Of a stretch of 64,000 nucleotides of DNA, positions 1-64,000 are shown piece by piece. The stretch is from Vibrio tarriae. GTDB taxonomy: Bacteria > Pseudomonadota > Gammaproteobacteria > Enterobacterales > Vibrionaceae. The DNA lies in contig NZ_CP022353.1 of the NCBI RefSeq assembly GCF_002216685.1, positions 1,860,001 through 1,924,000 on the forward strand. Reading direction: 5' to 3'. Positions within the stretch are counted from its first letter, which is position 1; each line of letters begins with the position of its first letter. The notes under the pieces are model-generated. The model was not told the origin of the DNA and made no database searches. It worked only from the letters and a program-made list of their open reading frames with translations. The translations under genes were made by a program, and so were the position numbers.

Positions 1-13
1 AGGAAGGGTATAG
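1..13. repeat. Terminal piece of an ERIC element cut by the window edge
   Basis: The first 13 bases match the right-hand end (AGGAAGGGTATAG) of the ERIC copy ending near 44594. The rest of the element would lie outside the window. It sits just past the vpsQ stop codon, a typical intergenic ERIC position. The match is short, so the call is tentative. Confidence 0.5.
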
Positions 14-25
14 TGAAAAGAAAGT

Positions 26-460
26 CTAATAAGGCTCTCTTTGCTTACGTTGGAGTAAACCCGCGAGCATAGTGTTGATCACGCTGGCCAGTGTCACCCC
101 AATGAAACTGGCTAAGATGTCTTGAATAGAAAAAGTGCGAAGTGGTGTGAAGGCTTGAATACCTTCATCAATCAAGCAGCAAATCGCCACCAACAGGCCA
201 GTGACGATGATCATCTTATAGCTGTGGCTCGTGGCAGAAAGCACTCGATACAGCGCCAACGTCAGCAACATGGCTAATAGGCCATGCAAATGGGTATCTC
301 CCCCCACTGCCCTTTCTAATTGGTAAACATAATCGGCATGCCAGCCGGAAGATTTCAACCAAGAAGCCAAAGCCGTCGACAAGGCTAACAAGCCAAACAA
401 CACCAAAGAAACTGGACGCTGTTGATAGATTTGACGGCCTATTTTAAGACGCTGTTGCAA
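26..460 (-). CDS. vpsQ: VpsQ, VanZ-like small membrane protein
   Basis: A 144-residue hydrophobic protein with about four membrane segments (roughly residues 17-35, 55-72, 80-98 and 115-135). It shows the VanZ-family signature: an acidic/His patch (GGDTHLHG, about 53-60) and DEGIQAFTPLR with a following QD in the second half. VanZ-like proteins are common in exopolysaccharide operons, but their chemistry is not established. It is the last gene of the vps-II operon and overlaps the end of vpsP by 22 bp. The only in-frame start after the upstream stop is TTG at 460, so initiation is probably translationally coupled. Identity as VpsQ rests on position and family. Confidence 0.85.
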   Translation of the reverse strand: MQQRLKIGRQIYQQRPVSLVLFGLLALSTALASWLKSSGWHADYVYQLERAVGGDTHLHGLLAMLLTLALYRVLSATSHSYKMIIVTGLLVAICCLIDEGIQAFTPLRTFSIQDILASFIGVTLASVINTMLAGLLQRKQREPY

Positions 461-1110
461 ATGGAAATCTCTAATTTGGGCTCACGGCGTGAGGCTAAAG
501 TGCAAGCCAGTTTGAACTGATGCGCCGATTTTAGGTAATCCGCCAAAAGGTGTCGACTGTTTTTGCCGTCTAGTCCGCGCGCCAGATGTTCAATCACCAA
601 CCACTTTTGTTCACTATCCCACTGTTTCCAGTGTGCTAACCCCACCTGCGAGATGGCAATATTCACGGCTGGTGTATACGGCCCATACCGGTCAGCATTG
701 CGCATAAATTTATCGAGAGAGTCCTTGCTCGAATGAGGCTGCGTTGCATCATGAGCAGATAACTGAGCTTCAATCTTTAACAATTCAGCCCAAGTGTCAG
801 GCCAAGTTGGGCGCCGCTCGGCACTGTCCAGAAACGCGGTTTTAGCCGCATGCAACGCTTGCTGCGTATCTTGCTCCTGAGCAAGATACGCTTGCCACTG
901 AAAAATCCGTCCCTGTAAAAAATAATACTGCGGATGTTCAGGGCTATACTCAATCGCACTCTTGATAGCCTTGTGCGCATCATCCACGGCCGAGAGCGTC
1001 GCCGGAGAATGATTCCAAGCTAGCAGAGCCTTCTCAGCGGTAACACCATACAAGGAGGCGATCCCTTGTTGGAAGGCGAAATAGATCACCCACAACGCAG
1101 AACTCGCCAC
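439..1110 (-). CDS. vpsP: VpsP, vps-II protein with N-terminal membrane anchor and TPR-like helices
   Basis: The open frame gives 223 residues from a GTG start at 1110. The N-terminus is a hydrophobic anchor (about residues 2-20). The rest looks like an alpha-helical tetratricopeptide-type periplasmic domain (SPEHPQYYFLQGRIFQWQA, then RPTWPDTWAELLKIEAQL). Its position between vpsO and vpsQ identifies it as VpsP; the precise role in VPS assembly is unknown. The start is doubtful. Just upstream on the coding strand is a run of eight Ts (1132-1139). With seven Ts, a GTG overlapping the vpsO stop (GTGA, at 1147) would be in frame and add an Arg-containing leader of about 12 residues before the anchor. 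Either initiation is at 1110 or this copy has slipped. Confidence 0.75.
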   Translation of the reverse strand: MASSALWVIYFAFQQGIASLYGVTAEKALLAWNHSPATLSAVDDAHKAIKSAIEYSPEHPQYYFLQGRIFQWQAYLAQEQDTQQALHAAKTAFLDSAERRPTWPDTWAELLKIEAQLSAHDATQPHSSKDSLDKFMRNADRYGPYTPAVNIAISQVGLAHWKQWDSEQKWLVIEHLARGLDGKNSRHLLADYLKSAHQFKLACTLASRREPKLEISICNSVLK

Positions 1111-1143
1111 CCCGACACGCCATCCAAACTGAAAAAAAAGCGT

Positions 1144-3357
1144 TCACTTTGCCGCGCCCGATTTCGTCTCTTCGCCATAGTAAGCTTGGTAGTGATAATA
1201 GCCGCTGTAGCGTGAAGCCTTTTTCGCATTAAGACGATTGAGTATCACACCATCAATACGACTGCCCTGCTGAGTCAATTTACCCACCACTTCCCGCACG
1301 ACTGGCGTTCGAGTATGGTTGGCATCAATCACCAAAATCACAGAGTCCACGTATTGCGCCAGCATAAAGCTATCGCTCACCGCGAGACAGGGTGGCGTAT
1401 CAATCACAATGCGTTGATAGCGAGTACGTAAATCGGCCAACAGTTCACTAAATTTGCTCGAAGAGAGCAGCTCTAACGGGTTGGAGGCATAAACACCCGC
1501 AGTGAGAATATCGAGCCCGGATTGCTCATCATGGTAGACGCAATCTTCTAAGCTCTGCGTGCCATTGAGTAAATTGGTGACGCCCGGTTGTGAGCCAGAA
1601 ATGCCAAAACGGTGCGCAATCGCCGGTTTGCGTAAATCACAGTCAATCAACAAGGTTTTTTCCATTTGTGCCAACGACAAGGCCAAGTTCAGGCTAGATG
1701 TCGTTTTCCCCTCCCCGGGCAGACAAGATGTGAGCATCACGACATGCTGATCTTGATTGACATGCGCAAGCAAATAGCTGGTCCGTATCGTGCGCACCGC
1801 TTCGGTTAGCTCACGCAGTTTCTCATCAAAATAGGCTTTCGCATCCAGTTTGCCACGCTGTTTACGCACCACAGGAACAACACCCAATAAACTCAGTGCC
1901 AGCTGTTTCTCGACCTGTTTGATGTCGGCAAAGGTATCAGTCATCGCATCAGCGATAAACGCCACTACACAAGCAAAACCAAACGACACCACAAAGGCGA
2001 GCAATACAATCAACTTTTTGTTGGGTTTACTCGGCGCTAACGGTGCACTGGCTTGATCAGTAAAGCGAGCGATCGTGGTATTAAAATCCCCCGAAGCACT
2101 GGTCTCTTTTTGACGCGCTAAAAACAGGTCAAACAGTTCACGGTTGGTTTGCACTTCGCGCTTAAGCTCAGAATACTTGGCATTTTTTACAGTCAGCGTC
2201 TGAAACTCAGATTTACGCTGATTAAATTCCGTTTGTAATGATCGCTCGGATTGCTTGGCCGCTTGCACCTCGTTGTTGATCCCATTGAGTAACTGCCTTA
2301 GCTCTGCACGCAGATTTTTACGCACCGCTTCTAACTGCGCTGATGCCGATTTCAATTTCGGGTGTTTAGGGCCATAACGCTTAGAAAACTCCGAGACTTT
2401 CCGCTCGGCATCCACTTCTGCGACTTTCAAATCACGAATGGTTGGGTGATTGGAAATTTCAGGAATCGACGACAAAGCCGTCAAGTCACTGTCATTTTTA
2501 CTGTAACTGTTCGCCACTTGATACAACGTTTCTGCCGCCACACGGCGATCGCGTGCTTTGTTCATCTGCGAGGTCAGATCTTCCAACTCTTGCGTTGCGA
2601 GCCCTTCGACACCTTGCACATCAACCAAGCCTTCCGCTTGCAAAAATGCTTGTAACTTAGCTTCTGATTCTCGTAATTGAGTACGCAGCTCTTCCATACG
2701 GGTGTTTAGCCAAGTATTTGCCTTTAGCTCCACCTCTAACTTAGCTTCCAAATGGCTGTCCATGTATACCCGTGCAATCTCATTAGCGATTTTCGCCGCC
2801 AACTTAGGATCACCTGCAGTGTAGTAGATATTCACCAACTGGGTTTTGCGGATCGGGCTAATCTCCATCCCGCGTTTGAACTTATACAAGATCAGTCGAT
2901 TTTGGCGATACGCTTCCAAATCAGGATCGGCGACGGTCTCTTCCTGCTTAAATCCCTGTAGGAATGGCATCCACTCTACCAAGCGTTCTTTTAAGCTTGG
3001 AGAAGCGTCGCTCTCTGGGCTTAAGTCGAATTCTGGATCGGAGGCTAAATCAAGTCGTTCAATGACTTCTTGAGCGATCGTGTCGGATTTGAGGATCTCA
3101 ATTTGGGTCAGGTAATACTCCTGACTTTTGGTATCGAGTCCATACACTTCTTCAATAGATACCGCTTTCGCTTGCGTCGATTCAATCAAAATAGTCGCAC
3201 GCGCTGTGTATTCTGAGCGCATTGAGAGCACGAACAGTAAGGTGATCGCCGTCACCATCACGGAGAAAAGTAAGATGCGCCACTTATAGTTAAGTAGCAC
3301 ATTAAAATACTGACGAATATCGATCACTTCTTCTTGAGTGAATTGTTTACCTGTCAT
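1144..3357 (-). CDS. vpsO: VpsO, Wzc-type polysaccharide co-polymerase / tyrosine autokinase
   Basis: A 737-residue protein with the classic Wzc layout: Wzz domain with first membrane segment near 28-45, a long periplasmic coiled-coil region (about 200-420), a second membrane segment near 445-470, then a cytoplasmic BY-kinase domain. Visible kinase motifs are Walker A (PGEGKTTSS, about 545), Walker A' (LLIDCDLRKP) and Walker B (IVIDTPP). A C-terminal tyrosine cluster (YSGYYHYQAYY, six Tyr) is the expected autophosphorylation tail. It controls chain length and export of the polysaccharide together with VpsN. VpsU, a low-molecular-weight phosphatase at 26156-26659, is the likely opposing enzyme. 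It lies 24 bp downstream of vpsN in the operon. Confidence 0.95.
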   Translation of the reverse strand: MTGKQFTQEEVIDIRQYFNVLLNYKWRILLFSVMVTAITLLFVLSMRSEYTARATILIESTQAKAVSIEEVYGLDTKSQEYYLTQIEILKSDTIAQEVIERLDLASDPEFDLSPESDASPSLKERLVEWMPFLQGFKQEETVADPDLEAYRQNRLILYKFKRGMEISPIRKTQLVNIYYTAGDPKLAAKIANEIARVYMDSHLEAKLEVELKANTWLNTRMEELRTQLRESEAKLQAFLQAEGLVDVQGVEGLATQELEDLTSQMNKARDRRVAAETLYQVANSYSKNDSDLTALSSIPEISNHPTIRDLKVAEVDAERKVSEFSKRYGPKHPKLKSASAQLEAVRKNLRAELRQLLNGINNEVQAAKQSERSLQTEFNQRKSEFQTLTVKNAKYSELKREVQTNRELFDLFLARQKETSASGDFNTTIARFTDQASAPLAPSKPNKKLIVLLAFVVSFGFACVVAFIADAMTDTFADIKQVEKQLALSLLGVVPVVRKQRGKLDAKAYFDEKLRELTEAVRTIRTSYLLAHVNQDQHVVMLTSCLPGEGKTTSSLNLALSLAQMEKTLLIDCDLRKPAIAHRFGISGSQPGVTNLLNGTQSLEDCVYHDEQSGLDILTAGVYASNPLELLSSSKFSELLADLRTRYQRIVIDTPPCLAVSDSFMLAQYVDSVILVIDANHTRTPVVREVVGKLTQQGSRIDGVILNRLNAKKASRYSGYYHYQAYYGEETKSGAAK

Positions 3358-3381
3358 CTTGTGTACCGTTACACCCTAAAA

Positions 3382-3909
3382 TTAAAAGAAGCTTTCGGCG
3401 ACTGTCAGTATGTCACCGGGTTGAAGTTTACTCAGTAGTGTGGCTTTGGTCGGTTTGGCTTCCGGATCGTCGCTACTGGAGATAAACAGATTGGTTTTTG
3501 AGGCACGCTCAGTAAACCCACCTGCGATGGTGATGGCTTTATTCACCGTTAAACCGGGATGATAAGGATAACTTCCGGGCTTCATCACCTGACCATTCAC
3601 AAAGAATGGACGGTATTCAAGGATCGAAACAGAGACATTGGGGTTAAGCAGATAACCATCCAGCAAACCATCATGGATGGCGACTTTCACCTCTTCTAAG
3701 GTTTTACCCTTTAAGCGAATTTTGCCAAGGAATGGATAATCAATCGTACCGTTATCGCTGACGCGGGTCTCCACTGAAAGCTCGGGCTCATCATAGACTT
3801 GAATACGAATCTGATCGCCAACACCGAGACGATAAAAATCATCATTGGCTACAGCCAATGATGGCCACACCACTAGGCATAGCAAAAAAGAGAGTAGGTA
3901 CTTCATCAT
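3382..3909 (-). CDS. vpsN: VpsN, Wza-type polysaccharide export protein
   Basis: A 175-residue secreted protein with a signal peptide (about 1-21, ending near VANDD). A polysaccharide-biosynthesis/export domain follows (LGVGDQIRIQVYDEPELS, then DNGTIDYPFLGKIRLKG), then an SLBB-like domain (FFVNGQVMKPGSYPYHPG, TVNKAITIAGGF). It is shorter than full Wza and lacks a Cys lipobox and the C-terminal transmembrane helix, so it is probably the periplasmic part of the export channel. VpsM next door could supply an outer-membrane barrel. The start is one of two adjacent ATGs at 3909/3906, only 3 bp after the vpsM stop, implying coupled translation. Confidence 0.92.
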   Translation of the reverse strand: MMKYLLSFLLCLVVWPSLAVANDDFYRLGVGDQIRIQVYDEPELSVETRVSDNGTIDYPFLGKIRLKGKTLEEVKVAIHDGLLDGYLLNPNVSVSILEYRPFFVNGQVMKPGSYPYHPGLTVNKAITIAGGFTERASKTNLFISSSDDPEAKPTKATLLSKLQPGDILTVAESFF

Positions 3910-3912
3910 GGG

Positions 3913-5139
3913 TTACATCACGCCCTGTACAGACAGGTAATACACATTTTGACTATAGCTTAGCGAGTCGATATTGGAATCTTTCCGCTCGCGTCCTACA
4001 CCCAACTCAAAGGTGAGCCAACGGCGAAAATCATAGCTGGCACGTAAACTCGCATTGGTAGTTTCATCATCACGATTCGATGCCGTGTAGTCTTCTTCTA
4101 AACGCGTTAATGTCGCTTCGGTAGTCCATTGGGTATTCCAATTGTGTGACCAGTTGACTTGATAGGTCGCTGCGTCAATCGCATCACCATCGCCATCAGA
4201 GTCGGTCGAACGTCGATTGGTCACCAATTGGAGCGCTGAGTAAGTACGGATCAGATAAGTGACATCGACATCCCATGAGAAAGAGTCAAAGTCTTTACGA
4301 TTGGCTGCATCGAAATCTTTTTGCTGGTAGCCGATCTTAGCATTGCCTCGCAACTTACCTGTGGCATCCCAAGAAGCACCTAAATAGCCAAAGTAGTGGA
4401 TATTATCTTTGCTTCTGGCTCCCGGTGCGATCACGTCATATTGACGAGAGTTAGCAATCACTTGCGCGATAAATGAGGTACGCGGTAGTGCCTGATAATA
4501 AAAAGTGGAGTTAAAGCGCAGCTCATCCCAATCCTGATATTGAGTAATGGTGCGGTTATTTTGATAAGTAAAATCTTGCCAACCGATATTGGTTTCAATC
4601 CGGCCAATCGCTTCTGTTGAACCAAAACCATACCCAAGATTGGCACTGTGGCTCTCATATTGGTTGTAATCAAGCCCGAGTGTCGTATCGTTCTCGCCAC
4701 GGCCTTCATGAGCTAAGGCTAAGTTATACTCAAACCCGATGCGGTGGCGGGAGTTCAATTCCCAATCACTAGTCAGATCAAGATAATGATCGGTAAAATT
4801 ATCTTGTTGAGAACTAAAATAGGTTCCGTTACGAAAGCGGTAACCCAACTGGGTTTTGCTGCCTTGCGGTTCGACCATAAAACCGACACCCGATTCAATA
4901 ACCGAGAAGGCCGAACTATCTTGCTGTTGGTTTGATTTGGCCAAGTTATCGTTGTAGCCCGTCGAAAGGTTAAGAAACGGCACGATCGCCATCCCAGATT
5001 CTGTCACGATAGGATTCGGCGTTGGCTTCGCAGCCCCCAATGGCGCATAAATCGCAACCAGCGTGACCAAGCTGGCTGAAAAAAGAGAAGTCAGTTTAAT
5101 CGGTTCCATTTGTCTGCACTTATTTAAATCGATATTCAT
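3913..5139 (-). CDS. vpsM: VpsM, outer-membrane beta-barrel of the VPS exporter
   Basis: A 408-residue protein with an N-terminal export signal (hydrophobic stretch about 15-36), followed by alternating aromatic/polar beta strands typical of an outer-membrane barrel (SAFSVIESGVGFMV, SFSWDVDVTYLIRTY, LTFELGVGRERKD). The C-terminus ends in strand-like residues (NVYYLSVQGVM). Such BBP2-type barrels accompany exopolysaccharide secretion loci. The start may be ATG 5139 or ATG 5109 (the residue numbered 11 here); neither has a strong ribosome site. It follows vpsL by 40 bp. Transport across the outer membrane is inferred from fold and operon position. Confidence 0.88.
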   Translation of the reverse strand: MNIDLNKCRQMEPIKLTSLFSASLVTLVAIYAPLGAAKPTPNPIVTESGMAIVPFLNLSTGYNDNLAKSNQQQDSSAFSVIESGVGFMVEPQGSKTQLGYRFRNGTYFSSQQDNFTDHYLDLTSDWELNSRHRIGFEYNLALAHEGRGENDTTLGLDYNQYESHSANLGYGFGSTEAIGRIETNIGWQDFTYQNNRTITQYQDWDELRFNSTFYYQALPRTSFIAQVIANSRQYDVIAPGARSKDNIHYFGYLGASWDATGKLRGNAKIGYQQKDFDAANRKDFDSFSWDVDVTYLIRTYSALQLVTNRRSTDSDGDGDAIDAATYQVNWSHNWNTQWTTEATLTRLEEDYTASNRDDETTNASLRASYDFRRWLTFELGVGRERKDSNIDSLSYSQNVYYLSVQGVM

Positions 5140-5179
5140 TCAAGAGTAGCACTAGCACTCGCTGCGCAAGTGCTCTGCC

Positions 5180-6575
5180 TTAATACGCATTCTTTCCAAC
5201 AAATCCTTTAAAAATGGTCAGAAAGACGATTTTCAGGTCAAACCACAACGACCAACGATGGATGTAGTCCAGATCAAACTGTACTCGCTTCTCCATCTTG
5301 TCGAGCGTATCAGTTTCACCACGCCAACCATTGATCTGTGCCCATCCAGTAATACCGGGCTTCACTTTGTGGCGTAGCATGTAACGGTTCACTATGGTGC
5401 GATATTGCTCATTGTGTGCAACAGCATGAGGCCTTGGCCCAACAATCGACATGGTTCCTTGCAACACGTTGAAAAATTGCGGTAATTCATCCAGCGATGT
5501 ACGACGAATGAACGCACCAAACCGCGTAACTCGTGGATCTCCTTTGGTGGCTTGCTGCACATGACTGCCATTATCCATCACTCGCATGCTGCGGAATTTC
5601 CAAACTTGGATCGGTTTGCCATCTAAACCATAGCGGTTTTGTTTAAAAATGATGGGTCCAGGCGAGCTCAGCTTAACGCCAATAGCGATGGCTAATAATA
5701 CGGGGCTGATCAGAAGCAAAATCAAACTGCTCAGCACCAGATCTTCAAAGCGTTTAACCCAGTTAAGTAGGCCATTAAATGGCGTATCAAAAATGCTAAA
5801 CGCGTTGACATCACCAATCGTGTACCAGCGTGAGTGCAGTAAATTAAAAGTAAAAAAGTCAGGCACTATGTAGGTATTGACCGTACTGTCCGAAAACGCA
5901 TCCAAAAATTTGGTTGATACGGCGCTGTGCTTGCATGGGCAAGGCAATGTAAACATTTTGCACCTGCCCAGTTTTCGCAAGACTTAATGCATCATTGACA
6001 TTCCCCAACACAGGCACACCATCTTTAAGGCGTTCAGGCGCACGATCATCATAAAAACCTTGCATCACAATCCCTAACTCAGGGTTTTTAAGCAGATTGG
6101 CAGATAACTCTTGCCCTTGGGTGGTCATGCCAATAATGACCGCTTTCTTGGTGTGCAGCCCCTTTTGGTGCATGTAGTGAATGGTTGCAAACGCTAAGAC
6201 ACGCCAGCCAATCAAACCCAAAAAGACACCAACAAACCAAGCCCCCATTACCATGCGAGAAAACTCAATCCCTGTTTTGGAGAAGTAACCCAATAGGGTC
6301 AAGCTAGCGATGGTCGCCGTCCAACAGAATGCCGTATGCAAAGAAAGTGAACGCAGCTTTGCTGTCCGCCAGCCACTGTAAATATCTAAACTTTCAGCAA
6401 TGTAGGAGTAAAAAAGCACTCCGAGCAGCGCAACCGAAATATAAGACATGGTGACAACATGCTGATTAAACTTAATCGATACATACATAATTACTAATAT
6501 AAAAATGCTATCAATTAATCGGTAGAAGAATTTACCGTGATAGTTAGTAATGCGTATTCTACTTTTTTCCTTCAT
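5180..6575 (-). pseudogene. vpsL: vpsL, initiating undecaprenyl-phosphate sugar transferase, frameshifted
   Basis: This should encode a protein of about 465 residues of the WcaJ/PssY family. An N-terminal half has four membrane segments and a CoA-binding-like fold (KKAVIIGMTTQGQ). A C-terminal bacterial sugar-transferase domain carries FKQNRYGLDG, KFRSM, RRTSLDELPQFFNVL and RHKVKPGITGWAQ. The two halves lie in different frames. Reading from 6575 the N-terminal frame runs to INQI and then ends at 5859 after 24 unrelated residues. The C-terminal frame resumes from LDAFSDSTVNTY. Removing one base from the T5 run (A5 on the plus strand, 5904-5908) joins them exactly, and the total length is one base over a multiple of three. 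ATG 6575 (or GTG 6578) follows an AGGAG. The protein would add the first sugar-1-phosphate to undecaprenyl phosphate, so loss should block VPS synthesis. An assembly error is the alternative. Confidence 0.93.
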
Positions 6576-6829
6576 CACTAGACGCTCCTAACCGATGTGA
6601 GATTTCCCAAAGAATAATTGGAATGTATTAATTATTTTTTAAAGACTACATCTTTATCAATAGAAAAATCTGCGTCAATTCTAAGACTAGCAATAAATAA
6701 AAAATTCAAATAAAACTTATTAAAAAGAGCTTTAATGCATATAAGATTACATTGAAAAATTCATTAAAACAAAATAAAAACAACAACTTAAACAAATAAG
6801 GTTTTTGATTGGCACATTTAATAAAATCA

Positions 6830-6853
6830 ATACATAAACTTAAGTTTATGTAT
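6830..6853. promoter_or_regulatory. 24-bp perfect palindrome, candidate regulator binding site
   Basis: The half-site ATACATAAACTT is followed immediately by its exact reverse complement AAGTTTATGTAT. It lies about 255 bp upstream of the vpsL start and 220 bp upstream of rbmE. Perfect symmetry of this length suggests a dimeric regulator site. VpsT, a LuxR-family c-di-GMP-dependent activator of vpsL, is the obvious candidate, but I am not matching a published consensus. Confidence 0.55.
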
Positions 6854-6918
6854 AAAATAAACTATAAACCTACTAATTCGTGCAATTAAAAAACAAAAGA
6901 TTGAATTACAAAAACAAC

Positions 6919-7038
6919 ATGAGCAGTATTATGCTTGGGATTTGGTTTGATTTAATTTTGAGAAAAAACCAAAAACAAATTATTAAACAAACAACTTTGG
7001 TCAGTCGTGTTTTAAAATGTCGTAAAGAAAGAGTATGA
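6919..7038 (+). CDS. Possible short ORF of 39 residues upstream of rbmE
   Basis: ATG at 6919 opens a 39-codon frame ending in TGA at 7036-7038. The product would begin MSSIMLGIWFDLILRK and be basic (several Lys/Arg, QIIKQTT, LKCRKERV). It has no clear Shine-Dalgarno sequence and lies in the AT-rich control region, so it may be chance. It ends 32 bp before the next gene. Published maps of this locus list both an rbmE and an rbmF between rbmD and vpsL, so a short annotated gene here is conceivable. Confidence 0.25.
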   Translation: MSSIMLGIWFDLILRKNQKQIIKQTTLVSRVLKCRKERV

Positions 7039-7070
7039 ATCATTGGTTCTTAAAGGAAAAATAAAACAAT

Positions 7071-7676
7071 ATGAAATCTATCCCATTATCGTTGGTGCTA
7101 TTCATTGCATTTTTTCCGAGCATGAATGCATTCGCAGAATCTGAAATTAACACTATCACTTCATTTGACCCTGCTCTGTGTACACAGGATAACCAGTTGA
7201 ACGATGCCTTAAATCAAACCACAGATCTACTGGTGACGGTGAAAGCACTCATGGCAGCATGTCCTGATAATGCCGTACAAATCGCCACCCTTGCGAGCAG
7301 CCTGAATCCATCACTGACACGTGAAATTTATCTCGTTCTCTTTACTGATGTTGCTGATGACCAGCGAGTGCAACTCGCCGTTGATGCGGTGCGAAGTGTC
7401 GAACAAGAACAGCGTGCCGATGTGGTACAAGCCGCGATTGAAAGTGCGCCACAAGAGCTTGCTCAAGCGATTGTTGATGCCGTTGCCGAAGCTGGGTTGA
7501 TGGATCCAACCGAGATTATTATCGCCGCTATCGCAGGAGGTGCAGATCCAGGCTCGATCACTGAACCAACCGCGGCAGGTATTGCTACGCCGCCACCAAT
7601 TGCATTGGCTCCGGGCGTAACCAATACCTTCGGCACAGGTAACGGTAATGGTGGCGGAACTGCATCACCGAATTAA
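7071..7676 (+). CDS. Secreted matrix-locus protein of unknown function (RbmE/RbmF position)
   Basis: A 201-residue protein with a clear signal peptide (residues 1-22, MNAFAES cleavage region). The mature part is Ala/Val/Asp/Gln-rich and mostly helical, with repeated short motifs (VQLAVDAVRSVEQEQ, VQAAIESAPQELAQAIVDAVAEA). It ends in a low-complexity Gly/Asn tail (TFGTGNGNGGG). Two cysteines (near residues 37 and 64) could form a disulfide. The start ATG at 7071 follows AAGGAAAA. Its place between rbmD and vpsL corresponds to rbmE/rbmF of V. cholerae, genes co-regulated with vps; I cannot tell which name applies and no function is recognisable. Confidence 0.75.
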   Translation: MKSIPLSLVLFIAFFPSMNAFAESEINTITSFDPALCTQDNQLNDALNQTTDLLVTVKALMAACPDNAVQIATLASSLNPSLTREIYLVLFTDVADDQRVQLAVDAVRSVEQEQRADVVQAAIESAPQELAQAIVDAVAEAGLMDPTEIIIAAIAGGADPGSITEPTAAGIATPPPIALAPGVTNTFGTGNGNGGGTASPN

Positions 7677-7737
7677 TCCAACATCATCAACTTGATATTG
7701 CAGCCATGCCGTCTAAAAACACTTCTCCATGCACATA

Positions 7738-7780
7738 GAAACTTGGGTTTGGTGAACGAACATAACCAAACCCAAGTTTC
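7738..7780. repeat. Long hairpin (16-bp arms) after the rbmE-like gene
   Basis: The arms GAAACTTGGGTTTGGT (7738-7753) and ACCAAACCCAAGTTTC (7765-7780) are perfect reverse complements around an 11-base loop. There is no U-tract on either strand, so a simple intrinsic terminator is not obvious. It may stabilise the upstream transcript end or act as a regulatory RNA structure. Confidence 0.8.
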
Positions 7781-7832
7781 AAGTTGTGAACGGGTAACGT
7801 TGTGGCTGATACAAGTTGGAGAATGTTCCTCA

Positions 7833-7869
7833 TTACCCACTTAAGCCGATCTAATCTTTAAGTGGGTAA
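7833..7869. repeat. Hairpin with 12-bp arms in the rbmD leader
   Basis: TTACCCACTTAA (7833-7844) pairs with TTAAGTGGGTAA (7858-7869), with a 13-base loop. It ends 25 bases before the rbmD start. It could be an operator or a leader structure; no U-tract follows. Confidence 0.75.
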
Positions 7870-7894
7870 ACTGCTACTTTGAGCCGCCGATTTT

Positions 7895-9211
7895 ATGCTT
7901 TCGTTTCACAAAACTCTGTTTTTCGCATTTTTACTGTTTGTCTTCTGGTTACCAATCCCTCTTGGCAGTAATCGACCTTGGGCATGGTCGCTGAATGAAA
8001 TTTACGTAGCCTTATTATTGTTAGGCTGTTTATTTCTTATTCCCGCCTCACAATGGTGGTTAGCCATACAACGAGCTAAAGTCATTCTTATCCCTCTGGC
8101 ACTTTTTACTCTATGGTCTTGGGTACAAAGTTGGCCAAGTTTGGGCCTTTCATCCGATCAAACCTTGGTGTCTATCTCTGCCGTAAAATCCTTACATTAC
8201 TTGCAAATCTGCCTAGTTGCCGCGTTATTAGTTGATACGCCTCATAAACTCAAAGTACTGGCTACCACTATGATCGCAAGCGGTATCTGCCAAGCCTTCT
8301 ATGCTGGTGTAATACTGCTTCTCGAATTGCAAACCTCACCGATCTTTTCCTTGCCTTTAAATCAGCGGGCCTCCGGAAGTTTTGTTTATCACAACCACTT
8401 AGCCAATTTCCTGATGCTGAATCTCTGCCTTGGTTTTGGATTGTTGATTGCTGAGCTTAACCATCAAACTGCGCAAGGTTGGAGAAACAGCCTAAAAAAA
8501 TTATTGTCAATACTCCTCTCCGACAAAGCATTTATCCGTTTGGGCTTGGTGATTATGGTGATCGCACTGGTTCTCACCCGCTCAAGAATGGGTAATATTG
8601 CATTTTTTGTCGCACTCAGTATCGGAAGTTTACTGATCCTTCTCTTCTATAAGCATAAGCCGAAAGGCCTCTATCTGTTGATCGTCAGCCTATTTATTGT
8701 GGACGCTTTCGTTGTCAGCAACTGGTTTGGCTTAGATAAAGTTCGCCAGCGTTTGGCGGAAACCAGTTTGCAAAATGAATCACGGGATGATGTAGTACGT
8801 GACTCGTTGAGCGCTATTCAAGATCGACCATTCACTGGTTTTGGTAATGGTACTTTCTACTCAACGTACCCCTCCTACAATCAGAGTAAAGTGGCGCTTT
8901 TTTATGACCATGCACACAATGATTATGTGCAGTTCACCTTGGAGTCTGGGCTGATTGCCACAGGTCTCCTTGGCATCATGGTCTTGTTCTGTGGATGGCG
9001 GGCTTTGTCAGCCTTTCGCTATCGTACCAATAAGACAATGCGTGGTATTGGCCTTGGCAGTTTAATGGCCATCATCGGGATGCTGATGCACATGAGTGTG
9101 GATTTTCCACTACAAGCCCCAGCCACTGCACTCTACTTTCTAGTTTGTCTGTTAATCGCCAATTGGAGCATTACGCTTCCTACCCCCAAATATCGTTCCT
9201 CTAAAAACTGA
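7895..9211 (+). CDS. rbmD: RbmD, O-antigen ligase / Wzy_C-family membrane protein
   Basis: A 438-residue integral membrane protein with about ten to twelve hydrophobic segments. It carries the Wzy_C (O-antigen ligase-like) signature: SRMGNIAFFVALSIGS in the middle and a large external loop holding DHAHNDYVQFTLESGL (about 346-361) with the conserved His. Proteins of this family transfer or polymerise lipid-linked glycans. RbmD may attach or modify VPS or another surface glycan; its acceptor is unknown. The ATG at 7895 has only a weak ribosome site, with a 12-bp-arm hairpin just upstream. The gene is followed by a strong bidirectional terminator shared with rbmC. Confidence 0.88.
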   Translation: MLSFHKTLFFAFLLFVFWLPIPLGSNRPWAWSLNEIYVALLLLGCLFLIPASQWWLAIQRAKVILIPLALFTLWSWVQSWPSLGLSSDQTLVSISAVKSLHYLQICLVAALLVDTPHKLKVLATTMIASGICQAFYAGVILLLELQTSPIFSLPLNQRASGSFVYHNHLANFLMLNLCLGFGLLIAELNHQTAQGWRNSLKKLLSILLSDKAFIRLGLVIMVIALVLTRSRMGNIAFFVALSIGSLLILLFYKHKPKGLYLLIVSLFIVDAFVVSNWFGLDKVRQRLAETSLQNESRDDVVRDSLSAIQDRPFTGFGNGTFYSTYPSYNQSKVALFYDHAHNDYVQFTLESGLIATGLLGIMVLFCGWRALSAFRYRTNKTMRGIGLGSLMAIIGMLMHMSVDFPLQAPATALYFLVCLLIANWSITLPTPKYRSSKN

Positions 9212-9280
9212 TTTCCTCTAATCACCTAATTCGCTACATTACCACTGCGAAAAGCGCTGACTTTTTGAGATGACAAGTAA

Positions 9281-9310
9281 TAAAATACCCCGAAGCATCG
9301 GGGTATTTTA
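9281..9310. terminator. Bidirectional intrinsic terminator between rbmD and rbmC
   Basis: TAAAATACCCCGA, AGCA, then TCGGGGTATTTTA forms a long perfect stem with A/U tracts on both sides. It lies between convergent rbmD (plus) and rbmC (minus). Confidence 0.93.
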
Positions 9311-9363
9311 TTAACTAATCAGTAAACCATTAGTAAGTAGTAAGTTACTAAGCAAACTCGAAG

Positions 9364-11658
9364 CTAGTAAACAAACTGGAAGCCTTCAACTAGCCAACCA
9401 CCTGTCCATACATTAATCTGCTTGATGCGTTTCCCTTGTGGCACAGTGTATGTTTCTACTTTTTTATTGGTCGCGTAGTAGGTTGAACCCAGTAACACGC
9501 TAGAGCCATCCTTCATCGTGAATTTAATGGCCACTATGTGATAACCACCCCAGTTATAAAGCCCTGACGTGACTTCCACTGATTGCAATTGATCAAGAGC
9601 AATCGGCGCTCTAAAAGAACCACCATTGGTGCCTTGTACTGGGCCGCCAACCAAATTGCTGGCTGTGGTGCCGATCGCATCGATCGCAAAACCAGAACGC
9701 AGATACATCTGGTTGTCCAACGTCACGACACGTTGAAATTGCTGAGTATTTGAGTAACCGAAAATTGGAGACTCACCACCCACCGCTGCACGCAATGTGC
9801 TTGAGCGATACGTATTATGGCTCAACCAACTTGGCTCAACAAAAGTAGGTAAAGTACCATCCTGATTGATGTTGGTCAGGTGGAAAGCATGCTGGTTCCA
9901 AATTCGAGTTGCATTCTTCCAAGGTTTAGTACTGTCCGCAGATTTGTAGACATACACACCGTGATTAATCGAATATTGGCGATCGAAATCATTGGCTGCC
10001 ACGATCAACTCTGCGTTGTTGTCACCTTCCAGATCGACTACTACTGGGTATTCCCAAAGCGTCGCTGTGGAATGCGCCAGCGACGCACGTTCTTTACCCG
10101 TTTTGCCATCTAACACACGCACACGAGCATGATCTTGCACGAGCACTTCATCGATGCCATCGTTATCAAAGTCATAGGCAGATACACCGATTTTGCCGCT
10201 GCCAGTATCGTCGTTCGCAACAGACCAAACACGCTCACCTTTGCTGTTATACATATCAACGGCGGCATAACCGGCGTAAACAATCCCTTTTACATCTAAA
10301 TCATTGGTACCATTCTGCGCGGCTAACTCAAACTGAACACCGTCCAACAACCAACCCGCAGTCCAAGCTTTGATGCCTTTAATACGGCTACCTGCAGGGA
10401 CAGTGAATCGTTCGGTATACTTGGAGTAGGCATAGTTTTTAGAGCCCATAGAAATCACGCTACCGTTATTCATTCTAAAATTGAGTGCCAATAAATGATA
10501 ACCACCCCAATAGTATTTACCCCAAGTCAGGTCAATCGCTTTAATATCTTTCACATTGACTGGAGAATTCAGGTAACCGCCAGCACCACCAACCAAGTTC
10601 GAGGTTGAAGAGCCGATAGCATCGATCGCATAACCAGAACGCACATAGATTTTTCCATCTACGGCCAAATCAATTGAAGTCGGTTTGTTATTAGGTTGAT
10701 AACCATAGACTTTTGAGAACTCACTCGTTTCAACTGCTTGAGCTTTGCCTAAAAAGTTAGATACCGCCTGCACGCCACCGCCTGGATTCGCAGTATTGTT
10801 GATTTCCCATTTAATGGTGCCATCGTGTTCTAGTACAGCAAAACGAGCGTTATCTCCTGTCGCAAAAGTCGCAGGAACAGAGGCCACAATCTCTGGCTCA
10901 GCATCATTATCTAGGTTGACTAACGAAGAGAACCAAACTGCATCGTTCGCTTGATACTGCCAATTGATCGCACCATTATTTTGAAAGAGAGTACCACCCG
11001 AAAACACTTCTTGTTGCTGATCGCCATCGACATCTACGTTGATGGATGAAGGTGCCCAAGCATGGTTAAAAACGAGTCCGGTGTGGTAGTTATACACACC
11101 ATCAGCAGCCAGAATTTCTACGCTGCCATCATGGTCTAAATCAGCCAACGTGATGTCACCAACAATACGCCAACCACTTTCAGTTGTTGGGATCTGTTTT
11201 TTGATATTGCCTTGGTTATCCAAAATCGTGATAAATTGATCGCGATTGTTGGTTGTCACAATCTCAACAACTCCATCACCATCCAGATCGCCTACGGCTG
11301 GAGAATAACGCGCATCCGCAATCACACCACCATGCGCATAACTCCACAGCTCAGAACCCTCCACGCCACTTAAAGCACGCACTAAGCCGCCATTAGCGTA
11401 TTTGTTTCCTTCAAATGTCACTACGATCAAGTCTGCGACATCTTTTTCATCAATCTTACCATCGCCATTGTCATCATTCAGTTGCGCGACAACAGGCGTC
11501 ACCATCACTTGGTTAGAATTAGGTTGGAAAGCACTGCCTTGCCAAGACCACTTAAGCTCCATGTTGAGTGCCGAACTGTCACCTTGTGTTGTAGCTTGTA
11601 CCACGGTGCTGCTTAACGACAAAAGACCGACAGCAAGTGCAATATATTGAGACGTCAT
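9364..11658 (-). CDS. rbmC: RbmC-type biofilm matrix adhesin lacking the N-terminal M1M2 domains
   Basis: A secreted protein of 764 residues. A signal peptide (about 1-22, VVQATTQ) leads directly into a beta-propeller with FG-GAP-like calcium-binding loops (DDNGDGKIDEKD, DLDGDGVVEI, DLDHDGSVEI, DFDNDGIDEV). One beta-prism is inserted in the propeller (about 300-450; YVRSGYAIDAIGSS, NLVGGAGG, WGGYHLLAL) and a second is C-terminal (about 640-764; YLRSGFAIDAIGTT, NWGGYHIVAI, GWLVEGFQFVY). Two beta-prisms mark it as RbmC rather than Bap1, which has one. Canonical V. cholerae RbmC is about 957 residues, with two beta/gamma-crystallin-like modules before the propeller. Those are absent, and only 263 bp separate the start from rbmB, too little to hold them. 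ATG 11658 has AGGGAG upstream. It anchors VPS biofilm to surfaces. Confidence 0.92.
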   Translation of the reverse strand: MTSQYIALAVGLLSLSSTVVQATTQGDSSALNMELKWSWQGSAFQPNSNQVMVTPVVAQLNDDNGDGKIDEKDVADLIVVTFEGNKYANGGLVRALSGVEGSELWSYAHGGVIADARYSPAVGDLDGDGVVEIVTTNNRDQFITILDNQGNIKKQIPTTESGWRIVGDITLADLDHDGSVEILAADGVYNYHTGLVFNHAWAPSSINVDVDGDQQQEVFSGGTLFQNNGAINWQYQANDAVWFSSLVNLDNDAEPEIVASVPATFATGDNARFAVLEHDGTIKWEINNTANPGGGVQAVSNFLGKAQAVETSEFSKVYGYQPNNKPTSIDLAVDGKIYVRSGYAIDAIGSSTSNLVGGAGGYLNSPVNVKDIKAIDLTWGKYYWGGYHLLALNFRMNNGSVISMGSKNYAYSKYTERFTVPAGSRIKGIKAWTAGWLLDGVQFELAAQNGTNDLDVKGIVYAGYAAVDMYNSKGERVWSVANDDTGSGKIGVSAYDFDNDGIDEVLVQDHARVRVLDGKTGKERASLAHSTATLWEYPVVVDLEGDNNAELIVAANDFDRQYSINHGVYVYKSADSTKPWKNATRIWNQHAFHLTNINQDGTLPTFVEPSWLSHNTYRSSTLRAAVGGESPIFGYSNTQQFQRVVTLDNQMYLRSGFAIDAIGTTASNLVGGPVQGTNGGSFRAPIALDQLQSVEVTSGLYNWGGYHIVAIKFTMKDGSSVLLGSTYYATNKKVETYTVPQGKRIKQINVWTGGWLVEGFQFVY

Positions 11659-11921
11659 CTGTAAGACTCCCTTTACTTTGTGTGTTAATTTTTAAAGCCA
11701 GAAGCAATATGCATCCGGTTGATTTGTTGTAATTATTATTTTAAAACCTAGGAACTGGTATTGCGGATTGCCAATAACAACCTGACGAAATTATCAATAC
11801 CTGAAAGGGCTATTTCAACACAACGCACTTATTTTTACGCCTCAGTAATGAGACATCTCAATGTTGAGAAATAAACAGACTACAGTGAATATTTCTCTGT
11901 TTTTTACGAACCACTTTATGG
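11659..11921. promoter_or_regulatory. Divergent rbmC-rbmB promoter region
   Basis: This 263-bp spacer (305 bp to the preferred rbmB start) holds the promoters of rbmC (minus) and rbmB (plus). A symmetric element TCTCAA-TG-TTGAGA lies at 11856-11869. A similar TCTCA-A-TGAGA element occurs upstream of vpsA at 25958-25968, so it may be a shared operator. No gene remnant of the missing RbmC domains is visible. Confidence 0.55.
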
Positions 11922-11963
11922 GTGCTGTTATACTCAACAAAACACAATAGAGAGGGTGGCACC

Positions 11964-13148
11964 TTGCGTTACATATTTATTTCACTTGTTCTAATTAGCC
12001 CTGCCATTTTTGCTGAGAGCATTTCTCATAATGTAATAGAATATGGTGCCATCGTGAATGATGGACAGGATGATTCATTAGCATTTCAAAACGCGCTGAA
12101 TCAAATAAATAATGGGGATGTTCTGATTGTTCCAACTGGGGAATATCATATTTGCAAGACACTTTATTTAAAAGAAAAAAATAACATTGAAATCATTGGC
12201 TCTATCAACAGCAAATTAAAGAAATGCAGTTCATTTAATGGTGAATATTTACTCCACATCACGTATACACAAAATCTCAAGCTGCAAGGTCTCCGTTTCG
12301 AGGGTCTTAATGATGGCGATCTAAAACCTATATGGGGAGAACAAGGTGTTTACCTTGGCAGCACTAAAGGTACCTTAGTAGTTCAAAATCAATTTACTCG
12401 CTTTGGTGACGCCGCATTGCGCATGACCACTGCAAGTCAGGACTACTCGATACCTCCAGGGTCTATGGCAATCAAAGTGAGTCATAATCGCTTCGAGCAG
12501 TGCGCTCAAGTCACCACAACGCAAGCAACAGCAGGAACAGAAATGCCAGGCACACAAGATATTATTATTGATAACAATCAATTTAATGCTTGTAAATTAA
12601 AATTATCTGCACGAGCAGATACTAGAGGTGCAAAAGTCATTAATAACCATTTTGAAAACATTAATGGCACGTCAAATGAAGTTAGTTATTATTCTGACGT
12701 TTATTACTCAGGAAACACTTTTTCAAATATAAATGGATTCGCTATCAATATTTACCCGAATTCAAGAACGGAACAAAATGTTCAGTGGGGAAACATTTCT
12801 ATAATTGGGAATATTTTTAACCTCACTAAGCAAGGCATACGTTTACAAAGCTTCAATGAAAACAACTCAATCAATCAACCCATTAAAAACATTCAAATCA
12901 GTGACAACAATTTTAAAAATGTTTACTTTGGACCTGACATAGAAAATCAGTATCAAGCTATTATTAGAACCAATAGTCAAGATAATTTCGTTTCCTTTGA
13001 ATATATTAATATAACAGGAAATACGTATCAATTAACACCATATAGTAAATTTATCTCAATCGACAATAAAAGCAAACTTATTAACATAGAAAATAATGTA
13101 AATCTTTATGATGAAAATTATCACATACAGCACTTTATTAAAGATTAA
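11964..13148 (+). CDS. rbmB: RbmB, secreted pectate-lyase-like polysaccharide-degrading enzyme
   Basis: A secreted right-handed parallel beta-helix protein of about 394 residues. I prefer TTG at 11964: it follows GAGAGGGTGG and gives a clean signal peptide (RYIFISLVLISPAIFAES). An ATG 42 bp upstream at 11922 would add a polar leader. The mature protein opens with the pectin-lyase-like EYGAIVNDGQDDSLAFQNAL and has repeated Asn-rich rungs (IIDNNQFNACKLKLS, VINNHFENI, IIGNIFNLT, ISDNNFKNV). RbmB is thought to cleave VPS and aid biofilm dispersal. The gene is notably AT-rich, most strongly in its second half, which may reflect different ancestry or relaxed constraint. It is followed by a bidirectional terminator. 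Confidence 0.9.
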   Translation: MRYIFISLVLISPAIFAESISHNVIEYGAIVNDGQDDSLAFQNALNQINNGDVLIVPTGEYHICKTLYLKEKNNIEIIGSINSKLKKCSSFNGEYLLHITYTQNLKLQGLRFEGLNDGDLKPIWGEQGVYLGSTKGTLVVQNQFTRFGDAALRMTTASQDYSIPPGSMAIKVSHNRFEQCAQVTTTQATAGTEMPGTQDIIIDNNQFNACKLKLSARADTRGAKVINNHFENINGTSNEVSYYSDVYYSGNTFSNINGFAINIYPNSRTEQNVQWGNISIIGNIFNLTKQGIRLQSFNENNSINQPIKNIQISDNNFKNVYFGPDIENQYQAIIRTNSQDNFVSFEYINITGNTYQLTPYSKFISIDNKSKLINIENNVNLYDENYHIQHFIKD

Positions 13149-13294
13149 CATGTACAATCCAGGTAAATCCCTATCAGTATCAATACACTATGTGATAGGA
13201 ACGAATATAGCGATAACGCTGCATGATGTAGGTAGGATATTACTCAGCACTAATAACCCATGAGTAACATTAGTTACTAAGTCTAAAGATAAAA

Positions 13295-13320
13295 TAAAAA
13301 CCGCCATAGGCGGTTTTTAT
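13295..13320. terminator. Bidirectional intrinsic terminator between rbmB and rbmA
   Basis: ATAAAAACCGCC, AT, then AGGCGGTTTTTAT forms a short GC stem flanked by A and T tracts on both strands, between convergent rbmB and rbmA. Confidence 0.92.
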
Positions 13321-13343
13321 GCATAAGGTTAGAGTCAGTAAAA

Positions 13344-14135
13344 CTAATTTTTTACCACAGTCATTAACTGCTCAACTCGTTCGCCGGAAGCAATATCTAC
13401 AACCTGTGCATTAATTGTATATTCACCCGCTGGATAGCTTTTATCTATCGCAATCCCACGCACTTTTGAATAAGTATTACCTGAGGCAATAGTCCATTTT
13501 TCTCTCGCGTTGACTGGAATAATCAGCCCATTTGGACCTACTGCCGTTATCCAAAACTCTACGCTGGCATCAGAATCACGGCCATTATTTAGATCAACTG
13601 TAAATGGGACAAAGCCCCCCGTGCTTTCAACACTATTGATGCCAAATTGGTTTTGGATATCAATAGTCAAACCATTGAGCTCAGGTAGGCTATTTAAATC
13701 TACACCTTTCACAAATTCTTGATTAGCTTTAAAAACTTCACCATTTTCTGCGACGACTTGGAGAGAAACTGTATATTTGCCATCTGCCATATACTCAGGA
13801 ACCCAGAAGCCACGTGTAATATTCAACATACGACCATCAGTAAGCGCATCAGACTCTTGCTGCGCTGTATCAACCCCAACTACCGCTTTAGCTGGGAAGT
13901 AGATACCTTCTGGACCTTTAATCGATAGCCAGTATTTGAACTTCACTGTTTCACAGCTTTCATTACGGATCCCTAGCTGACTAGAAATGTATCCACCGTT
14001 ACTTGCCAACTGGTTTTGATTTAATGAAAGATCTGCTTCAATCACTGGCTGTGATTCACAATCTACTTCAGCAAAAGAAGCAGTTGAAAATAGCAATGCC
14101 AAGCATGGAGCCAAATAAAATTGACGTTTGTTCAT
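13344..14135 (-). CDS. rbmA: RbmA, biofilm matrix scaffold protein with two FnIII domains
   Basis: A secreted protein of 263 residues from ATG 14135 (AAGGA eight bases upstream). Counting from an upstream TTG at 14159 gives 271, the length used for V. cholerae RbmA. The signal peptide ends at SFAEVDCE. The mature protein is two tandem fibronectin type III-like domains with parallel motifs: GGYISSQLGIRNESCETVKFKYWLS in the first is echoed by GGFVPFTVDLNNGRDSDASVEFW in the second, and FWVPEYMADGKYTVSLQVV by IDKSYPAGEYTINAQVV. A Cys pair in domain one may form a disulfide. RbmA binds VPS and links cells to each other and to the matrix. It is transcribed alone, opposite to rbmB. Confidence 0.95.
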   Translation of the reverse strand: MNKRQFYLAPCLALLFSTASFAEVDCESQPVIEADLSLNQNQLASNGGYISSQLGIRNESCETVKFKYWLSIKGPEGIYFPAKAVVGVDTAQQESDALTDGRMLNITRGFWVPEYMADGKYTVSLQVVAENGEVFKANQEFVKGVDLNSLPELNGLTIDIQNQFGINSVESTGGFVPFTVDLNNGRDSDASVEFWITAVGPNGLIIPVNAREKWTIASGNTYSKVRGIAIDKSYPAGEYTINAQVVDIASGERVEQLMTVVKN

Positions 14136-14367
14136 GATAGATCCTTTAAAGTTAGACAACCATTATTTATACGCGTTGCTATACAACACGACTACAAAAC
14201 AAGGCTAATTGATAAATGTAAAAAACACATCCAATTTTTATTAAAGGATCAGCCTTTATCAAATCTAAGACAATCACATTGGCTAAGCATTAATAATAGG
14301 TAAATTTATTTCAACCAACACCACCACCAAAATAAATCAAACTAAAGGCTTATTATTCACACCAACC

Positions 14368-15120
14368 TTAGACCTTTCGTTTTATTTTTTCATTAAGTAA
14401 CAACCAAGCATAACGAGTATTCGTCACTAAATAACGCTTCCACATTCTTCCGGGTTCTTGTAATACACGATATAACCATTCCAATCCGGCTTTTTGCATC
14501 CATAAGGGAGCCCGAGAAACATGACCGGCGACAACATCAAATGTCCCGCCAACCCCCATCACAAATAACACCCCTAACTGCTCTTGCCAGCGGTTGATAA
14601 AGTTCTCTTTTTTCGGGGATGTGATCGCCACAAACAGAAGTTTTGCACCTGACTGACGGATTTTTTCAACTATCGCTTGCTCATCATCCCAAAAATAACC
14701 GTGGTGATAACCAGCGATCACTAATTGTGGGTGCTTTGCCTGCATCACGGCTGCCGTTTTTTCAACAATCTCCGGCTTTGCACCGAGGTAGAATACGGGC
14801 ATTTGTTCTTGTGCGGCCATTGCATTGAGCTCAAGAAATAGGTCAACGCCCGCCACTCGTTCGGGAACGTGGTGACCTAAAAAGCGTGCCCCCCAAACCA
14901 CCCCCATACCATCGATATTGATAATGTCACACTCGGTCACGGACTGAGCCAATTCCGGATCCTTACGCATATTGACCAACTTAGCGACATTGACCACCAC
15001 GTGCTGGGTAAACTCTTGGCGCAAAATGCGATCGCGGATCAGCGCAACCGTTTCACTCATCGAAGCCACATCCATCGGGCTACCCAGAAAATTAATGCGT
15101 TTCAATCGGTTATTCCTCAT
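14368..15120 (-). CDS. vpsK: VpsK, WecG/TagA/CpsF-family glycosyltransferase
   Basis: A 250-residue cytoplasmic or peripheral enzyme of the WecG/TagA family. Motifs include VVNVAKLVNMRKDPEL, the family's IINIDGMGVVWGARFLG, PVFYLGAKPEIVEK, and a late AITSPKKENFINRWQ with VMGVGGTFDVVAGHVSRAP. WecG enzymes transfer ManNAcA-type sugars to lipid-linked intermediates. That fits with VpsA and VpsB, which make UDP-ManNAc and its acid. It is the last gene of vps-I and overlaps vpsJ by 11 bp. Confidence 0.92.
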   Translation of the reverse strand: MRNNRLKRINFLGSPMDVASMSETVALIRDRILRQEFTQHVVVNVAKLVNMRKDPELAQSVTECDIINIDGMGVVWGARFLGHHVPERVAGVDLFLELNAMAAQEQMPVFYLGAKPEIVEKTAAVMQAKHPQLVIAGYHHGYFWDDEQAIVEKIRQSGAKLLFVAITSPKKENFINRWQEQLGVLFVMGVGGTFDVVAGHVSRAPLWMQKAGLEWLYRVLQEPGRMWKRYLVTNTRYAWLLLNEKIKRKV

Positions 15121-16282
15121 TGGTAATTCTTAAATAAAAACGGAATGAAAAGTACATCCACGCCTGTGTCCAGCGCGCGTAGTGAATTCGGTTAACCCAA
15201 CGTTTGTTACGTTGATAAACAAACTGATCCCGCTCAGGCATGTATAGCGTTTGAATAGCACGCTGAATGACGCGTTTAACCAAAACAATATCACTCTCCT
15301 CACCACCAACACTGAGTAAGGTAATAATGGCCTGTGATACTGAATGCGGATCCAGTGGATAAGGATTGTTGTGGTAATACTTCGCCGTTCCATCGGCTTC
15401 AAATAGATGCTGCTTGTAAAAATGAAAACCGCGTGCAATCACCTCATCAAATTCGTTTGTCGCTAAAGTCGTTCGTATAAGGTGTAGCGCTTCTAAGTTG
15501 TAGCCCGTATGAAATCCGTCAATAAATCCATGATGATGACGAGTGCCATAGGCCCAACATCCATCAGAGGCTTGTGCTTGCACACTGTTTCGAGCAATAC
15601 GTAATGCTAACTCGGTGTAATCTGGACGAGACATTTCTCGGCCAACCACAGCCAGCCAAGCAGCAGCCCACAAACTGGCGTTGTGCACAAACGCCGTTTC
15701 TCCGGGGATATACGCAAAAAATTCCCCGCTCTCATTTTGAGTCAATAAATGGCCAGCAATAAAATCACCACTGCGCAGCGCCAAGTCGACCCAGTCAGCT
15801 CGCCCCGTCAGTTGCCCCAATTGGTGTAAGGCACGACTGACATAGACTGTCGTGATCACATTCGGCTTCCCCTTAGGAACAAAGAATGCACGCGCTTTCC
15901 AATCAAAATGATATCCCCAACAGGCACCATGCCAGATTTGCTCATCACAACGCTGAGTCACTAGCCACTGCGCCAGCTGCTCCGCTTCTGTGAGCAAAGC
16001 GGGATCTTTTGTCACTTGATACTCTTCGATTAATCCGAGAATAAACAGAGCCACGCCTTTAGGGTTTCGCGCTTTGGGTACACCTAGCCATGGGCGAAGA
16101 TTAATCGGAGAGCGTTTGAACAACTGGATCCACGCTAAACCAAAAGTCGAATCTTTGCTTATCGGTAAGCGCTTGAACCAGCTTGAATTGAGCCCATCAA
16201 AAGGGTCGTATCCTGCGAATTGTTCTGTACGAGCTTTATTCAATAAACATTGGCTAATGTCAGCTACAGTCGTTGATTTCAT
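15110..16282 (-). CDS. vpsJ: VpsJ, vps-I protein with a glycosidase-like helical barrel
   Basis: A 390-residue soluble protein. Repeated Trp/Tyr/His-rich helices (WHGACWGYHFDWKARAF, SLWAAAWLAVVGRE, GCWAYGTRHHHGFIDGFHTG, RIHYARWTQAWMYFSFRFYL) resemble alpha/alpha-barrel sugar hydrolase or epimerase folds. No signal peptide is evident. I cannot assign a reaction; family resemblance suggests sugar handling, and its operon suggests VPS modification. Its ATG overlaps the vpsI stop by 4 bp (ATGA). Confidence 0.85.
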   Translation of the reverse strand: MKSTTVADISQCLLNKARTEQFAGYDPFDGLNSSWFKRLPISKDSTFGLAWIQLFKRSPINLRPWLGVPKARNPKGVALFILGLIEEYQVTKDPALLTEAEQLAQWLVTQRCDEQIWHGACWGYHFDWKARAFFVPKGKPNVITTVYVSRALHQLGQLTGRADWVDLALRSGDFIAGHLLTQNESGEFFAYIPGETAFVHNASLWAAAWLAVVGREMSRPDYTELALRIARNSVQAQASDGCWAYGTRHHHGFIDGFHTGYNLEALHLIRTTLATNEFDEVIARGFHFYKQHLFEADGTAKYYHNNPYPLDPHSVSQAIITLLSVGGEESDIVLVKRVIQRAIQTLYMPERDQFVYQRNKRWVNRIHYARWTQAWMYFSFRFYLRITNEE

Positions 16283-17355
16283 GATTTTAAAAGCTCATCG
16301 TAAAGTGTTTGTAGACGCGGGATCACCGCTTGCAAAGAGAAGTTTTCAGCAAACTTTTGCTTCGCCGCGGTCGCAATACGTTGATTTTCGGCACGCTGTT
16401 CAATCAGATCTCCGAGTGCTTGCGCTAAAGCAACCACATCACCGGCCTCAATTAAACGACCTTGCTCACCATCACTGATCGCATCAGGGATTCCGCCCGC
16501 TCGACTTGCGACGACGGGAATACCTGCCGACATAGCTTCTATAACGCCCATAGGAAAACCTTCGTTATAACTGGGTAAGCAGTAAATATCAGTTTGGGTC
16601 AATAATTTGAGCTTAGCTTCGCCAGCTATCCAGCCTAAACAGTGAACGGACCCGTTCAAGCCAAGCTGCTCAGCCATCGCTTGATAGGTTTCAATCTCAC
16701 CATCGCCAGCAAGATACAGCTGTGCTTCAGGGCTGCGCTGCTTAACTAACGCAAAGGCTTGAATCAAATCACCGACTCCTTTGCGCTTCCCTAAACGGCC
16801 AAGGAAGGCAATACGGCCAGGTTGAGCAAGGTGGCGATCTAAAGCCAAACTGGGTACGGCGTTATACAGAACAGAAACGCCTTGTGTTCTACCTATTACC
16901 TCTTGTAGCCATGCGAGCCATTGAGTTGAAAGAACCAGCACATGATCCGCCAGAGCAAAAGTGTGTCGAATATGCCTTTGCTGATCCATATTGCACTCAT
17001 CTCGATAGAAATCACGAAACTCGGCACCATGTAAGTGCAAAATAACCTTTCCTTTCAAAAGCTTAACCAGACGCACAATCACAGACTTACGTCGATAGCT
17101 TCCCCTTGATGACATGTGAATATGCACTATGCCGACTCGGTAACGCATAAAGCAGTACAACAATTGGCAGAGTGCCAGCATAAAGCGCAATGTCATTCGC
17201 CATTTCTGCCCGTGGTCCAAACTTGAGTGTGAGGCAATCAACTTGATGTGGTTTTCTTCTAGAAAACCACAATCCGCGTAGGTTGAGACCACTGTTGCCA
17301 CACCACCTTGACCTTTGCGATCGGTGGCAACCATTAGATTAATCGCTTTTCTCAC
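16279..17355 (-). CDS. vpsI: VpsI, GT4-family glycosyltransferase
   Basis: A glycosyltransferase group 1 (GT4, GT-B fold) protein of about 358 residues. The C-terminal nucleotide-sugar domain is clear: AFLGRLGKRKGVGDLIQAF, LYLAGDGEIETYQAM, and SYNEGFPMGVIEAMSAGIPV with the EX7E pair. I place the start at GTG 17355, which overlaps the vpsH stop as GTGA; an in-frame ATG at 17376 would add seven residues inside vpsH. It probably adds one sugar of the VPS repeat unit at the inner membrane face. Confidence 0.92.
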   Translation of the reverse strand: MRKAINLMVATDRKGQGGVATVVSTYADCGFLEENHIKLIASHSSLDHGQKWRMTLRFMLALCQLLYCFMRYRVGIVHIHMSSRGSYRRKSVIVRLVKLLKGKVILHLHGAEFRDFYRDECNMDQQRHIRHTFALADHVLVLSTQWLAWLQEVIGRTQGVSVLYNAVPSLALDRHLAQPGRIAFLGRLGKRKGVGDLIQAFALVKQRSPEAQLYLAGDGEIETYQAMAEQLGLNGSVHCLGWIAGEAKLKLLTQTDIYCLPSYNEGFPMGVIEAMSAGIPVVASRAGGIPDAISDGEQGRLIEAGDVVALAQALGDLIEQRAENQRIATAAKQKFAENFSLQAVIPRLQTLYDELLKS

Positions 17356-18692
17356 AATACATCCTTGATAGTACAAATCGCTTGGCGAATCTTACCGTTT
17401 GCATTGCGCTCAAGTGCTGACACTATGTCTATCGTGACATTGAGCGAGCTTCCTAAGCGAGCTTGAGTATTGCTGATTAACTGTTTTTGCTGCTCTTGAT
17501 TAAATTGTTCAGCATCAGCCACCACTTTCACTACAATCTGCCCTCGTTCACTCTGCACAAATTGGCATGCCATAATCCCAGCGATACCTTTGGGTATATG
17601 GTTAAGAATATGCACTTTTTGACCGTCTTCACCGACGAGATAATCACCAATCCTTCCCTCAATACGCTCGATCACAGGAAAGACTCGACCACAAGGGCAG
17701 GCCTCGTTTTCAGATAAATGCACATGATCACCGGTCTTATAGCGGATCAAAGGGAAATACTGATTATTAAAGTTAGTGCCGACCAACTCGTAACGCCCGT
17801 CGCCTGCAGCTAACAATTCCACATGTGAATAGTCGGAGAGCAAATGGTAGCGACCATGCTCACACTGCCCTATCGCAGCCACTCGCTCAAATAGGCCATA
17901 CCAGTCAAAAACTTTGCAACCAAAGCGTGTCTCAATCACCTGCCTATCTTCTGCTGACAACGATTCTGATGAAGTGATAATGGATTTAAGCTTCGCCGGA
18001 TAATAGCTTTGGTTGGCTTCTAAATAGCGGGCTAACGTAGCAATCGAAGAAGGGTATGCCTGAATCACTTCAACCCCAAAATCGACCATGGCTTGCAGGT
18101 AACTCGACATCGTTTGCGGTGTCAGATGGAAAGAGGAAAGCACTATCATCTGCTCAAACCAAGAGTAGCGCCAGAATGGTCCTTGCTTTTGACTTAATGG
18201 CACCACCATATCGCCACGGATCCACGCTCGTTTATCCCCTTTACGATATCCCGCCCAAGCCAACTGTCTTTCGACAAAGGCTTGTTCACGAATAACCGAA
18301 TGCCTATCTTGCAAAATAGTCAAAGGTGTCCCCGTTGTGCCACTGGTCGCCCCTTTCACCACCACTGACGGTTTATTTTGTGAGATAAACTGTTTGTGAT
18401 CACGGCGTAATACGGATTTATCCAGATAAGGGAAAGCCTCAAGCTCAAGATTAGGCACCTCTAAATCCTGATAAAACGGCACATGGTTACGAGCATTCGC
18501 CAAGGTTTTTTGTAGCTGCTTGTGTTGATAATCCGCTAAATGAGTACGTGAAAACTCGTTAGCTTGGATCTCTTGCAACACCGCGCGCATCTCACCATTT
18601 TCTCTGACCATTTTGCGTGACAGCGCCCGCACAGAAAGCATGACATTTTGCAGCCAGATTGGTGCTTTAACATAAAGTGAACTGGTAAACAT
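17352..18692 (-). CDS. vpsH: VpsH, CapK / phenylacetate-CoA-ligase-like adenylate-forming protein
   Basis: A 446-residue protein of the CapK-type adenylate-forming family. The AMP-binding P-loop is visible (VVKGATSGTTGTPLTI, about 110-125), followed by RKGDKRAWIRGD, a DWYGLFERVAAIGQCEHG region and RYKTGDHVHL before the C-terminal subdomain (EGRIGDYLVGEDGQ, RNANGKIRQ). CapK-like proteins are frequent in capsule clusters and may activate acyl or amino-acid groups for sugar decoration. With VpsG and VpsC next door it may form an acyl-modification module. Its ATG overlaps the vpsG stop by one base. Confidence 0.88.
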   Translation of the reverse strand: MFTSSLYVKAPIWLQNVMLSVRALSRKMVRENGEMRAVLQEIQANEFSRTHLADYQHKQLQKTLANARNHVPFYQDLEVPNLELEAFPYLDKSVLRRDHKQFISQNKPSVVVKGATSGTTGTPLTILQDRHSVIREQAFVERQLAWAGYRKGDKRAWIRGDMVVPLSQKQGPFWRYSWFEQMIVLSSFHLTPQTMSSYLQAMVDFGVEVIQAYPSSIATLARYLEANQSYYPAKLKSIITSSESLSAEDRQVIETRFGCKVFDWYGLFERVAAIGQCEHGRYHLLSDYSHVELLAAGDGRYELVGTNFNNQYFPLIRYKTGDHVHLSENEACPCGRVFPVIERIEGRIGDYLVGEDGQKVHILNHIPKGIAGIMACQFVQSERGQIVVKVVADAEQFNQEQQKQLISNTQARLGSSLNVTIDIVSALERNANGKIRQAICTIKDVL

Positions 18693-19123
18693 CAGTAAAA
18701 GTCCTTGGGATTAATATTTGTTTTGATCACTTTGGCGGGCATTCCGACCACAACGCTGTAAGGCGGGACATCTTCAAGTACCACAGCATTCGCACCAATC
18801 ACGGCTCCATCACCGACTCGAATATCACCCAGTACTTTTGCCCCAGTGGCGATATAGACATAATTACCGATCACTGGAACATTGTGTGAACGAGAACGGC
18901 CACCAATAGTCACATTACTCCCAATCACACACTCTTTACCGATTACACAGCGCTTATGAATTACAACTGCAATCCCTCCATAGCCAAAGACAGTCCCTTT
19001 ACCAATTTCAGACTGACTATAGACGGCACAATTATGAACCAAACGAATCAAACCATTACAGACCTGAGGTAATAGAGGTATGCGGCGCTTATGGAAGAAA
19101 TGGCCAACACGGTACAACCACAT
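18692..19123 (-). CDS. vpsG: VpsG, left-handed beta-helix acetyltransferase
   Basis: A 143-residue hexapeptide-repeat acyltransferase of the serine acetyltransferase (CysE-like) type. The repeats are clear (IGKGTVFGYGGIAVVIHKRCVIG, CVIGSNVTIGG, GDIRVGDGAVIGANAVVLEDVPPYS, VVVGMPAKVI). It likely O- or N-acetylates VPS sugars using acetyl-CoA. It lies 10 bp after vpsF. Confidence 0.92.
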   Translation of the reverse strand: MWLYRVGHFFHKRRIPLLPQVCNGLIRLVHNCAVYSQSEIGKGTVFGYGGIAVVIHKRCVIGKECVIGSNVTIGGRSRSHNVPVIGNYVYIATGAKVLGDIRVGDGAVIGANAVVLEDVPPYSVVVGMPAKVIKTNINPKDFY

Positions 19124-19133
19124 TTCTTATCTC

Positions 19134-20354
19134 CTAATGACTCTTGCTCGCCAACGAACGATCAGATGAACGATAACGACAAACTAAAGCGACAACGAAT
19201 AACACGAGTGCAGGAGTCTTCACCGTTAGCGCATTGTTAGTCAGTGATATCAACATAAAACTGAGTAAAGCAACTTGAGCAGGAAGTTCTTGTCGGTAAA
19301 TCAAGCGCACTGGAACAGTGTAAGTTGCCAGTAATAAACCGACCGCCCCTAGTAAGCCAAAGTTAAGAACCCAGCCAATTAAATAATTTTCCACGACATT
19401 GATCCCGATATAAAAGGCAATATCACTCAGTAATCCATGAGAGGCTCCAAATACCCACTCCGAAGGTGAAAGCTGTTCAAGCAAAATAAAAACATCGAAT
19501 CGCGCTTCGGCGCTTTTGTCGAGATACAATTTAGACAGTATTCGCTCACCTATAGGACTTAACACCAGGGTCAAAATAACGGCAATTACAGAGAAATAGA
19601 CTAAGGCCTGCAGATAAGCGAATTTCAACTTATGGTAACGAACGCCTTGGCCTAAAAAGGCACGTAATTTAGGTAACAGCATCAGAAAATTCCCCAATAG
19701 GAAAATCCCCAACGCAGCTCGCCCTCCAAAAGCAAACAGGGCTAGCACGATAACAGAGACATACAAAGCCACCGGAATTCGTGTATAACGCATCACAATC
19801 GGCGTTAATGACGCCGTAATGAGCGCATTGTTCAGTGGATGCGCCAAAAAGGCGGTCGAACGGAAAGTTGAAAAACTTCCAATCTCTACCGCCACAATAC
19901 TCTGCGCCAATATAAGCTCAATAATAGCAATACAAGCATTAAGAAATAGAAGATAGCCGAGTAGAGTAAGTAATCGATTTTTAGCTGTATCGGATAACCC
20001 GTATACAATAGGAACCAAAACCAAAGGGATAAAAATCGTATCGATAAGATAAGCGAGTCCCGACGTACCGAATCGCATAAAGCCGTATAAAATAACGGCC
20101 AGCATAGATACTATGGCCAGCCACCATGCCTTTTTAAGCTCATTCAAAGGCTTAATAAGATTGAAAAGTCCTACCCGTAATATCAACAGGGCAAAAATCC
20201 CCATAGTCAAATAGGAATAGACATGAATTTTGAGTATGGGGCTTCCGCCTTCTGAAACGTACTGAATACCCATATTTTCGAGTAAAAAAGCCCCCAACAG
20301 AAACGCACTGAGGATAATCAGAATCATCCATCGATTGAGATTACGTTCGCTCAA
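19134..20354 (-). CDS. vpsF: VpsF, Wzy-like polysaccharide polymerase
   Basis: A 406-residue integral membrane protein with about ten hydrophobic segments and a large loop in the second half (SPIGERILSKLYLDKSAEARFDVF, then GASHGLLSDIAFYIGINVVENYL). This layout is typical of Wzy/EpsG-type polymerases, which have little sequence conservation. It is the best candidate for the VPS repeat-unit polymerase, next to the flippase VpsE. Its start overlaps the vpsE stop by 4 bp. Confidence 0.88.
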   Translation of the reverse strand: MSERNLNRWMILIILSAFLLGAFLLENMGIQYVSEGGSPILKIHVYSYLTMGIFALLILRVGLFNLIKPLNELKKAWWLAIVSMLAVILYGFMRFGTSGLAYLIDTIFIPLVLVPIVYGLSDTAKNRLLTLLGYLLFLNACIAIIELILAQSIVAVEIGSFSTFRSTAFLAHPLNNALITASLTPIVMRYTRIPVALYVSVIVLALFAFGGRAALGIFLLGNFLMLLPKLRAFLGQGVRYHKLKFAYLQALVYFSVIAVILTLVLSPIGERILSKLYLDKSAEARFDVFILLEQLSPSEWVFGASHGLLSDIAFYIGINVVENYLIGWVLNFGLLGAVGLLLATYTVPVRLIYRQELPAQVALLSFMLISLTNNALTVKTPALVLFVVALVCRYRSSDRSLASKSH

Positions 20355-21760
20355 TTAGGCCTCCAGATTGAGAATAAACGCTGACGTGCATTAAAAGCAT
20401 TCAAGCACCACAAACAGATACCATAAAACAACAATGAGGTAGTGACATAAAAGGCTAGAGCGAATAACGAATGGATCGCCAATGGCCACTGTTTCACTAG
20501 GTATAAGTAGCCACCCATCAGCAGTGCCGAAATGATCACTTTGATGCCATCCATGCCGATAGCATAACGATACCCCGATCGCCATGAGCTAATAAAAGAG
20601 AGTATTGCGACTAAGCCGCTCACTATAAGCAAGGTGATAGCCGCGCCGAACATGCCAAATTGATTGAGCATCAAAGGTAGTAGGAAAATGCTCGCGATTA
20701 AGCCCGAGAGAGAAACCCATAGCAGCTTGCGAGTCTGTAATAGAAACTGTAAACCATGATCAAGGTAATGACCTTTAAAATTAATCAGATAAACAGCGAT
20801 CGCTAACACCCAGAATAGTTCGCTAGAACGACTCAGATATTGCTCACCCAAAAAGAGCCTAATGATCTCATCTTGTAATATGCCAAGACCAAGTAAAGCT
20901 GGAAAAGTAAGGGTAACCAGTAAATGCAGATAGGTTTTATGCTGACTCACAAGAGCGATTTTATCTTCCGCATGTTTGGCTAAGTTAGGGTAGAGAGGCA
21001 TAGAAATCACCATAAAAACGAGCCCCAAAACCCCCATCAATAAGTTAGCTTGCGCAGCATAAACACCGGTTTCATTCATCCCAACAAAATGAGCGATAAA
21101 TAAACGATCGATTCGTCCACCAAGTACACCAATTCCCCCAGCCAACATGATCGGAATACCATAAGCAAGCAAACGCTTTAACATTGCAATATGCCATTTA
21201 GGCCGCTGAGGTAAACCCAGACACAAAGCCCCAATGCCAAAGCTCAAGGTTAAAGCAAATAACGTAGACTCAATAGTCGCCGCCCAAGAGAGCGAAAGGA
21301 TGGAGAGCACTACCGCTGAAATTGACTGCAATACGGTCGCTTGACGATAAACGCTCAATCGCTCATTTAAGCGACTTAATTCTAACTGGTATTGAAATAT
21401 CGATTTAACCGACAATAAAGCACTCAGTACCAATAATCGTTCCCAATTCAATTGCTGATAAATAAATAAAGTCGCGGCAATAACAATAAAGCCAAGCAAA
21501 GATCCGATGATGACCAGCAGTGAAATGCTTTGAACGAGTTGGACTTGCTCCCTATCTGAATACCCAGGGTAAAGACGTAACATCGACGTGTTGAGCCACT
21601 GAGCACTAAAAGCACGCACGAGTTCGAGCACCACCATCGCTACCGCCAACACACCATAATGTTCCGGAGAGAGAAAGCGAGTTTGTACAGCGATCAGAGC
21701 AAAGACACTCAGAGCGGAAAAGACCTGAACAGGAGCATATTTGAGTAGACTAGCAATCAA
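20351..21760 (-). CDS. vpsE: VpsE, Wzx-like flippase (MOP superfamily)
   Basis: A 469-residue protein with twelve to fourteen membrane segments of the polysaccharide transporter (Wzx/RfbX) family. Recognisable are VFALIAVQTRFLSPEHYGVLAVAM near the N-terminus and a later RIDRLFIAHFVGMNETGVYA, a conserved flippase region. It should move the lipid-linked VPS repeat unit across the inner membrane. Overlap of 4 bp with vpsD marks coupled translation. Confidence 0.93.
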   Translation of the reverse strand: MIASLLKYAPVQVFSALSVFALIAVQTRFLSPEHYGVLAVAMVVLELVRAFSAQWLNTSMLRLYPGYSDREQVQLVQSISLLVIIGSLLGFIVIAATLFIYQQLNWERLLVLSALLSVKSIFQYQLELSRLNERLSVYRQATVLQSISAVVLSILSLSWAATIESTLFALTLSFGIGALCLGLPQRPKWHIAMLKRLLAYGIPIMLAGGIGVLGGRIDRLFIAHFVGMNETGVYAAQANLLMGVLGLVFMVISMPLYPNLAKHAEDKIALVSQHKTYLHLLVTLTFPALLGLGILQDEIIRLFLGEQYLSRSSELFWVLAIAVYLINFKGHYLDHGLQFLLQTRKLLWVSLSGLIASIFLLPLMLNQFGMFGAAITLLIVSGLVAILSFISSWRSGYRYAIGMDGIKVIISALLMGGYLYLVKQWPLAIHSLFALAFYVTTSLLFYGICLWCLNAFNARQRLFSIWRPN

Positions 21761-22905
21761 CTCAGTACCTCTCGATATAGATTCTGGTAATGTTCAATCA
21801 CATTTTCTACTGCGAATTGATCGCGCAAATAGGTTTGAATCGCTTGGGTATCCGTTATTTTTATCTGACTGATTCGCTCAGCAATCATCGCTTCCTGCCC
21901 TTCTTGCATAAAAACCACCCCTAACTGGTCAAACGTTGCTTGCCGTTCACCTAAAATCCCGACAGGAGTACTAATTAATGGCAAGCCCGCCGCCATCATT
22001 TCCAATGGCGCTAAGCCGAACGTTTCTTGTTGTGACGTAAATATTCCAATATTCGCTTGTTGGTACTGTTGTACAATTTCACGCTGATTAAGTTTGCCAA
22101 GAAAAATGACCTCTTGTTCAAGCTCATACTCTTTGATCAATTGTTGCAATTGCGCGTAATAAGCAGAATCCATATTGGGTCCGATAATACGTAAAGTAGC
22201 CGCTTGCCCTCGCTGTTTTAGCTCACGCAGTAATACAATGGCTCGATCAATACGCTTGCGTCGAGTAATCAATGCACAAGTAACTAAATTGACTTCATTC
22301 TGGGGCAGATTCTGGTTCGCAGAGTTGGCAGAGAAATAGTCAGGATCGACTGGATTGCCAATCACTTGAATTGACTTATTCGTCTCCAGAGATAACGCTT
22401 GACGCAACTCTTCGCCAACACAAGTATAAAAATCGACGGAAAAATTACTTACCCATGGAATGATTTGTTCATAAACAAAATCATTGAGTTTTGAAACTGG
22501 CTTACGCCCAATCTTGCGATAAGAATGCAAGGTCAACACATTACGAGTTTTCTGCCCAAGTCCCACCATCCAACTGTTGAGATGAGAGTGAACCAAATCT
22601 GGCTGATAGTCTTTCAGTTGCTCTTGGATGCGGAGCCAATTGGATAATAAGCTAGGCAAAGGCAGCCCAAATCGCTTTTCCCGCAACGGACAAATCACCA
22701 CTTCCAGATGTTTTGACAACTGGATAATCTCGCCTGAATAAGAGTGATTGTTGAGCGGATCAAACGCTAACACTCGGTAATGGTATGGACGCTCTTGCTG
22801 AGCGAGTTGACGTACCAACATTTGGCATACTGAATCCACACCACCAAGATTTTTCTCCCCCCAATTGAGCGTAGAGAGTGGCATGATAAGCAATATTTTA
22901 CTCAT
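21757..22905 (-). CDS. vpsD: VpsD, GT4-family glycosyltransferase
   Basis: A 382-residue GT-B glycosyltransferase. The N-terminal domain carries LNWGEKNLGGVDSVCQMLVRQL and DLVHSHLNSW. The C-terminal domain has ALITRRKRIDRAIVLL, VIFLGKLNQREIVQQY and the EX7E motif (QQETFGLAPLEMMAAGLPLI). It likely adds a sugar to the lipid-linked VPS unit in the cytoplasm. It overlaps vpsC and vpsE by 4 bp each. Confidence 0.92.
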   Translation of the reverse strand: MSKILLIMPLSTLNWGEKNLGGVDSVCQMLVRQLAQQERPYHYRVLAFDPLNNHSYSGEIIQLSKHLEVVICPLREKRFGLPLPSLLSNWLRIQEQLKDYQPDLVHSHLNSWMVGLGQKTRNVLTLHSYRKIGRKPVSKLNDFVYEQIIPWVSNFSVDFYTCVGEELRQALSLETNKSIQVIGNPVDPDYFSANSANQNLPQNEVNLVTCALITRRKRIDRAIVLLRELKQRGQAATLRIIGPNMDSAYYAQLQQLIKEYELEQEVIFLGKLNQREIVQQYQQANIGIFTSQQETFGLAPLEMMAAGLPLISTPVGILGERQATFDQLGVVFMQEGQEAMIAERISQIKITDTQAIQTYLRDQFAVENVIEHYQNLYREVLS

Positions 22906-23456
22906 GACTTACTTTCCAATGGCGCGGTGTGGCGAATATAGGTTTGATGGCTTGGTCTTGTTAGTACGCGTCCGGGGTTACCCACGACTACCGAGTTTGG
23001 GGGAACATCACGAATGACGACGCTCCCCGCACCAATGATAGAACCATCGCCAATCGTGATATCTTCAACGATCGAGACATGCGGACCAATATATACACAG
23101 TCCCCTACCGTTGCGGCTTGTCCTTGATTTGAGCCAATCACAGTAAAGGGACTCAAATTACAATTGGCGCCAATCTTAGCGGTACTATTAACAATGACCC
23201 CAGTGGCATGCCCGAGGTATAACCCCGGGCCGACTTGAGTCTCTTTTGGGAGTTGGATCTGATAACGCACTGACAGAATGCGATGCATAAGACGAGCTAC
23301 AGTGCGGATCAACACATTCTTGCTACGACATAACCGAAACCAGAACATGTAGGCGAAACCCGCATTGAGTAGTAGGTGCTTTACGACTAACCCAATACTT
23401 ACCTGCCCAGTATGCCGATAAAGATCAGCTTTAATCAGCTCCCAAGGTGAACTCAT
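22902..23456 (-). CDS. vpsC: VpsC, serine-acetyltransferase-like hexapeptide enzyme
   Basis: A 184-residue left-handed beta-helix acetyltransferase. An N-terminal helical segment with SSPWELIKADLYRHTG is typical of the CysE/EpsC capsule acetyltransferases. Hexapeptide rungs follow (QVGPGLYLGHATGVIVN, IGANCNLSPFTVIG, EDITIGDGSIIGAGSVVIRD) and the family ending VVVGNPGRVL. It is a second O-acetyltransferase beside VpsG. It overlaps its neighbours by 4 bp on both sides. Confidence 0.92.
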   Translation of the reverse strand: MSSPWELIKADLYRHTGQVSIGLVVKHLLLNAGFAYMFWFRLCRSKNVLIRTVARLMHRILSVRYQIQLPKETQVGPGLYLGHATGVIVNSTAKIGANCNLSPFTVIGSNQGQAATVGDCVYIGPHVSIVEDITIGDGSIIGAGSVVIRDVPPNSVVVGNPGRVLTRPSHQTYIRHTAPLESKS

Positions 23457-24694
23457 GCCACCACTCCGCGAGTATCAATCACCACTTTCTTAGCAAACTC
23501 AGTTTTATCCGCCGCTTTAAATTCTTTGTGATCGACCAGCACGACAACGATATTGGCGAGCTCAAGCGCGCGCTCTAGAGAAACCAACTCGATACCTTGC
23601 TTCGCAAGTTTGCTAGGTAACTCAGTAATATTAGGTTCAACCGCCAACAACTGACCCACTTTGCTTTCAGCCAGATGTTTAGTGATATCCAAGGCTGGAC
23701 TTTCACGCAGATCATCAATATCCGCTTTAAACGCTAAGCCTAAGCAAGCAATGATTGGCTTTTTGAATTGGTCAGCCGCTTGTTTAACTTGATCCACAAC
23801 CCAATGAGGTTTGCCATCATTGACTTCACGTGCAGTACGGATCAATTGTGCTTCATCTGGACAGCTATTAACGATAAACCACGGATCAACCGCAATACAG
23901 TGACCACCGACACCAGGGCCTGGGTTAAGAATACTCACACGAGGATGGCGGTTGGCTAAGCGGATCAATTCCCATACATTGATTTTCAGTTTCTCGCACA
24001 CCAAAGAGAGTTCATTGGCAAAGGCAATGTTGACATCACGGAATGAGTTTTCGGTTAATTTAGCCATTTCCGCCGTACGCGCATTGGTGACAATGCACTC
24101 ACCTTTTACAAAGGTTTTGTACAAGGCGACAGCCTTTTCGCTACAAGCCTTACTCACGCCACCAATCACGCGGTCATTACTCACAAGCTCTTGTAGGACA
24201 TAACCTGGCAACACACGCTCTGGGCAGTACGCAATCTTCACATCCGCAGCGATGCCTTTTTGCTGAGGAAACGTCAGATCCGGACGCGCTTCTGCAAGCC
24301 ATTGCGCCAATTTTTCGGTTGTGCCTACTGGGGAAGTACTCTCTAAAACCACCAAGTTCCCTTTAGCTAGAACGGGAGCGATGGTTTTTGCCGCCGCTTC
24401 AATGTAGCTAAGATCCGGTTCGTGGTTATCCCCTTTAAAAGGTGTAGGAACAGCCACCAAAAACGCATCAGCTGGCTCTGCGGTTAATGTCGCTTTGAGC
24501 TTTCCCGTCATGACAGCACTGCGTACCACGATATCAAGATCCGGCTCCACAATGTGAATTTCGCCTTTGTTAATGGTGTCCACTGCATGAGCATTGACAT
24601 CAACACCGACCACATCCAAACCACGAGAGGCCAAAACGGCTGCTGTTGGCAGACCAATATAACCTAGGCCAATCACTGAAACTTTATTAAACAT
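23453..24694 (-). CDS. vpsB: VpsB, UDP-ManNAc dehydrogenase (WecC family)
   Basis: A 413-residue nucleotide-sugar dehydrogenase. The NAD-binding Rossmann motif is GLGYIGLPTAAVLASRG near residues 9-25. The catalytic region reads AEMAKLTENSFRDVNIAFANEL and GPGVGGHCIAVDPWF, the latter holding the active-site Cys. Length and motifs fit WecC-type UDP-ManNAc 6-dehydrogenases, which make UDP-ManNAcA from the product of VpsA. It lies 19 bp after vpsA. Confidence 0.93.
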   Translation of the reverse strand: MFNKVSVIGLGYIGLPTAAVLASRGLDVVGVDVNAHAVDTINKGEIHIVEPDLDIVVRSAVMTGKLKATLTAEPADAFLVAVPTPFKGDNHEPDLSYIEAAAKTIAPVLAKGNLVVLESTSPVGTTEKLAQWLAEARPDLTFPQQKGIAADVKIAYCPERVLPGYVLQELVSNDRVIGGVSKACSEKAVALYKTFVKGECIVTNARTAEMAKLTENSFRDVNIAFANELSLVCEKLKINVWELIRLANRHPRVSILNPGPGVGGHCIAVDPWFIVNSCPDEAQLIRTAREVNDGKPHWVVDQVKQAADQFKKPIIACLGLAFKADIDDLRESPALDITKHLAESKVGQLLAVEPNITELPSKLAKQGIELVSLERALELANIVVVLVDHKEFKAADKTEFAKKVVIDTRGVVA

Positions 24695-24713
24695 CTGTCA
24701 TCCCCTGATGAGT

Positions 24714-25832
24714 CTATTTCGCTAAAATGTCCGCAATACGTTGACATGCTTTACCATCCCCATAAGGGTTGTGTGCCTGACTCATGGCTTGATAAGCCTG
24801 TGGGTCAGTCAGTAGTAAGCTTAACGCATCACAAATTTGTTGTTGGTTGGTGCCGACCAATTTCACCGTGCCCGCGGCTACCGCTTCCGGACGCTCAGTC
24901 GTTTCACGCATCACCAGCACGGGCTTACCCAGCGAGGGTGCCTCTTCTTGAATGCCGCCAGAGTCAGTCAAAATAATGTGCGCGCGATCCATCAAGTAAA
25001 CGAAAGGCAAATACTGCTGCGGTTCAATTAAGACAATATTGCTGACACCTTTTAGGAGCTTATTGACTGGTTCACGCACATTCGGATTGAGATGCACGGG
25101 ATACAAAATTTGGCATTCGGGATGCTGCTCTGCGGTAGTGATCAGCGCTTGGCAAATACGTTCAAAGCCACCGCCAAAACTTTCACGGCGGTGTCCTGTT
25201 ACCAAGATCAGCTTTTTGCTCGCATCAAACATTGGAAACTGACTCTCTAGAGTGGCTTGTAGATCCATATCGGTATGGATCTTTTCGCGCACAGCCAACA
25301 ACGCATCAATCACCGTATTGCCAGTGACGAAAATATTCTCTGCGTTGTAGTTTTCTTGCAGCAGATTGGCACGCGAAGTATCTGTAGGTGCAAAGTGGTA
25401 CTGCGTGAGTGCAGCCGTGAGTTTGCGATTGCCCTCTTCAGGCCAAGGGGAATAGATATTGCCCGTTCTCAGACCCGCTTCAACATGACCTACCGGAATT
25501 TGTTGATAATACGCGGCTAAAGAGGCAGCAAAAGTGGTAGCGGTATCACCATGCACTAAAACCACGTCCGGCTGTTCACTACTCAACACTTGCTGCATAC
25601 CGAGCAAAATTTTGCTGGTCACGCCACTGAGTGTTTGCCCTGGCTCCATGATGTTGAGATCAAAATCAGGCGTAATCGAAAACAGCTCTAATACCTGATC
25701 TAACATCTCACGGTGTTGGCCCGTTACACATACCTTGGCGACAAAACGATTGTCCTGACAGAGTTGCTGCACCAGAGGCGCCATTTTGATCGCTTCTGGG
25801 CGCGTACCAAATACGATGAGAACTTTTTTCAC
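24714..25832 (-). CDS. vpsA: VpsA, UDP-GlcNAc 2-epimerase (WecB family)
   Basis: A 372-residue non-hydrolysing UDP-N-acetylglucosamine 2-epimerase. Motifs are [14 protein letters not shown] at the N-terminus, [48 protein letters not shown] and [20 protein letters not shown]. It supplies UDP-ManNAc to VpsB. The start ATG at 25832 is preceded by AAAGAGGATG. It is the first gene of the main vps-I block, with its own 323-bp upstream region. Confidence 0.95.
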
Positions 25833-26155
25833 TTCCCCACATCCTCTTTAAAAAAGAAATTTCACAAAATTCAAGCGATAGAAACCCACTGCTCCTTAAA
25901 TGAGGAACATATACATAAGCAAACACTGAATTATTTCGTGTTGTTGTATTTATTTAATCTCAATGAGAGAGATTACAAATGTATGTCAGCGTATTATTAA
26001 AATCTGTTGTCATTGCTGGTTATCTTTACAAGATAAAATAATCCTATAGCCTTGGTTTTAATTTGATTAATAATTAAATAGTTTAATTATTATCTAAACT
26101 TTAGTTTGTTTTTTATTTCAACTTGCCCTTTAAAAATAATCAAAGTTCTGTTGTG
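25833..26155. promoter_or_regulatory. vpsA upstream control region
   Basis: A 323-bp AT-rich non-coding stretch between vpsU and vpsA holding the vps-I promoter. It contains TCTCA-A-TGAGA at 25958-25968 and an inverted repeat at 26068-26092 with arms TAATAATTAAA and TTTAATTATTA around TAG. VpsR and VpsT are known to activate vpsA; which elements they bind cannot be settled by eye. Confidence 0.6.
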
Positions 26156-26659
26156 TTATTGAGATACATTGCCTTTGTGCAGATTGGCTAATCCCTGCTC
26201 TTGCCAAGAATTAACTAACGCAATCGCCCCCAATTCAATCAACAATACTGTACGCTGAAAAAATTCACTGCTGCGCCGATAGGGATCGGGTACTTCTTTT
26301 TCTTGACGATTCGCCTTACTAAGGAAAAGCGCTAACTTGTTTTTATGCTCTGTCGGACAGAGATCAAGCAGATCAGCAAGGTTGGTCTTATCCATGGCAT
26401 AGATAACATCATGCTCGATAAAATCTTGCTGAGTAATTTGCTGTACTGGATTGACGATACAGCTATACCCGTAATGCTTCACCGCTTGTAACGCTTTTCC
26501 ATCCGGCACTTTTTTTCCTGTATTTAGCGTACCTGCACTACGTACTTGGATATTCAACCGTTTCTGCTGGATCTTATCGCGTAAAATAATCTCTGCCATC
26601 GGTGAACGACACAAATTACCCGTACAAACTACCAATACTGAAAAATCTTTAACCTTCAT
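26156..26659 (-). CDS. vpsU: VpsU, low-molecular-weight protein tyrosine phosphatase
   Basis: A 167-residue Wzb-type phosphatase. The P-loop VCTGNLCRSPMAEIIL (about 11-26) contains the CX5R catalytic signature (CTGNLCR), and the general-acid loop appears as EVPDPYRRS (about 125-133). In exopolysaccharide systems this enzyme dephosphorylates the co-polymerase kinase, here most likely VpsO. It is separated from vpsA by 323 bp and may have its own promoter in the region above 26659. Confidence 0.93.
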   Translation of the reverse strand: MKVKDFSVLVVCTGNLCRSPMAEIILRDKIQQKRLNIQVRSAGTLNTGKKVPDGKALQAVKHYGYSCIVNPVQQITQQDFIEHDVIYAMDKTNLADLLDLCPTEHKNKLALFLSKANRQEKEVPDPYRRSSEFFQRTVLLIELGAIALVNSWQEQGLANLHKGNVSQ

Positions 26660-27125
26660 ATCTCAAATACGCACATGATTTAATATCATTAAAATAATAC
26701 GCAACCTACTCACTATCAGAGTATCCCAAGCTTACCAATAATGTCTGTCTCATAATTGAGCTGGATATTAATTAGAACTAAAGCAGTAAAATGAAAGTAG
26801 TTTTATTTATTTTATTAGTAATAAAAGTCATCGATTTGAATCAATAATACGACAGAGGATATTTACTAAGAAATGAAGATTGACATCCTCGTTATGCGTA
26901 ATTTATTTCAGGAAGAACATTTGAAAATAGACTCAAACTACTTGAGCTTGCAGGTAGGCAGCATGTACGTTCATTCCTATGAGCATAAACAAACTCTATG
27001 ATTGGGGGGCAGGAACGTAGTCAACACTGCTGTGCCCTCAAGTGCAAACCAAGATAGGTTATTGATTGCTTGATTTGGAAGGGGTAGCACACCACCGCAC
27101 TTAGCGGTGGTGCTTGAAGAGTGAA
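26660..27125. other. Intergenic region between vpsU and the RND pump, mostly AT-rich
   Basis: 466 bp without a credible gene. The part next to vpsU (26660-26900) is AT-rich and should contain the vpsU promoter. The rest holds a degenerate ERIC-like element and a hairpin (CACCACCGC at 27090-27098 with GCGGTGGTG at 27104-27112) just past the pump operon stop. That hairpin lacks a U-tract on either strand. Confidence 0.7.
26930..27045. repeat. Degenerate ERIC element
   Basis: CAAACTACTTGAGCTTGCAGG, split by small changes, then ATGAGCATAAACAAACTCTATGATTGGGG and GTAGTCAACACTGCTG correspond block by block to the intact ERIC copy at 44469-44594. The right end is diverged. It is non-coding. Confidence 0.75.
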
Positions 27126-30100
27126 TTAATGCTGGATACGACCTTTTACATCTTGCTGTAGCTCATGGCTAAGCTCTGCTTCAACATGACCGGGCGCTTG
27201 AGTTGAGCCGGAAATCAAGCGGTACATGGCAGGAATCACCAACAAGGTCACTAAGGTTGCAAAACCCATCCCAAAGAAAATCACCGTACCAACCGCAATT
27301 CGGCTTTCATAGCCTGCCCCTGTTGAAACAATCAAAGGAATGGCACCGGCCAGTGTCGTAAAGGCCGTCATCAGGATCGGACGCAAACGGCGCGCCGATG
27401 CATCAATGATCGCCTTTTCAAACTCAACACCGCGATCGCGCAGTTGGTTAGCAAATTCGACAATCAAAATGCCATTTTTGGTTACCATACCAATCAGCAT
27501 GATCATGCCAATCTGGCTGTAAATGTTCATCCCTTGTCCCATCACAAGCAGACCAAGGAAACCACCAAACACCCCCATAGGTACAGTCAGCATCACCACC
27601 AGCGGGTTGATAAAGCTTTCAAACTGAGCAGCCAACACCAAATAGGCAACCAATAGCGCCAGAGCAAACACAATGGCCACGCTTGATTGGTTCTCTTTGA
27701 AATCTTTCGACTCACCCGAGTAGCTAACGGAGATATCACTTGGCAGTATCTCTTGCGCCTTTTGGTCAAGAAAATCGAGCGCTTGCCCTAACGTGTACCC
27801 AGCTTCTAGGTTTGAGGTAATGGTGATGGATTTCTGTTTGTTGTAGTGCGCCAAACGAATCGCTGACGCCACTTCATCAATGCGCGTCACCGTATCCAGT
27901 GTCACCAGTTCACCGGTTGCGGTTCGCATATAGATTTGGCTTAAATCCGCCGCATTGTTGAAGCTGTTTTCATCCCCGCGCAGATACACATCATACTCTT
28001 CACCACGCTCAACGAAGGTCGTCACTTTTTTGCCGCCCAGCATCACCTCTAACGTATCGGAGATCGATTTTACGCTGATCCCTAATTCCGACGCGCGCTG
28101 CTTATCAATCGTCACCACCAACTCTGGCGTTTTTTCTGAGTAATCGATATCAGTCCCCGTCATAAACGGTGACTTCTCCGCTTCCTCTTCTAACTTCTCA
28201 GCCCACGTTTTGAGCTCGCTATAATCCGAGCCACCAAGCACAAACTGTACAGGCTCATTAGAGCCCCCACGAAAACCGGGCATGAATGGGAATACCCGCA
28301 CATCAGGAATGCCCGCTAAGGCTTTACGTACTTGGCTTAATGCTTCCTGAGCAGTAACGGTGCGATCATTCCAATCCTCAAGGATCATGATCACGAAACC
28401 GGTTTGGTCACCGGCGTTACCACCAAAAGCAGGTGATTGAATACTAAACGATTTCAAAAAGCCTTGACCCAATAAGGGCATCAACCGCTGCTCAACCAAA
28501 TCCATATTAGCCGCCATGCGGTTATAACTGGTGGCATCAGCACCACGCACAAAAGAGAAAATCACACCGCGATCTTCAGAAGGGGTTAGCTGAGCTGGCA
28601 CCAGCTGCATCAAACCATAACTACCACCAATACAAGCCGCTATCACAACCGGCGCCGCCCAACGCCAACGAATGGCTCGGCTTACCACTTGGCGATAGCC
28701 CGATTCCAGTCGTGCGAACAGCCTATCAATCAACTGATTAAAACGTCCCGGTTTTACATTGGCTTTTAAAAGTTTACTGCCAAGCACAGGCGTCAGCGTT
28801 AACGCGATCAGAGAAGAGAAAATCACTGCCATCGCCAGTAGTACGGAGAACTCAGTGAACAAGAGTCCGACCATCCCATCCATAAACGAGATCGGCAGAA
28901 ACACCATCACCAGCACCAAAGTCGTGGCTATCACGGCAAAGCCAACTTCTCGTGTGCCTTTGTAGGCGGCTAAAAGAGGTTTTTCGCCCCGTTCAATGTG
29001 GTGAAAAATGTTTTCAACGACCACGATGGCATCATCGACCACCAGACCAATCGATAAGATCAGCGCCATTAAGGTGATGAGGTTAATAGAAAATCCGAAG
29101 TAGTACGCAGCCATAAAGGCCGAGATCAGCGAAACCGGAACCGTTACCGCAGGAATTAAGGTGGCTCGCAACTGGCCGATAAAAATGTACAACACCAAAA
29201 TCACTAAACCACCCGTGATAAAGAGTGTGCTATACACCTCGCTTATTGAGCGCTCAATAAACACCGTTGAGTCATAGTCAATGGCTAAACGGGTACCCTT
29301 GGGTAAAAACTGCTGAACCTTATCCACTTCTTCATGCACGCGCTTCGCCACTTCCAGCGGGTTCGCGTCGGATTGCGGCACAATGCCCATGCTCACGTTG
29401 ACGATGCCATCACTTTTAAAAGTCGAGTTTTCGTTTTCCGCCCCAATAAACACATCCGCAACATCTTTGAGGTAGATGGGTGTACCATCACTGGCACGTT
29501 TCACCACCAGATACTCAAAATCTTCAGCAGATTGATAACCACGCGCGGTACGCACCGACATCACGGTCGAATCGTTGCGAACCTGACCTCCGGGACTTTC
29601 GAGGTTCTCTTTGTTGAGTGCATCGGAAATATCGCTGGTCGCAACGCCGCGCCCCGCCATCAGTTCTGGCTTGATGCGTACATACATCACTTTATAGAGG
29701 CCGCCAGAGACATCCACCGAACTCACACCGGAGATCAAGCTAAACCGATCGAGCAACACCCGCTCGATGTAATCGGTCAACTGAGTGCGATCCATTTCTG
29801 AGGAGCTGAGATTGATATAGACCGACGCCTGACCAGAGCCATTATTCTTGAACACCTGCGGATCGTCCGCTTCTTCAGGCAGTGAACGCTGCGCCCGAGC
29901 TACCGCGTCACGAATGTCACTCACACCCGTATTGAGATCATAACCAAGCTCGAAAGTCACCGTGATACGAGACATTCCGTTGCGGCTAACTGAGGTAATT
30001 TCATCAATCCCACTGATGCCCGCTAATTGATCCTCCAGCACGCTGGTGATCTGACTTTCAATAATGGTGGCCGAAGCGCCTTGATAACGGGTGGAAACCG

Positions 30101-30236
30101 ATACCACAGGGCTTTCAATATCCGGCATTTCACGTACTGCGAGTTTAGTGAAAGAGACCACACCAAACACGCACAGCAACATACTCAGTACTAACGCCGC
30201 GACAGGGCGCTTTACCGATACATCTGACAACCACAT
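27126..30236 (-). CDS. vexH: RND multidrug efflux pump inner-membrane transporter (VexH type)
   Basis: A 1036-residue resistance-nodulation-division transporter of the hydrophobe/amphiphile type. The N-terminus is standard (LSDVSVKRPVAALVLSMLL). Twelve membrane segments are expected, with two large periplasmic loops. The proton-relay aspartates are visible in LSIGLVVDDAIVVVENIF (about 400-417). The late segment has MLIGMVTKNGILIVEFANQL. By position next to vpsU it corresponds to VexH of V. cholerae, whose pump exports bile salts and detergents; the name is from memory of the locus. Its ATG overlaps the stop of the adaptor gene (TAATG). No TolC gene is present, so it should share an unlinked one. 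Confidence 0.9.
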   Translation of the reverse strand: MWLSDVSVKRPVAALVLSMLLCVFGVVSFTKLAVREMPDIESPVVSVSTRYQGASATIIESQITSVLEDQLAGISGIDEITSVSRNGMSRITVTFELGYDLNTGVSDIRDAVARAQRSLPEEADDPQVFKNNGSGQASVYINLSSSEMDRTQLTDYIERVLLDRFSLISGVSSVDVSGGLYKVMYVRIKPELMAGRGVATSDISDALNKENLESPGGQVRNDSTVMSVRTARGYQSAEDFEYLVVKRASDGTPIYLKDVADVFIGAENENSTFKSDGIVNVSMGIVPQSDANPLEVAKRVHEEVDKVQQFLPKGTRLAIDYDSTVFIERSISEVYSTLFITGGLVILVLYIFIGQLRATLIPAVTVPVSLISAFMAAYYFGFSINLITLMALILSIGLVVDDAIVVVENIFHHIERGEKPLLAAYKGTREVGFAVIATTLVLVMVFLPISFMDGMVGLLFTEFSVLLAMAVIFSSLIALTLTPVLGSKLLKANVKPGRFNQLIDRLFARLESGYRQVVSRAIRWRWAAPVVIAACIGGSYGLMQLVPAQLTPSEDRGVIFSFVRGADATSYNRMAANMDLVEQRLMPLLGQGFLKSFSIQSPAFGGNAGDQTGFVIMILEDWNDRTVTAQEALSQVRKALAGIPDVRVFPFMPGFRGGSNEPVQFVLGGSDYSELKTWAEKLEEEAEKSPFMTGTDIDYSEKTPELVVTIDKQRASELGISVKSISDTLEVMLGGKKVTTFVERGEEYDVYLRGDENSFNNAADLSQIYMRTATGELVTLDTVTRIDEVASAIRLAHYNKQKSITITSNLEAGYTLGQALDFLDQKAQEILPSDISVSYSGESKDFKENQSSVAIVFALALLVAYLVLAAQFESFINPLVVMLTVPMGVFGGFLGLLVMGQGMNIYSQIGMIMLIGMVTKNGILIVEFANQLRDRGVEFEKAIIDASARRLRPILMTAFTTLAGAIPLIVSTGAGYESRIAVGTVIFFGMGFATLVTLLVIPAMYRLISGSTQAPGHVEAELSHELQQDVKGRIQH

Positions 30237-31294
30237 TATTTGTCATCCTTCTTCAGCGGACGCCCTTCTACGGTGACTTCGCTAACACGCGCGTTGTCAC
30301 GCATATTGACTATGCCTTGAACGACAATTTTCTCACCAATCTGTAAGCCTTTCTCAATCACGACCTGATTTTCAACCCGAGCGCCCAGACTCACTTCACG
30401 TCGTTTGGCTACATTGCCTTCACCAATCACGTAAACAAAACGTTTGGTGCCGGAATACTCAAGGGCCTGCACAGGAATAATCGGCGCACTAATAGCGGGG
30501 AAATGGATGCGTGCCGACATCAACATGCCCGGCTTGAGGCGCTGATCTGGATTGGGGAAATGCACGCGCACTCGTAAATTTAAGGTTTCTTGATTGATAC
30601 GCGAATCCACAGCCACCACCGAACCTTCAAACTGCACGTTTGGCCACGCTTCGCTACTGCCTTGCACCTTCATGCCCTTGCTTAACTGTGGCAGATAACG
30701 TTCTGGAATTTGCAGATCGAGCTGCATCAAGGAAAGATTATCCAGCGTCAGTAATTCAGAGCCCGCGCTCACCCACTTACCGCGGCTAAAATCGATAAAC
30801 CCAACCGTGCCATCAAAAGGAGCAGTAATGTGTAAATCGGCCAAATTGGCCTGAGCGGCATTCAATCTCGCTTGACCAATCTCCACGCGGGCGCGCTGTG
30901 CATCAATTTCCGTGGGCGTAATCGCATTACGTTTTAGCAAGCGCTCGTATTCCGTCAGTTTACGCTGCTCATCTTGTAAATAAGCTTTCGCTTCCACCAA
31001 GGCCGCTTGAGCTTTGTCGTCATCCAATTTGATCAGAATCTGACCTTTTTTAACTTGCTGATTGGCTTGCACCGCAATCATGTCCACTTTACCCGCCACT
31101 TCGGCGGCAATGTCGACCGATTGCTCGGCTTTAAGCTTACCCACAACAGAAAGAGATTGAGAAATTTGCTGGGATTGAACCGACTCTGTCACAACAGAAA
31201 TCGCGGGCGGCTGGTTTGGCTCTTTGGCCGATAGCACAGCGCTGTTCATTAGCAGGGTCAGTAAGGTCAATGAAAGTACAGTGTTTTTGTTCAT
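30236..31294 (-). CDS. vexG: RND efflux periplasmic adaptor (membrane fusion protein, VexG type)
   Basis: A 352-residue adaptor. A signal peptide (about 1-23, ending VLSAKEP) is followed by the usual adaptor layout: a lipoyl half-motif (GKVDMIAVQANQQVKKGQILIKLDD), an alpha-helical hairpin (AKAYLQDEQRKLTEYERLLKRNAITPTEID), the second lipoyl half (ITAPFDGTVGFIDFSRGKWVSAG) and beta-barrel domains. No lipobox Cys is seen. It bridges the inner-membrane pump and an outer-membrane TolC channel. It is the first gene of the two-gene operon. Confidence 0.9.
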   Translation of the reverse strand: MNKNTVLSLTLLTLLMNSAVLSAKEPNQPPAISVVTESVQSQQISQSLSVVGKLKAEQSVDIAAEVAGKVDMIAVQANQQVKKGQILIKLDDDKAQAALVEAKAYLQDEQRKLTEYERLLKRNAITPTEIDAQRARVEIGQARLNAAQANLADLHITAPFDGTVGFIDFSRGKWVSAGSELLTLDNLSLMQLDLQIPERYLPQLSKGMKVQGSSEAWPNVQFEGSVVAVDSRINQETLNLRVRVHFPNPDQRLKPGMLMSARIHFPAISAPIIPVQALEYSGTKRFVYVIGEGNVAKRREVSLGARVENQVVIEKGLQIGEKIVVQGIVNMRDNARVSEVTVEGRPLKKDDK

Positions 31295-31479
31295 GATTTG
31301 GCTTAGTGTCTAAAAAATCCGTTTATATTGTAGCGAGTTATACGCAACTGAAACGTCAAGGAACGTAAAGATTGCCAGTAAAAGTGTAAGGTTCGCTGTG
31401 ACTTAAGCAGCTAAAATGGTCAATTATTTGCGTCTTTGCCCAAAAAGCCATCATTCGATTCAATTTGCTAAAAAAACAG

Positions 31480-31507
31480 TTTACAGAGAGAGCGAGTTTG
31501 ATAAGAT
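31480..31507 (+). promoter_or_regulatory. Promoter of the tRNA-Tyr array
   Basis: TTTACA (31480-31485) and TAAGAT (31502-31507) are separated by 16 bp and followed by a GC-rich stretch (GCGCTCCGC), the discriminator type usual for stable-RNA promoters. Transcription would begin near 31515, about 65 bases before the first tRNA. Confidence 0.65.
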
Positions 31508-31580
31508 GCGCTCCGCACTTGAGCGATGTGTTGGGAAAACATCACTTAAGCTTTTCAGAAAATGAAAAGAAAAATACTCT

Positions 31581-31665
<85 letters not shown>

Positions 31666-31750
31666 TATTCTTCTCGTAAGAGAAACCCTTGATTGATGCG
31701 TTGGGAAAACGTCAGTTAAGTCTTTTCAAAATTGAAAAGAAAAACACCCT

Positions 31751-31835
<85 letters not shown>

Positions 31836-31919
31836 TATTCTCTCGTAAGAGAAACCCTTGATTGATGCGTTGGGAAAACGTCAGTTAAGTCTTTTCGAAA
31901 TTGAAAAGAAAAACACCCT

Positions 31920-32004
<85 letters not shown>

Positions 32005-32088
32005 TATTCTCTCGTAAGAGAAACCCTTGATTGATGCGTTGGGAAAACGTCAGTTAAGTCTTTTCAAAACTGAAAAGAAAAATACCCT

Positions 32089-32173
<85 letters not shown>

Positions 32174-32180
32174 TATACAG

Positions 32181-32207
32181 AAAGCCAGCTCATTGAGCTG
32201 GCTTTTT
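32181..32207 (+). terminator. Terminator of the tRNA-Tyr array
   Basis: AAAGCCAGCTCA, TT, GAGCTGGCTTTTTT makes a strong stem with a T-run. The A-run on the other side may also serve the convergent lipoprotein gene ending at 32233. Confidence 0.93.
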
Positions 32208-32232
32208 TGCTTTCATCACCTGAACTCTCTGC

Positions 32233-32997
32233 TTATTGAGCTTGAAGTAAAGCATGAATACAGCTTTGCGCATCACCACAATCGGCTTGTTCGGACAAAT
32301 CCGTCTGCAATAAAAAGCCTTGTTCCAAACTAATACAAGAATTTCTGCCTTCCAGACAGAGAGGAATAGACTGAGCCGAGAGTTTATCAAGCAGCATGAT
32401 CGCGGTTTGTAGATTGCCCCCTGAATGTTCCGCAAACGATAAGGTTAACTCTGCGGCGCTATTGAGCGATGCCAATGCGTTGATCAGTTGTTCATCCACT
32501 TCACCCAAGGTAACCGAGTCCAAGTGATTCAGCGTCAATATCCCCTGATTCTGATTTGCATAACGCCAATCCACTACATTAAGCGACTCCTGCACATTCG
32601 ATCTCTGCATACTTTGCGCAGCGGGTTGGATGACCACTTGTATTTGATCACTGTTCTTTCGTCCGCCACTGTCTTCTGCCGATAATTCAAAAAGATAGGT
32701 TCCCGCGACAGTAGGATAAAGCGCGGTCGCTTTTAATGTATCCGCGTTGAGCAAAGCAAGCGATTGAGGCCCTGAGACTTGCCGCCAAGTCGTGTTTCTA
32801 ATGGTATACACGGATAACTCAGACTTTGCGGAACCACTCAACGTAATGTTGTTAAGTGGCAGTGTCAGTAACTGATCACTTCCTGCATTCACTGTGGGTT
32901 TGGTCAGTTTTTCTGTGTCTTTCCAATCATCGGATTTACACCCCGACAGTAGAATAACGATACAAAATGTCTTCAACAAATGGTTTAGCTTAAGCAT
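32233..32997 (-). CDS. Lipoprotein with a PKD-like domain, function unknown
   Basis: A 254-residue protein with a lipoprotein signal (IVILLSGCKSDD, lipidated Cys near residue 20). Residues about 35-125 look like a PKD/Ig-like domain (NAGSDQLLTLPLNNITLSGSA, then TWRQVSGPQSLALLNAD, GTYLFELSAEDSGGR). The C-terminal half is not recognised; it includes four cysteines (NSCISLEQG and ADCGDAQSCIH regions) that may form disulfides. It lies 19 bp after the DUF2860 outer-membrane protein gene and is probably its partner at the outer membrane. Confidence 0.75.
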   Translation of the reverse strand: MLKLNHLLKTFCIVILLSGCKSDDWKDTEKLTKPTVNAGSDQLLTLPLNNITLSGSAKSELSVYTIRNTTWRQVSGPQSLALLNADTLKATALYPTVAGTYLFELSAEDSGGRKNSDQIQVVIQPAAQSMQRSNVQESLNVVDWRYANQNQGILTLNHLDSVTLGEVDEQLINALASLNSAAELTLSFAEHSGGNLQTAIMLLDKLSAQSIPLCLEGRNSCISLEQGFLLQTDLSEQADCGDAQSCIHALLQAQ

Positions 32998-33016
32998 GAT
33001 TCTTTCCTATCATGGA

Positions 33017-34006
33017 TTAAAAGGAGTAACTGATGCCAGTGGCGATAAACGTATTCTCACTGTCATAGAAATCGATCTGCGCGTCTTGCTGCTGGTAACC
33101 CGCCATCACATTCAGTTGGGTGTGGGAAAGTGCAAAGGGCTCTTGATAGCCATACACAGCAAACATGGCGAAAGCATCGTCATCTCGCTTGCGGCCGAAG
33201 ACAGGGTTGTCCTGCTCATAGTTGCTCTTGCTGCTACGTAAAGTCACAACCACTTGATGCCTATCCAGATTTGCAAAGAAACTAAGTTGTGCCGCGGTTT
33301 CTGTGCGGCTCTGCGCACTCCCTTCAGCCGCTTGATCGGTGTAATAGAACCCAGGGGATAACATAATGCTCATAGAAAGTGGGAAATGAATTTCGGCACC
33401 GAATCGTTGATAAGTGCTACTGCGTAACAGCGTATGTTGTTCACTGGAGGTGAGAGCTTGTGATTGACCTATGATGTCATGCTCAATCTCACTGTCAGCG
33501 TAGGCATATTTCAATGTAACAGGAAAAGGAAGATTGACCTCAAGAGCGGTTCGCCCCCCAACTACATTGTGATCGGTTTTTGTACGTTGTAAGCCTGTGA
33601 GATAGGGGTCTTGCCAAGTTTCATCCATACCTGGAATGCTGCCAAACACAGCAAGCGTGAGATAAGTATTCGCGGTAATTTGTCCAATCCACCCAAGCTC
33701 ACTTTGAAACTGAGCTTCACTGATTTGGTCTTCATTATTACCAAAGAAGAGTGCCTGATGACCAAATGTATATTGCAAGCGGCCTAAGATAACAGGCGAG
33801 ACAGTTTCGATCTGTTTCCCTGTTCCATTTAAACTTTGCGTGATGGCATTGCTATCATCCGTATTCAACTGGGAATTGGTTTGGCTAAACCCAGCATTTA
33901 AGCTGATATCTCCACTAAACCCAGGACGCCATTCAATGGGTTTAGCCAAACTAGGGATTGTGAAAAAGGCGCAACTAAACAATAACGCCAATGGTTTACG
34001 ATTCAT
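33017..34006 (-). CDS. DUF2860-family outer-membrane beta-barrel protein
   Basis: A 329-residue protein with a signal peptide (1-21, ending SLAKPIEW) and an all-beta barrel pattern ending in the canonical C-terminal aromatic strand (FIATGISYSF). The opening PIEWRPGFSGDISLNAGFS is characteristic of DUF2860 proteins of Vibrio. Substrate and role are unknown. It sits between a two-component system (76 bp upstream) and a lipoprotein gene (19 bp downstream), and may be regulated by that system. Confidence 0.82.
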   Translation of the reverse strand: MNRKPLALLFSCAFFTIPSLAKPIEWRPGFSGDISLNAGFSQTNSQLNTDDSNAITQSLNGTGKQIETVSPVILGRLQYTFGHQALFFGNNEDQISEAQFQSELGWIGQITANTYLTLAVFGSIPGMDETWQDPYLTGLQRTKTDHNVVGGRTALEVNLPFPVTLKYAYADSEIEHDIIGQSQALTSSEQHTLLRSSTYQRFGAEIHFPLSMSIMLSPGFYYTDQAAEGSAQSRTETAAQLSFFANLDRHQVVVTLRSSKSNYEQDNPVFGRKRDDDAFAMFAVYGYQEPFALSHTQLNVMAGYQQQDAQIDFYDSENTFIATGISYSF

Positions 34007-34082
34007 GCTAACTCCTTGTAAGTGGGTTCATTCCTCCACCCAATCAAGTTAACATCGAAGCGATAACTGACTCTTTAGCAAT

Positions 34083-35708
34083 TCATTGACTATTTGTATC
34101 CAACTTAGTCACATTTCCCACCGTAATCTCTTTCGGCCAACGTAATTCAAAACGCGCACCACTGAGTAAGTCAGAACGTTTCACCTCGACTTGGCCTTGA
34201 TGCCAACGAGTAATTTGCTTAACAATCGCTAACCCAAGACCATGCTCTTTTTCACTGCTGCGCTCCTGATTATTCAGTTGCACAAAAGGTTCAAAAATAC
34301 GTTCAACATCGTCAGGAGTGATACCAACACCGTCATCTTCAACAGCCAATATCAGCTCTCCTTGAGCTTCGTTAAAAGAAAGATGTATTTCCTGCTTGGC
34401 ATACCGCGCTGCATTGCTCAGCAGGTTTTTAACGGCTCGTAATAAAGCCCGGTGGTCAACAAACAGCTTCTGCTGACGTAGAGAATCAGATACGTCCACT
34501 TGCAGTTTTAGATGTGGATTCTCAAGCCGGAAAAGGTCGGCTTCTGCGTCTAAGTTTTCCGTGAAATAGCAGTAAGAAAAATGGCTGATGTCGGTGATTC
34601 GGTTATAGCGCGACAGCACTAAGGTTTGATTGATCAAGTGGTCGAGGTCTTCAATGCTGGAATGAATGATTTGGCGGTATTTGTCTTTTTGGCTTTGCGC
34701 TATGTCTGGATCATCCAACATTTCAAAGGCAAAACGCAGACGATAAAGCGGTGTACGCAAATCATGTGCAATCGTATTAGTTAGGGTTCTTTGACTTGCG
34801 ATCAGCTTTTCTATGTTGTTGGCCATTTGATTGAAGGACTCGCTTAATTGAGAGATCACCGAAAGCCGAGAGGTTGATGCTCGTTTTGAAAGTACGCCTT
34901 GCCCAAACTCATTGGCGGTTTTCACTAGCCGTTTGAGATCTCGCCACAAGGGAAAAATCCACATCACTAAGGCAATAGAAATACCTAGAAAGAAAAGCCC
35001 CGCTATGGCTGTTGTCAGTTTCAGTTGCGTTTGATAAGAGATATTGTCTTCAACATGTAGCCAAATACCTTCATCAATAGGAGCCAGTAAAATCATGCTG
35101 CCTTGGGGATTCAGGTAACTGATCATCTGTCCTTTGGCTGCACTGAGCTTTTCCTGCTCAATCGGCAATAAATCTGCCTCTCGCACTAAACTTAGTTTTA
35201 GCGGAATCAAACGATTCTGCTCCGCGATACTGGTTTCCCACTGGCTACGAGGTTGACTACGCAGATCTTCAATGGCGAGTGATAGCGTTCCTCGCGCTTG
35301 GTTTAATGCGCCCAGTTCTCTGGATTCATTAATCGCGAAATAGAGCACCTTATTACTGTTCGGGACTCGTTGTAATAAAACATTAGGGTCGCCATCTTGG
35401 AAAATAAGCTCGCCACTTTGTAAAGCTGGATAAAACAAAGCGGAGGATGCGTAGCTCTCTAACTCATCCAAACGTAACGAATAAGTAAAATATTGAGCAT
35501 AATGTTCGACGATCACAGGCCACTCGGTAGGTGGAGCGTGCTGTAGCTTTCCTGATAGAAACGAAAAGTTGCTTCGGTAAACAGGCTTATAGAAGTCTTC
35601 CGACAGAGTGCGTGTAAGCTGTTGGATTGGGTTAAATTGATTGGGGATAATGAGCAATAAAATGGGGAGAAACACCGCAACCCAAAGCACCCAAAATGCT
35701 CTAATCAT
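34083..35708 (-). CDS. Sensor histidine kinase (RstB/OmpR-type partner)
   Basis: A membrane kinase of about 541 residues. The start ATG at 35708 overlaps the regulator stop (ATGA). It has membrane segments at about 5-22 and 240-258, a large periplasmic sensor domain between them, and HAMP (about 258-310). HisKA carries TIAHDLRTPLYRLRF with the phosphorylated His. The ATPase domain shows the N box (NLLSNAARYA), G1 (VEDDGVGI), an F box (EPFV) and G2 (EHGLGLAIVKQ). The stimulus is unknown. Confidence 0.9.
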   Translation of the reverse strand: MIRAFWVLWVAVFLPILLLIIPNQFNPIQQLTRTLSEDFYKPVYRSNFSFLSGKLQHAPPTEWPVIVEHYAQYFTYSLRLDELESYASSALFYPALQSGELIFQDGDPNVLLQRVPNSNKVLYFAINESRELGALNQARGTLSLAIEDLRSQPRSQWETSIAEQNRLIPLKLSLVREADLLPIEQEKLSAAKGQMISYLNPQGSMILLAPIDEGIWLHVEDNISYQTQLKLTTAIAGLFFLGISIALVMWIFPLWRDLKRLVKTANEFGQGVLSKRASTSRLSVISQLSESFNQMANNIEKLIASQRTLTNTIAHDLRTPLYRLRFAFEMLDDPDIAQSQKDKYRQIIHSSIEDLDHLINQTLVLSRYNRITDISHFSYCYFTENLDAEADLFRLENPHLKLQVDVSDSLRQQKLFVDHRALLRAVKNLLSNAARYAKQEIHLSFNEAQGELILAVEDDGVGITPDDVERIFEPFVQLNNQERSSEKEHGLGLAIVKQITRWHQGQVEVKRSDLLSGARFELRWPKEITVGNVTKLDTNSQ

Positions 35709-36442
35709 TGCCACTCCCCTTCTTGTACCGCACACAACTGATAACCTCGGCCGCGAATGGTTTTAATTAGTCGAGGTTCATTCGGGTCATCGTTAAGTGC
35801 TCGCCTTAGTCTTGAAATCCGCCTATCAATCGATCTATCTAAACCATCATATTCAAAACCTCGGATCTGTTGAGCTATGTCATCTCGCGTGACTATGGTG
35901 CCGACATTTTGCGCAAGCAGATACAGAAGCTCAAATTCACTTGTGGTTAACCTGACTGGGCATTGCGCTAACAGCACCGCCCTGTGTTGCAGATTCATCC
36001 ATAAAGAGCCAATGCGTAACTCATACTTATCGCCTTGAGTATTGCGCTCTTGGCGACGTAACAAAGCGCGTATTCGAGAAAGCAACAACCGCGGTTTAAC
36101 TTGCTTTACGACATAGTCGTCAGCTCCAAGTTCTAAGCCCATCATTTGATCGATGTCGTCATCGAGTGCCGTTTGCATCAAGATCATGCCTTGATATTGT
36201 TCGCGAATAGCGCGGCAAACTTCCATACCGCTTTGACCAGGTAACATAATATCCAGAATGACCAGATCGGGTTGTGCATTCAAGATGCTATCTACCGCTT
36301 GAAGGCCATCAGTAACAATAGTGACATCAAATTCATAGTGGTTAAGAAAATCTTTAATCAGCTCCGCAAGCTCTAAGTCATCTTCAACCAGAATCACTCT
36401 GTTAGATTGAGGTAAAGTCCCGTTCATTATGTCCACATCCAT
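35705..36442 (-). CDS. OmpR/RstA-family response regulator
   Basis: A regulator of about 245 residues. The receiver domain has the acidic pair (VEDDLEL), the phospho-acceptor DIMLPGQSG (Asp near 58) and the conserved Lys in DDYVVKQVKPRLLLSRIRALLRR. A winged-helix DNA-binding domain follows (LTTSEFELLYLLAQNVGTIVTRDD, RSIDRRISRLRRALNDD, IKTIRGRGYQLC). The start could be ATG 36442 or ATG 36427. A direct repeat of TGTGAC 50 bp upstream may be its own operator. Similarity is highest to RstA-type regulators. Confidence 0.9.
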   Translation of the reverse strand: MDVDIMNGTLPQSNRVILVEDDLELAELIKDFLNHYEFDVTIVTDGLQAVDSILNAQPDLVILDIMLPGQSGMEVCRAIREQYQGMILMQTALDDDIDQMMGLELGADDYVVKQVKPRLLLSRIRALLRRQERNTQGDKYELRIGSLWMNLQHRAVLLAQCPVRLTTSEFELLYLLAQNVGTIVTRDDIAQQIRGFEYDGLDRSIDRRISRLRRALNDDPNEPRLIKTIRGRGYQLCAVQEGEWQ

Positions 36443-36484
36443 TGTGCAAGAATCCAAACTATAGCGAATTGAGCTTAACCTTTA

Positions 36485-36500
36485 TGTGACGATTTGTGAC
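36485..36500. promoter_or_regulatory. TGTGAC direct repeat upstream of the response regulator
   Basis: TGTGAC occurs at 36485-36490 and again at 36495-36500, exactly one helical turn (10 bp) apart. OmpR-family regulators usually bind such direct repeats, so autoregulation is plausible. It is an inference from spacing and position. Confidence 0.4.
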
Positions 36501-36511
36501 CAACCAAGAAC

Positions 36512-36536
36512 AAAAAGCCCCGACAATGCGGGGCTG
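36512..36536 (-). terminator. Intrinsic terminator-like stem between treC and the two-component operon
   Basis: On the minus strand AGCCCCGC, ATTG, TCGGGGCT is followed by TTTTTG. It ends treC transcription, 16 bp after the stop codon. Confidence 0.9.
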
Positions 36537-36551
36537 AAAAGTGATTGAATC

Positions 36552-38240
36552 CTATAGGGGTGACTCAATCAGGATGATGCGTGTTTCGTATGGACGTAAC
36601 ACTTGGTGCGCCAACACGCGCTGTAATTCAATACCCGGATAGTTGCCTAGCAAGTAGAGCGCATCATCGAGCGGTAATTCTGGCAGAACGCATTCGGTTT
36701 CGTGACCGTAATAGTTGTTCAAACAGATCAACACTTGTTTCTGATTACGACGCTGATAAGCAAAAATCTCTTTATGCTCCGGCAACAAGTCGGTGTAATC
36801 ACCGTCCGTAATCACCGCCACTTTCTTACGTAGCGATAGCAAACGACGGTAGAAATAGAACACCGAATGCGGGTCTTCTAACGCGGCCTGTGCATTGATT
36901 TCAGGATAGTTATGCGCCACTTCAATCCAAGGTTCTCCACGAGTAAATCCAGCTTGGAGACTGGCATCCCATTGCATTGGCGTGCGTGAATTATCACGAG
37001 ATTTTTGCGCCAAAATCGCCAGCATGTCACTTTCAGAGACACCTTGTTGCTGCACCATAATTTGGTGAATGTTGATGCTTTCAACATCGCGATACTGCTT
37101 GATCGACGTAAAGCCTGGGTTGGTCATTCCAATCTCTTCACCTTGATAGATATAAGGTGTGCCTTGCATTAGGTGAATGGTGGCCGCCAGCATTTTGGCT
37201 GACTCAACTCGGTACTGCTGATCATCACCTAAACGGCTCACAATCCGCGGCTGATCATGGTTACACCAAAACAGTGCGCCCCATCCTTTGCCATTCAGCC
37301 CCGTTTGCCAATGATTGAAAATTTGCTTGAGTTGCAGAAAATCAAACGGCGCTTTCGTCCACTTTTCGCCATTCGGATAATCGACTTTCAAATGATGGAA
37401 ATTAAACACCATAGAAAGCTCTCGACCATCGAGCGCAGAATATTGTTGGCAATGTTCTAAGGTAGTTGAAGACATTTCGCCGACAGTTACGCTGCCATAA
37501 CGCTGGAAAACATCATGGCTGATCTCTTGCAGATACTCATGCACTCTTGGGCCATCGGTGTAAAAACGACGACCATCACCGATTTCATCATTGGCAAAAT
37601 CTTGTTGCTTGGAAATGAGGTTAATCACATCAAGTCGGAAGCCATCGACACCTTTTTCCGCCCAAAATCCGATGATGTTTTTTACTTCTTCTCGAACTTG
37701 CGGATTTTCCCAGTTCAAATCGGCCTGCTCTTTGGCAAACAGATGCAAATAATACTCACCGGTCGCTTCATCCAGCGCCCACGCACTCCCGCCAAATTTG
37801 GATTGCCAGTTGTTCGGCACACCACCGTTAACCGGCTTATGCCAAATATAGTAATCACGGTAAGGGCTATTGCGATCGCCCAATGCAGATTGGAACCAAG
37901 CGTGTTCGGTTGAGGTGTGGTTAACCACGATATCCATGATGATGCGAATACCACGACGATGGGCTTCTTTCAGCAGTTGTTCGAAATCTTGCATCGTGCC
38001 AAAGTCTGGGTTAATCGCGTAATAATCGGCAATGTCATACCCATTATCGACCATAGGCGATTGATAAATCGGCGTCAGCCAAATCGCTTCAATCCCAAGC
38101 TTTTGCAAATAATCGAGCTTGCTGATAATGCCTTGCAGATCGCCCACGCCCTTCGCGCCACTATCGCAAAAACTTTTCGGATAAATTTGATAAATTGCAG
38201 CGGTTTTCCACCAAGGCATGGATTGGGTTGAGCTACTCAT
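36552..38240 (-). CDS. treC: TreC, trehalose-6-phosphate hydrolase
   Basis: A 562-residue GH13 alpha-amylase-family enzyme. Landmarks: WWKTAAIYQIYPKSFCDS at the N-terminus, MDIVVNHTSTEHAWF, the nucleophile Asp in GVDGFRLDVINLIS, the acid Glu in VTVGEMSS, and WCNHDQPRIVSRLGDD. It hydrolyses cytoplasmic trehalose-6-phosphate to glucose and glucose-6-phosphate. It follows treB by 79 bp and is the last gene of the tre operon. Confidence 0.95.
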   Translation of the reverse strand: MSSSTQSMPWWKTAAIYQIYPKSFCDSGAKGVGDLQGIISKLDYLQKLGIEAIWLTPIYQSPMVDNGYDIADYYAINPDFGTMQDFEQLLKEAHRRGIRIIMDIVVNHTSTEHAWFQSALGDRNSPYRDYYIWHKPVNGGVPNNWQSKFGGSAWALDEATGEYYLHLFAKEQADLNWENPQVREEVKNIIGFWAEKGVDGFRLDVINLISKQQDFANDEIGDGRRFYTDGPRVHEYLQEISHDVFQRYGSVTVGEMSSTTLEHCQQYSALDGRELSMVFNFHHLKVDYPNGEKWTKAPFDFLQLKQIFNHWQTGLNGKGWGALFWCNHDQPRIVSRLGDDQQYRVESAKMLAATIHLMQGTPYIYQGEEIGMTNPGFTSIKQYRDVESINIHQIMVQQQGVSESDMLAILAQKSRDNSRTPMQWDASLQAGFTRGEPWIEVAHNYPEINAQAALEDPHSVFYFYRRLLSLRKKVAVITDGDYTDLLPEHKEIFAYQRRNQKQVLICLNNYYGHETECVLPELPLDDALYLLGNYPGIELQRVLAHQVLRPYETRIILIESPL

Positions 38241-38319
38241 ACTACTCTCACTTACTCAAAAAAATTGACTCCAAAACAGAGAAAGGAGTGGCGTAAACCA
38301 CTCCTCAATCGGGTACAGA

Positions 38320-39744
38320 TTAGGCAGCCGAAACGGCCAGTTTGCCTGAACTCTGTGCGCGCTTGTACATCAGCAGAGTCAATGCTGCGGGTACCAAAAT
38401 CGCAATTAGCATGGCGACGAGGTAAATACTCCAAAACTGCGGCTGAATCGAGAGAATACCCGGCAAACCGCCGACACCGATACCGTTGGCCATTACACCA
38501 GCGCTACCACAGACTGCAGCAGCCAAAGCACTGCCGATCATTGCGCTCAGCATAGGGAATTTGTATTTAAGGTTGATACCGTACATCGCAGGTTCAGTTA
38601 CACCAAGGTAAGCGGAAATCGCCGCCGGTACAGAAATGTCCCGTTCGCCGTGCTTTTTACTGATGATAATGATGCCCACTACCGCCGAAGCCTGAGCAAT
38701 GTTGGATAGCGCAATCAAAGGCCAAATTGGCGTACCACCCAGCTCTTGCATCAGCTGCAGATCTACCGCGTTAGTGGTGTGGTGAATACCAGTAATCACG
38801 AGAGGCGCATACAGAAAGCCAAACAGCGTCGAGCCAATTACCGCAAAATCACCCGTCATCGCCGCTTTCGCCGCAAATGCAACACCATCACCAATCACGC
38901 GACCAAATGGACCGATAAAGGCGTGGGCAAGCACCACTGACACAATGATTGATACAAACGGCACCACTACCAGATAGAGGTAAGAAGGCACCACACGTCT
39001 TAAATTATTTTCAATAAAGGCTAATGCCACACCGGCCAAGATAGCGGGGATTACCTGAGCTTGGTAACCCACTTTTTCAATCGCAAACAGCCCGAAATCC
39101 CACACTTCTGGCACTTCTTTACCGATCAGGTAAGCGTTCATCAATTGCGGAGAAACCAGCGTTACCCCAAGGGTAATACCGAGGATTGGCGTACCGCCAA
39201 GTTTTTTCACGGTTGACCAGCAGACACCGACAGGTAAGAAGAAGAAAATCGCTTCGCCAATTAACCACAAGAACGCATGGACTGATGCCCAAAACTGACT
39301 GATTTCAGTCAGAGTTTTGCCATCAAACATGCGAATGTCGCCAATCACATTACGAAAACCGAGGATCAAACCACCAGTGATGATCGCAGGCAGTAGTGGC
39401 ACAAAAATTTCAGCCAAATGGGAGATGCCACGCTCTAGCACATTCATGTTTTGACGCGCAGCCACTTTCGCATCGTCTTTGGAAACCGCTTGTTTACCCG
39501 TTTGTTCCAGCAGCATTTTGTATACGTGATCGACTTCGGTACCAATCACGACTTGAAATTGTCCAGCATTGGTAAAGCAGCCCTTTACCATACTTAGTGC
39601 TTCCAAGCCCGCCTTATCAGCCTGCTCTGGCTGATTCAGCACAAAGCGTAAGCGTGTCAAACAGTGAGTAACGCTCGCAATATTGCTTTCGCCTCCCACC
39701 AATTCGATAAGACGCGTAACGTCTTGTTTCGCAATCTTACTCAT
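38320..39744 (-). CDS. treB: TreB, trehalose-specific PTS IIBC component
   Basis: A 474-residue PTS permease. The IIB domain carries the phosphorylated Cys in SVTHCLTRLRFVL (about 24-36). The IIC domain has about ten membrane segments (IFVPLLPAIITGGLILG, PLVITGIHHTTNAVDLQLM, GVTEPAMYGINLKYKFP). It imports and phosphorylates trehalose and needs a separate IIA(Glc). I start at ATG 39744, preceded by GAGGAT; an in-frame ATG lies 12 bp further up. Confidence 0.95.
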   Translation of the reverse strand: MSKIAKQDVTRLIELVGGESNIASVTHCLTRLRFVLNQPEQADKAGLEALSMVKGCFTNAGQFQVVIGTEVDHVYKMLLEQTGKQAVSKDDAKVAARQNMNVLERGISHLAEIFVPLLPAIITGGLILGFRNVIGDIRMFDGKTLTEISQFWASVHAFLWLIGEAIFFFLPVGVCWSTVKKLGGTPILGITLGVTLVSPQLMNAYLIGKEVPEVWDFGLFAIEKVGYQAQVIPAILAGVALAFIENNLRRVVPSYLYLVVVPFVSIIVSVVLAHAFIGPFGRVIGDGVAFAAKAAMTGDFAVIGSTLFGFLYAPLVITGIHHTTNAVDLQLMQELGGTPIWPLIALSNIAQASAVVGIIIISKKHGERDISVPAAISAYLGVTEPAMYGINLKYKFPMLSAMIGSALAAAVCGSAGVMANGIGVGGLPGILSIQPQFWSIYLVAMLIAILVPAALTLLMYKRAQSSGKLAVSAA

Positions 39745-39783
39745 ATCCTCGTCCACCCTATTGAATTGTTATGCTTGCAGCAA

Positions 39784-39799
39784 TTGGGAACAGTCCCAA
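39784..39799. promoter_or_regulatory. TreR operator 1 (treB-proximal)
   Basis: TTGGGAACAGTCCCAA is a perfect TTGGGA-N4-TCCCAA dyad 40 bp upstream of treB. It matches operator 2 in core and spacing, as expected for the LacI-family repressor TreR. Confidence 0.85.
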
Positions 39800-39840
39800 A
39801 TCAATTGGTGCGATATTGACACAATGCATAACAGATAAAA

Positions 39841-39856
39841 ATGGGAACAATCCCAT
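39841..39856. promoter_or_regulatory. TreR operator 2
   Basis: ATGGGAACAATCCCAT shares the GGGAACA-TCCC core with operator 1, 57 bp away centre to centre. Paired operators suggest cooperative or looping repression of treBC. Confidence 0.85.
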
Positions 39857-39858
39857 TA

Positions 39859-39874
39859 ATTGAATGCGATCACA
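39859..39874 (-). promoter_or_regulatory. Candidate CRP site upstream of treB
   Basis: On the minus strand TGTGATCGCATTCAAT has one perfect half-site (TGTGA), the right 6-bp spacer, and a weak second half (TCAAT against TCACA). PTS sugar operons are typically CRP-activated. It abuts TreR operator 2. Confidence 0.5.
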
Positions 39875-39982
39875 TTGTGCGTTATTTGCGCATGATTTTA
39901 GTGTAGTAAAAAGAGAGTCAAACTCGCGAAACAATACAATTCACGAATTATCAAAGGACATAAATAAAAAAGAAGGAGGCCG

Positions 39983-40933
39983 TTACCGCGATACTGGCAT
40001 CTGTGTTAGATGCATACAGCCGTTTTCAGGGCCACACAGTTGCTCGATCAGTAAATCGGCAGCTAATTTGCCCGCTTCACGATAGCCGGGGTCGACACTA
40101 AAAATGTTCGGAAATAGAAAAGAGAGCAGTTCATTGCCCCCAACCCCAGTCACCACCACATCATCACGTTGCAGCTCTTGTAAACGCTTAATCACACCCA
40201 GTGCCAAAGTATCACTGGCACACACAATCGCTTGAGTTTGCTCAGTCAGCACTTTATCCACTAGCTGATAGGCGCTTTCATGGTGTAGCTGCCCGGTTTG
40301 GTAATTCGCGACAATCTTATGCTGCGTGCACCAGTTAAGGTAAGCATTAAGCCGTTGCTCACCCGTGGTTTTGTCCCGTGGGTCGACCCCAATGAACGCG
40401 ATATGACGTAGCTGTTTTTGGGCTAGATGCTGCAGCGCACGCTCAATCACGCCTGCATTGTCATAGTTGATCGAGGAAATCTCGTCGCTGTGCATAGCCA
40501 AGAGCACGCAGCGATGCTGCCAACTGAGCAAGGCATCGTGATCGATATCGGTAAAGCCAAACACGATCACGCCATCCACTTGTCGTTTGGCCAGCACTTT
40601 TAAATGGGCATTGGTTTTTTCACGGCTAAACTGGCTCTCCATGATCACCACATCGTAACCGTGAGCATAGAAGGCTTGCAGCATAGTGCTGACCGCTTTG
40701 TTTTCAGAAGGAGAATCCAGACGCGAGATAATAATACCCACGACTTTTTGGCTGCCACCACGCATGGTTTGTGCCGATTTGGATGGCACATACCCCGACT
40801 CCGCAATCACCTGCTCCACTTTAGCGCGGGTTTCAGGTTTCACTTTGGGATCATTGGTTAACACGCGCGAAACGGTGGATTTACCAACGCCCGAGAGTCT
40901 AGCAATGTCTAAAATCGTCAGTTTTCGATTCAT
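39983..40933 (-). CDS. treR: TreR, LacI-family trehalose repressor
   Basis: A 316-residue LacI/GalR regulator. The N-terminal helix-turn-helix is clear (LTILDIARLSGVGKSTVSRVL, about 4-24, with hinge ESGYVPSKSAQTM). A periplasmic-binding-protein-like sugar domain follows (VVGIIISRLDS, VDGVIVFGFTD, AIVCASDTLALGVIKRLQEL). It represses treBC through the two dyads upstream of treB; the inducer in this family is trehalose-6-phosphate. It is encoded upstream of treB in the same direction, with the operators between them. Confidence 0.93.
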   Translation of the reverse strand: MNRKLTILDIARLSGVGKSTVSRVLTNDPKVKPETRAKVEQVIAESGYVPSKSAQTMRGGSQKVVGIIISRLDSPSENKAVSTMLQAFYAHGYDVVIMESQFSREKTNAHLKVLAKRQVDGVIVFGFTDIDHDALLSWQHRCVLLAMHSDEISSINYDNAGVIERALQHLAQKQLRHIAFIGVDPRDKTTGEQRLNAYLNWCTQHKIVANYQTGQLHHESAYQLVDKVLTEQTQAIVCASDTLALGVIKRLQELQRDDVVVTGVGGNELLSFLFPNIFSVDPGYREAGKLAADLLIEQLCGPENGCMHLTQMPVSR

Positions 40934-40998
40934 GCGCTGTGTTTGGTAATCATCAATAAGAAAGATAAAGATCAGCAGATAAGGCCGCTGAAGCGACC

Positions 40999-41559
40999 TT
41001 ATTTTTTCACTCGCAGTAGATAATGAGGCACATCGCGAATGCTATCGAGCACGACGCTCGCCAAGGCTTCGCCTTGCTCAGTAATAGGCTTACCGGTGCG
41101 CACCAAAATCTTAGTGCCCACACCCGCCGCTTCTGCTGCCATCATATCTTCCGCTTTGTCACCGACCATCACCGAATTAGTCATGTCAATATTGAGGAAA
41201 TCACGCGCCGAAAGAAACATACCCGGCTTAGGTTTGCGGCAATCACACTCTTCTTTATATTGCCCAATTCCATGTTCAGCATGGTGTGGACAGTAATAGA
41301 TACCGTCAAATTCAACGCCATTATCGGCAAAATTCCAGTCCATCCACTGGGTGAGAGAAATGAAACGCTCTTCACTGAATTTGCCGCGCGCAATGCCGGA
41401 TTGGTTGGTGACCAACACCAACAAATAGCCCATACGCTGCAAAGCCGCAGTCGCTTCAAATACACCTTCAATAAATTGGAAATCGTGCTCATCATGCACG
41501 TAACCGTGATCGACGTTGATCACGCCATCACGGTCCAGAAATACGGCGGGTTTGGCCAA
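40999..41559 (-). CDS. gmhB: GmhB, D-glycero-beta-D-manno-heptose-1,7-bisphosphate 7-phosphatase
   Basis: A 186-residue HAD phosphatase. The nucleophile motif is [16 protein letters not shown] (about 6-21), with [12 protein letters not shown], the zinc-binding [21 protein letters not shown], and late KPGMF and [10 protein letters not shown]. It acts in ADP-heptose synthesis for the LPS core. Length equals the usual GmhB. It stands between treR and metN, transcribed away from metN. Confidence 0.95.
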
Positions 41560-41678
41560 AATGCTATCTCTTTCAAGTCACTTTGCGCGAATTATTGCAC
41601 GCTTTATTTTTTTCATCACTATCTATATTTTTTAGTCACTATCTAATTACTTTCTCGTCTAATCAGTTACAACCATTT

Positions 41679-41694
41679 AGACGTCTAGACGTAA
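41679..41694. promoter_or_regulatory. MetJ operator (tandem met boxes)
   Basis: The perfect met box AGACGTCT (41679-41686) is directly followed by AGACGTAA (41687-41694), six of eight matching. Tandem 8-mers are the MetJ operator form. It lies about 100 bp upstream of metN, adjacent to the promoter. Confidence 0.9.
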
Positions 41695-41703
41695 AAATAT
41701 CTA

Positions 41704-41732
41704 TTGACTTAAACTCGGCAAGCCCATAGCAT
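41704..41732 (+). promoter_or_regulatory. Candidate sigma-70 promoter of metNIQ
   Basis: TTGACT (41704-41709) and TAGCAT (41727-41732) are 17 bp apart, immediately downstream of the met boxes, so MetJ would overlap or abut RNA polymerase. Confidence 0.6.
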
Positions 41733-41793
41733 CGACTACCAATTGAGGAAGAGGCCAACAGATTATTCTGCCTCGAGCAGTACAGGGTTGCAC

Positions 41794-42828
41794 ATGATTG
41801 AGATTAAAAGCGTAAATAAGGTGTTCTATCAGGGGGATAAACAAATCCACGCCCTGAAAGACATCAATTTATTCATTCCACAGGGTACGATTTTTGGGGT
41901 GATTGGCTCATCCGGTGCCGGAAAAAGTACGCTGATCCGTTGTGTCAACATGCTAGAAAAACCGACCAGCGGCCAAGTGATTGTCGATGGTGTGGATCTC
42001 ACCACGCTCAGTAATCCACAACTGTGCGCGGCTCGCCGTAACATAGGTATGATTTTCCAGCATTTTAATCTGCTTTCATCACGCACTGTGTTTGAAAACG
42101 TAGCTCTGCCACTTGAGTTAGCGGGCCAATCACAACAGCATATCGAAACGAAAGTGACTGAATTGCTGGCCCTGGTTGGTCTCTCTGAGAAAAGAGAGAG
42201 CTACCCAGCCAATCTGTCAGGCGGCCAGAAGCAACGTGTCGCGATTGCACGCGCTTTGGCAAGCGATCCCAAAGTATTGCTGTGTGATGAAGCCACCAGC
42301 GCGCTCGATCCAGCGACAACGCAGTCGATTCTGGAACTGCTCAAAGAGATTAACCGTAAGCTCAACCTGACCATTTTGCTGATTACCCATGAAATGGATG
42401 TGGTGAAAAGCATCTGTCACGAAGTGGCGATCATTGGTGGCGGAGAGCTGGTAGAGAAAGGCACAGTCGGCGATATTTTTGCTCATCCGAAAACCGAGTT
42501 GGCGCATCAATTTATCCGTTCAACGTTGGATTTGTCGATTCCAGAGGATTATCAAGTACGCTTACAGCCAACTCGCGTGGCGGGCAGCTACCCATTGGTG
42601 CGTTTGGAATTTACCGGAGCGACCGTGGATGCGCCGTTGATGACGCAAATTGCCCGCAAATACAATATTGATGTCAGCATTCTGAGCTCAGATCTGGATT
42701 ACGCTGGTGGAGTGAAATTTGGCATGATGGTCGCTGAAATTTTTGGTAATGCCGATGATGATGAAGCCGCAATTAATTATCTGCGCGAAAACAACGTTAA
42801 AGTAGAGGTGCTGGGCTATGTCCTTTAA
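41794..42828 (+). CDS. metN: MetN, methionine ABC importer ATPase
   Basis: A 344-residue ATPase from ATG 41794, with AGGG seven bases upstream (a longer frame starts at 41743 without support). Motifs: Walker [10 protein letters not shown], the ABC signature [16 protein letters not shown], and Walker [13 protein letters not shown] with the switch His in LLITHEMD. The C-terminal NIL domain (about 265-344), which binds methionine and inhibits transport, is present. First gene of metNIQ, overlapping metI by 11 bp. Confidence 0.97.
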
Positions 42829-43495
42829 TACGATTGCACAATGGCTTGCACTCAATGGCGACCTACTGCTAACCGCCACATGGCAAACACTGTATATGGT
42901 CGCGATTGCAGGTGTGGTGGGTTTTGCGCTAGGGATTCCGCTTGGGGTGATTCTACACACCACTAAAAAAGATGGCTTGCTAGAAAACCTACCGCTCAAT
43001 AGCATTCTTGGTGCGATTGTTAACGTAGGTCGCTCCGTCCCCTTTTTAGTGTTGATGGTCGCGATCATTCCAGTCACCAAACTGATTGTCGGCACCTTCA
43101 TCGGTACCACGGCGGCGATTGTCCCTCTTACGATTGGAGCAATTCCGTTTGTAGCACGACTGATTGAAAGTGCACTGCTTGAAGTGCCAACCGGCTTAGT
43201 GGAAGCGGCGCAGTCCATGGGCGCGACGCCACTGCAAATCATTCGTAAGGTACTGCTGCCTGAAGCGCTACCGACGATTTTAAACTCAGTCACGATTACA
43301 CTTGTGACACTGGTCAGCTACTCAGCCATGGCAGGTACCGTTGGCGGTGGTGGTCTGGGCGATGTGGCTATCCGTTACGGATTCCACCGTTACGACATCA
43401 CCATCATGGCGGTCACAGTAGTCATGCTGATTGTACTGGTACAAATTATTCAATCCATCGGTGATGCGTTGGTACGCCGTGTCGATCATCGATAA
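42818..43495 (+). CDS. metI: MetI, methionine ABC importer permease
   Basis: A 225-residue permease with about five membrane segments. The ABC coupling motif is visible in [27 protein letters not shown] (shown in part; EAA loop near 128-154). It forms the channel for D- and L-methionine with MetN. Start ATG lies inside the end of metN. Confidence 0.96.
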
Positions 43496-43531
43496 GCAAA
43501 ACAAAAGCCTTTTTTGAACAAGGAGTTCATC

Positions 43532-44341
43532 ATGAAGTTTAGCCTGAAAAGTTTACTGACTATTGCTGCTGCAGCCTCAACCCTGATTTTGGCCGGCTGT
43601 GGTGAAAAAGCCGTGGATAACAACAAAGTGAAAATTGGTGTTATGGCAGGGGCTGAAGCACAAGTTGCGGAAGTGGCAGCCAAAGTGGCTAAAGAAAAAT
43701 ACAATCTGGATGTCGAACTGGTGACTTTTACCGATTACGTAACACCAAACGCGGCATTGGATGACGGTTCTATCGATGCGAACGCTTTCCAGCACAAACC
43801 ATACTTAGATAAACAAGTCGCTGATCGTGGTTACAAGCTAGCGATCGTCGGTAACACCTTCGTTTACCCAATCGCAGGTTACTCAAAACAGGTCAAATCG
43901 GTTGATGATCTACAAGATGGCGCACGCATCGCGGTTCCAAACGATCCAACTAACCTAGGTCGCTCACTGTTGCTGCTGCAACAACAAGGTCTGCTCAAAC
44001 TGCGTGAAGACGTCGGTCTGCTAGCGACCGTACGTGACATCGTTGAAAATCCAAAGAAACTTGAGATCCTCGAATTAGATGCTGCACAGCTACCACGTTC
44101 ACTGGATGATGTTGCTCTGTCTATCATCAACACCACTTATGCGAGCTCAATCAACTTAACACCAGAAAAAGATGGTATCTTTGTTGAAAATAAAGAGTCA
44201 CCATATGTAAACCTCCTAGTAGCACGTGAAGCAAACGTGAACGCGGAAAACGTACAAAACTTCAAGAAAGCCTACCAAACCGAAGAAGTCGCTAAAGCTG
44301 CTTCTGAAATCTTCCAAGGTGGCGCAGTTAAGGGTTGGTAA
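43532..44341 (+). CDS. metQ: MetQ, methionine-binding lipoprotein
   Basis: A 269-residue substrate-binding lipoprotein from ATG 43532, which follows AAGGAG; an earlier in-frame ATG at 43514 lacks such support. The lipobox is LILAGCGEK. NlpA/MetQ family motifs include KIGVMAGAEAQVAEVA, VTFTDYVTPNAALDDGSIDANAFQH (seen in pieces) and PNDPTNLGRSLLLLQ. It delivers methionine to MetNI and is followed by a terminator. Confidence 0.96.
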   Translation: MKFSLKSLLTIAAAASTLILAGCGEKAVDNNKVKIGVMAGAEAQVAEVAAKVAKEKYNLDVELVTFTDYVTPNAALDDGSIDANAFQHKPYLDKQVADRGYKLAIVGNTFVYPIAGYSKQVKSVDDLQDGARIAVPNDPTNLGRSLLLLQQQGLLKLREDVGLLATVRDIVENPKKLEILELDAAQLPRSLDDVALSIINTTYASSINLTPEKDGIFVENKESPYVNLLVAREANVNAENVQNFKKAYQTEEVAKAASEIFQGGAVKGW

Positions 44342-44392
44342 TGGCTTAACATTAAGCATTAGCCTTTAAAAACAAAGCATTGAAATAAGATC

Positions 44393-44423
44393 AAAAAAGG
44401 TTGGCTTTAAGCCAACCTTTTTT
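44393..44423 (+). terminator. Terminator of metNIQ
   Basis: AAAAAAGGTTGGCT, TTA, AGCCAACCTTTTTT is a stem with A and T tracts on either side, 52 bp after the metQ stop. Confidence 0.93.
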
Positions 44424-44468
44424 ATTACCGCGATCCTTTTAATACTGGCGATCCTTTTAATCCTGAGA

Positions 44469-44594
44469 TACCCAAACTACTTGGAGTTGCAGGTAGGCGG
44501 CAAGTGAGTTCATCCCCATGAGCATAGATACACTATGTGATTGGGGTGAGCAAACGTAGCCAACACCGCTGCAGCTTCAAGTAGGAAGGGTATA
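44469..44594. repeat. ERIC element, full length (about 126 bp)
   Basis: An imperfect inverted-repeat element of the expected ERIC size. Its conserved core reads TGTGATTGGGGTGAGCAAACG, in two parts, then TAGCCAACACCGCTGCAGCTTCAAGTA and a GGGTAT end, matching the enterobacterial repetitive intergenic consensus as I recall it. TA dinucleotides at both ends fit ERIC insertion. Confidence 0.88.
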
Positions 44595-44626
44595 GAAAGA
44601 CCGCGAATGTGGATGCTCTCCCAACG

Positions 44627-45403
44627 CTATTTCAAATGATCCCAAGAAATATTGGAGACGATTCGGCACGGCTCACAACGGAAATGGAAGATGTCATGCA
44701 GTGGCTCATCAAGCAGCCAGTGACCGCCACATTTAGGGCAAAGGCGCGCTTTTTCTTGCGCTAAACTACTGCCCCCCACCCGATACTGGTAGTAATACGT
44801 GGGTACTTTAGTCAAAAATTCAATCCGGCCACGTAAATCCCAACCTCGGCGGAACAAATCACTATCCACATCGCATATCTCATGCAGTGCGGCATGCTCA
44901 GCTTTGCACGCTCCGGCCATTTGCAACTCATCACACGCTTGCCACTCAGTTTGCCATTTGATCACCGCTTTGTGGTCACCATTAAAGGTCGGCGGATTAC
45001 GATACAGTGGAATAGGCAACAGACTTTCACCACTGCGCAGTGGTGAACAAGTATGAACATAGGTAGTGTACAGCACTTGCCAACTCGGAGTTTCCTCTTC
45101 TGCAGCTTGTTCTGAGTTAATATCTAACCCAAGCACGCGAACTTTCGGCGCGAGCAAACTGGCCTCACTTAAACGGCTCACACAAGTTTCAACATATTCG
45201 GAATGAAATTTCGGGTGCAAGCTCTCTTTTTCAGGACACACGGCGCGCACATAAAACACCCCGTCGCCCAGCACAATAGGAAACTCACGCCCCAATACTT
45301 GTCCGTTATAGCGCAGCGCATCCATCAAACCATTGATGGCTTTATCCACGGCGCTGATGGTGGTGTTATCAAAACACTCAAATTCCAACTCAACCACGTA
45401 CAT
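44627..45403 (-). CDS. Zinc-ribbon-containing protein, DUF2310 family
   Basis: A 258-residue cytoplasmic protein. The C-terminal zinc ribbon is explicit: LCPKCGGHWLL and HFRCEPCRIVS give two CXXC pairs (about 219-250). The N-terminal part (YVVELEFECFDNTTIS, GREFPIVLGDGVFYVRAVCP) belongs to the DUF2310 family found beside syd in gamma-proteobacteria. Function is unknown. It starts one base after the syd stop codon, so the two are one operon. Confidence 0.85.
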   Translation of the reverse strand: MYVVELEFECFDNTTISAVDKAINGLMDALRYNGQVLGREFPIVLGDGVFYVRAVCPEKESLHPKFHSEYVETCVSRLSEASLLAPKVRVLGLDINSEQAAEEETPSWQVLYTTYVHTCSPLRSGESLLPIPLYRNPPTFNGDHKAVIKWQTEWQACDELQMAGACKAEHAALHEICDVDSDLFRRGWDLRGRIEFLTKVPTYYYQYRVGGSSLAQEKARLCPKCGGHWLLDEPLHDIFHFRCEPCRIVSNISWDHLK

Positions 45404-45404
45404 C

Positions 45405-45953
45405 TCAATTCACCACAGGTTCAAGTTGTTCTAAAAATGCGGCAAGGTCAGCTGTCAACACTTCTCGTTGCGCCGTGCCAAGCTTTTCTAGGATCACATT
45501 GCCACTCAGGTTACACACTGAAACCACCGCCATTTCATCCTCGGTAGTCGCGATAAACACGGTTGGTTTTTGCTTTAAGCGACGCTGCATCACTAAATGA
45601 CCCAAGATGTTTTCCTGCAAGCGGGTGAAATCATCTTCACTCCAAACTTGCAGCAGGGTTAATTCACGACCGCGCCAATGCGCGGGCATATCTGCACTAA
45701 ACTGGCTGGCGTAAAACGCTTTAATATCCTCGTGCAGCGTAAGCTCAATCGCTCGCTCGACATTACTGAAATCCGCCCACACCTCCCGATTGACGGGACG
45801 CCAGCGCACCACATCGGTTAGCTCTTCAACCACACAAGGCGAAGCCAGTCCCAACAATTCATCATTTGCCGGTAACTGGCAGGTTTGCTGTGCACATTGT
45901 TGTACAAAACGCTGACTAAATGCACTCAAGGCTTGCACTACGCTTTGCGTCAT
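45405..45953 (-). CDS. syd: Syd, SecY-interacting protein
   Basis: A 182-residue protein matching Syd: [15 protein letters not shown] at the N-terminus, [59 protein letters not shown] and [17 protein letters not shown]. Syd binds the cytoplasmic face of SecY. I take ATG 45953, preceded by GGAG; longer in-frame starts exist up to 46001. It is divergent from queF. Confidence 0.95.
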
Positions 45954-46049
45954 AATCATCTCCATGTTGAGTTTGCGCCGCCTCGTTAATGACACTGGCA
46001 CTGGGATTGCGTAAAATTCTGCACATTCTAATTGAATCGACTGAAAAAC

Positions 46050-46895
46050 ATGAGCAAATATTCCGATGCCAAAGAGCTAACTGGTTTAACTCTGGGTAAA
46101 AAAACCGAGTATGCCAACCAGTATGACCCAAGCTTACTGCAACCTGTGCCACGCAGCTTGAACCGCAATGATCTGCATCTTAGCGCTACTCTGCCTTTTC
46201 AAGGTTGTGATATATGGACGCTGTATGAGCTCTCTTGGCTAAATCAGAAAGGCCTACCACAAGTGGCTATCGGTGAAGTGTCGATTCCGGCAACCAGTAC
46301 CAATTTGATCGAATCCAAATCGTTCAAGCTCTACCTTAACAGCTACAACCAGACTCGTTTTGCGTCTTGGAATGAAGTGCAAACGCGCTTAGTGCACGAT
46401 CTTTCGGCCTGCGCGGGTGAAACCGTCTCCGTTAAAGTGAAACCACTGAGTGATTACACCGCAGAGCCGATTGTGACCATGCAAGGCGAGTGCATTGATG
46501 CACAAGATATTGAGATCTCTGGCTACGAGTTTGATGATACGCTACTGCAACAGGCCGCGCAGGGTGACATCGTCAATGAAGTGCTGCACAGTCATTTGCT
46601 CAAATCTAACTGCCTTATCACCAATCAACCCGACTGGGGCAGCGTAGAAATTGCTTATCGCGGAGCCAAGATTAATCGTGAAGCCCTACTGCGTTATCTA
46701 GTCTCTTTCCGTGAGCATAATGAATTTCATGAGCAGTGTGTTGAGCGTATTTTCACCGATATTATGCGTTACTGCCATCCGCAGCGTTTGACTGTATATG
46801 CCCGTTACACTCGGCGCGGAGGTTTAGACATCAACCCATTTCGCTCGAATTGCCAGTCAGCACCGGAGCATAACCAGCGCATGGCGCGACAATAA
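46050..46895 (+). CDS. queF: QueF, NADPH-dependent 7-cyano-7-deazaguanine reductase
   Basis: A 281-residue long-form QueF from ATG 46050 ([20 protein letters not shown]). The catalytic Cys lies in [19 protein letters not shown] (about 190), and [16 protein letters not shown] and [15 protein letters not shown] follow. It reduces preQ0 to preQ1 for queuosine synthesis. An upstream ATG at 46032 is in frame but poorly supported. Confidence 0.95.
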
Positions 46896-46909
46896 GGACA
46901 AAACTAAGG

Positions 46910-49171
46910 ATGAGATTTCTGCGCTGGATAACCATAGCGATCTTACTGCTGACTTCAAGTTGGGCTCAGGCCACAATTTACTCTTCACCTATGCTCAATG
47001 AAGCCAGCGGCTTGGTCGAGGTCTCTCCCTTACAAGCAAAAAAAATGGCGCAACAGTACCTTAACGAGCGCCATTTAGCCGAAAAACTGGAAAAACACCC
47101 AGCGACGATAGCTCGAGATGAAGCTGACAGTCGTACTCGCACGCCAGGCAGTACCGTTGATGCTTTGATGATTTTGGCACAAGCGCTGGATAATCTTGGT
47201 GAGCATGAACAAGCTCAACTAATATTGCGCGATGCCAACGCGCTGACCGAGAAGTACCAACTCCCCTATTTACACCTCGATGTGCAAATCCTTAGCACGC
47301 GCCTTATTTGGCAAAAAGAGGGCGATGCGCTGGCCGCGCGTGAAAGACTGCGTCAGATTAATGAGCAGTATCAGGTGATCGAAAATGCCGATCACATCGC
47401 GAAAAGCATTGATTACAAACTTACGTTACTCAGTGCCGAAATAGCTTCGAAAGCCAATGATATTGAATTGGCCGATAAGCTGTTTGCAAAGGCCAAGCCT
47501 TATCTTGAAACCTTACAAAACGAAAAACCTGCTATCGAGTATCACTTAACCTTAGGCGAACACCATCTCAGTCATGAGCGTTATAATCTGGCGCTTTCAG
47601 AGTTACTGCTCGCCTATTGGAGTGCGATTGAAAACAACGCCAGTGTGTTGTTAGCCCAAGCGAATACGCTGTTAGGCAAGCTTTTTTTCAACCGTCAGGT
47701 TTTAGATAAAGCCCTCGACCACTTCTCGCAAGCAGCAGATTTTTATGGTCGCTACGAACAATCGCCATTTTTATCTGCTGTTCTCAAACAAATGGGTGAT
47801 GTCTACTACCAGCAAGGAAAATATAACTTAGCCTTAGTGCATTATTTCAATGTTATTGATCATAAAAATAGTCAATCTCAGCTCAGTGATGAAATTGAAA
47901 TTCGTATCAATCTCGCCGCTACCTATTTACAACTCTACAACTATCCGATCGCTGAACAATATTTAACCAACGCTGAAGAGTTATTAGGATTAGCTGATAT
48001 TCCTCGTTTAAATGGGCACGCCGCTTTGTTGCATTCTGGGTTAGCTTATTATCAAGAAATAAACCAAGATATTGTTCGCTATGCAGAAATGGCACTGCAA
48101 ATTGGTGAATCGATTAAAGATGATTATCTTCAAGAGCAAGCTTACCGTTTACTTTCTCTCGGTTATGAAAGAACGGGACAGGCAACCAAAGCGTTAGATA
48201 ATTTTAAAAAGAGTCAGAGTCTCGCCCAAAAGCGACAAAATAAACTTAATCAAATAAGTGAAGATGCATTTCGCCAACAGCGCGAGTTTATTGAACAAAC
48301 CTTACATTTAGTTGGACAAGAGAAAGAACTACAAGAGACAAAAAATCAACTCAGCCAATTACGCAAAATTGCCCTGTTTCTACTGAGTGTCAGCTTAATC
48401 CTTTTTATGATTAATTTGCGACGTGGTTATCTTATTCAACGCTATCAAGATGAAGTCTCTGAGTTACACGACACCTTATTTACCCACTCAAGATCGCGCC
48501 TGAGCAACCTGCGGATGCTCAATGCTAAGCTACCAAGTTCATTAGAAAATAGTAACCGCAACTACGAACAGTGGCAGCTAGGAGAACTCATTCAACAACC
48601 GCTCAACGATAGGTTACGTTTTGTGCTGATTGATATCCCTTTCATGCGCAACATGTATCTGCAAAATGGCTACACGGCAGGTTTAGAATTAGAGCGCGCT
48701 TTTGGTAAATTTCTTAAAACTAAAATAAAAGAACCTGATCGTTTGTATCACTTTTCAGATGCAAGCCTGTTGTATATCGAAAAAAATGGCAGTGAGCGAA
48801 GTGAGCCAGAAATATTATTCAACCAGATTCAAACTTGGCTGAATGATTTTTCACCAGAACGAAAAATAAACCGAATAATTCGTATAGGTATTGCCGATTA
48901 CCCATTTTTACCTCGGGCTTATACCGCTATCAATGATAAAGAATTGCTGGATATTTTGTTAATGGCAACCAATATTGCCAGAGAGCTAAGTCTAAGCGAA
49001 GGTCAAAGTCAATGGGTCTATTTAAAAGCGATTGATAATGCCCCTGCCGCCAGTTTTGCTTCAGAAAATATTCGGCTTTCTTGTAAACAAGCAATAAATC
49101 AAGGGCTGATCAAAGTCCACTCCTCTTATAAGAATGAGGACAACATCAAAAAATTCTTAAAAGATGGATAA
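46910..49171 (+). CDS. TPR sensor protein with a degenerate GGDEF-like C-terminal domain
   Basis: A 753-residue protein. A signal peptide (1-22, WAQATIYS) leads to a long periplasmic array of tetratricopeptide helices (about 60-450; ALAKAKPYLETL-type, AADFYGRYEQSPFLSAVLKQMGDVYYQQGKYNLAL in part). A coiled coil and a membrane helix (KIALFLLSVSLILFMINL, about 487-504) follow. The cytoplasmic domain resembles GGDEF: FVLIDIPFMRNMYLQNGYTAG aligns with the usual FIDIDxFKxxND region, but FSDAS stands where GGDEF should be, so no cyclase activity is expected. It starts 14 bp after queF and lies 110 bp before cdgG. It may be a c-di-GMP-related sensor without catalysis. Confidence 0.78.
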   Translation: MRFLRWITIAILLLTSSWAQATIYSSPMLNEASGLVEVSPLQAKKMAQQYLNERHLAEKLEKHPATIARDEADSRTRTPGSTVDALMILAQALDNLGEHEQAQLILRDANALTEKYQLPYLHLDVQILSTRLIWQKEGDALAARERLRQINEQYQVIENADHIAKSIDYKLTLLSAEIASKANDIELADKLFAKAKPYLETLQNEKPAIEYHLTLGEHHLSHERYNLALSELLLAYWSAIENNASVLLAQANTLLGKLFFNRQVLDKALDHFSQAADFYGRYEQSPFLSAVLKQMGDVYYQQGKYNLALVHYFNVIDHKNSQSQLSDEIEIRINLAATYLQLYNYPIAEQYLTNAEELLGLADIPRLNGHAALLHSGLAYYQEINQDIVRYAEMALQIGESIKDDYLQEQAYRLLSLGYERTGQATKALDNFKKSQSLAQKRQNKLNQISEDAFRQQREFIEQTLHLVGQEKELQETKNQLSQLRKIALFLLSVSLILFMINLRRGYLIQRYQDEVSELHDTLFTHSRSRLSNLRMLNAKLPSSLENSNRNYEQWQLGELIQQPLNDRLRFVLIDIPFMRNMYLQNGYTAGLELERAFGKFLKTKIKEPDRLYHFSDASLLYIEKNGSERSEPEILFNQIQTWLNDFSPERKINRIIRIGIADYPFLPRAYTAINDKELLDILLMATNIARELSLSEGQSQWVYLKAIDNAPAASFASENIRLSCKQAINQGLIKVHSSYKNEDNIKKFLKDG

Positions 49172-49281
49172 ATGCTACCCAGTCGGCATAAACACAGAGT
49201 GACGCCAGCAAAATATTTGCTATTATCGACAAATCAATAAATAGGATCAGGATTGATCCTCAACTATCCAGTTTGTTGTAC

Positions 49282-50847
49282 ATGGGCGTTCTAGAACAAG
49301 ATATCCAAGCAGAGCTTCAAAAACTGAAATCTCAGTTAGAACAAGTACGTTTGACACATAGGGATACTTCGTTCAAATTTAACCGAGAGCAGCAAGTTCT
49401 TAAACGAATGGTCACCTCCTTGGCTACGACTTGCCACGGCAGTAGTCTTAGACTAAACCAAAGTTTAGAAGAGCTCTGTTTTGCATTAGAACAACAAAAA
49501 GACATCAGTACGCTGATCCCGAAATTAGCCGTGCTAGAACGCATGTTGAAACAACAGTCATTGGCCATGGACAAACAAAATAGTCATCTGGATAGCCAAC
49601 TACAGCACAGTGGTGAAACGCTACTGCGTGTTCCCGGCTTACCCGCCAAGATCAAACGTGATCTTCGTAATTTGCTGAGCTTTGCCGCCGCACAACCGCT
49701 GGAAAAAACTCAGCAAGCTCTGCGTTTGCTGGAAATTTATGAACGCGCGGTCAAAATTCAATGTGCGAATCCCAATCTGGCACTCAATGAAATCACTCAA
49801 CAAGCGGATCGCGATCTACTGCAGCGTCTTTCTGTCGATTTGCAACACTTGATTACTGAGCTGGACTTCAATGGTGAATCGGGTGACCAACTAACGGATA
49901 TCCGAACTAAGCTTCTGCTTGGGGTCAATACTCACACTCTGCTTGAGCTGACACTCGAAGTCCTGCGTTTAGTCGTTGATGGAAGCCATGCAGAGCGAAA
50001 GGCAGCAGAAGCCTTCTTAGAGCAAGTGAATCTCTCGATTGGCAATAACCTAAAAAGCGCAACCCAAAACCTTGAACAAAGTCAGAGTTACATGGCACAC
50101 CGCCAAGAGATGAATGGCGAGCTGAGCAGTTTAGTCGCTCGTAGCCAGACGGCTCTCAAAGAGCAAACTGAATTAGAACAACTCAAGCTAAAAATGACCC
50201 CGTTACTACGGGAAATGTCTTCGCTTTCTGAACGCTTGCTCTTAGCAGAACAACGTGAGCAAGCTCTTCTCGAACGTATGCGCTACAGCAAAGATCAAAT
50301 GGAAGCTCTGTCTGATTTGGCGCAAGACTATCGCCGCCGCCTTGAAGATCAGGCGTTACGAGCACAACTCGACCCTCTGACCAAAGTGTACAACCGCAGT
50401 AGCTTTACCGAACGGCTTGAACATGAGTACCGCCGCTGGATCCGCACGCAACACAATTTGCGGGTGGTTCTATTTGATATTGATAAATTCAAATCGATTA
50501 ACGACAGTTTTGGTTATGCAGCAGGCGATAAAGCCTTAAGCATCATTGCTCGCACCATCAAAAAAGAATTGCGAGACAGTGACACCGTAGCTCGCTTCTC
50601 CGGTGAAGAATTTATTCTGCTACTGCCAGAACGCTCTGATAACGAAAATTATCAGATCATTCACCAAATTCAGCTCAACGTGTCGAAGCTGCCGTTCAAG
50701 TTCCGCGATAAGAGCCTAACCATCACACTGTCTGCGGCGAGCATCCGTTTCATGGATTCTGATACCCCAGAAACGGTTCTGGATCGTTTGAATCTGACGC
50801 TAAGTGAAGCCAAGCATATGGGTACAAGTCAGTTAGTTTGGAAATAA
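49282..50847 (+). CDS. cdgG: CdgG, GGDEF-family protein with altered active site
   Basis: A 521-residue cytoplasmic protein without membrane segments. Residues about 1-340 are helical and coiled-coil rich (EQDIQAELQKLKSQLEQVR, QNLEQSQSYMAHRQEM). The C-terminal GGDEF domain (about 350-521) starts with DPLTKVYNRSSF and has FDIDKFKSINDSFGYAAGDKAL. The active-site motif is SGEEF rather than GG(D/E)EF. The RxxD inhibitory site is intact (RDSD, five residues before SGEEF). The locus corresponds to V. cholerae cdgG, reported as a degenerate GGDEF regulator of rugosity whose RxxD site matters; that assignment is from memory. ATG 49282 is used. Confidence 0.85.
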   Translation: MGVLEQDIQAELQKLKSQLEQVRLTHRDTSFKFNREQQVLKRMVTSLATTCHGSSLRLNQSLEELCFALEQQKDISTLIPKLAVLERMLKQQSLAMDKQNSHLDSQLQHSGETLLRVPGLPAKIKRDLRNLLSFAAAQPLEKTQQALRLLEIYERAVKIQCANPNLALNEITQQADRDLLQRLSVDLQHLITELDFNGESGDQLTDIRTKLLLGVNTHTLLELTLEVLRLVVDGSHAERKAAEAFLEQVNLSIGNNLKSATQNLEQSQSYMAHRQEMNGELSSLVARSQTALKEQTELEQLKLKMTPLLREMSSLSERLLLAEQREQALLERMRYSKDQMEALSDLAQDYRRRLEDQALRAQLDPLTKVYNRSSFTERLEHEYRRWIRTQHNLRVVLFDIDKFKSINDSFGYAAGDKALSIIARTIKKELRDSDTVARFSGEEFILLLPERSDNENYQIIHQIQLNVSKLPFKFRDKSLTITLSAASIRFMDSDTPETVLDRLNLTLSEAKHMGTSQLVWK

Positions 50848-51023
50848 CTGATTAATATTTAAGCTAATTAGCTATTAATTTGTGCTCAATTTCACAATTA
50901 CCCCTTCACTCTATTTTCTTACCAGACTAGATACCTCTAGATTGAAGCCAGATATATCAAGAAGTTATCAACCCATTCTCTGGGTATCTCTGCTACTCTT
51001 GTTTTATAACAAATGCTCAACTT
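50848..51023. other. Intergenic region cdgG-ppnN
   Basis: About 180 bp of AT-rich non-coding sequence (219 bp to the ppnN start when the hairpin leader is included) that should hold the ppnN promoter. No terminator for cdgG is obvious. Confidence 0.5.
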
Positions 51024-51061
51024 CATGCTCTAGCATGACCTCAACCTCAGGTTGAAGGAGG
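51024..51061 (+). promoter_or_regulatory. Two small hairpins abutting the ppnN ribosome site
   Basis: CATGC-TCTA-GCATG (51024-51037) and TCAACC-TCA-GGTTGA (51041-51055) are perfect short dyads; the second touches the strong Shine-Dalgarno AGGAGG (51056-51061). They could modulate initiation. Confidence 0.45.
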
Positions 51062-51066
51062 ACACT

Positions 51067-52425
51067 ATGATTATTCAAGTCAGCCCAGCCGGCAGTATGG
51101 ACCTACTGTCACAACTCGAAGTCGAACGTCTGAAGAAGACAGCCTCGAGCGATCTCTACCAGCTTTATCGCAATTGCAGCCTTGCCGTGTTGAACTCCGG
51201 CAGCCATACCGATAACTCGAAAGAGTTGCTGGATAAGTATAAGAGTTTCGATATCACCGTCATGCGCCGTGAACGCGGCATTAAACTTGAACTGGCGAAT
51301 CCCCCCGAGCATGCGTTTGTCGATGGACAGATCATCAAAGGAATTCAAGAACATTTATTTGCCGTGTTGCGCGATATTGTTTACGTCAATATGCATTTGG
51401 CCGATAGTCAGCGCCTCAACCTAACTAACGCAATACACATTACTAATCTTGTCTTTGGTATTTTGCGCAATGCAGGAGCGCTGATTCCCGGCGCCACGCC
51501 CAACCTTGTCGTATGCTGGGGTGGCCACTCGATTAATGAAATTGAATACCAATACACTCGCGAAGTAGGTCATGAGCTCGGTTTGCGTGAACTGAATATT
51601 TGTACCGGTTGTGGCCCTGGTGCGATGGAAGGCCCAATGAAAGGCGCGGCGGTCGGCCACGCCAAACAGCGTTATTCGGAATACCGCTACCTCGGATTGA
51701 CCGAACCTTCAATTATTGCCGCCGAGCCGCCCAACCCTATCGTTAATGAGCTGGTGATCATGCCAGATATCGAAAAACGTTTGGAAGCTTTCGTGCGTAT
51801 GGCACATGGCATCATCATTTTCCCCGGAGGTCCCGGTACAGCGGAAGAGCTGCTGTATATTTTGGGCATCATGATGCACCCTGAAAACGCCGATCAGCCG
51901 ATGCCTATTGTGCTGACTGGGCCTAAACAGAGTGAAGCCTATTTCCGCTCTTTGGATAAATTCATTACCGATACCTTGGGTGAAGCCGCTCGCAAACATT
52001 ACAGCATTGTTATTGATAATCCAGCGGAAGCGGCACGCATTATGAGTAATGCCATGCCTCTGGTGCGCCAACATCGCAAAGATAAAGAAGATGCGTACAG
52101 TTTTAACTGGTCACTCAAGATTGAGCCTGAATTCCAACTGCCGTTTGAACCCAATCACGAGAGCATGGCGAACCTTGATTTGCACTTGAACCAACGCCCA
52201 GAAGTACTTGCCGCCAATCTGCGCCGAGCCTTCTCTGGTGTTGTGGCGGGCAACGTCAAAGCGGAAGGGATCCGTGAAATTGAACGCCATGGTCCCTTTG
52301 AAATGCATGGTGACCCAGTGTTAATGAAAAAAATGGATCAGCTACTCAATGATTTCGTCGCCCAAAACCGGATGAAACTTCCAGGCGGTAGCGCATACGA
52401 GCCTTGCTATAAGATAGTGACTTAA
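51067..52425 (+). CDS. ppnN: PpnN (YgdH), nucleotide 5'-monophosphate nucleosidase
   Basis: A 452-residue enzyme from ATG 51067, six bases after AGGAGG. The LOG-type Rossmann core is clear: [42 protein letters not shown], and the PGGxGTxxE motif [16 protein letters not shown]- and C-terminal extensions fit PpnN. It cleaves purine and pyrimidine monophosphates to base and ribose-5-phosphate; in E. coli it is stimulated by (p)ppGpp. Confidence 0.95.
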
Positions 52426-52535
52426 ACCTAAAGCCAATCTTTGCTCAAGCCTAAACCCGTCGCTTGGGTAGTAATCTTGACGGATTTGATTACAATAAGG
52501 GCCTCACAAGCCCTTATTTTTTATGGTTTTTGGTT

Positions 52536-53315
52536 ATGTCTCTTCATCTTGTCATTATTGATGCGCTTAATTTGATCCGCCGCGTTCACTCCGCGCAGCC
52601 CGATCCCAATGACATCGCCAGAACCGCGGAAACCACAACACGCACTCTGCAGCGCATCATTAATGAAGCGCAGCCCAGTCATATGATTGCGGTGTTTGAT
52701 CATCATTTATCTGATCGTGGCTGGCGCGCTGAGTTACTCCCAACTTACAAAGCCAATCGCAAACCCATGCCAGACGTTTTGCAGCAAGGGCTAGACTCCA
52801 TTCAAGATGCGTGGTGGCAACTGGGGATTGATTCGCTGTTATCGGAAGGCGATGAAGCGGACGATCTGGTTGCGACATTGGCTTGTAAAGTGGCGGCTCA
52901 TCAAGAAAAAGTGACAATTATCTCGACCGATAAGGGCTACTGTCAGTTACTTTCTCCGACCTTACAAATCCGCGACTACTTTCAGCAACGTTGGTTAGAT
53001 GAGCCTTTTATCGCTCAGGAGTTTGGCGTTACTCCCGCACAATTAACCGACTATTGGGGATTGACGGGCGTCAGCTCAAGCCAAATTCCCGGCGTGGCCG
53101 GCATTGGCCCGAAAGCGGCGAAAGAGATTTTAAACCAGTTCTCGAGCATTGAAGAGGCGTATGCCAGCCCTGAACTACCGGCAAAGTATCGCAAAAAACT
53201 TGATCCTCACATTGAAATGGCGCGCATCTGTAAACAAGTCAGTGCCTTGAAAACGGACATCGAGCTTGGGTTTAACTTGCAAGATATCCGTTTTAACTCA
53301 TCGTCCGCGGACTAA
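52536..53315 (+). CDS. xni: Xni (YgdG), flap endonuclease-like protein
   Basis: A 259-residue 5'-3' exonuclease-family protein. ATG 52536 is chosen because HLVIIDALNLIRRVH is the family N-terminus; a longer frame begins at 52464. Metal-binding motifs include FDHHLSDRGWRAELLPTYKANR, EGDEADDLVATLA and STDKGYCQLL. The helix-hairpin region is IPGVAGIGPKAAKEIL. Xni lacks part of the Pol I nuclease active site and acts on flap DNA. Confidence 0.94.
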   Translation: MSLHLVIIDALNLIRRVHSAQPDPNDIARTAETTTRTLQRIINEAQPSHMIAVFDHHLSDRGWRAELLPTYKANRKPMPDVLQQGLDSIQDAWWQLGIDSLLSEGDEADDLVATLACKVAAHQEKVTIISTDKGYCQLLSPTLQIRDYFQQRWLDEPFIAQEFGVTPAQLTDYWGLTGVSSSQIPGVAGIGPKAAKEILNQFSSIEEAYASPELPAKYRKKLDPHIEMARICKQVSALKTDIELGFNLQDIRFNSSSAD

Positions 53316-53345
53316 ATCCCCTCTGATTAGGCATCACAACACAGA

Positions 53346-53732
53346 CTACTGACTTTTCCACGCCGCGTAACTAAACCAGATCCAGCCTAAGATGAACATC
53401 ACGCCGCCAAAAGGCGTGATAGGACCAAACCACTTCACACCCGTGAGTGAGAGCGCGTACAAGCTACCGCTAAAACAGACGATCCCGACCAAGAAAAACA
53501 GTGCAGCGCGGCGAAAGCCTTTATGCGCGGCTTCATGGAGTGGCAGCAACAATAATACGCCGCAAACGAGCAGAGCCAATGCATGGATAAATTGATACTG
53601 CACGCCCGTCTCAAACACACCGAGTAAATACGGGCTTAACATCTTTTTTAAACCGTGCGCCGCAAAGGCGCCTAAACCCACCGCAACACCCGATAGCAAG
53701 CCCCCGAGAGCGAGTAAATACTTACTGTTCAT
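53346..53732 (-). CDS. DUF423-family inner-membrane protein (YgdD-like)
   Basis: A 128-residue protein with four hydrophobic segments and the DUF423 signature GVAVGLGAFAAHGLKKM (about 15-31), then VFETGVQYQFIHALALL and LTGVKWFGPITPFGGVMFILGW (in part). Function unknown. Like E. coli ygdD it lies next to gcvA, 21 bp after its stop, likely co-transcribed. Confidence 0.92.
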   Translation of the reverse strand: MNSKYLLALGGLLSGVAVGLGAFAAHGLKKMLSPYLLGVFETGVQYQFIHALALLVCGVLLLLPLHEAAHKGFRRAALFFLVGIVCFSGSLYALSLTGVKWFGPITPFGGVMFILGWIWFSYAAWKSQ

Positions 53733-53753
53733 CCTTTACCTCATAACCCGAAT

Positions 53754-54674
53754 TTACTGGTTGTGCTTATGTTGCAAAATATCCACTTGTTCACTGCGCG
53801 CCTTTTTCAGCATCCAATCGCGGAAAGTGGCGATGCGTCCCATATCCGCCTGCTTTTCATGACACACCACATAGAAGGCGTTATTGGTCATCAATACCTC
53901 ATCAAAAGGGGCTATCAAGCGACCAGCATCAATTTCTGGTTGCGCTAACACGTTATTGCCTAACGCGACCCCTTGCCCATGCGCAGCCGCTTGCAACACC
54001 ATGGTTGAGTGACTGAAGATCGGCCCATGGTTAACATTAACGTTATCAAGGCCGTTCTCTTTAGCAAATTGTTTCCAGTCTTTACGCGAGGTATCGTGCA
54101 ACAAGGTGTGATAAGCCAAATCGCTTAACTTCTCCATTGGCTTGTTACCCAACAACAACGCCGGAGAACAGAGTGGGATCAAAAACTCCTGATACAACTT
54201 ATCCGCGCGCAAGCCCGGCCAACTGCCTCGGCCATAATAAATCGCCACATCCACATCATCGGTCAGCGAACCTTCATCCATATCGACGGCCTTAATGCGC
54301 ACGTCAATATCCGGCTCTTGCTGGTTAAAATCCGCCAAACGTGGCACTAACCATTGAATCGCAAAACTCGGCGGCAAACTGATGGTCAGCGCCCCTTTTT
54401 CACTGCGCTCAAGTAATTTATCGGTCGCTTCAGCTAATGAACTAAAAATATCTTTTATGTCGAGGAAGTAACTTTGACCTTCTTCCGTGAGCAACAAAGA
54501 GCGGTTACGACGACGAAAAAGTTTCAAGCCTAAAAACTCTTCTAATGCTTTGATTTGGTGGCTAACTGCGGCCTGTGTCACAAATAATTCTTCGGCAGCT
54601 CGGGTAAAACTCAAATGGCGAGCAGCCGCTTCAAACACTTTTAACGAATTGAGAGGGGGCAATCTTCTGGACAT
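53754..54674 (-). CDS. gcvA: GcvA, LysR-type regulator of glycine cleavage
   Basis: A 306-residue LysR regulator. The N-terminal helix-turn-helix is RHLSFTRAAEELFVTQAAVSHQ (in part, about 18-39) with the wing LGLKLFRRRNRSLLLTEEG. The C-terminal effector domain includes LTISLPPSFAIQWLVPRL and HGQGVALGNNVLAQPEI. The N-terminus SRRLPPLNSLKVFEAAARHLS is GcvA-typical. Divergent gcvB confirms the assignment: GcvA controls gcvB and the gcv operon. Confidence 0.95.
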   Translation of the reverse strand: MSRRLPPLNSLKVFEAAARHLSFTRAAEELFVTQAAVSHQIKALEEFLGLKLFRRRNRSLLLTEEGQSYFLDIKDIFSSLAEATDKLLERSEKGALTISLPPSFAIQWLVPRLADFNQQEPDIDVRIKAVDMDEGSLTDDVDVAIYYGRGSWPGLRADKLYQEFLIPLCSPALLLGNKPMEKLSDLAYHTLLHDTSRKDWKQFAKENGLDNVNVNHGPIFSHSTMVLQAAAHGQGVALGNNVLAQPEIDAGRLIAPFDEVLMTNNAFYVVCHEKQADMGRIATFRDWMLKKARSEQVDILQHKHNQ

Positions 54675-54729
54675 AGGGATACTCGGTTAAAGATTAGTTT
54701 TTTTAATCTGAAACATTATAATTTGTCCG

Positions 54730-54758
54730 TTGCTAACCGACCAGAGAAAATCTATATT
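54730..54758 (+). promoter_or_regulatory. gcvB promoter
   Basis: TTGCTA (54730-54735) and TATATT (54753-54758) are 17 bp apart, placing the start near 54765. GcvA sites would lie between this and gcvA. Confidence 0.75.
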
Positions 54759-54764
54759 TCATCG

Positions 54765-54970
54765 CGCAGCAGCGGCCTGAACGGCTTGATTTCCTTGTAA
54801 ATCAATAGGCTTAGTTGTTGCGATGTTGTGTTTGCAAACTCGAAATTCGAGTTAGGTAGTTTCTACCATCCGTTTTGTGCAGTTATCCCTGCCACAAAAC
54901 AAATACTTCCTGTATTTATTTTTGACCTGTCTGTCAAATTTTTAGCACCGCCTTTGGGCGGTGTTTTTTT
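54765..54970 (+). ncRNA. gcvB: GcvB small regulatory RNA
   Basis: An RNA gene of about 206 bases divergent from gcvA. The GU-rich seed region (GTTGTTGCGATGTTGTGTTT near 54813-54832) matches GcvB region R1. The later ACTTCCTGTATTTATTT and ACCTGTCTGTC blocks match the conserved 3' part, and CACCGCC-TTT-GGCGGTG with a T-run ends it. GcvB is an Hfq-dependent repressor of amino-acid and peptide transporters. The start is inferred from the promoter. Confidence 0.92.
54945..54970 (+). terminator. gcvB terminator
   Basis: GCACCGCC, TTTG, GGCGGTGT followed by seven Ts: a compact strong intrinsic terminator. Confidence 0.93.
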
Positions 54971-55009
54971 ATCTGCATTTTTAGCTCCAACCCAGCAAAT
55001 ACTACGCTT

Positions 55010-55205
55010 ATACACAAACTACTTGGAGTTGCAGGTAGGCGGCAAGTGAGTGACAAATTTGTCTGGAACAAATTTGCACAGCCATCGGCTGGCCTTTGGT
55101 GAGAGCCAAGGATGGCTCTCATAATCCCCATGAGCATAGGCAAACTATGTGATTGGGGTGAATGAGCGTAGCCAACACCGCTGCAGCTTCAAGTAGGAAG
55201 GGGAT
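55010..55205. repeat. ERIC element with an internal insertion of about 70 bp
   Basis: The two flanks match the 126-bp copy at 44469-44594 nearly base for base. Between GCAAGTGAGT and ATCCCCATGAGCATAG about 70 extra bases are inserted (roughly 55052-55122). The insert has two dyads: CAAATTTGT (55054-55062) with ACAAATTTG (55068-55076), and GAGAGCCA (55101-55108) with TGGCTCTC (55113-55120). Confidence 0.88.
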
Positions 55206-55283
55206 AAAGCGAAAAAAACGCAGAGCCTGCTGAGCAAACTCTGCGTTTCATCCATTCATGATCGCGTTATGGGCAATGAACTA

Positions 55284-56735
55284 CTATGGGCGATAAACTT
55301 TCACATTGTTAAAGCCTTGCTCTTGCAGGTAGAGCGCTTGTAAGCGGCTCATCACACCACGTGAACAGTACAGCAAGTAGGTTTTTGACTGATCGAGATC
55401 GCCAAATTGAGTCGCAAGCTTGTAGAAAGGCAGATGTTTCACTTCAACGCCATCAATCTCAAGCGGGCTTTCGTCTTCTTCGTCTGGGCTACGAATATCT
55501 AGCACGACGGCATTGCTCTCTTCCGCACTATTTACCAGTTCTACTTCAGGCGCTTTTTCCAGTGACTCTTTACCAATCTCACGAATGTCGATTTGACGTG
55601 CGTTGTACACCACTTGATCAAGCAGAGCAAAATCGAATTTGGCTTCTTCTTCATCCAGCTTCTCTTTTACCGCTTTTACGGTTGGGCTTTTGGAAATCAC
55701 ACCGCAGAATTCAGGCATGGTTTTGGCGAAATCTTCAGTACCAATTTCACGCGCCAGACGGATGATGTCTTCTTTATCCCAGTTGATGAGTGGGCGCAGA
55801 ATCAAAGTATCGGTCACGTTATCGATATGGCGCAGGTTGGTCAGGGTTTGACTAGATACTTGGCCTAACGCTTCACCCGTAACCAAAGCTTGAATGCCAA
55901 ACTTCTCTGCCACCATGCCTGCGGCGCGCATAAACATACGCTTGAGCACTACACCCATTTGACCATCATCGATTTTCTCGAGAATCTCAGCCACCACAGG
56001 GGCAAAATCGATCGCGATAAATCGCACTTTGGCCGATGAACCGTATTTTTGCCACAGGTAATAAGCGGTTTGCTTCACACCAATTTCGTGGGCGGGTCCC
56101 CCCAGATTAAAGAAGCAGTAATGCACTTTTGAACCACGTTTGATGTGCAGATAGCTCGACACACCTGAGTCGAAGCCACCAGAAATCAGGCTCAATACAT
56201 CTTCTTGGGTACCCAGAGGGAAACCACCCAAACCTTTATGCCGCGCGATCACTTGGTTGAGCAGCTCATCGACCACTTCCACTTGCACGGTCACATCAGG
56301 GTTAATCAATTTTACCTTAGCACTGGCGATGGCTTGATTGAGGCCACCCCCAACATAACGTTCGAGTTCAATAGAGGTAAAATCATGCTTACCACGGCGT
56401 TTCGCGCGCACGACAAAGGTTTTGTTTTCGAGGTTAGCGCGATTTAGCTCCAGCACTTGCTCGTAGATGTTGTGCAGATCGGTAAAGCTTGATTGCTGCA
56501 CTTCCAACACTTGCTGGATACCCGGTGTGGTCGTCAGTATCTCCAACACTTCGGCGTAATAAGTATCGCTGTTTGACGTCACTTCAATATGATCACGACG
56601 ATTGAATACCGCCACCCCTTGTGTGCGGGCTTTCACAATAATTCGAATATTGCTCTCAAGGATCTTTGTGAAACGCTTACGTACCGATTCACTTTTCACA
56701 AAAATTTCCGGATGGGGTTTAACGATAAATTTCAT
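55284..56735 (-). CDS. thiI: ThiI, tRNA 4-thiouridine synthetase with rhodanese domain
   Basis: A 483-residue protein from ATG 56735 ([12 protein letters not shown]); the longer frame to 56831 lacks support. In order: ferredoxin-like and THUMP domains (to about 165), the PP-loop adenylation domain with [17 protein letters not shown] (about 180-196), and a C-terminal rhodanese domain with the catalytic Cys in [15 protein letters not shown]. It sulfurates U8 of tRNA and supplies sulfur for thiamine thiazole. Confidence 0.96.
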
Positions 56736-56853
56736 ACAGTTATTCGCAATCTGAGTTAGACAATCTGGCGAGCAGCAGGTAAACCTTGGCAAGGCGCTTA
56801 CCGCTAAAGGGGCGCGATTATACACGATCACGCTTTATTGAGGAAAGCCCATA

Positions 56854-56887
56854 AAAAAGACAAGCCCAATGGCTTGCCTTTTTTAGT
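56854..56887 (-). terminator. Terminator of pomAB
   Basis: On the minus strand AAAAAAGGCAAGCC, ATT, GGGCTTGTCTTTTTT forms a good stem with T-run, 26 bp after the pomB stop. Confidence 0.9.
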
Positions 56888-56912
56888 TTACAGTCGGTGT
56901 GTATATCTTCGG

Positions 56913-57869
56913 TTATTGTTGTCCGCTGTCTAGTGAAGGAACTTCGTCACTGTAGACTGGATCGCCTTGCAAGATACTGATTTCAACGCGGCGGTTGGTT
57001 GCCCGTTGCGCTTCGGTATCGTTAGGCCCTAACGGTTGGGTATCAGCCAATCCACGCACTTGCAGTCGTAGATGGTCAAAATCTTTGACCTTTTCCATCT
57101 CTTGCGCCACCGAAACTGCGCGCTGCGCAGAGAGATCCCAGTTCGAGCGATACAGTTCAGAGTCCAGTTTCTGGTTATCGGTATGCCCAGTCACCCGCAC
57201 TTTACCGGGAATGTCTTTGACCAACTCAGCAATTTGGCGTACCAGAGGGCGGAACTTAGGTTGTAAGAATGCCGAACCTTCTGGGAACGCGCCTTTTTCG
57301 CGGATCCGAATGTCAATCTGCTGCCCCAAGTTTTCCACTTCAATGGCTCCTTGCTCAATTTCTCTAGACAGCGCTTTTTTGATGCTTTCTGCAACGGTTT
57401 CCATTTGCTCCGACATCGCTTGAGCTTGCTGCTGTTGCATTTCGGATTGGGTGTTCTGGCTATCTTGCACTGAGGTTTCTGCCGACTGACCGCCAGTAAG
57501 CTGACCGGAATCGCGTTGATTACCGCCCGCTCTGTCTGACTCACCCTCTTGGAATTCCAAGGTTTGTTGGGTGATATCGATGGTTTGCTGCATGATCACA
57601 TCAATCGGTGTCGGCTCAGGACGACCGGGACGAAACTCTTGGGCAATAATACTGGTACCTTTAGGAATATCTTTCACTTCCAAACGATTTTGCACACCAA
57701 AGGCAAACTTCATTGAGCCAGCGATCTGCTTAAATTTCAGTACGTCCATCTCCGAGAACGAGAGCAAGAGTACGAAGAAGCACATCAGCAGTGACATCAA
57801 GTCCGCAAACGTCCCCAGCCATGCGGGCAAACCGGGAGGGGGACATTTACATTGTTGTTCGTCATCCAT
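56913..57869 (-). CDS. pomB: PomB, sodium-driven flagellar stator protein
   Basis: A 318-residue MotB-type protein. A single membrane helix follows the cytoplasmic N-terminus; the ion-binding Asp is D23 in LGTFADLMSLLMCFFVLL. A plug region, a Gln-rich linker (SEMQQQQAQAMSEQME) and an OmpA-like peptidoglycan-binding domain (KVRVTGHTDNQKLDSELYRSN, about 225-245) complete it. It anchors the stator to peptidoglycan. It lies 11 bp after pomA. Confidence 0.96.
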   Translation of the reverse strand: MDDEQQCKCPPPGLPAWLGTFADLMSLLMCFFVLLLSFSEMDVLKFKQIAGSMKFAFGVQNRLEVKDIPKGTSIIAQEFRPGRPEPTPIDVIMQQTIDITQQTLEFQEGESDRAGGNQRDSGQLTGGQSAETSVQDSQNTQSEMQQQQAQAMSEQMETVAESIKKALSREIEQGAIEVENLGQQIDIRIREKGAFPEGSAFLQPKFRPLVRQIAELVKDIPGKVRVTGHTDNQKLDSELYRSNWDLSAQRAVSVAQEMEKVKDFDHLRLQVRGLADTQPLGPNDTEAQRATNRRVEISILQGDPVYSDEVPSLDSGQQ

Positions 57870-57880
57870 AGTCGGCTCCG

Positions 57881-58645
57881 CTACTCTTTATCAACATCAA
57901 GAATGCGTTTACTTGCGTTGAGGTAGTTCTTCAAATAACTATCGATAACCCTTGGGTTCTGCCCATCTTGAATCGCTAAAACACCGTCCATGATCAAACG
58001 ACGGTTGAGGGTTTCCTGATCACGACGCAGCGCGAGCTTATCGGCAATCGGGAAGAAAATCATATTGGAAAGTACCGCACCGTACAGAGTCGTCAGCAAA
58101 GCAACCGCCATTGCAGGACCGATTGACTTGGGGTCGTCCATGTTAGACAACATGGCAACCAGACCAACCAGTGTCCCGATCATCCCCATCGCGGGCGCAA
58201 CGTCACCAAAGGCGCGAAAAACTTGGGTTCCTTTGCTGTGGCGCTCATCGGTCAACACAATATCTTTTTGCAAGGTGGCACGCACCACATCCGCATCATG
58301 GCCGTCCACCAAAAGGTCGATCCCTTTTTGCATGAAAGGATTGGGGATCTCCATCTCTTCCAACGCTAAAAAGCCACCTTTACGTGCGGCATCCGCCATC
58401 TCGACGATTTTTGCAATCAGATCTTCGGGAGCATCAGCTTTAAACATAAAGGCTTTACCAGCGATTTTGGCCGCACCAAAAAACTGCCCCATCTCGAACT
58501 TCATGAGTACGACAAAGACCGAACCGCCGACCACGATAAGAACTGATACCACGTCAACGAACATCATTATGCTGCCGCCCAGTATCATCGCCATGACCAC
58601 GAAAGCCATGCCGCCAATAAGACCAACCAGTGTTGCTAAATCCAC
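57881..58645 (-). CDS. pomA: PomA, sodium-driven flagellar stator channel protein
   Basis: A 254-residue MotA-type protein with four membrane segments (LIGGMAFVVMAMILGGSIMMF first; then VVGGSVFVVLM; late APAMGMIGTLVGLVAML and GPAMAVALLTTLYGAVLSN). The cytoplasmic loop between segments 2 and 3 contacts FliG. The start is GTG 58645, eight bases after AGGAG. A sigma-28-type promoter lies just upstream. Confidence 0.96.
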   Translation of the reverse strand: MDLATLVGLIGGMAFVVMAMILGGSIMMFVDVVSVLIVVGGSVFVVLMKFEMGQFFGAAKIAGKAFMFKADAPEDLIAKIVEMADAARKGGFLALEEMEIPNPFMQKGIDLLVDGHDADVVRATLQKDIVLTDERHSKGTQVFRAFGDVAPAMGMIGTLVGLVAMLSNMDDPKSIGPAMAVALLTTLYGAVLSNMIFFPIADKLALRRDQETLNRRLIMDGVLAIQDGQNPRVIDSYLKNYLNASKRILDVDKE

Positions 58646-58959
58646 GAAGCACTCCTCAGGCTACACATTCGCGATAATGAAAATCTTACCTTCATTATCG
58701 GCAACAGAATAAATTCTTTAACGAAATTGTCAGAATAGAAGGTGAAAACCTTAGTCAAGTGTATACGTAAAACTGGCAGAGATGCACCTGTCACGCGCAG
58801 AGTTTTTAGCCTTCGAATTATGACTTTGTGGACTTTTTTCCATTTCGTTATCTGGCGCGGTAAAAAAGCCTTCTATTTCTGACAAAATCGCTTGGTTAAA
58901 TTTGACCAGCCAAGCCCCCTGAGGTAACTTTCGTGCATCTTAAGTAAGGCATAAAAAAT
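58646..58959. other. Divergent intergenic region pomA / xseB
   Basis: 314 bp with no credible gene. It holds the FliA promoter of pomAB and must hold the promoter of the xseB-ispA-dxs operon on the other strand, for which I see no convincing boxes. Confidence 0.6.
58695..58720 (-). promoter_or_regulatory. Sigma-28 (FliA) promoter of pomAB
   Basis: On the minus strand TAAA (58720-58717), 14 bases, then GCCGATAA (58702-58695), a full match to the sigma-28 -10 element with near-ideal spacing. The leader is about 43 bases to the pomA GTG. pomAB are late flagellar genes, so FliA control is expected. Confidence 0.85.
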
Positions 58960-59202
58960 ATGGCGAGCAAGAAACCGGAAAACATGTCCTTCGAGTCAAC
59001 CATCGAAGAGCTGGAGCAGTTGGTCGAACAGCTAGAAAGTGGCGATCTGGCACTGGACGAAGCACTGCGCAAATTCGAGCGTGGCATCTCTTTAGCCAGA
59101 GCTGGCCAGCTCAAACTAGACGACGCCGAGCAACGTGTGCGGATTTTGCTCAGTAACAGTGATGATGCCCCGCTCAGCGATTTTAGCGATGTAGCAGAGT
59201 AA
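58960..59202 (+). CDS. xseB: XseB, exodeoxyribonuclease VII small subunit
   Basis: An 80-residue protein matching XseB throughout: SFESTIEELEQLVEQLESGDLALDEAL, seen in two blocks, then FERGISLARAGQLKLDDAEQRV. It forms the ExoVII complex with XseA. It is the first gene before ispA and dxs, an arrangement conserved in gamma-proteobacteria. Confidence 0.97.
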   Translation: MASKKPENMSFESTIEELEQLVEQLESGDLALDEALRKFERGISLARAGQLKLDDAEQRVRILLSNSDDAPLSDFSDVAE

Positions 59203-59244
59203 CCCGCTCCACCAGCCAGAACAACCGACAAAGATGAGTGTCCT

Positions 59245-60129
59245 ATGATTGAGGCGTTATCCTCATACCAACAGCGAAATAACCAGCAACTGGATCAGTG
59301 GCTGAACCGTATTCCCTTTCAAACCTTGCCTTTAATCGAGGCGATGCGTTACGGGCTACTGCTCGGCGGCAAACGGGCACGGCCATATTTGGTGTACATC
59401 ACGGGGCAAATGCTTGGCTGTGAACTTAGCGACTTAGACACTCCTGCCTCTGCCGTGGAGTGTATTCACGCCTATTCGCTGATCCATGATGATTTGCCCG
59501 CCATGGATGATGATGAGCTGCGCCGCGGCAAGCCCACTTGCCATATCCAGTTTGATGAGGCCACCGCCATTTTGACCGGCGACGCCCTGCAAACCTTGGC
59601 GTTTACTATTTTGGCGGAAGGCGCTCTTTCTGCTGCAGGCGAAACGCAGCGCGTCGCCATGATCCAAGCTCTTGCCGAAGCTTCTGGCGCACAAGGCATG
59701 TGCCTTGGCCAAGCGTTAGATCTGGCGGCGGAAAATCGCTTAATTTCGCTAGAAGAATTGGAAACCATTCATCGCAATAAAACCGGCGCTTTAATGCGCT
59801 GCGCGATCCGTTTAGGTGCTTTAGCCGCAGGTGAAAAAGGCCGCGCCATGCTACCGCATCTTGATCGCTATGCAGAAGCGGTTGGCCTCGCGTTTCAGGT
59901 TCAAGATGACATTCTCGATATCATTAGCGATACCGAAACCCTTGGTAAACCACAGGGTTCTGACCAAGAATTAAATAAAAGTACCTACCCTGCTCTTTTA
60001 GGCTTAGAGGGAGCACAACAAAAAGCACACACTCTGTTACAAGAAGCGCTTCTGGCTTTAGAAGCAATTCCCTACAATACGGAGCATCTGGAAGAGTTCG
60101 CCCGATATGTCGTCGAGCGCAAGAACTAA
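59245..60129 (+). CDS. ispA: IspA, farnesyl diphosphate synthase
   Basis: A 294-residue prenyl synthase. The first aspartate-rich motif is DDLPAMDDDELRRGKPT (about 84-100) and the second is FQVQDDILDIISD (about 217-229). GGKRARPYLVYITGQ precedes the first. It condenses IPP with DMAPP and GPP to farnesyl diphosphate, the precursor of undecaprenyl phosphate on which VPS and LPS sugars are built. It lies 42 bp after xseB. Confidence 0.97.
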   Translation: MIEALSSYQQRNNQQLDQWLNRIPFQTLPLIEAMRYGLLLGGKRARPYLVYITGQMLGCELSDLDTPASAVECIHAYSLIHDDLPAMDDDELRRGKPTCHIQFDEATAILTGDALQTLAFTILAEGALSAAGETQRVAMIQALAEASGAQGMCLGQALDLAAENRLISLEELETIHRNKTGALMRCAIRLGALAAGEKGRAMLPHLDRYAEAVGLAFQVQDDILDIISDTETLGKPQGSDQELNKSTYPALLGLEGAQQKAHTLLQEALLALEAIPYNTEHLEEFARYVVERKN

Positions 60130-60148
60130 ACAATAAGCGCGCATACTT

Positions 60149-62029
60149 ATGACTCTTGATATCTCAAAATACCCAACACTGGCTCTGGCGAATACGCCAG
60201 ACGAACTGCGTAGCCTTCCAAAAGAAGTGCTGCCTAAGCTGTGTGACGAGTTACGTACCTATTTGCTCAACTCGGTGAGCCAATCCAGCGGCCATTTGGC
60301 CTCAGGATTAGGCACCGTTGAGCTGACGGTTGCGCTGCATTACGTCTACCACACCCCATTTGATCATCTGATCTGGGATGTGGGTCATCAGGCTTACCCA
60401 CATAAAATTTTGACTGGTCGTCGTGATCAGATGCCAACCATTCGCCAGAAAGATGGGCTACACCCTTTCCCATGGCGTGAAGAGAGTGAATACGACACCC
60501 TCTCGGTGGGTCACTCTTCCACCTCGATCAGTGCTGCACTCGGCATGGCAATCTGTGCAGGTAAAGAAGGTAAAGACCGTAAAGTGGTCAGTGTGATTGG
60601 CGATGGCGCGATCACCGCCGGTATGGCGTTTGAAGCGATGAACCACGCGGGGGATGTGCACCCTGATATGCTGGTCGTACTTAATGACAATGAAATGTCG
60701 ATTTCAGAGAATGTCGGCGCACTGAACAACCATTTAGCGCAAGTGCTGTCTGGCAGTCTGTACACTTCTATTCGCGAAGGCGGCAAGAAAGTGCTGTCTG
60801 GCATTCCGCCAATCAAAGAGCTGGTTCGTCGCACCGAAGAGCATCTCAAAGGCATGGTGGTCCCCGGAACGCTATTTGAAGAGCTCGGCTTTAACTACAT
60901 TGGCCCTGTGGATGGCCATGACGTACTGGAACTGATCAAAACCCTGAAAAACATGCGTGAGCTAAAAGGGCCACAGTTCCTCCACGTGATGACCAAAAAA
61001 GGCAAAGGCTACGCGCCTGCGGAAAAAGATCCGATTGGCTATCACGGCGTGCCTAAGTTTGATCCGAGCCATCACAGCTTGCCCAAAAGCAGCAATACTA
61101 AGCCCACCTTTTCGAAAATCTTTGGCGATTTTCTGTGTGATATGGCGGCGCAAGATCCTAAGTTGATGGCGATTACCCCAGCCATGCGTGAAGGCTCTGG
61201 CATGGTGCGTTTCTCCAAAGAGTACCCAAGCCAATACTTTGATGTGGCGATTGCCGAACAGCACGCAGTCACGCTGGCAACCGGTATGGCTATTGCGGGG
61301 TATCACCCGATTGTGGCGATTTACTCCACCTTCTTACAGCGTGGTTACGATCAACTGATCCACGATGTGGCGATCATGAACTTGCCGGTGATGTTTGCCA
61401 TCGACCGCGCGGGGATTGTCGGAGCCGATGGTCAAACTCACCAAGGTGCGTTTGATTTAAGCTACATGCGCTGCATTCCCAACATGCTGATCATGGCTCC
61501 GGCGGATGAAAATGAATGTCGCCAAATGCTCTACACGGGTCATCAACATCAAGGCCCAAGTGCCGTGCGTTACCCACGCGGTAATGGCATGGGCGTTGAG
61601 TTAGAGAGCAGCTTTACCGCGTTGGAAATCGGCAAAGGCCGCTTAATGCGTGAAAGCACGGCCTGCGAAGGTGAGAAAGTCGCGATTTTGAGTTTCGGTA
61701 CTCTGCTGCCTAACGCTTTACAAGCCGCTGAAAAACTCAACGCGACAGTGGCTGACATGCGCTTTGTTAAACCACTGGATGAAGCCCTCATCAAGCAACT
61801 CGCCCAAACTCATGATGTCCTCGTGACATTGGAAGAAAATGCGATTGCCGGTGGCGCAGGGGCTGGCGTGATTGAGTTTCTGATGAAAGAGAAGCAGCTC
61901 AAGCCGGTTCTCAATCTCGGCCTACCAGATCAGTTCATCGTGCAAGGCACGCAAGAAGAGATGCATGCAGAACTTGGACTTGATGGTGCAGGCATTGAGC
62001 GAGCAATTCGCGACTATCTGGTCAAATAG
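60149..62029 (+). CDS. dxs: Dxs, 1-deoxy-D-xylulose-5-phosphate synthase
   Basis: A 626-residue thiamine-diphosphate enzyme. It shows the ThDP motif [23 protein letters not shown] (in part, GDG to NDN near 150-180), [17 protein letters not shown], the C-terminal [16 protein letters not shown] and [10 protein letters not shown]. It makes DXP from pyruvate and glyceraldehyde-3-phosphate, the entry to the MEP isoprenoid pathway feeding IspA. It is followed by a terminator. Confidence 0.98.
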
Positions 62030-62077
62030 TCCTTTCCACCCGCCGCTTAACGTCGCTGAGGTAGAAATCAGAAAGAG

Positions 62078-62105
62078 AAAAGCCTTCATGATGAAGGCTT
62101 TTTTA
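62078..62105. terminator. Bidirectional terminator between dxs and truC
   Basis: AAAAGCCTTCAT, then GATGAAGGCTTTTTT: a nearly loop-free stem with A and T tracts, between convergent genes. Confidence 0.93.
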
Positions 62106-62126
62106 TTGGGCTGATTGAGAAAATCA

Positions 62127-62861
62127 TCAAGCGTTGATTAACAGCGACTCTTGCCAACCAAACTCACTAAGCAAGCCTTGCCACACTTCATCTAGTCCAG
62201 CGCGAATCACTAACGGTTGCTGAGTATAAGGATGCATAAAACGTAACTCGCTGGCATGCAGCATCAAACGTTGCGCGGAAAAGTGTTCACGAAACAGTCG
62301 ATTATGCACACCATCCCCATGCGTGGTATCACCGACTATCGGATGACGCAGATGTGCCATATGACGACGCAGCTGATGTTTGCGCCCGGTCTTCGGTTGC
62401 ATCTCCATCAAGCAATAGCGGGTAGTGGCAAACTTTCCTGTGGAAATGGGCAGTTCCACTTTGGCGAGTGGCCGATAAGCTGTCACCGCCGACTGCGCTT
62501 CTTTATCTTGCTTGGCAAATTTATCGGCAATTTTGTCGAGCTCTTCTTTGAGTGGATAATCGAGCACATCCGCCTCTTCAATCCAGCCGCGCACAATGGC
62601 GTGGTAGGTTTTCTCCATCTCATGATTGGCAAACATCGGCATCACATCGGATGCAATTTGACTCGAAAGCGCAAACACTAAAACGCCAGATGTCGGGCGA
62701 TCCAAACGGTGTAGCGGGAAAACGTGCTGACCAATTTGATCGCGCAGGGTCTGCATCACAAACTCGGTTTCATGCTTGTCGAGCCATGAACGGTGCACCA
62801 ACATGCCAGCCGGTTTATTGACCGCCACCAAATATTCATCTTGATAAACAATCTCGAGCAT
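62127..62861 (-). CDS. truC: TruC, tRNA pseudouridine(65) synthase
   Basis: A 244-residue RluA-family synthase. The catalytic Asp is in FPLHRLDRPTSGVLVFAL (about 49-66); LVAVNKPAGMLVHRS and GRKHQLRRHMAHLRHPIVGD are the other signatures. It converts U65 in tRNAs. It begins at the base next to the stop of the YqcC-family gene, the pairing found in E. coli (yqcC-truC). Confidence 0.96.
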   Translation of the reverse strand: MLEIVYQDEYLVAVNKPAGMLVHRSWLDKHETEFVMQTLRDQIGQHVFPLHRLDRPTSGVLVFALSSQIASDVMPMFANHEMEKTYHAIVRGWIEEADVLDYPLKEELDKIADKFAKQDKEAQSAVTAYRPLAKVELPISTGKFATTRYCLMEMQPKTGRKHQLRRHMAHLRHPIVGDTTHGDGVHNRLFREHFSAQRLMLHASELRFMHPYTQQPLVIRAGLDEVWQGLLSEFGWQESLLINA

Positions 62862-63173
62862 CTATTGGCACACCTTGTCGATTTGTTGAATGACCGCAAG
62901 CACCGCTTGATAACGGGGCTCACCTTGCCACACTTCTGAGAAATACGGCTCCAGCGCGAAACCACGCGGTACCGCATTTTGGGCGATCGCCTGTTGCATT
63001 TTGGGCAGAAAAATCCACTGCAGCCACTCATGGGGCAACAGTGTATCCACTGCAAAGGGCTCTTGGCTGGCGAGAGCTTGTGAAGAAGGCGGTGCCGCTT
63101 GCCACAATTGCGCAGCACGCAATCTGACTTCCAACTCATCGAGTAACTTCACCAATACGGCGTTGAACTGCAT
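62862..63173 (-). CDS. YqcC-family protein (DUF446)
   Basis: A 103-residue helical protein. VKLLDELEVRLRAAQLWQ near the N-terminus and DTLLPHEWLQWIFLPKMQQAI in the middle are DUF446 features. Function unknown. It is adjacent to truC without a gap, as in other gamma-proteobacteria. Confidence 0.92.
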   Translation of the reverse strand: MQFNAVLVKLLDELEVRLRAAQLWQAAPPSSQALASQEPFAVDTLLPHEWLQWIFLPKMQQAIAQNAVPRGFALEPYFSEVWQGEPRYQAVLAVIQQIDKVCQ

Positions 63174-63261
63174 AATTCGTCCGGTTTATTTCTATGATGA
63201 CCTTGAAAAAGTGCCATAGAGTACCATTTATTGGAGAAAGAAAGTTAGGATCAATTTCCGC

Positions 63262-64000
63262 ATGGACACTATTCGTACCCTCACGGCTCTGCTGCAAAAT
63301 AGCGGCTGCCAGTACCAAATTTTTGATCTCGGACGCCGCGTGCAAGCGATGGATAACCGCCAATTTGCTCAAGTGGAATTAGGTCAACAAGCTTACCCGT
63401 TTCCGCTACAACGTCATGCGCAATTCGCTATCGTGTATTGGAATGAACAGCGTCAACCTTGGATCTGGATGCTAAAATTTGCACTTGATGAACGTGGCTT
63501 ACTGCAACAAGCCGATGTCGGGCTATTTATTCAATATCTGCTCGAAGCAATGGGCAGCCGACTCCATCAATCTTTGACGGAAGAGCAGCAACAGAAGCTC
63601 GCCAATAATCCTTACACTTTCAAACCCAGTGAAGACAAGCTCGCGATGCTGCATAGCCAGATTCGCATGCAGATTGGTCTAGCCTGCAGCCAATACTACG
63701 AACACGCTCAGCACTATTTTTCAGGCGGTTTAGGCTGGGATAAGTGGCATACGGTGGGTTTGCAAGGGATTACCGATCTTTGTGCCCGTTTAGAGCAAGA
63801 ACAAAACGGCGTATTGCTCCGTAAAGCCCTGACTCATTTGCCCGCCCAGCCACTTTACGCTGTGCTCGGGGCATTAGAGCATGTCACCTTACCGGAAAAA
63901 CTGGCGAAACGCTTAAGTGAGCTTGCGGAGGCGGAAGTCAAAGCCAGCGATCCAGATCTGTTTTTGCTCGCTGCCTTAGTGCGAGCTTTGGCTGGAGCGC
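63262..64000 (+). CDS. DUF3549-family protein, cut by the window end
   Basis: An open frame from ATG 63262 to the last base, 246 codons with no stop. It begins MDTIRTLTALLQNSGCQYQI and continues with FDLGRRVQAMDNRQFAQVEL and FAIVYWNEQRQPWIWMLKF, features of the DUF3549 family of marine gamma-proteobacteria, whose function is unknown. Family members run to roughly 340 residues, so about a third is missing. GGA lies 11 bases before the start. It is divergent from the YqcC gene. Confidence 0.9.
   Translation, partial: MDTIRTLTALLQNSGCQYQIFDLGRRVQAMDNRQFAQVELGQQAYPFPLQRHAQFAIVYWNEQRQPWIWMLKFALDERGLLQQADVGLFIQYLLEAMGSRLHQSLTEEQQQKLANNPYTFKPSEDKLAMLHSQIRMQIGLACSQYYEHAQHYFSGGLGWDKWHTVGLQGITDLCARLEQEQNGVLLRKALTHLPAQPLYAVLGALEHVTLPEKLAKRLSELAEAEVKASDPDLFLLAALVRALAGA

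What the first reader, a model, noticed from the sequence alone, without database searches (positions are those of the whole stretch)
5904..5908. vpsL is split by a one-base homopolymer expansion
The N- and C-terminal halves of VpsL are both full and well conserved but in different frames. The coding strand has T5 where T4 would restore a continuous reading frame (INQI then LDAFSD). The remnant N-terminal product lacks the whole sugar-transferase domain, so VPS synthesis should fail even though every other vps gene is intact. This could be a natural smooth or biofilm-negative variant, a reversible slip, or a sequencing error. It would be a single-step, revertible switch for the costliest part of the matrix.
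Basis: partly seen in the sequence, partly recalled or inferred. Interest (0 to 1): 0.8.

Follow-up and report, generated by a model that had tools for sequence, protein, structure and literature searches.

The report
Likely assembly error splits vpsL
In this deposited Vibrio genome the biofilm-sugar gene vpsL reads as two pieces, but the same genome also shows single-base breaks in genes that the cell should be unable to live without, so the split is likely a sequencing error and not a biofilm switch.

Summary
In detail: an A5 run lies at 5904-5908 (+), and vpsL reads as a 239-aa N-terminal frame (PF13727) and an overlapping 266-aa C-terminal frame (PF02397), one base out of phase. In 28 of 29 related loci read the gene is one open frame.

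The "revertible switch" reading is not supported. vpsL has 13 runs of 5 or more, and 6 of 9 aligned relatives interrupt this one.

In 1.264 Mb of the same assembly I kept 14 one-base frame breaks, 11 at runs of 5 or more. They split ispE and tmk, each without another whole copy, and also rseP, recG and rnt. Loss of ispE or tmk is lethal by general knowledge, so the assembly must hold residual errors; vpsL fits that class. mutS, mutL and mutH are whole.

Even a real break might leave activity: the C-terminal frame has an ATG behind a strong ribosome-site match, and a WcaJ C-terminal domain works alone in E. coli (PMC4361858, passages). No reads were available.

The parts
5859..6578 (-). vpsL N-terminal frame, 239 aa, PF13727 (accessory domain) with membrane part; its tail after the run is out of frame
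5180..5980 (-). vpsL C-terminal frame, 266 aa, complete PF02397 sugar-phosphate transferase core; its head before the run is out of frame
5904..5908 (.). A5 run (T5 on the coding strand) where the two frames meet with a one-base offset
5954..5956 (-). ATG in the C-terminal frame behind a strong ribosome-site match (predicted start, untested)
   Evidence: -10.1 kcal/mol, best of 8 candidate starts
3913..5139 (-). next gene of the cluster (vpsM position; 408 aa, PF10082), intact
1144..3357 (-). vpsO-type chain-length/tyrosine kinase gene, 737 aa, intact

Best explanation
The one-base frame break in vpsL is most likely a residual homopolymer error in this genome assembly, so the living strain would carry an intact vpsL. 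Shown: the break lies at an A/T run, as do most of the other one-base breaks kept from the same assembly, and those breaks include the only whole-length candidates for ispE and tmk. Inferred: a cell cannot grow without those two enzymes (general knowledge), so at least those breaks are errors, and vpsL, which looks like them and is otherwise under purifying selection, belongs to the same class. Not shown: the reads, which were not available.
For: Survey of 1.264 Mb of the same chromosome against syntenic DNA of the relative G092: 36 candidate rows (17, 10, 9), 14 kept by eye as one-base frame breaks in plausible genes; five of them, vpsL included, are also supported by a third genome, G150. 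Family searches show the gene split in our genome for ispE (whole in 18 of 20 other genomes), tmk (18 of 20), rseP (18 of 20, one of these with a stop counted inside), recG (20 of 20) and rnt (20 of 20); no second whole copy over the family cut-off appears in ours. 11 of the 14 sit at runs of 5 or more; 2.3% of bases lie in such runs. dN/dS of the two vpsL halves is 0.050-0.078 (N) and 0.007-0.018 (C) where computable, as between intact relatives (0.041-0.105 and 0.009-0.033). mutS, mutL and mutH are whole. Long-read assemblies are known to fragment genes by residual indels, largely at homopolymers (PMC12007338, passages).
Against: No reads were seen and the sequencing method is unknown. vpsL's run of 5 is shorter than most of the others (8 of 14 are at runs of 7 or 8). 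vpsL should be dispensable in culture, so a true loss is easier to accept here than in ispE or tmk. The break rate (14 in about 1,000 compared frames) is moderate and some of the 14 may be true; three lie in the last third or less of their gene (cysZ, the AI-2E-family transporter, the 118-aa gene), where natural variation is easier. Five of the 14 (the 258-aa gene, acetolactate synthase, the SirB2-like gene, the AI-2E-family transporter, the 118-aa gene) rest on G092 alone, and G092 shows breaks of its own. dS values are above 1, so dN/dS is rough.
Confidence: 0.79

Rival explanations
1. The break is a real, very recent loss-of-function mutation in this isolate (natural or arisen in culture), giving a strain that would make little or no VPS.
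For: Homopolymer slippage is a common real mutation; vpsL is required for Vps production in V. cholerae (PMC9623500, passages) and deletion strains grow; both halves are still conserved, which a fresh mutation also predicts.
Against: The same assembly carries one-base breaks that cannot all be real (ispE, tmk); no sign of a mutator; no copy of the 239-aa product was found by search (with the limit that sister alleles may be hidden in 90% clusters).
Confidence: 0.15
2. The break is real, but the C-terminal frame is translated from its own start and still starts VPS synthesis without the N-terminal regulatory domain.
For: Complete PF02397; ATG at 5956 with -10.1 kcal/mol pairing, beyond all 18 gene starts compared (best -9.7) and the strongest 5% of 2,000 random positions (-8.4); WcaJ C-terminal domain suffices in vivo (PMC4361858, passages); WbaP N-terminal domain is described as nucleotide-sensing (PMC10942596, passages).
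Against: It needs the break to be real first; the ATG is the best of eight candidates, so partly chance; no expression evidence.
Confidence: 0.04
3. A maintained slippage switch or programmed frameshift at the A5 run.
For: The break is at a homopolymer.
Against: Run of 5 only, 13 such or longer runs in vpsL and 305 in the window; interrupted in 6 of 9 aligned relatives; 28 of 29 loci open in one frame; no in-frame slippery heptamer by eye.
Confidence: 0.02

Closest known systems
Gene-fragmenting indel errors in long-read bacterial assemblies (PMC12007338, passages read)
   Same: One-base frame breaks, mostly at homopolymers, that split otherwise conserved genes, core genes included.
   Different: The sequencing method of this genome is not known here, and no reads were available to check the site directly.
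VpsL / WcaJ family of undecaprenyl-phosphate glucose phosphotransferases (large monotopic PGTs; TIGR03023)
   Same: One half carries PF13727, the other PF02397; the C half alone scores 447 bits against the TIGR03023 cut-off of 410.75, the N half 124.8.
   Different: In the deposited sequence the two domains are not in one frame.
Phase-variable (contingency) surface-polysaccharide genes (recalled kind)
   Same: A homopolymer inside a surface-polysaccharide gene.
   Different: The run is short, ordinary for the gene, and interrupted in 6 of 9 aligned relatives.

Membership tests
Residual assembly indel error | Same assembly breaks genes that cannot be lost | tested here: met
   ispE and tmk split, no other whole copy over the cut-off; that they are essential is recalled
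Residual assembly indel error | Breaks concentrate at homopolymers | tested here: met
   11 of 14 at runs of 5 or more; 2.3% of bases lie in such runs
Residual assembly indel error | Reads disagree with the assembly | not testable with these tools
   no reads held
Large monotopic PGT (VpsL/WcaJ) | PF13727 followed by PF02397 | tested here: met
   (one domain per half)
Large monotopic PGT (VpsL/WcaJ) | One continuous reading frame | tested here: not met
   open in 28 of 29 related loci read
Phase-variable contingency locus | Unusually long repeat tract | tested here: not met
   run of 5; 13 runs of 5 or more in vpsL, 305 in the window
Phase-variable contingency locus | Tract kept in relatives | tested here: not met
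   interrupted in 6 of 9 aligned relatives
Programmed ribosomal frameshift | Split arrangement conserved, with a slippery heptamer | tested here: not met
   28 of 29 related loci open in one frame; no in-frame X XXY YYZ heptamer by eye
Mutator strain | Broken mismatch-repair gene | tested here: not met
   mutS, mutL, mutH whole; other repair genes not tested

The most novel reading that the evidence does not exclude
The break is real and turns a large, nucleotide-regulated VpsL into two proteins: a membrane/sensor half and a free, catalytically complete small-PGT core started at the internal ATG at 5956, a one-step natural deregulation of VPS initiation and not its loss.
Probability: 0.04. Interest if true: 0.5.

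Novelty: not a real feature. Interest (0 to 1): 0.12.

Why it matters
Taken at face value, the sequence would be cited as a naturally biofilm-negative Vibrio. The check shows that gene breaks in this assembly should not be trusted site by site, because it also breaks ispE and tmk. The same quick test (are genes the cell cannot lose broken too?) is a cheap filter for homopolymer-switch claims in other genomes.

Tried and rejected
Same broken allele elsewhere: the N-terminal fragment as query gave only two shorter fragments. The C-terminal fragment gave 8,000 scored relatives (a capped number) of which the best 120 are listed, mostly full-length; one 210-aa entry (P0016, 24 member sequences) begins out of frame at another place and is not this break. 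With clusters at 90% identity, identical alleles of sister strains cannot be ruled out.

V. metoecus OP3H draft (L006/L033) looked at first like a second broken vpsL, but it has three other one-base differences within about 60 bp while its close match G092 is open. Not the same event.

Mutator strain: not indicated, mutS/mutL/mutH whole. Old pseudogene: rejected, purifying selection on both halves (dS above 1, several pairs not computable).

Of 36 candidate rows in the survey I dropped 22 by eye: start-site extensions, stops near the start, dubious reading frames, at least two rows where G092 and not our genome is the broken one (161769, 84587), and two left unclear (171149 and 345637; the first has a one-base difference at a run of 6, in a frame that I doubt is a gene). 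In the part shared by all three genomes, frame breaks supported by both others numbered 5 in ours, 3 in G092 and 0 in G150, so G092 is not a clean yardstick.

Paper searches: 'vpsL, frameshift, Vibrio' (5 papers), 'vpsL, natural isolates, biofilm, loss-of-function' with three of four terms (20 of 55 listed) and 'vpsL, Vibrio, pseudogene' (2 papers) showed no natural vpsL break in the listings; only listings and abstract starts were seen, apart from passages of PMC9623500. One search (essential genes) gave no source that I used, so the essentiality of ispE and tmk is recalled.

Full report
What is there. The window is part of a 3.02-Mb contig of a two-contig, 4.12-Mb Vibrio genome. A scan of named genomes with the N-terminal half returned V. 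metoecus OP3H, V. mimicus CAIM 602 and Vibrio sp. HDW18, and the best-scoring protein for the C-terminal half is named VpsL of V. cholerae; the nearest held genome by vpsL DNA is 82% identical (G150, unnamed). On the minus strand vpsL is in two frames: 6578-5859 (239 aa, PF13727) and 5980-5180 (266 aa, PF02397 complete), meeting at the A5 run 5904-5908 with a one-base offset. TIGR03023 (undecaprenyl-phosphate glucose phosphotransferase) is matched by both halves, over its cut-off by the C half.

Is it unusual? In the genus search 113 of 227 genomes have a match. Of the 29 relatives' loci fetched, 28 have one uninterrupted frame. The exception, the V. metoecus OP3H draft, has three other one-base differences close together. 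The other frames in 26-31294 have near full-length counterparts in G092 and/or G150, apart from the RbmC-like gene and a 167-aa frame at 26156-26659.

Age and constraint. Taken separately, the halves have dN/dS of 0.050-0.078 (N, against L004, L005 and L008) and 0.007-0.018 (C, against L004, L005, L007 and L008); the remaining pairs could not be computed because dS is saturated. Between intact relatives the values are 0.041-0.105 and 0.009-0.033. If real, the break is very recent.

Is the run special? No. vpsL holds 13 runs of 5 or more, including three of 6, and the window 305 (219 of length 5). In the alignment of ten loci, 6 of 9 relatives interrupt the run with another base. This speaks against a maintained slippage switch.

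Is the assembly reliable at such sites? I compared 1.264 Mb of the same chromosome (the window with the 400 kb before it, C2:1-400000 and C2:400001-800000) with the syntenic stretches of G092 and, for part, G150. G092 frames with good matches numbered 365, 327 and 331 (the first counted with stricter filters than the rows). Searches listed 17, 10 and 9 candidate rows. I kept 14 by eye: a 258-aa gene without family match, a response regulator with a weak NosR-family match, rnfG, rnt, cysZ and vpsL; recG and acetolactate synthase large subunit; rseP, ispE, a SirB2-like gene, an AI-2E-family transporter, tmk and a 118-aa gene without family match (names). Eleven of the 14 lie at runs of 5 or more, eight at runs of 7 or 8; 2.3% of bases lie in runs of 5 or more.

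The key control. ispE is split in our genome into frames of 233 and 102 aa, with only a below-cut-off relative elsewhere, and is whole in 18 of 20 other genomes. tmk is split with no other match, whole in 18 of 20. rseP is split, whole in 18 of 20, one of these with a stop counted inside. recG and rnt are split, whole in 20 of 20. In some searches the two exceptions are G094 and G196 each time, which look like error-bearing assemblies themselves. IspE and Tmk are essential in such bacteria (recalled). A living isolate cannot lack both, so this assembly must contain residual errors. About a tenth of bacterial genes are essential (recalled), so two or three essential genes among 14 breaks is about what randomly placed errors would give; true mutations should give none.

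Could the breaks be real and due to a mutator? mutS (889-aa frame), mutL (655) and mutH (228) are whole.

If the vpsL break were real, failure of VPS synthesis would not follow automatically. The C-terminal frame contains an ATG at 5956-5954 whose upstream 20 bases pair with the 16S tail at -10.1 kcal/mol. That is beyond all 18 gene starts compared (best -9.7) and beyond the strongest 5% of 2,000 random positions (-8.4), though it is the best of eight candidate starts, and vpsL's own start scores -7.6. A product from there would hold the whole PF02397 core; the sequence-related solved structures are WbaP and N,N'-diacetylbacillosaminyl-1-phosphate transferase. In E. coli, WcaJ residues 252-464 alone restored colanic acid (PMC4361858, passages), and the N-terminal domain of WbaP is assigned a nucleotide-sensing role (PMC10942596, passages). 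On the other side, vpsL is described as required for Vps production (PMC9623500, passages).

Verdict. Most likely a residual homopolymer error in the assembly (0.79); next, a real and very recent loss (0.15); small remainders for a split but active enzyme (0.04) and for a switch (0.02). The finding is ordinary, with a useful caution about this genome. The deciding evidence, the reads, could not be seen.

Noticed in passing
window 9364-11658 (-): The RbmC-like adhesin is 764 aa against 957 (G150) and 995 (G092 frame): its signal peptide is kept, but the tandem N-terminal module of about 190 aa is absent in frame. By position this would be the M1M2 mucin-binding beta/gamma-crystallin pair described for V. 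cholerae RbmC (PMC10102183, passages). There is no frame break, so it is likely a real domain loss.
   Followed up: partly
G000:C2:548896-549721; 705666-706257; 476404-477749: ispE, tmk and rseP are split in the window's own assembly, so gene breaks in it need read support.
   Followed up: yes
G094 and G196 (relatives): Both assemblies also split ispE, tmk and rseP, so they probably carry many indel errors; their recG and rnt are whole.
   Followed up: no
L006 / L033 (V. metoecus OP3H): Its vpsL frame is interrupted near three one-base differences within about 60 bp, while its close match G092 is open; this also looks like sequence error.
   Followed up: partly
G092:C1 (relative): G092 shows frame breaks of its own against our genome, in genes that look by eye like purN, znuC, ccmA and mrcA among others.
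   Followed up: no
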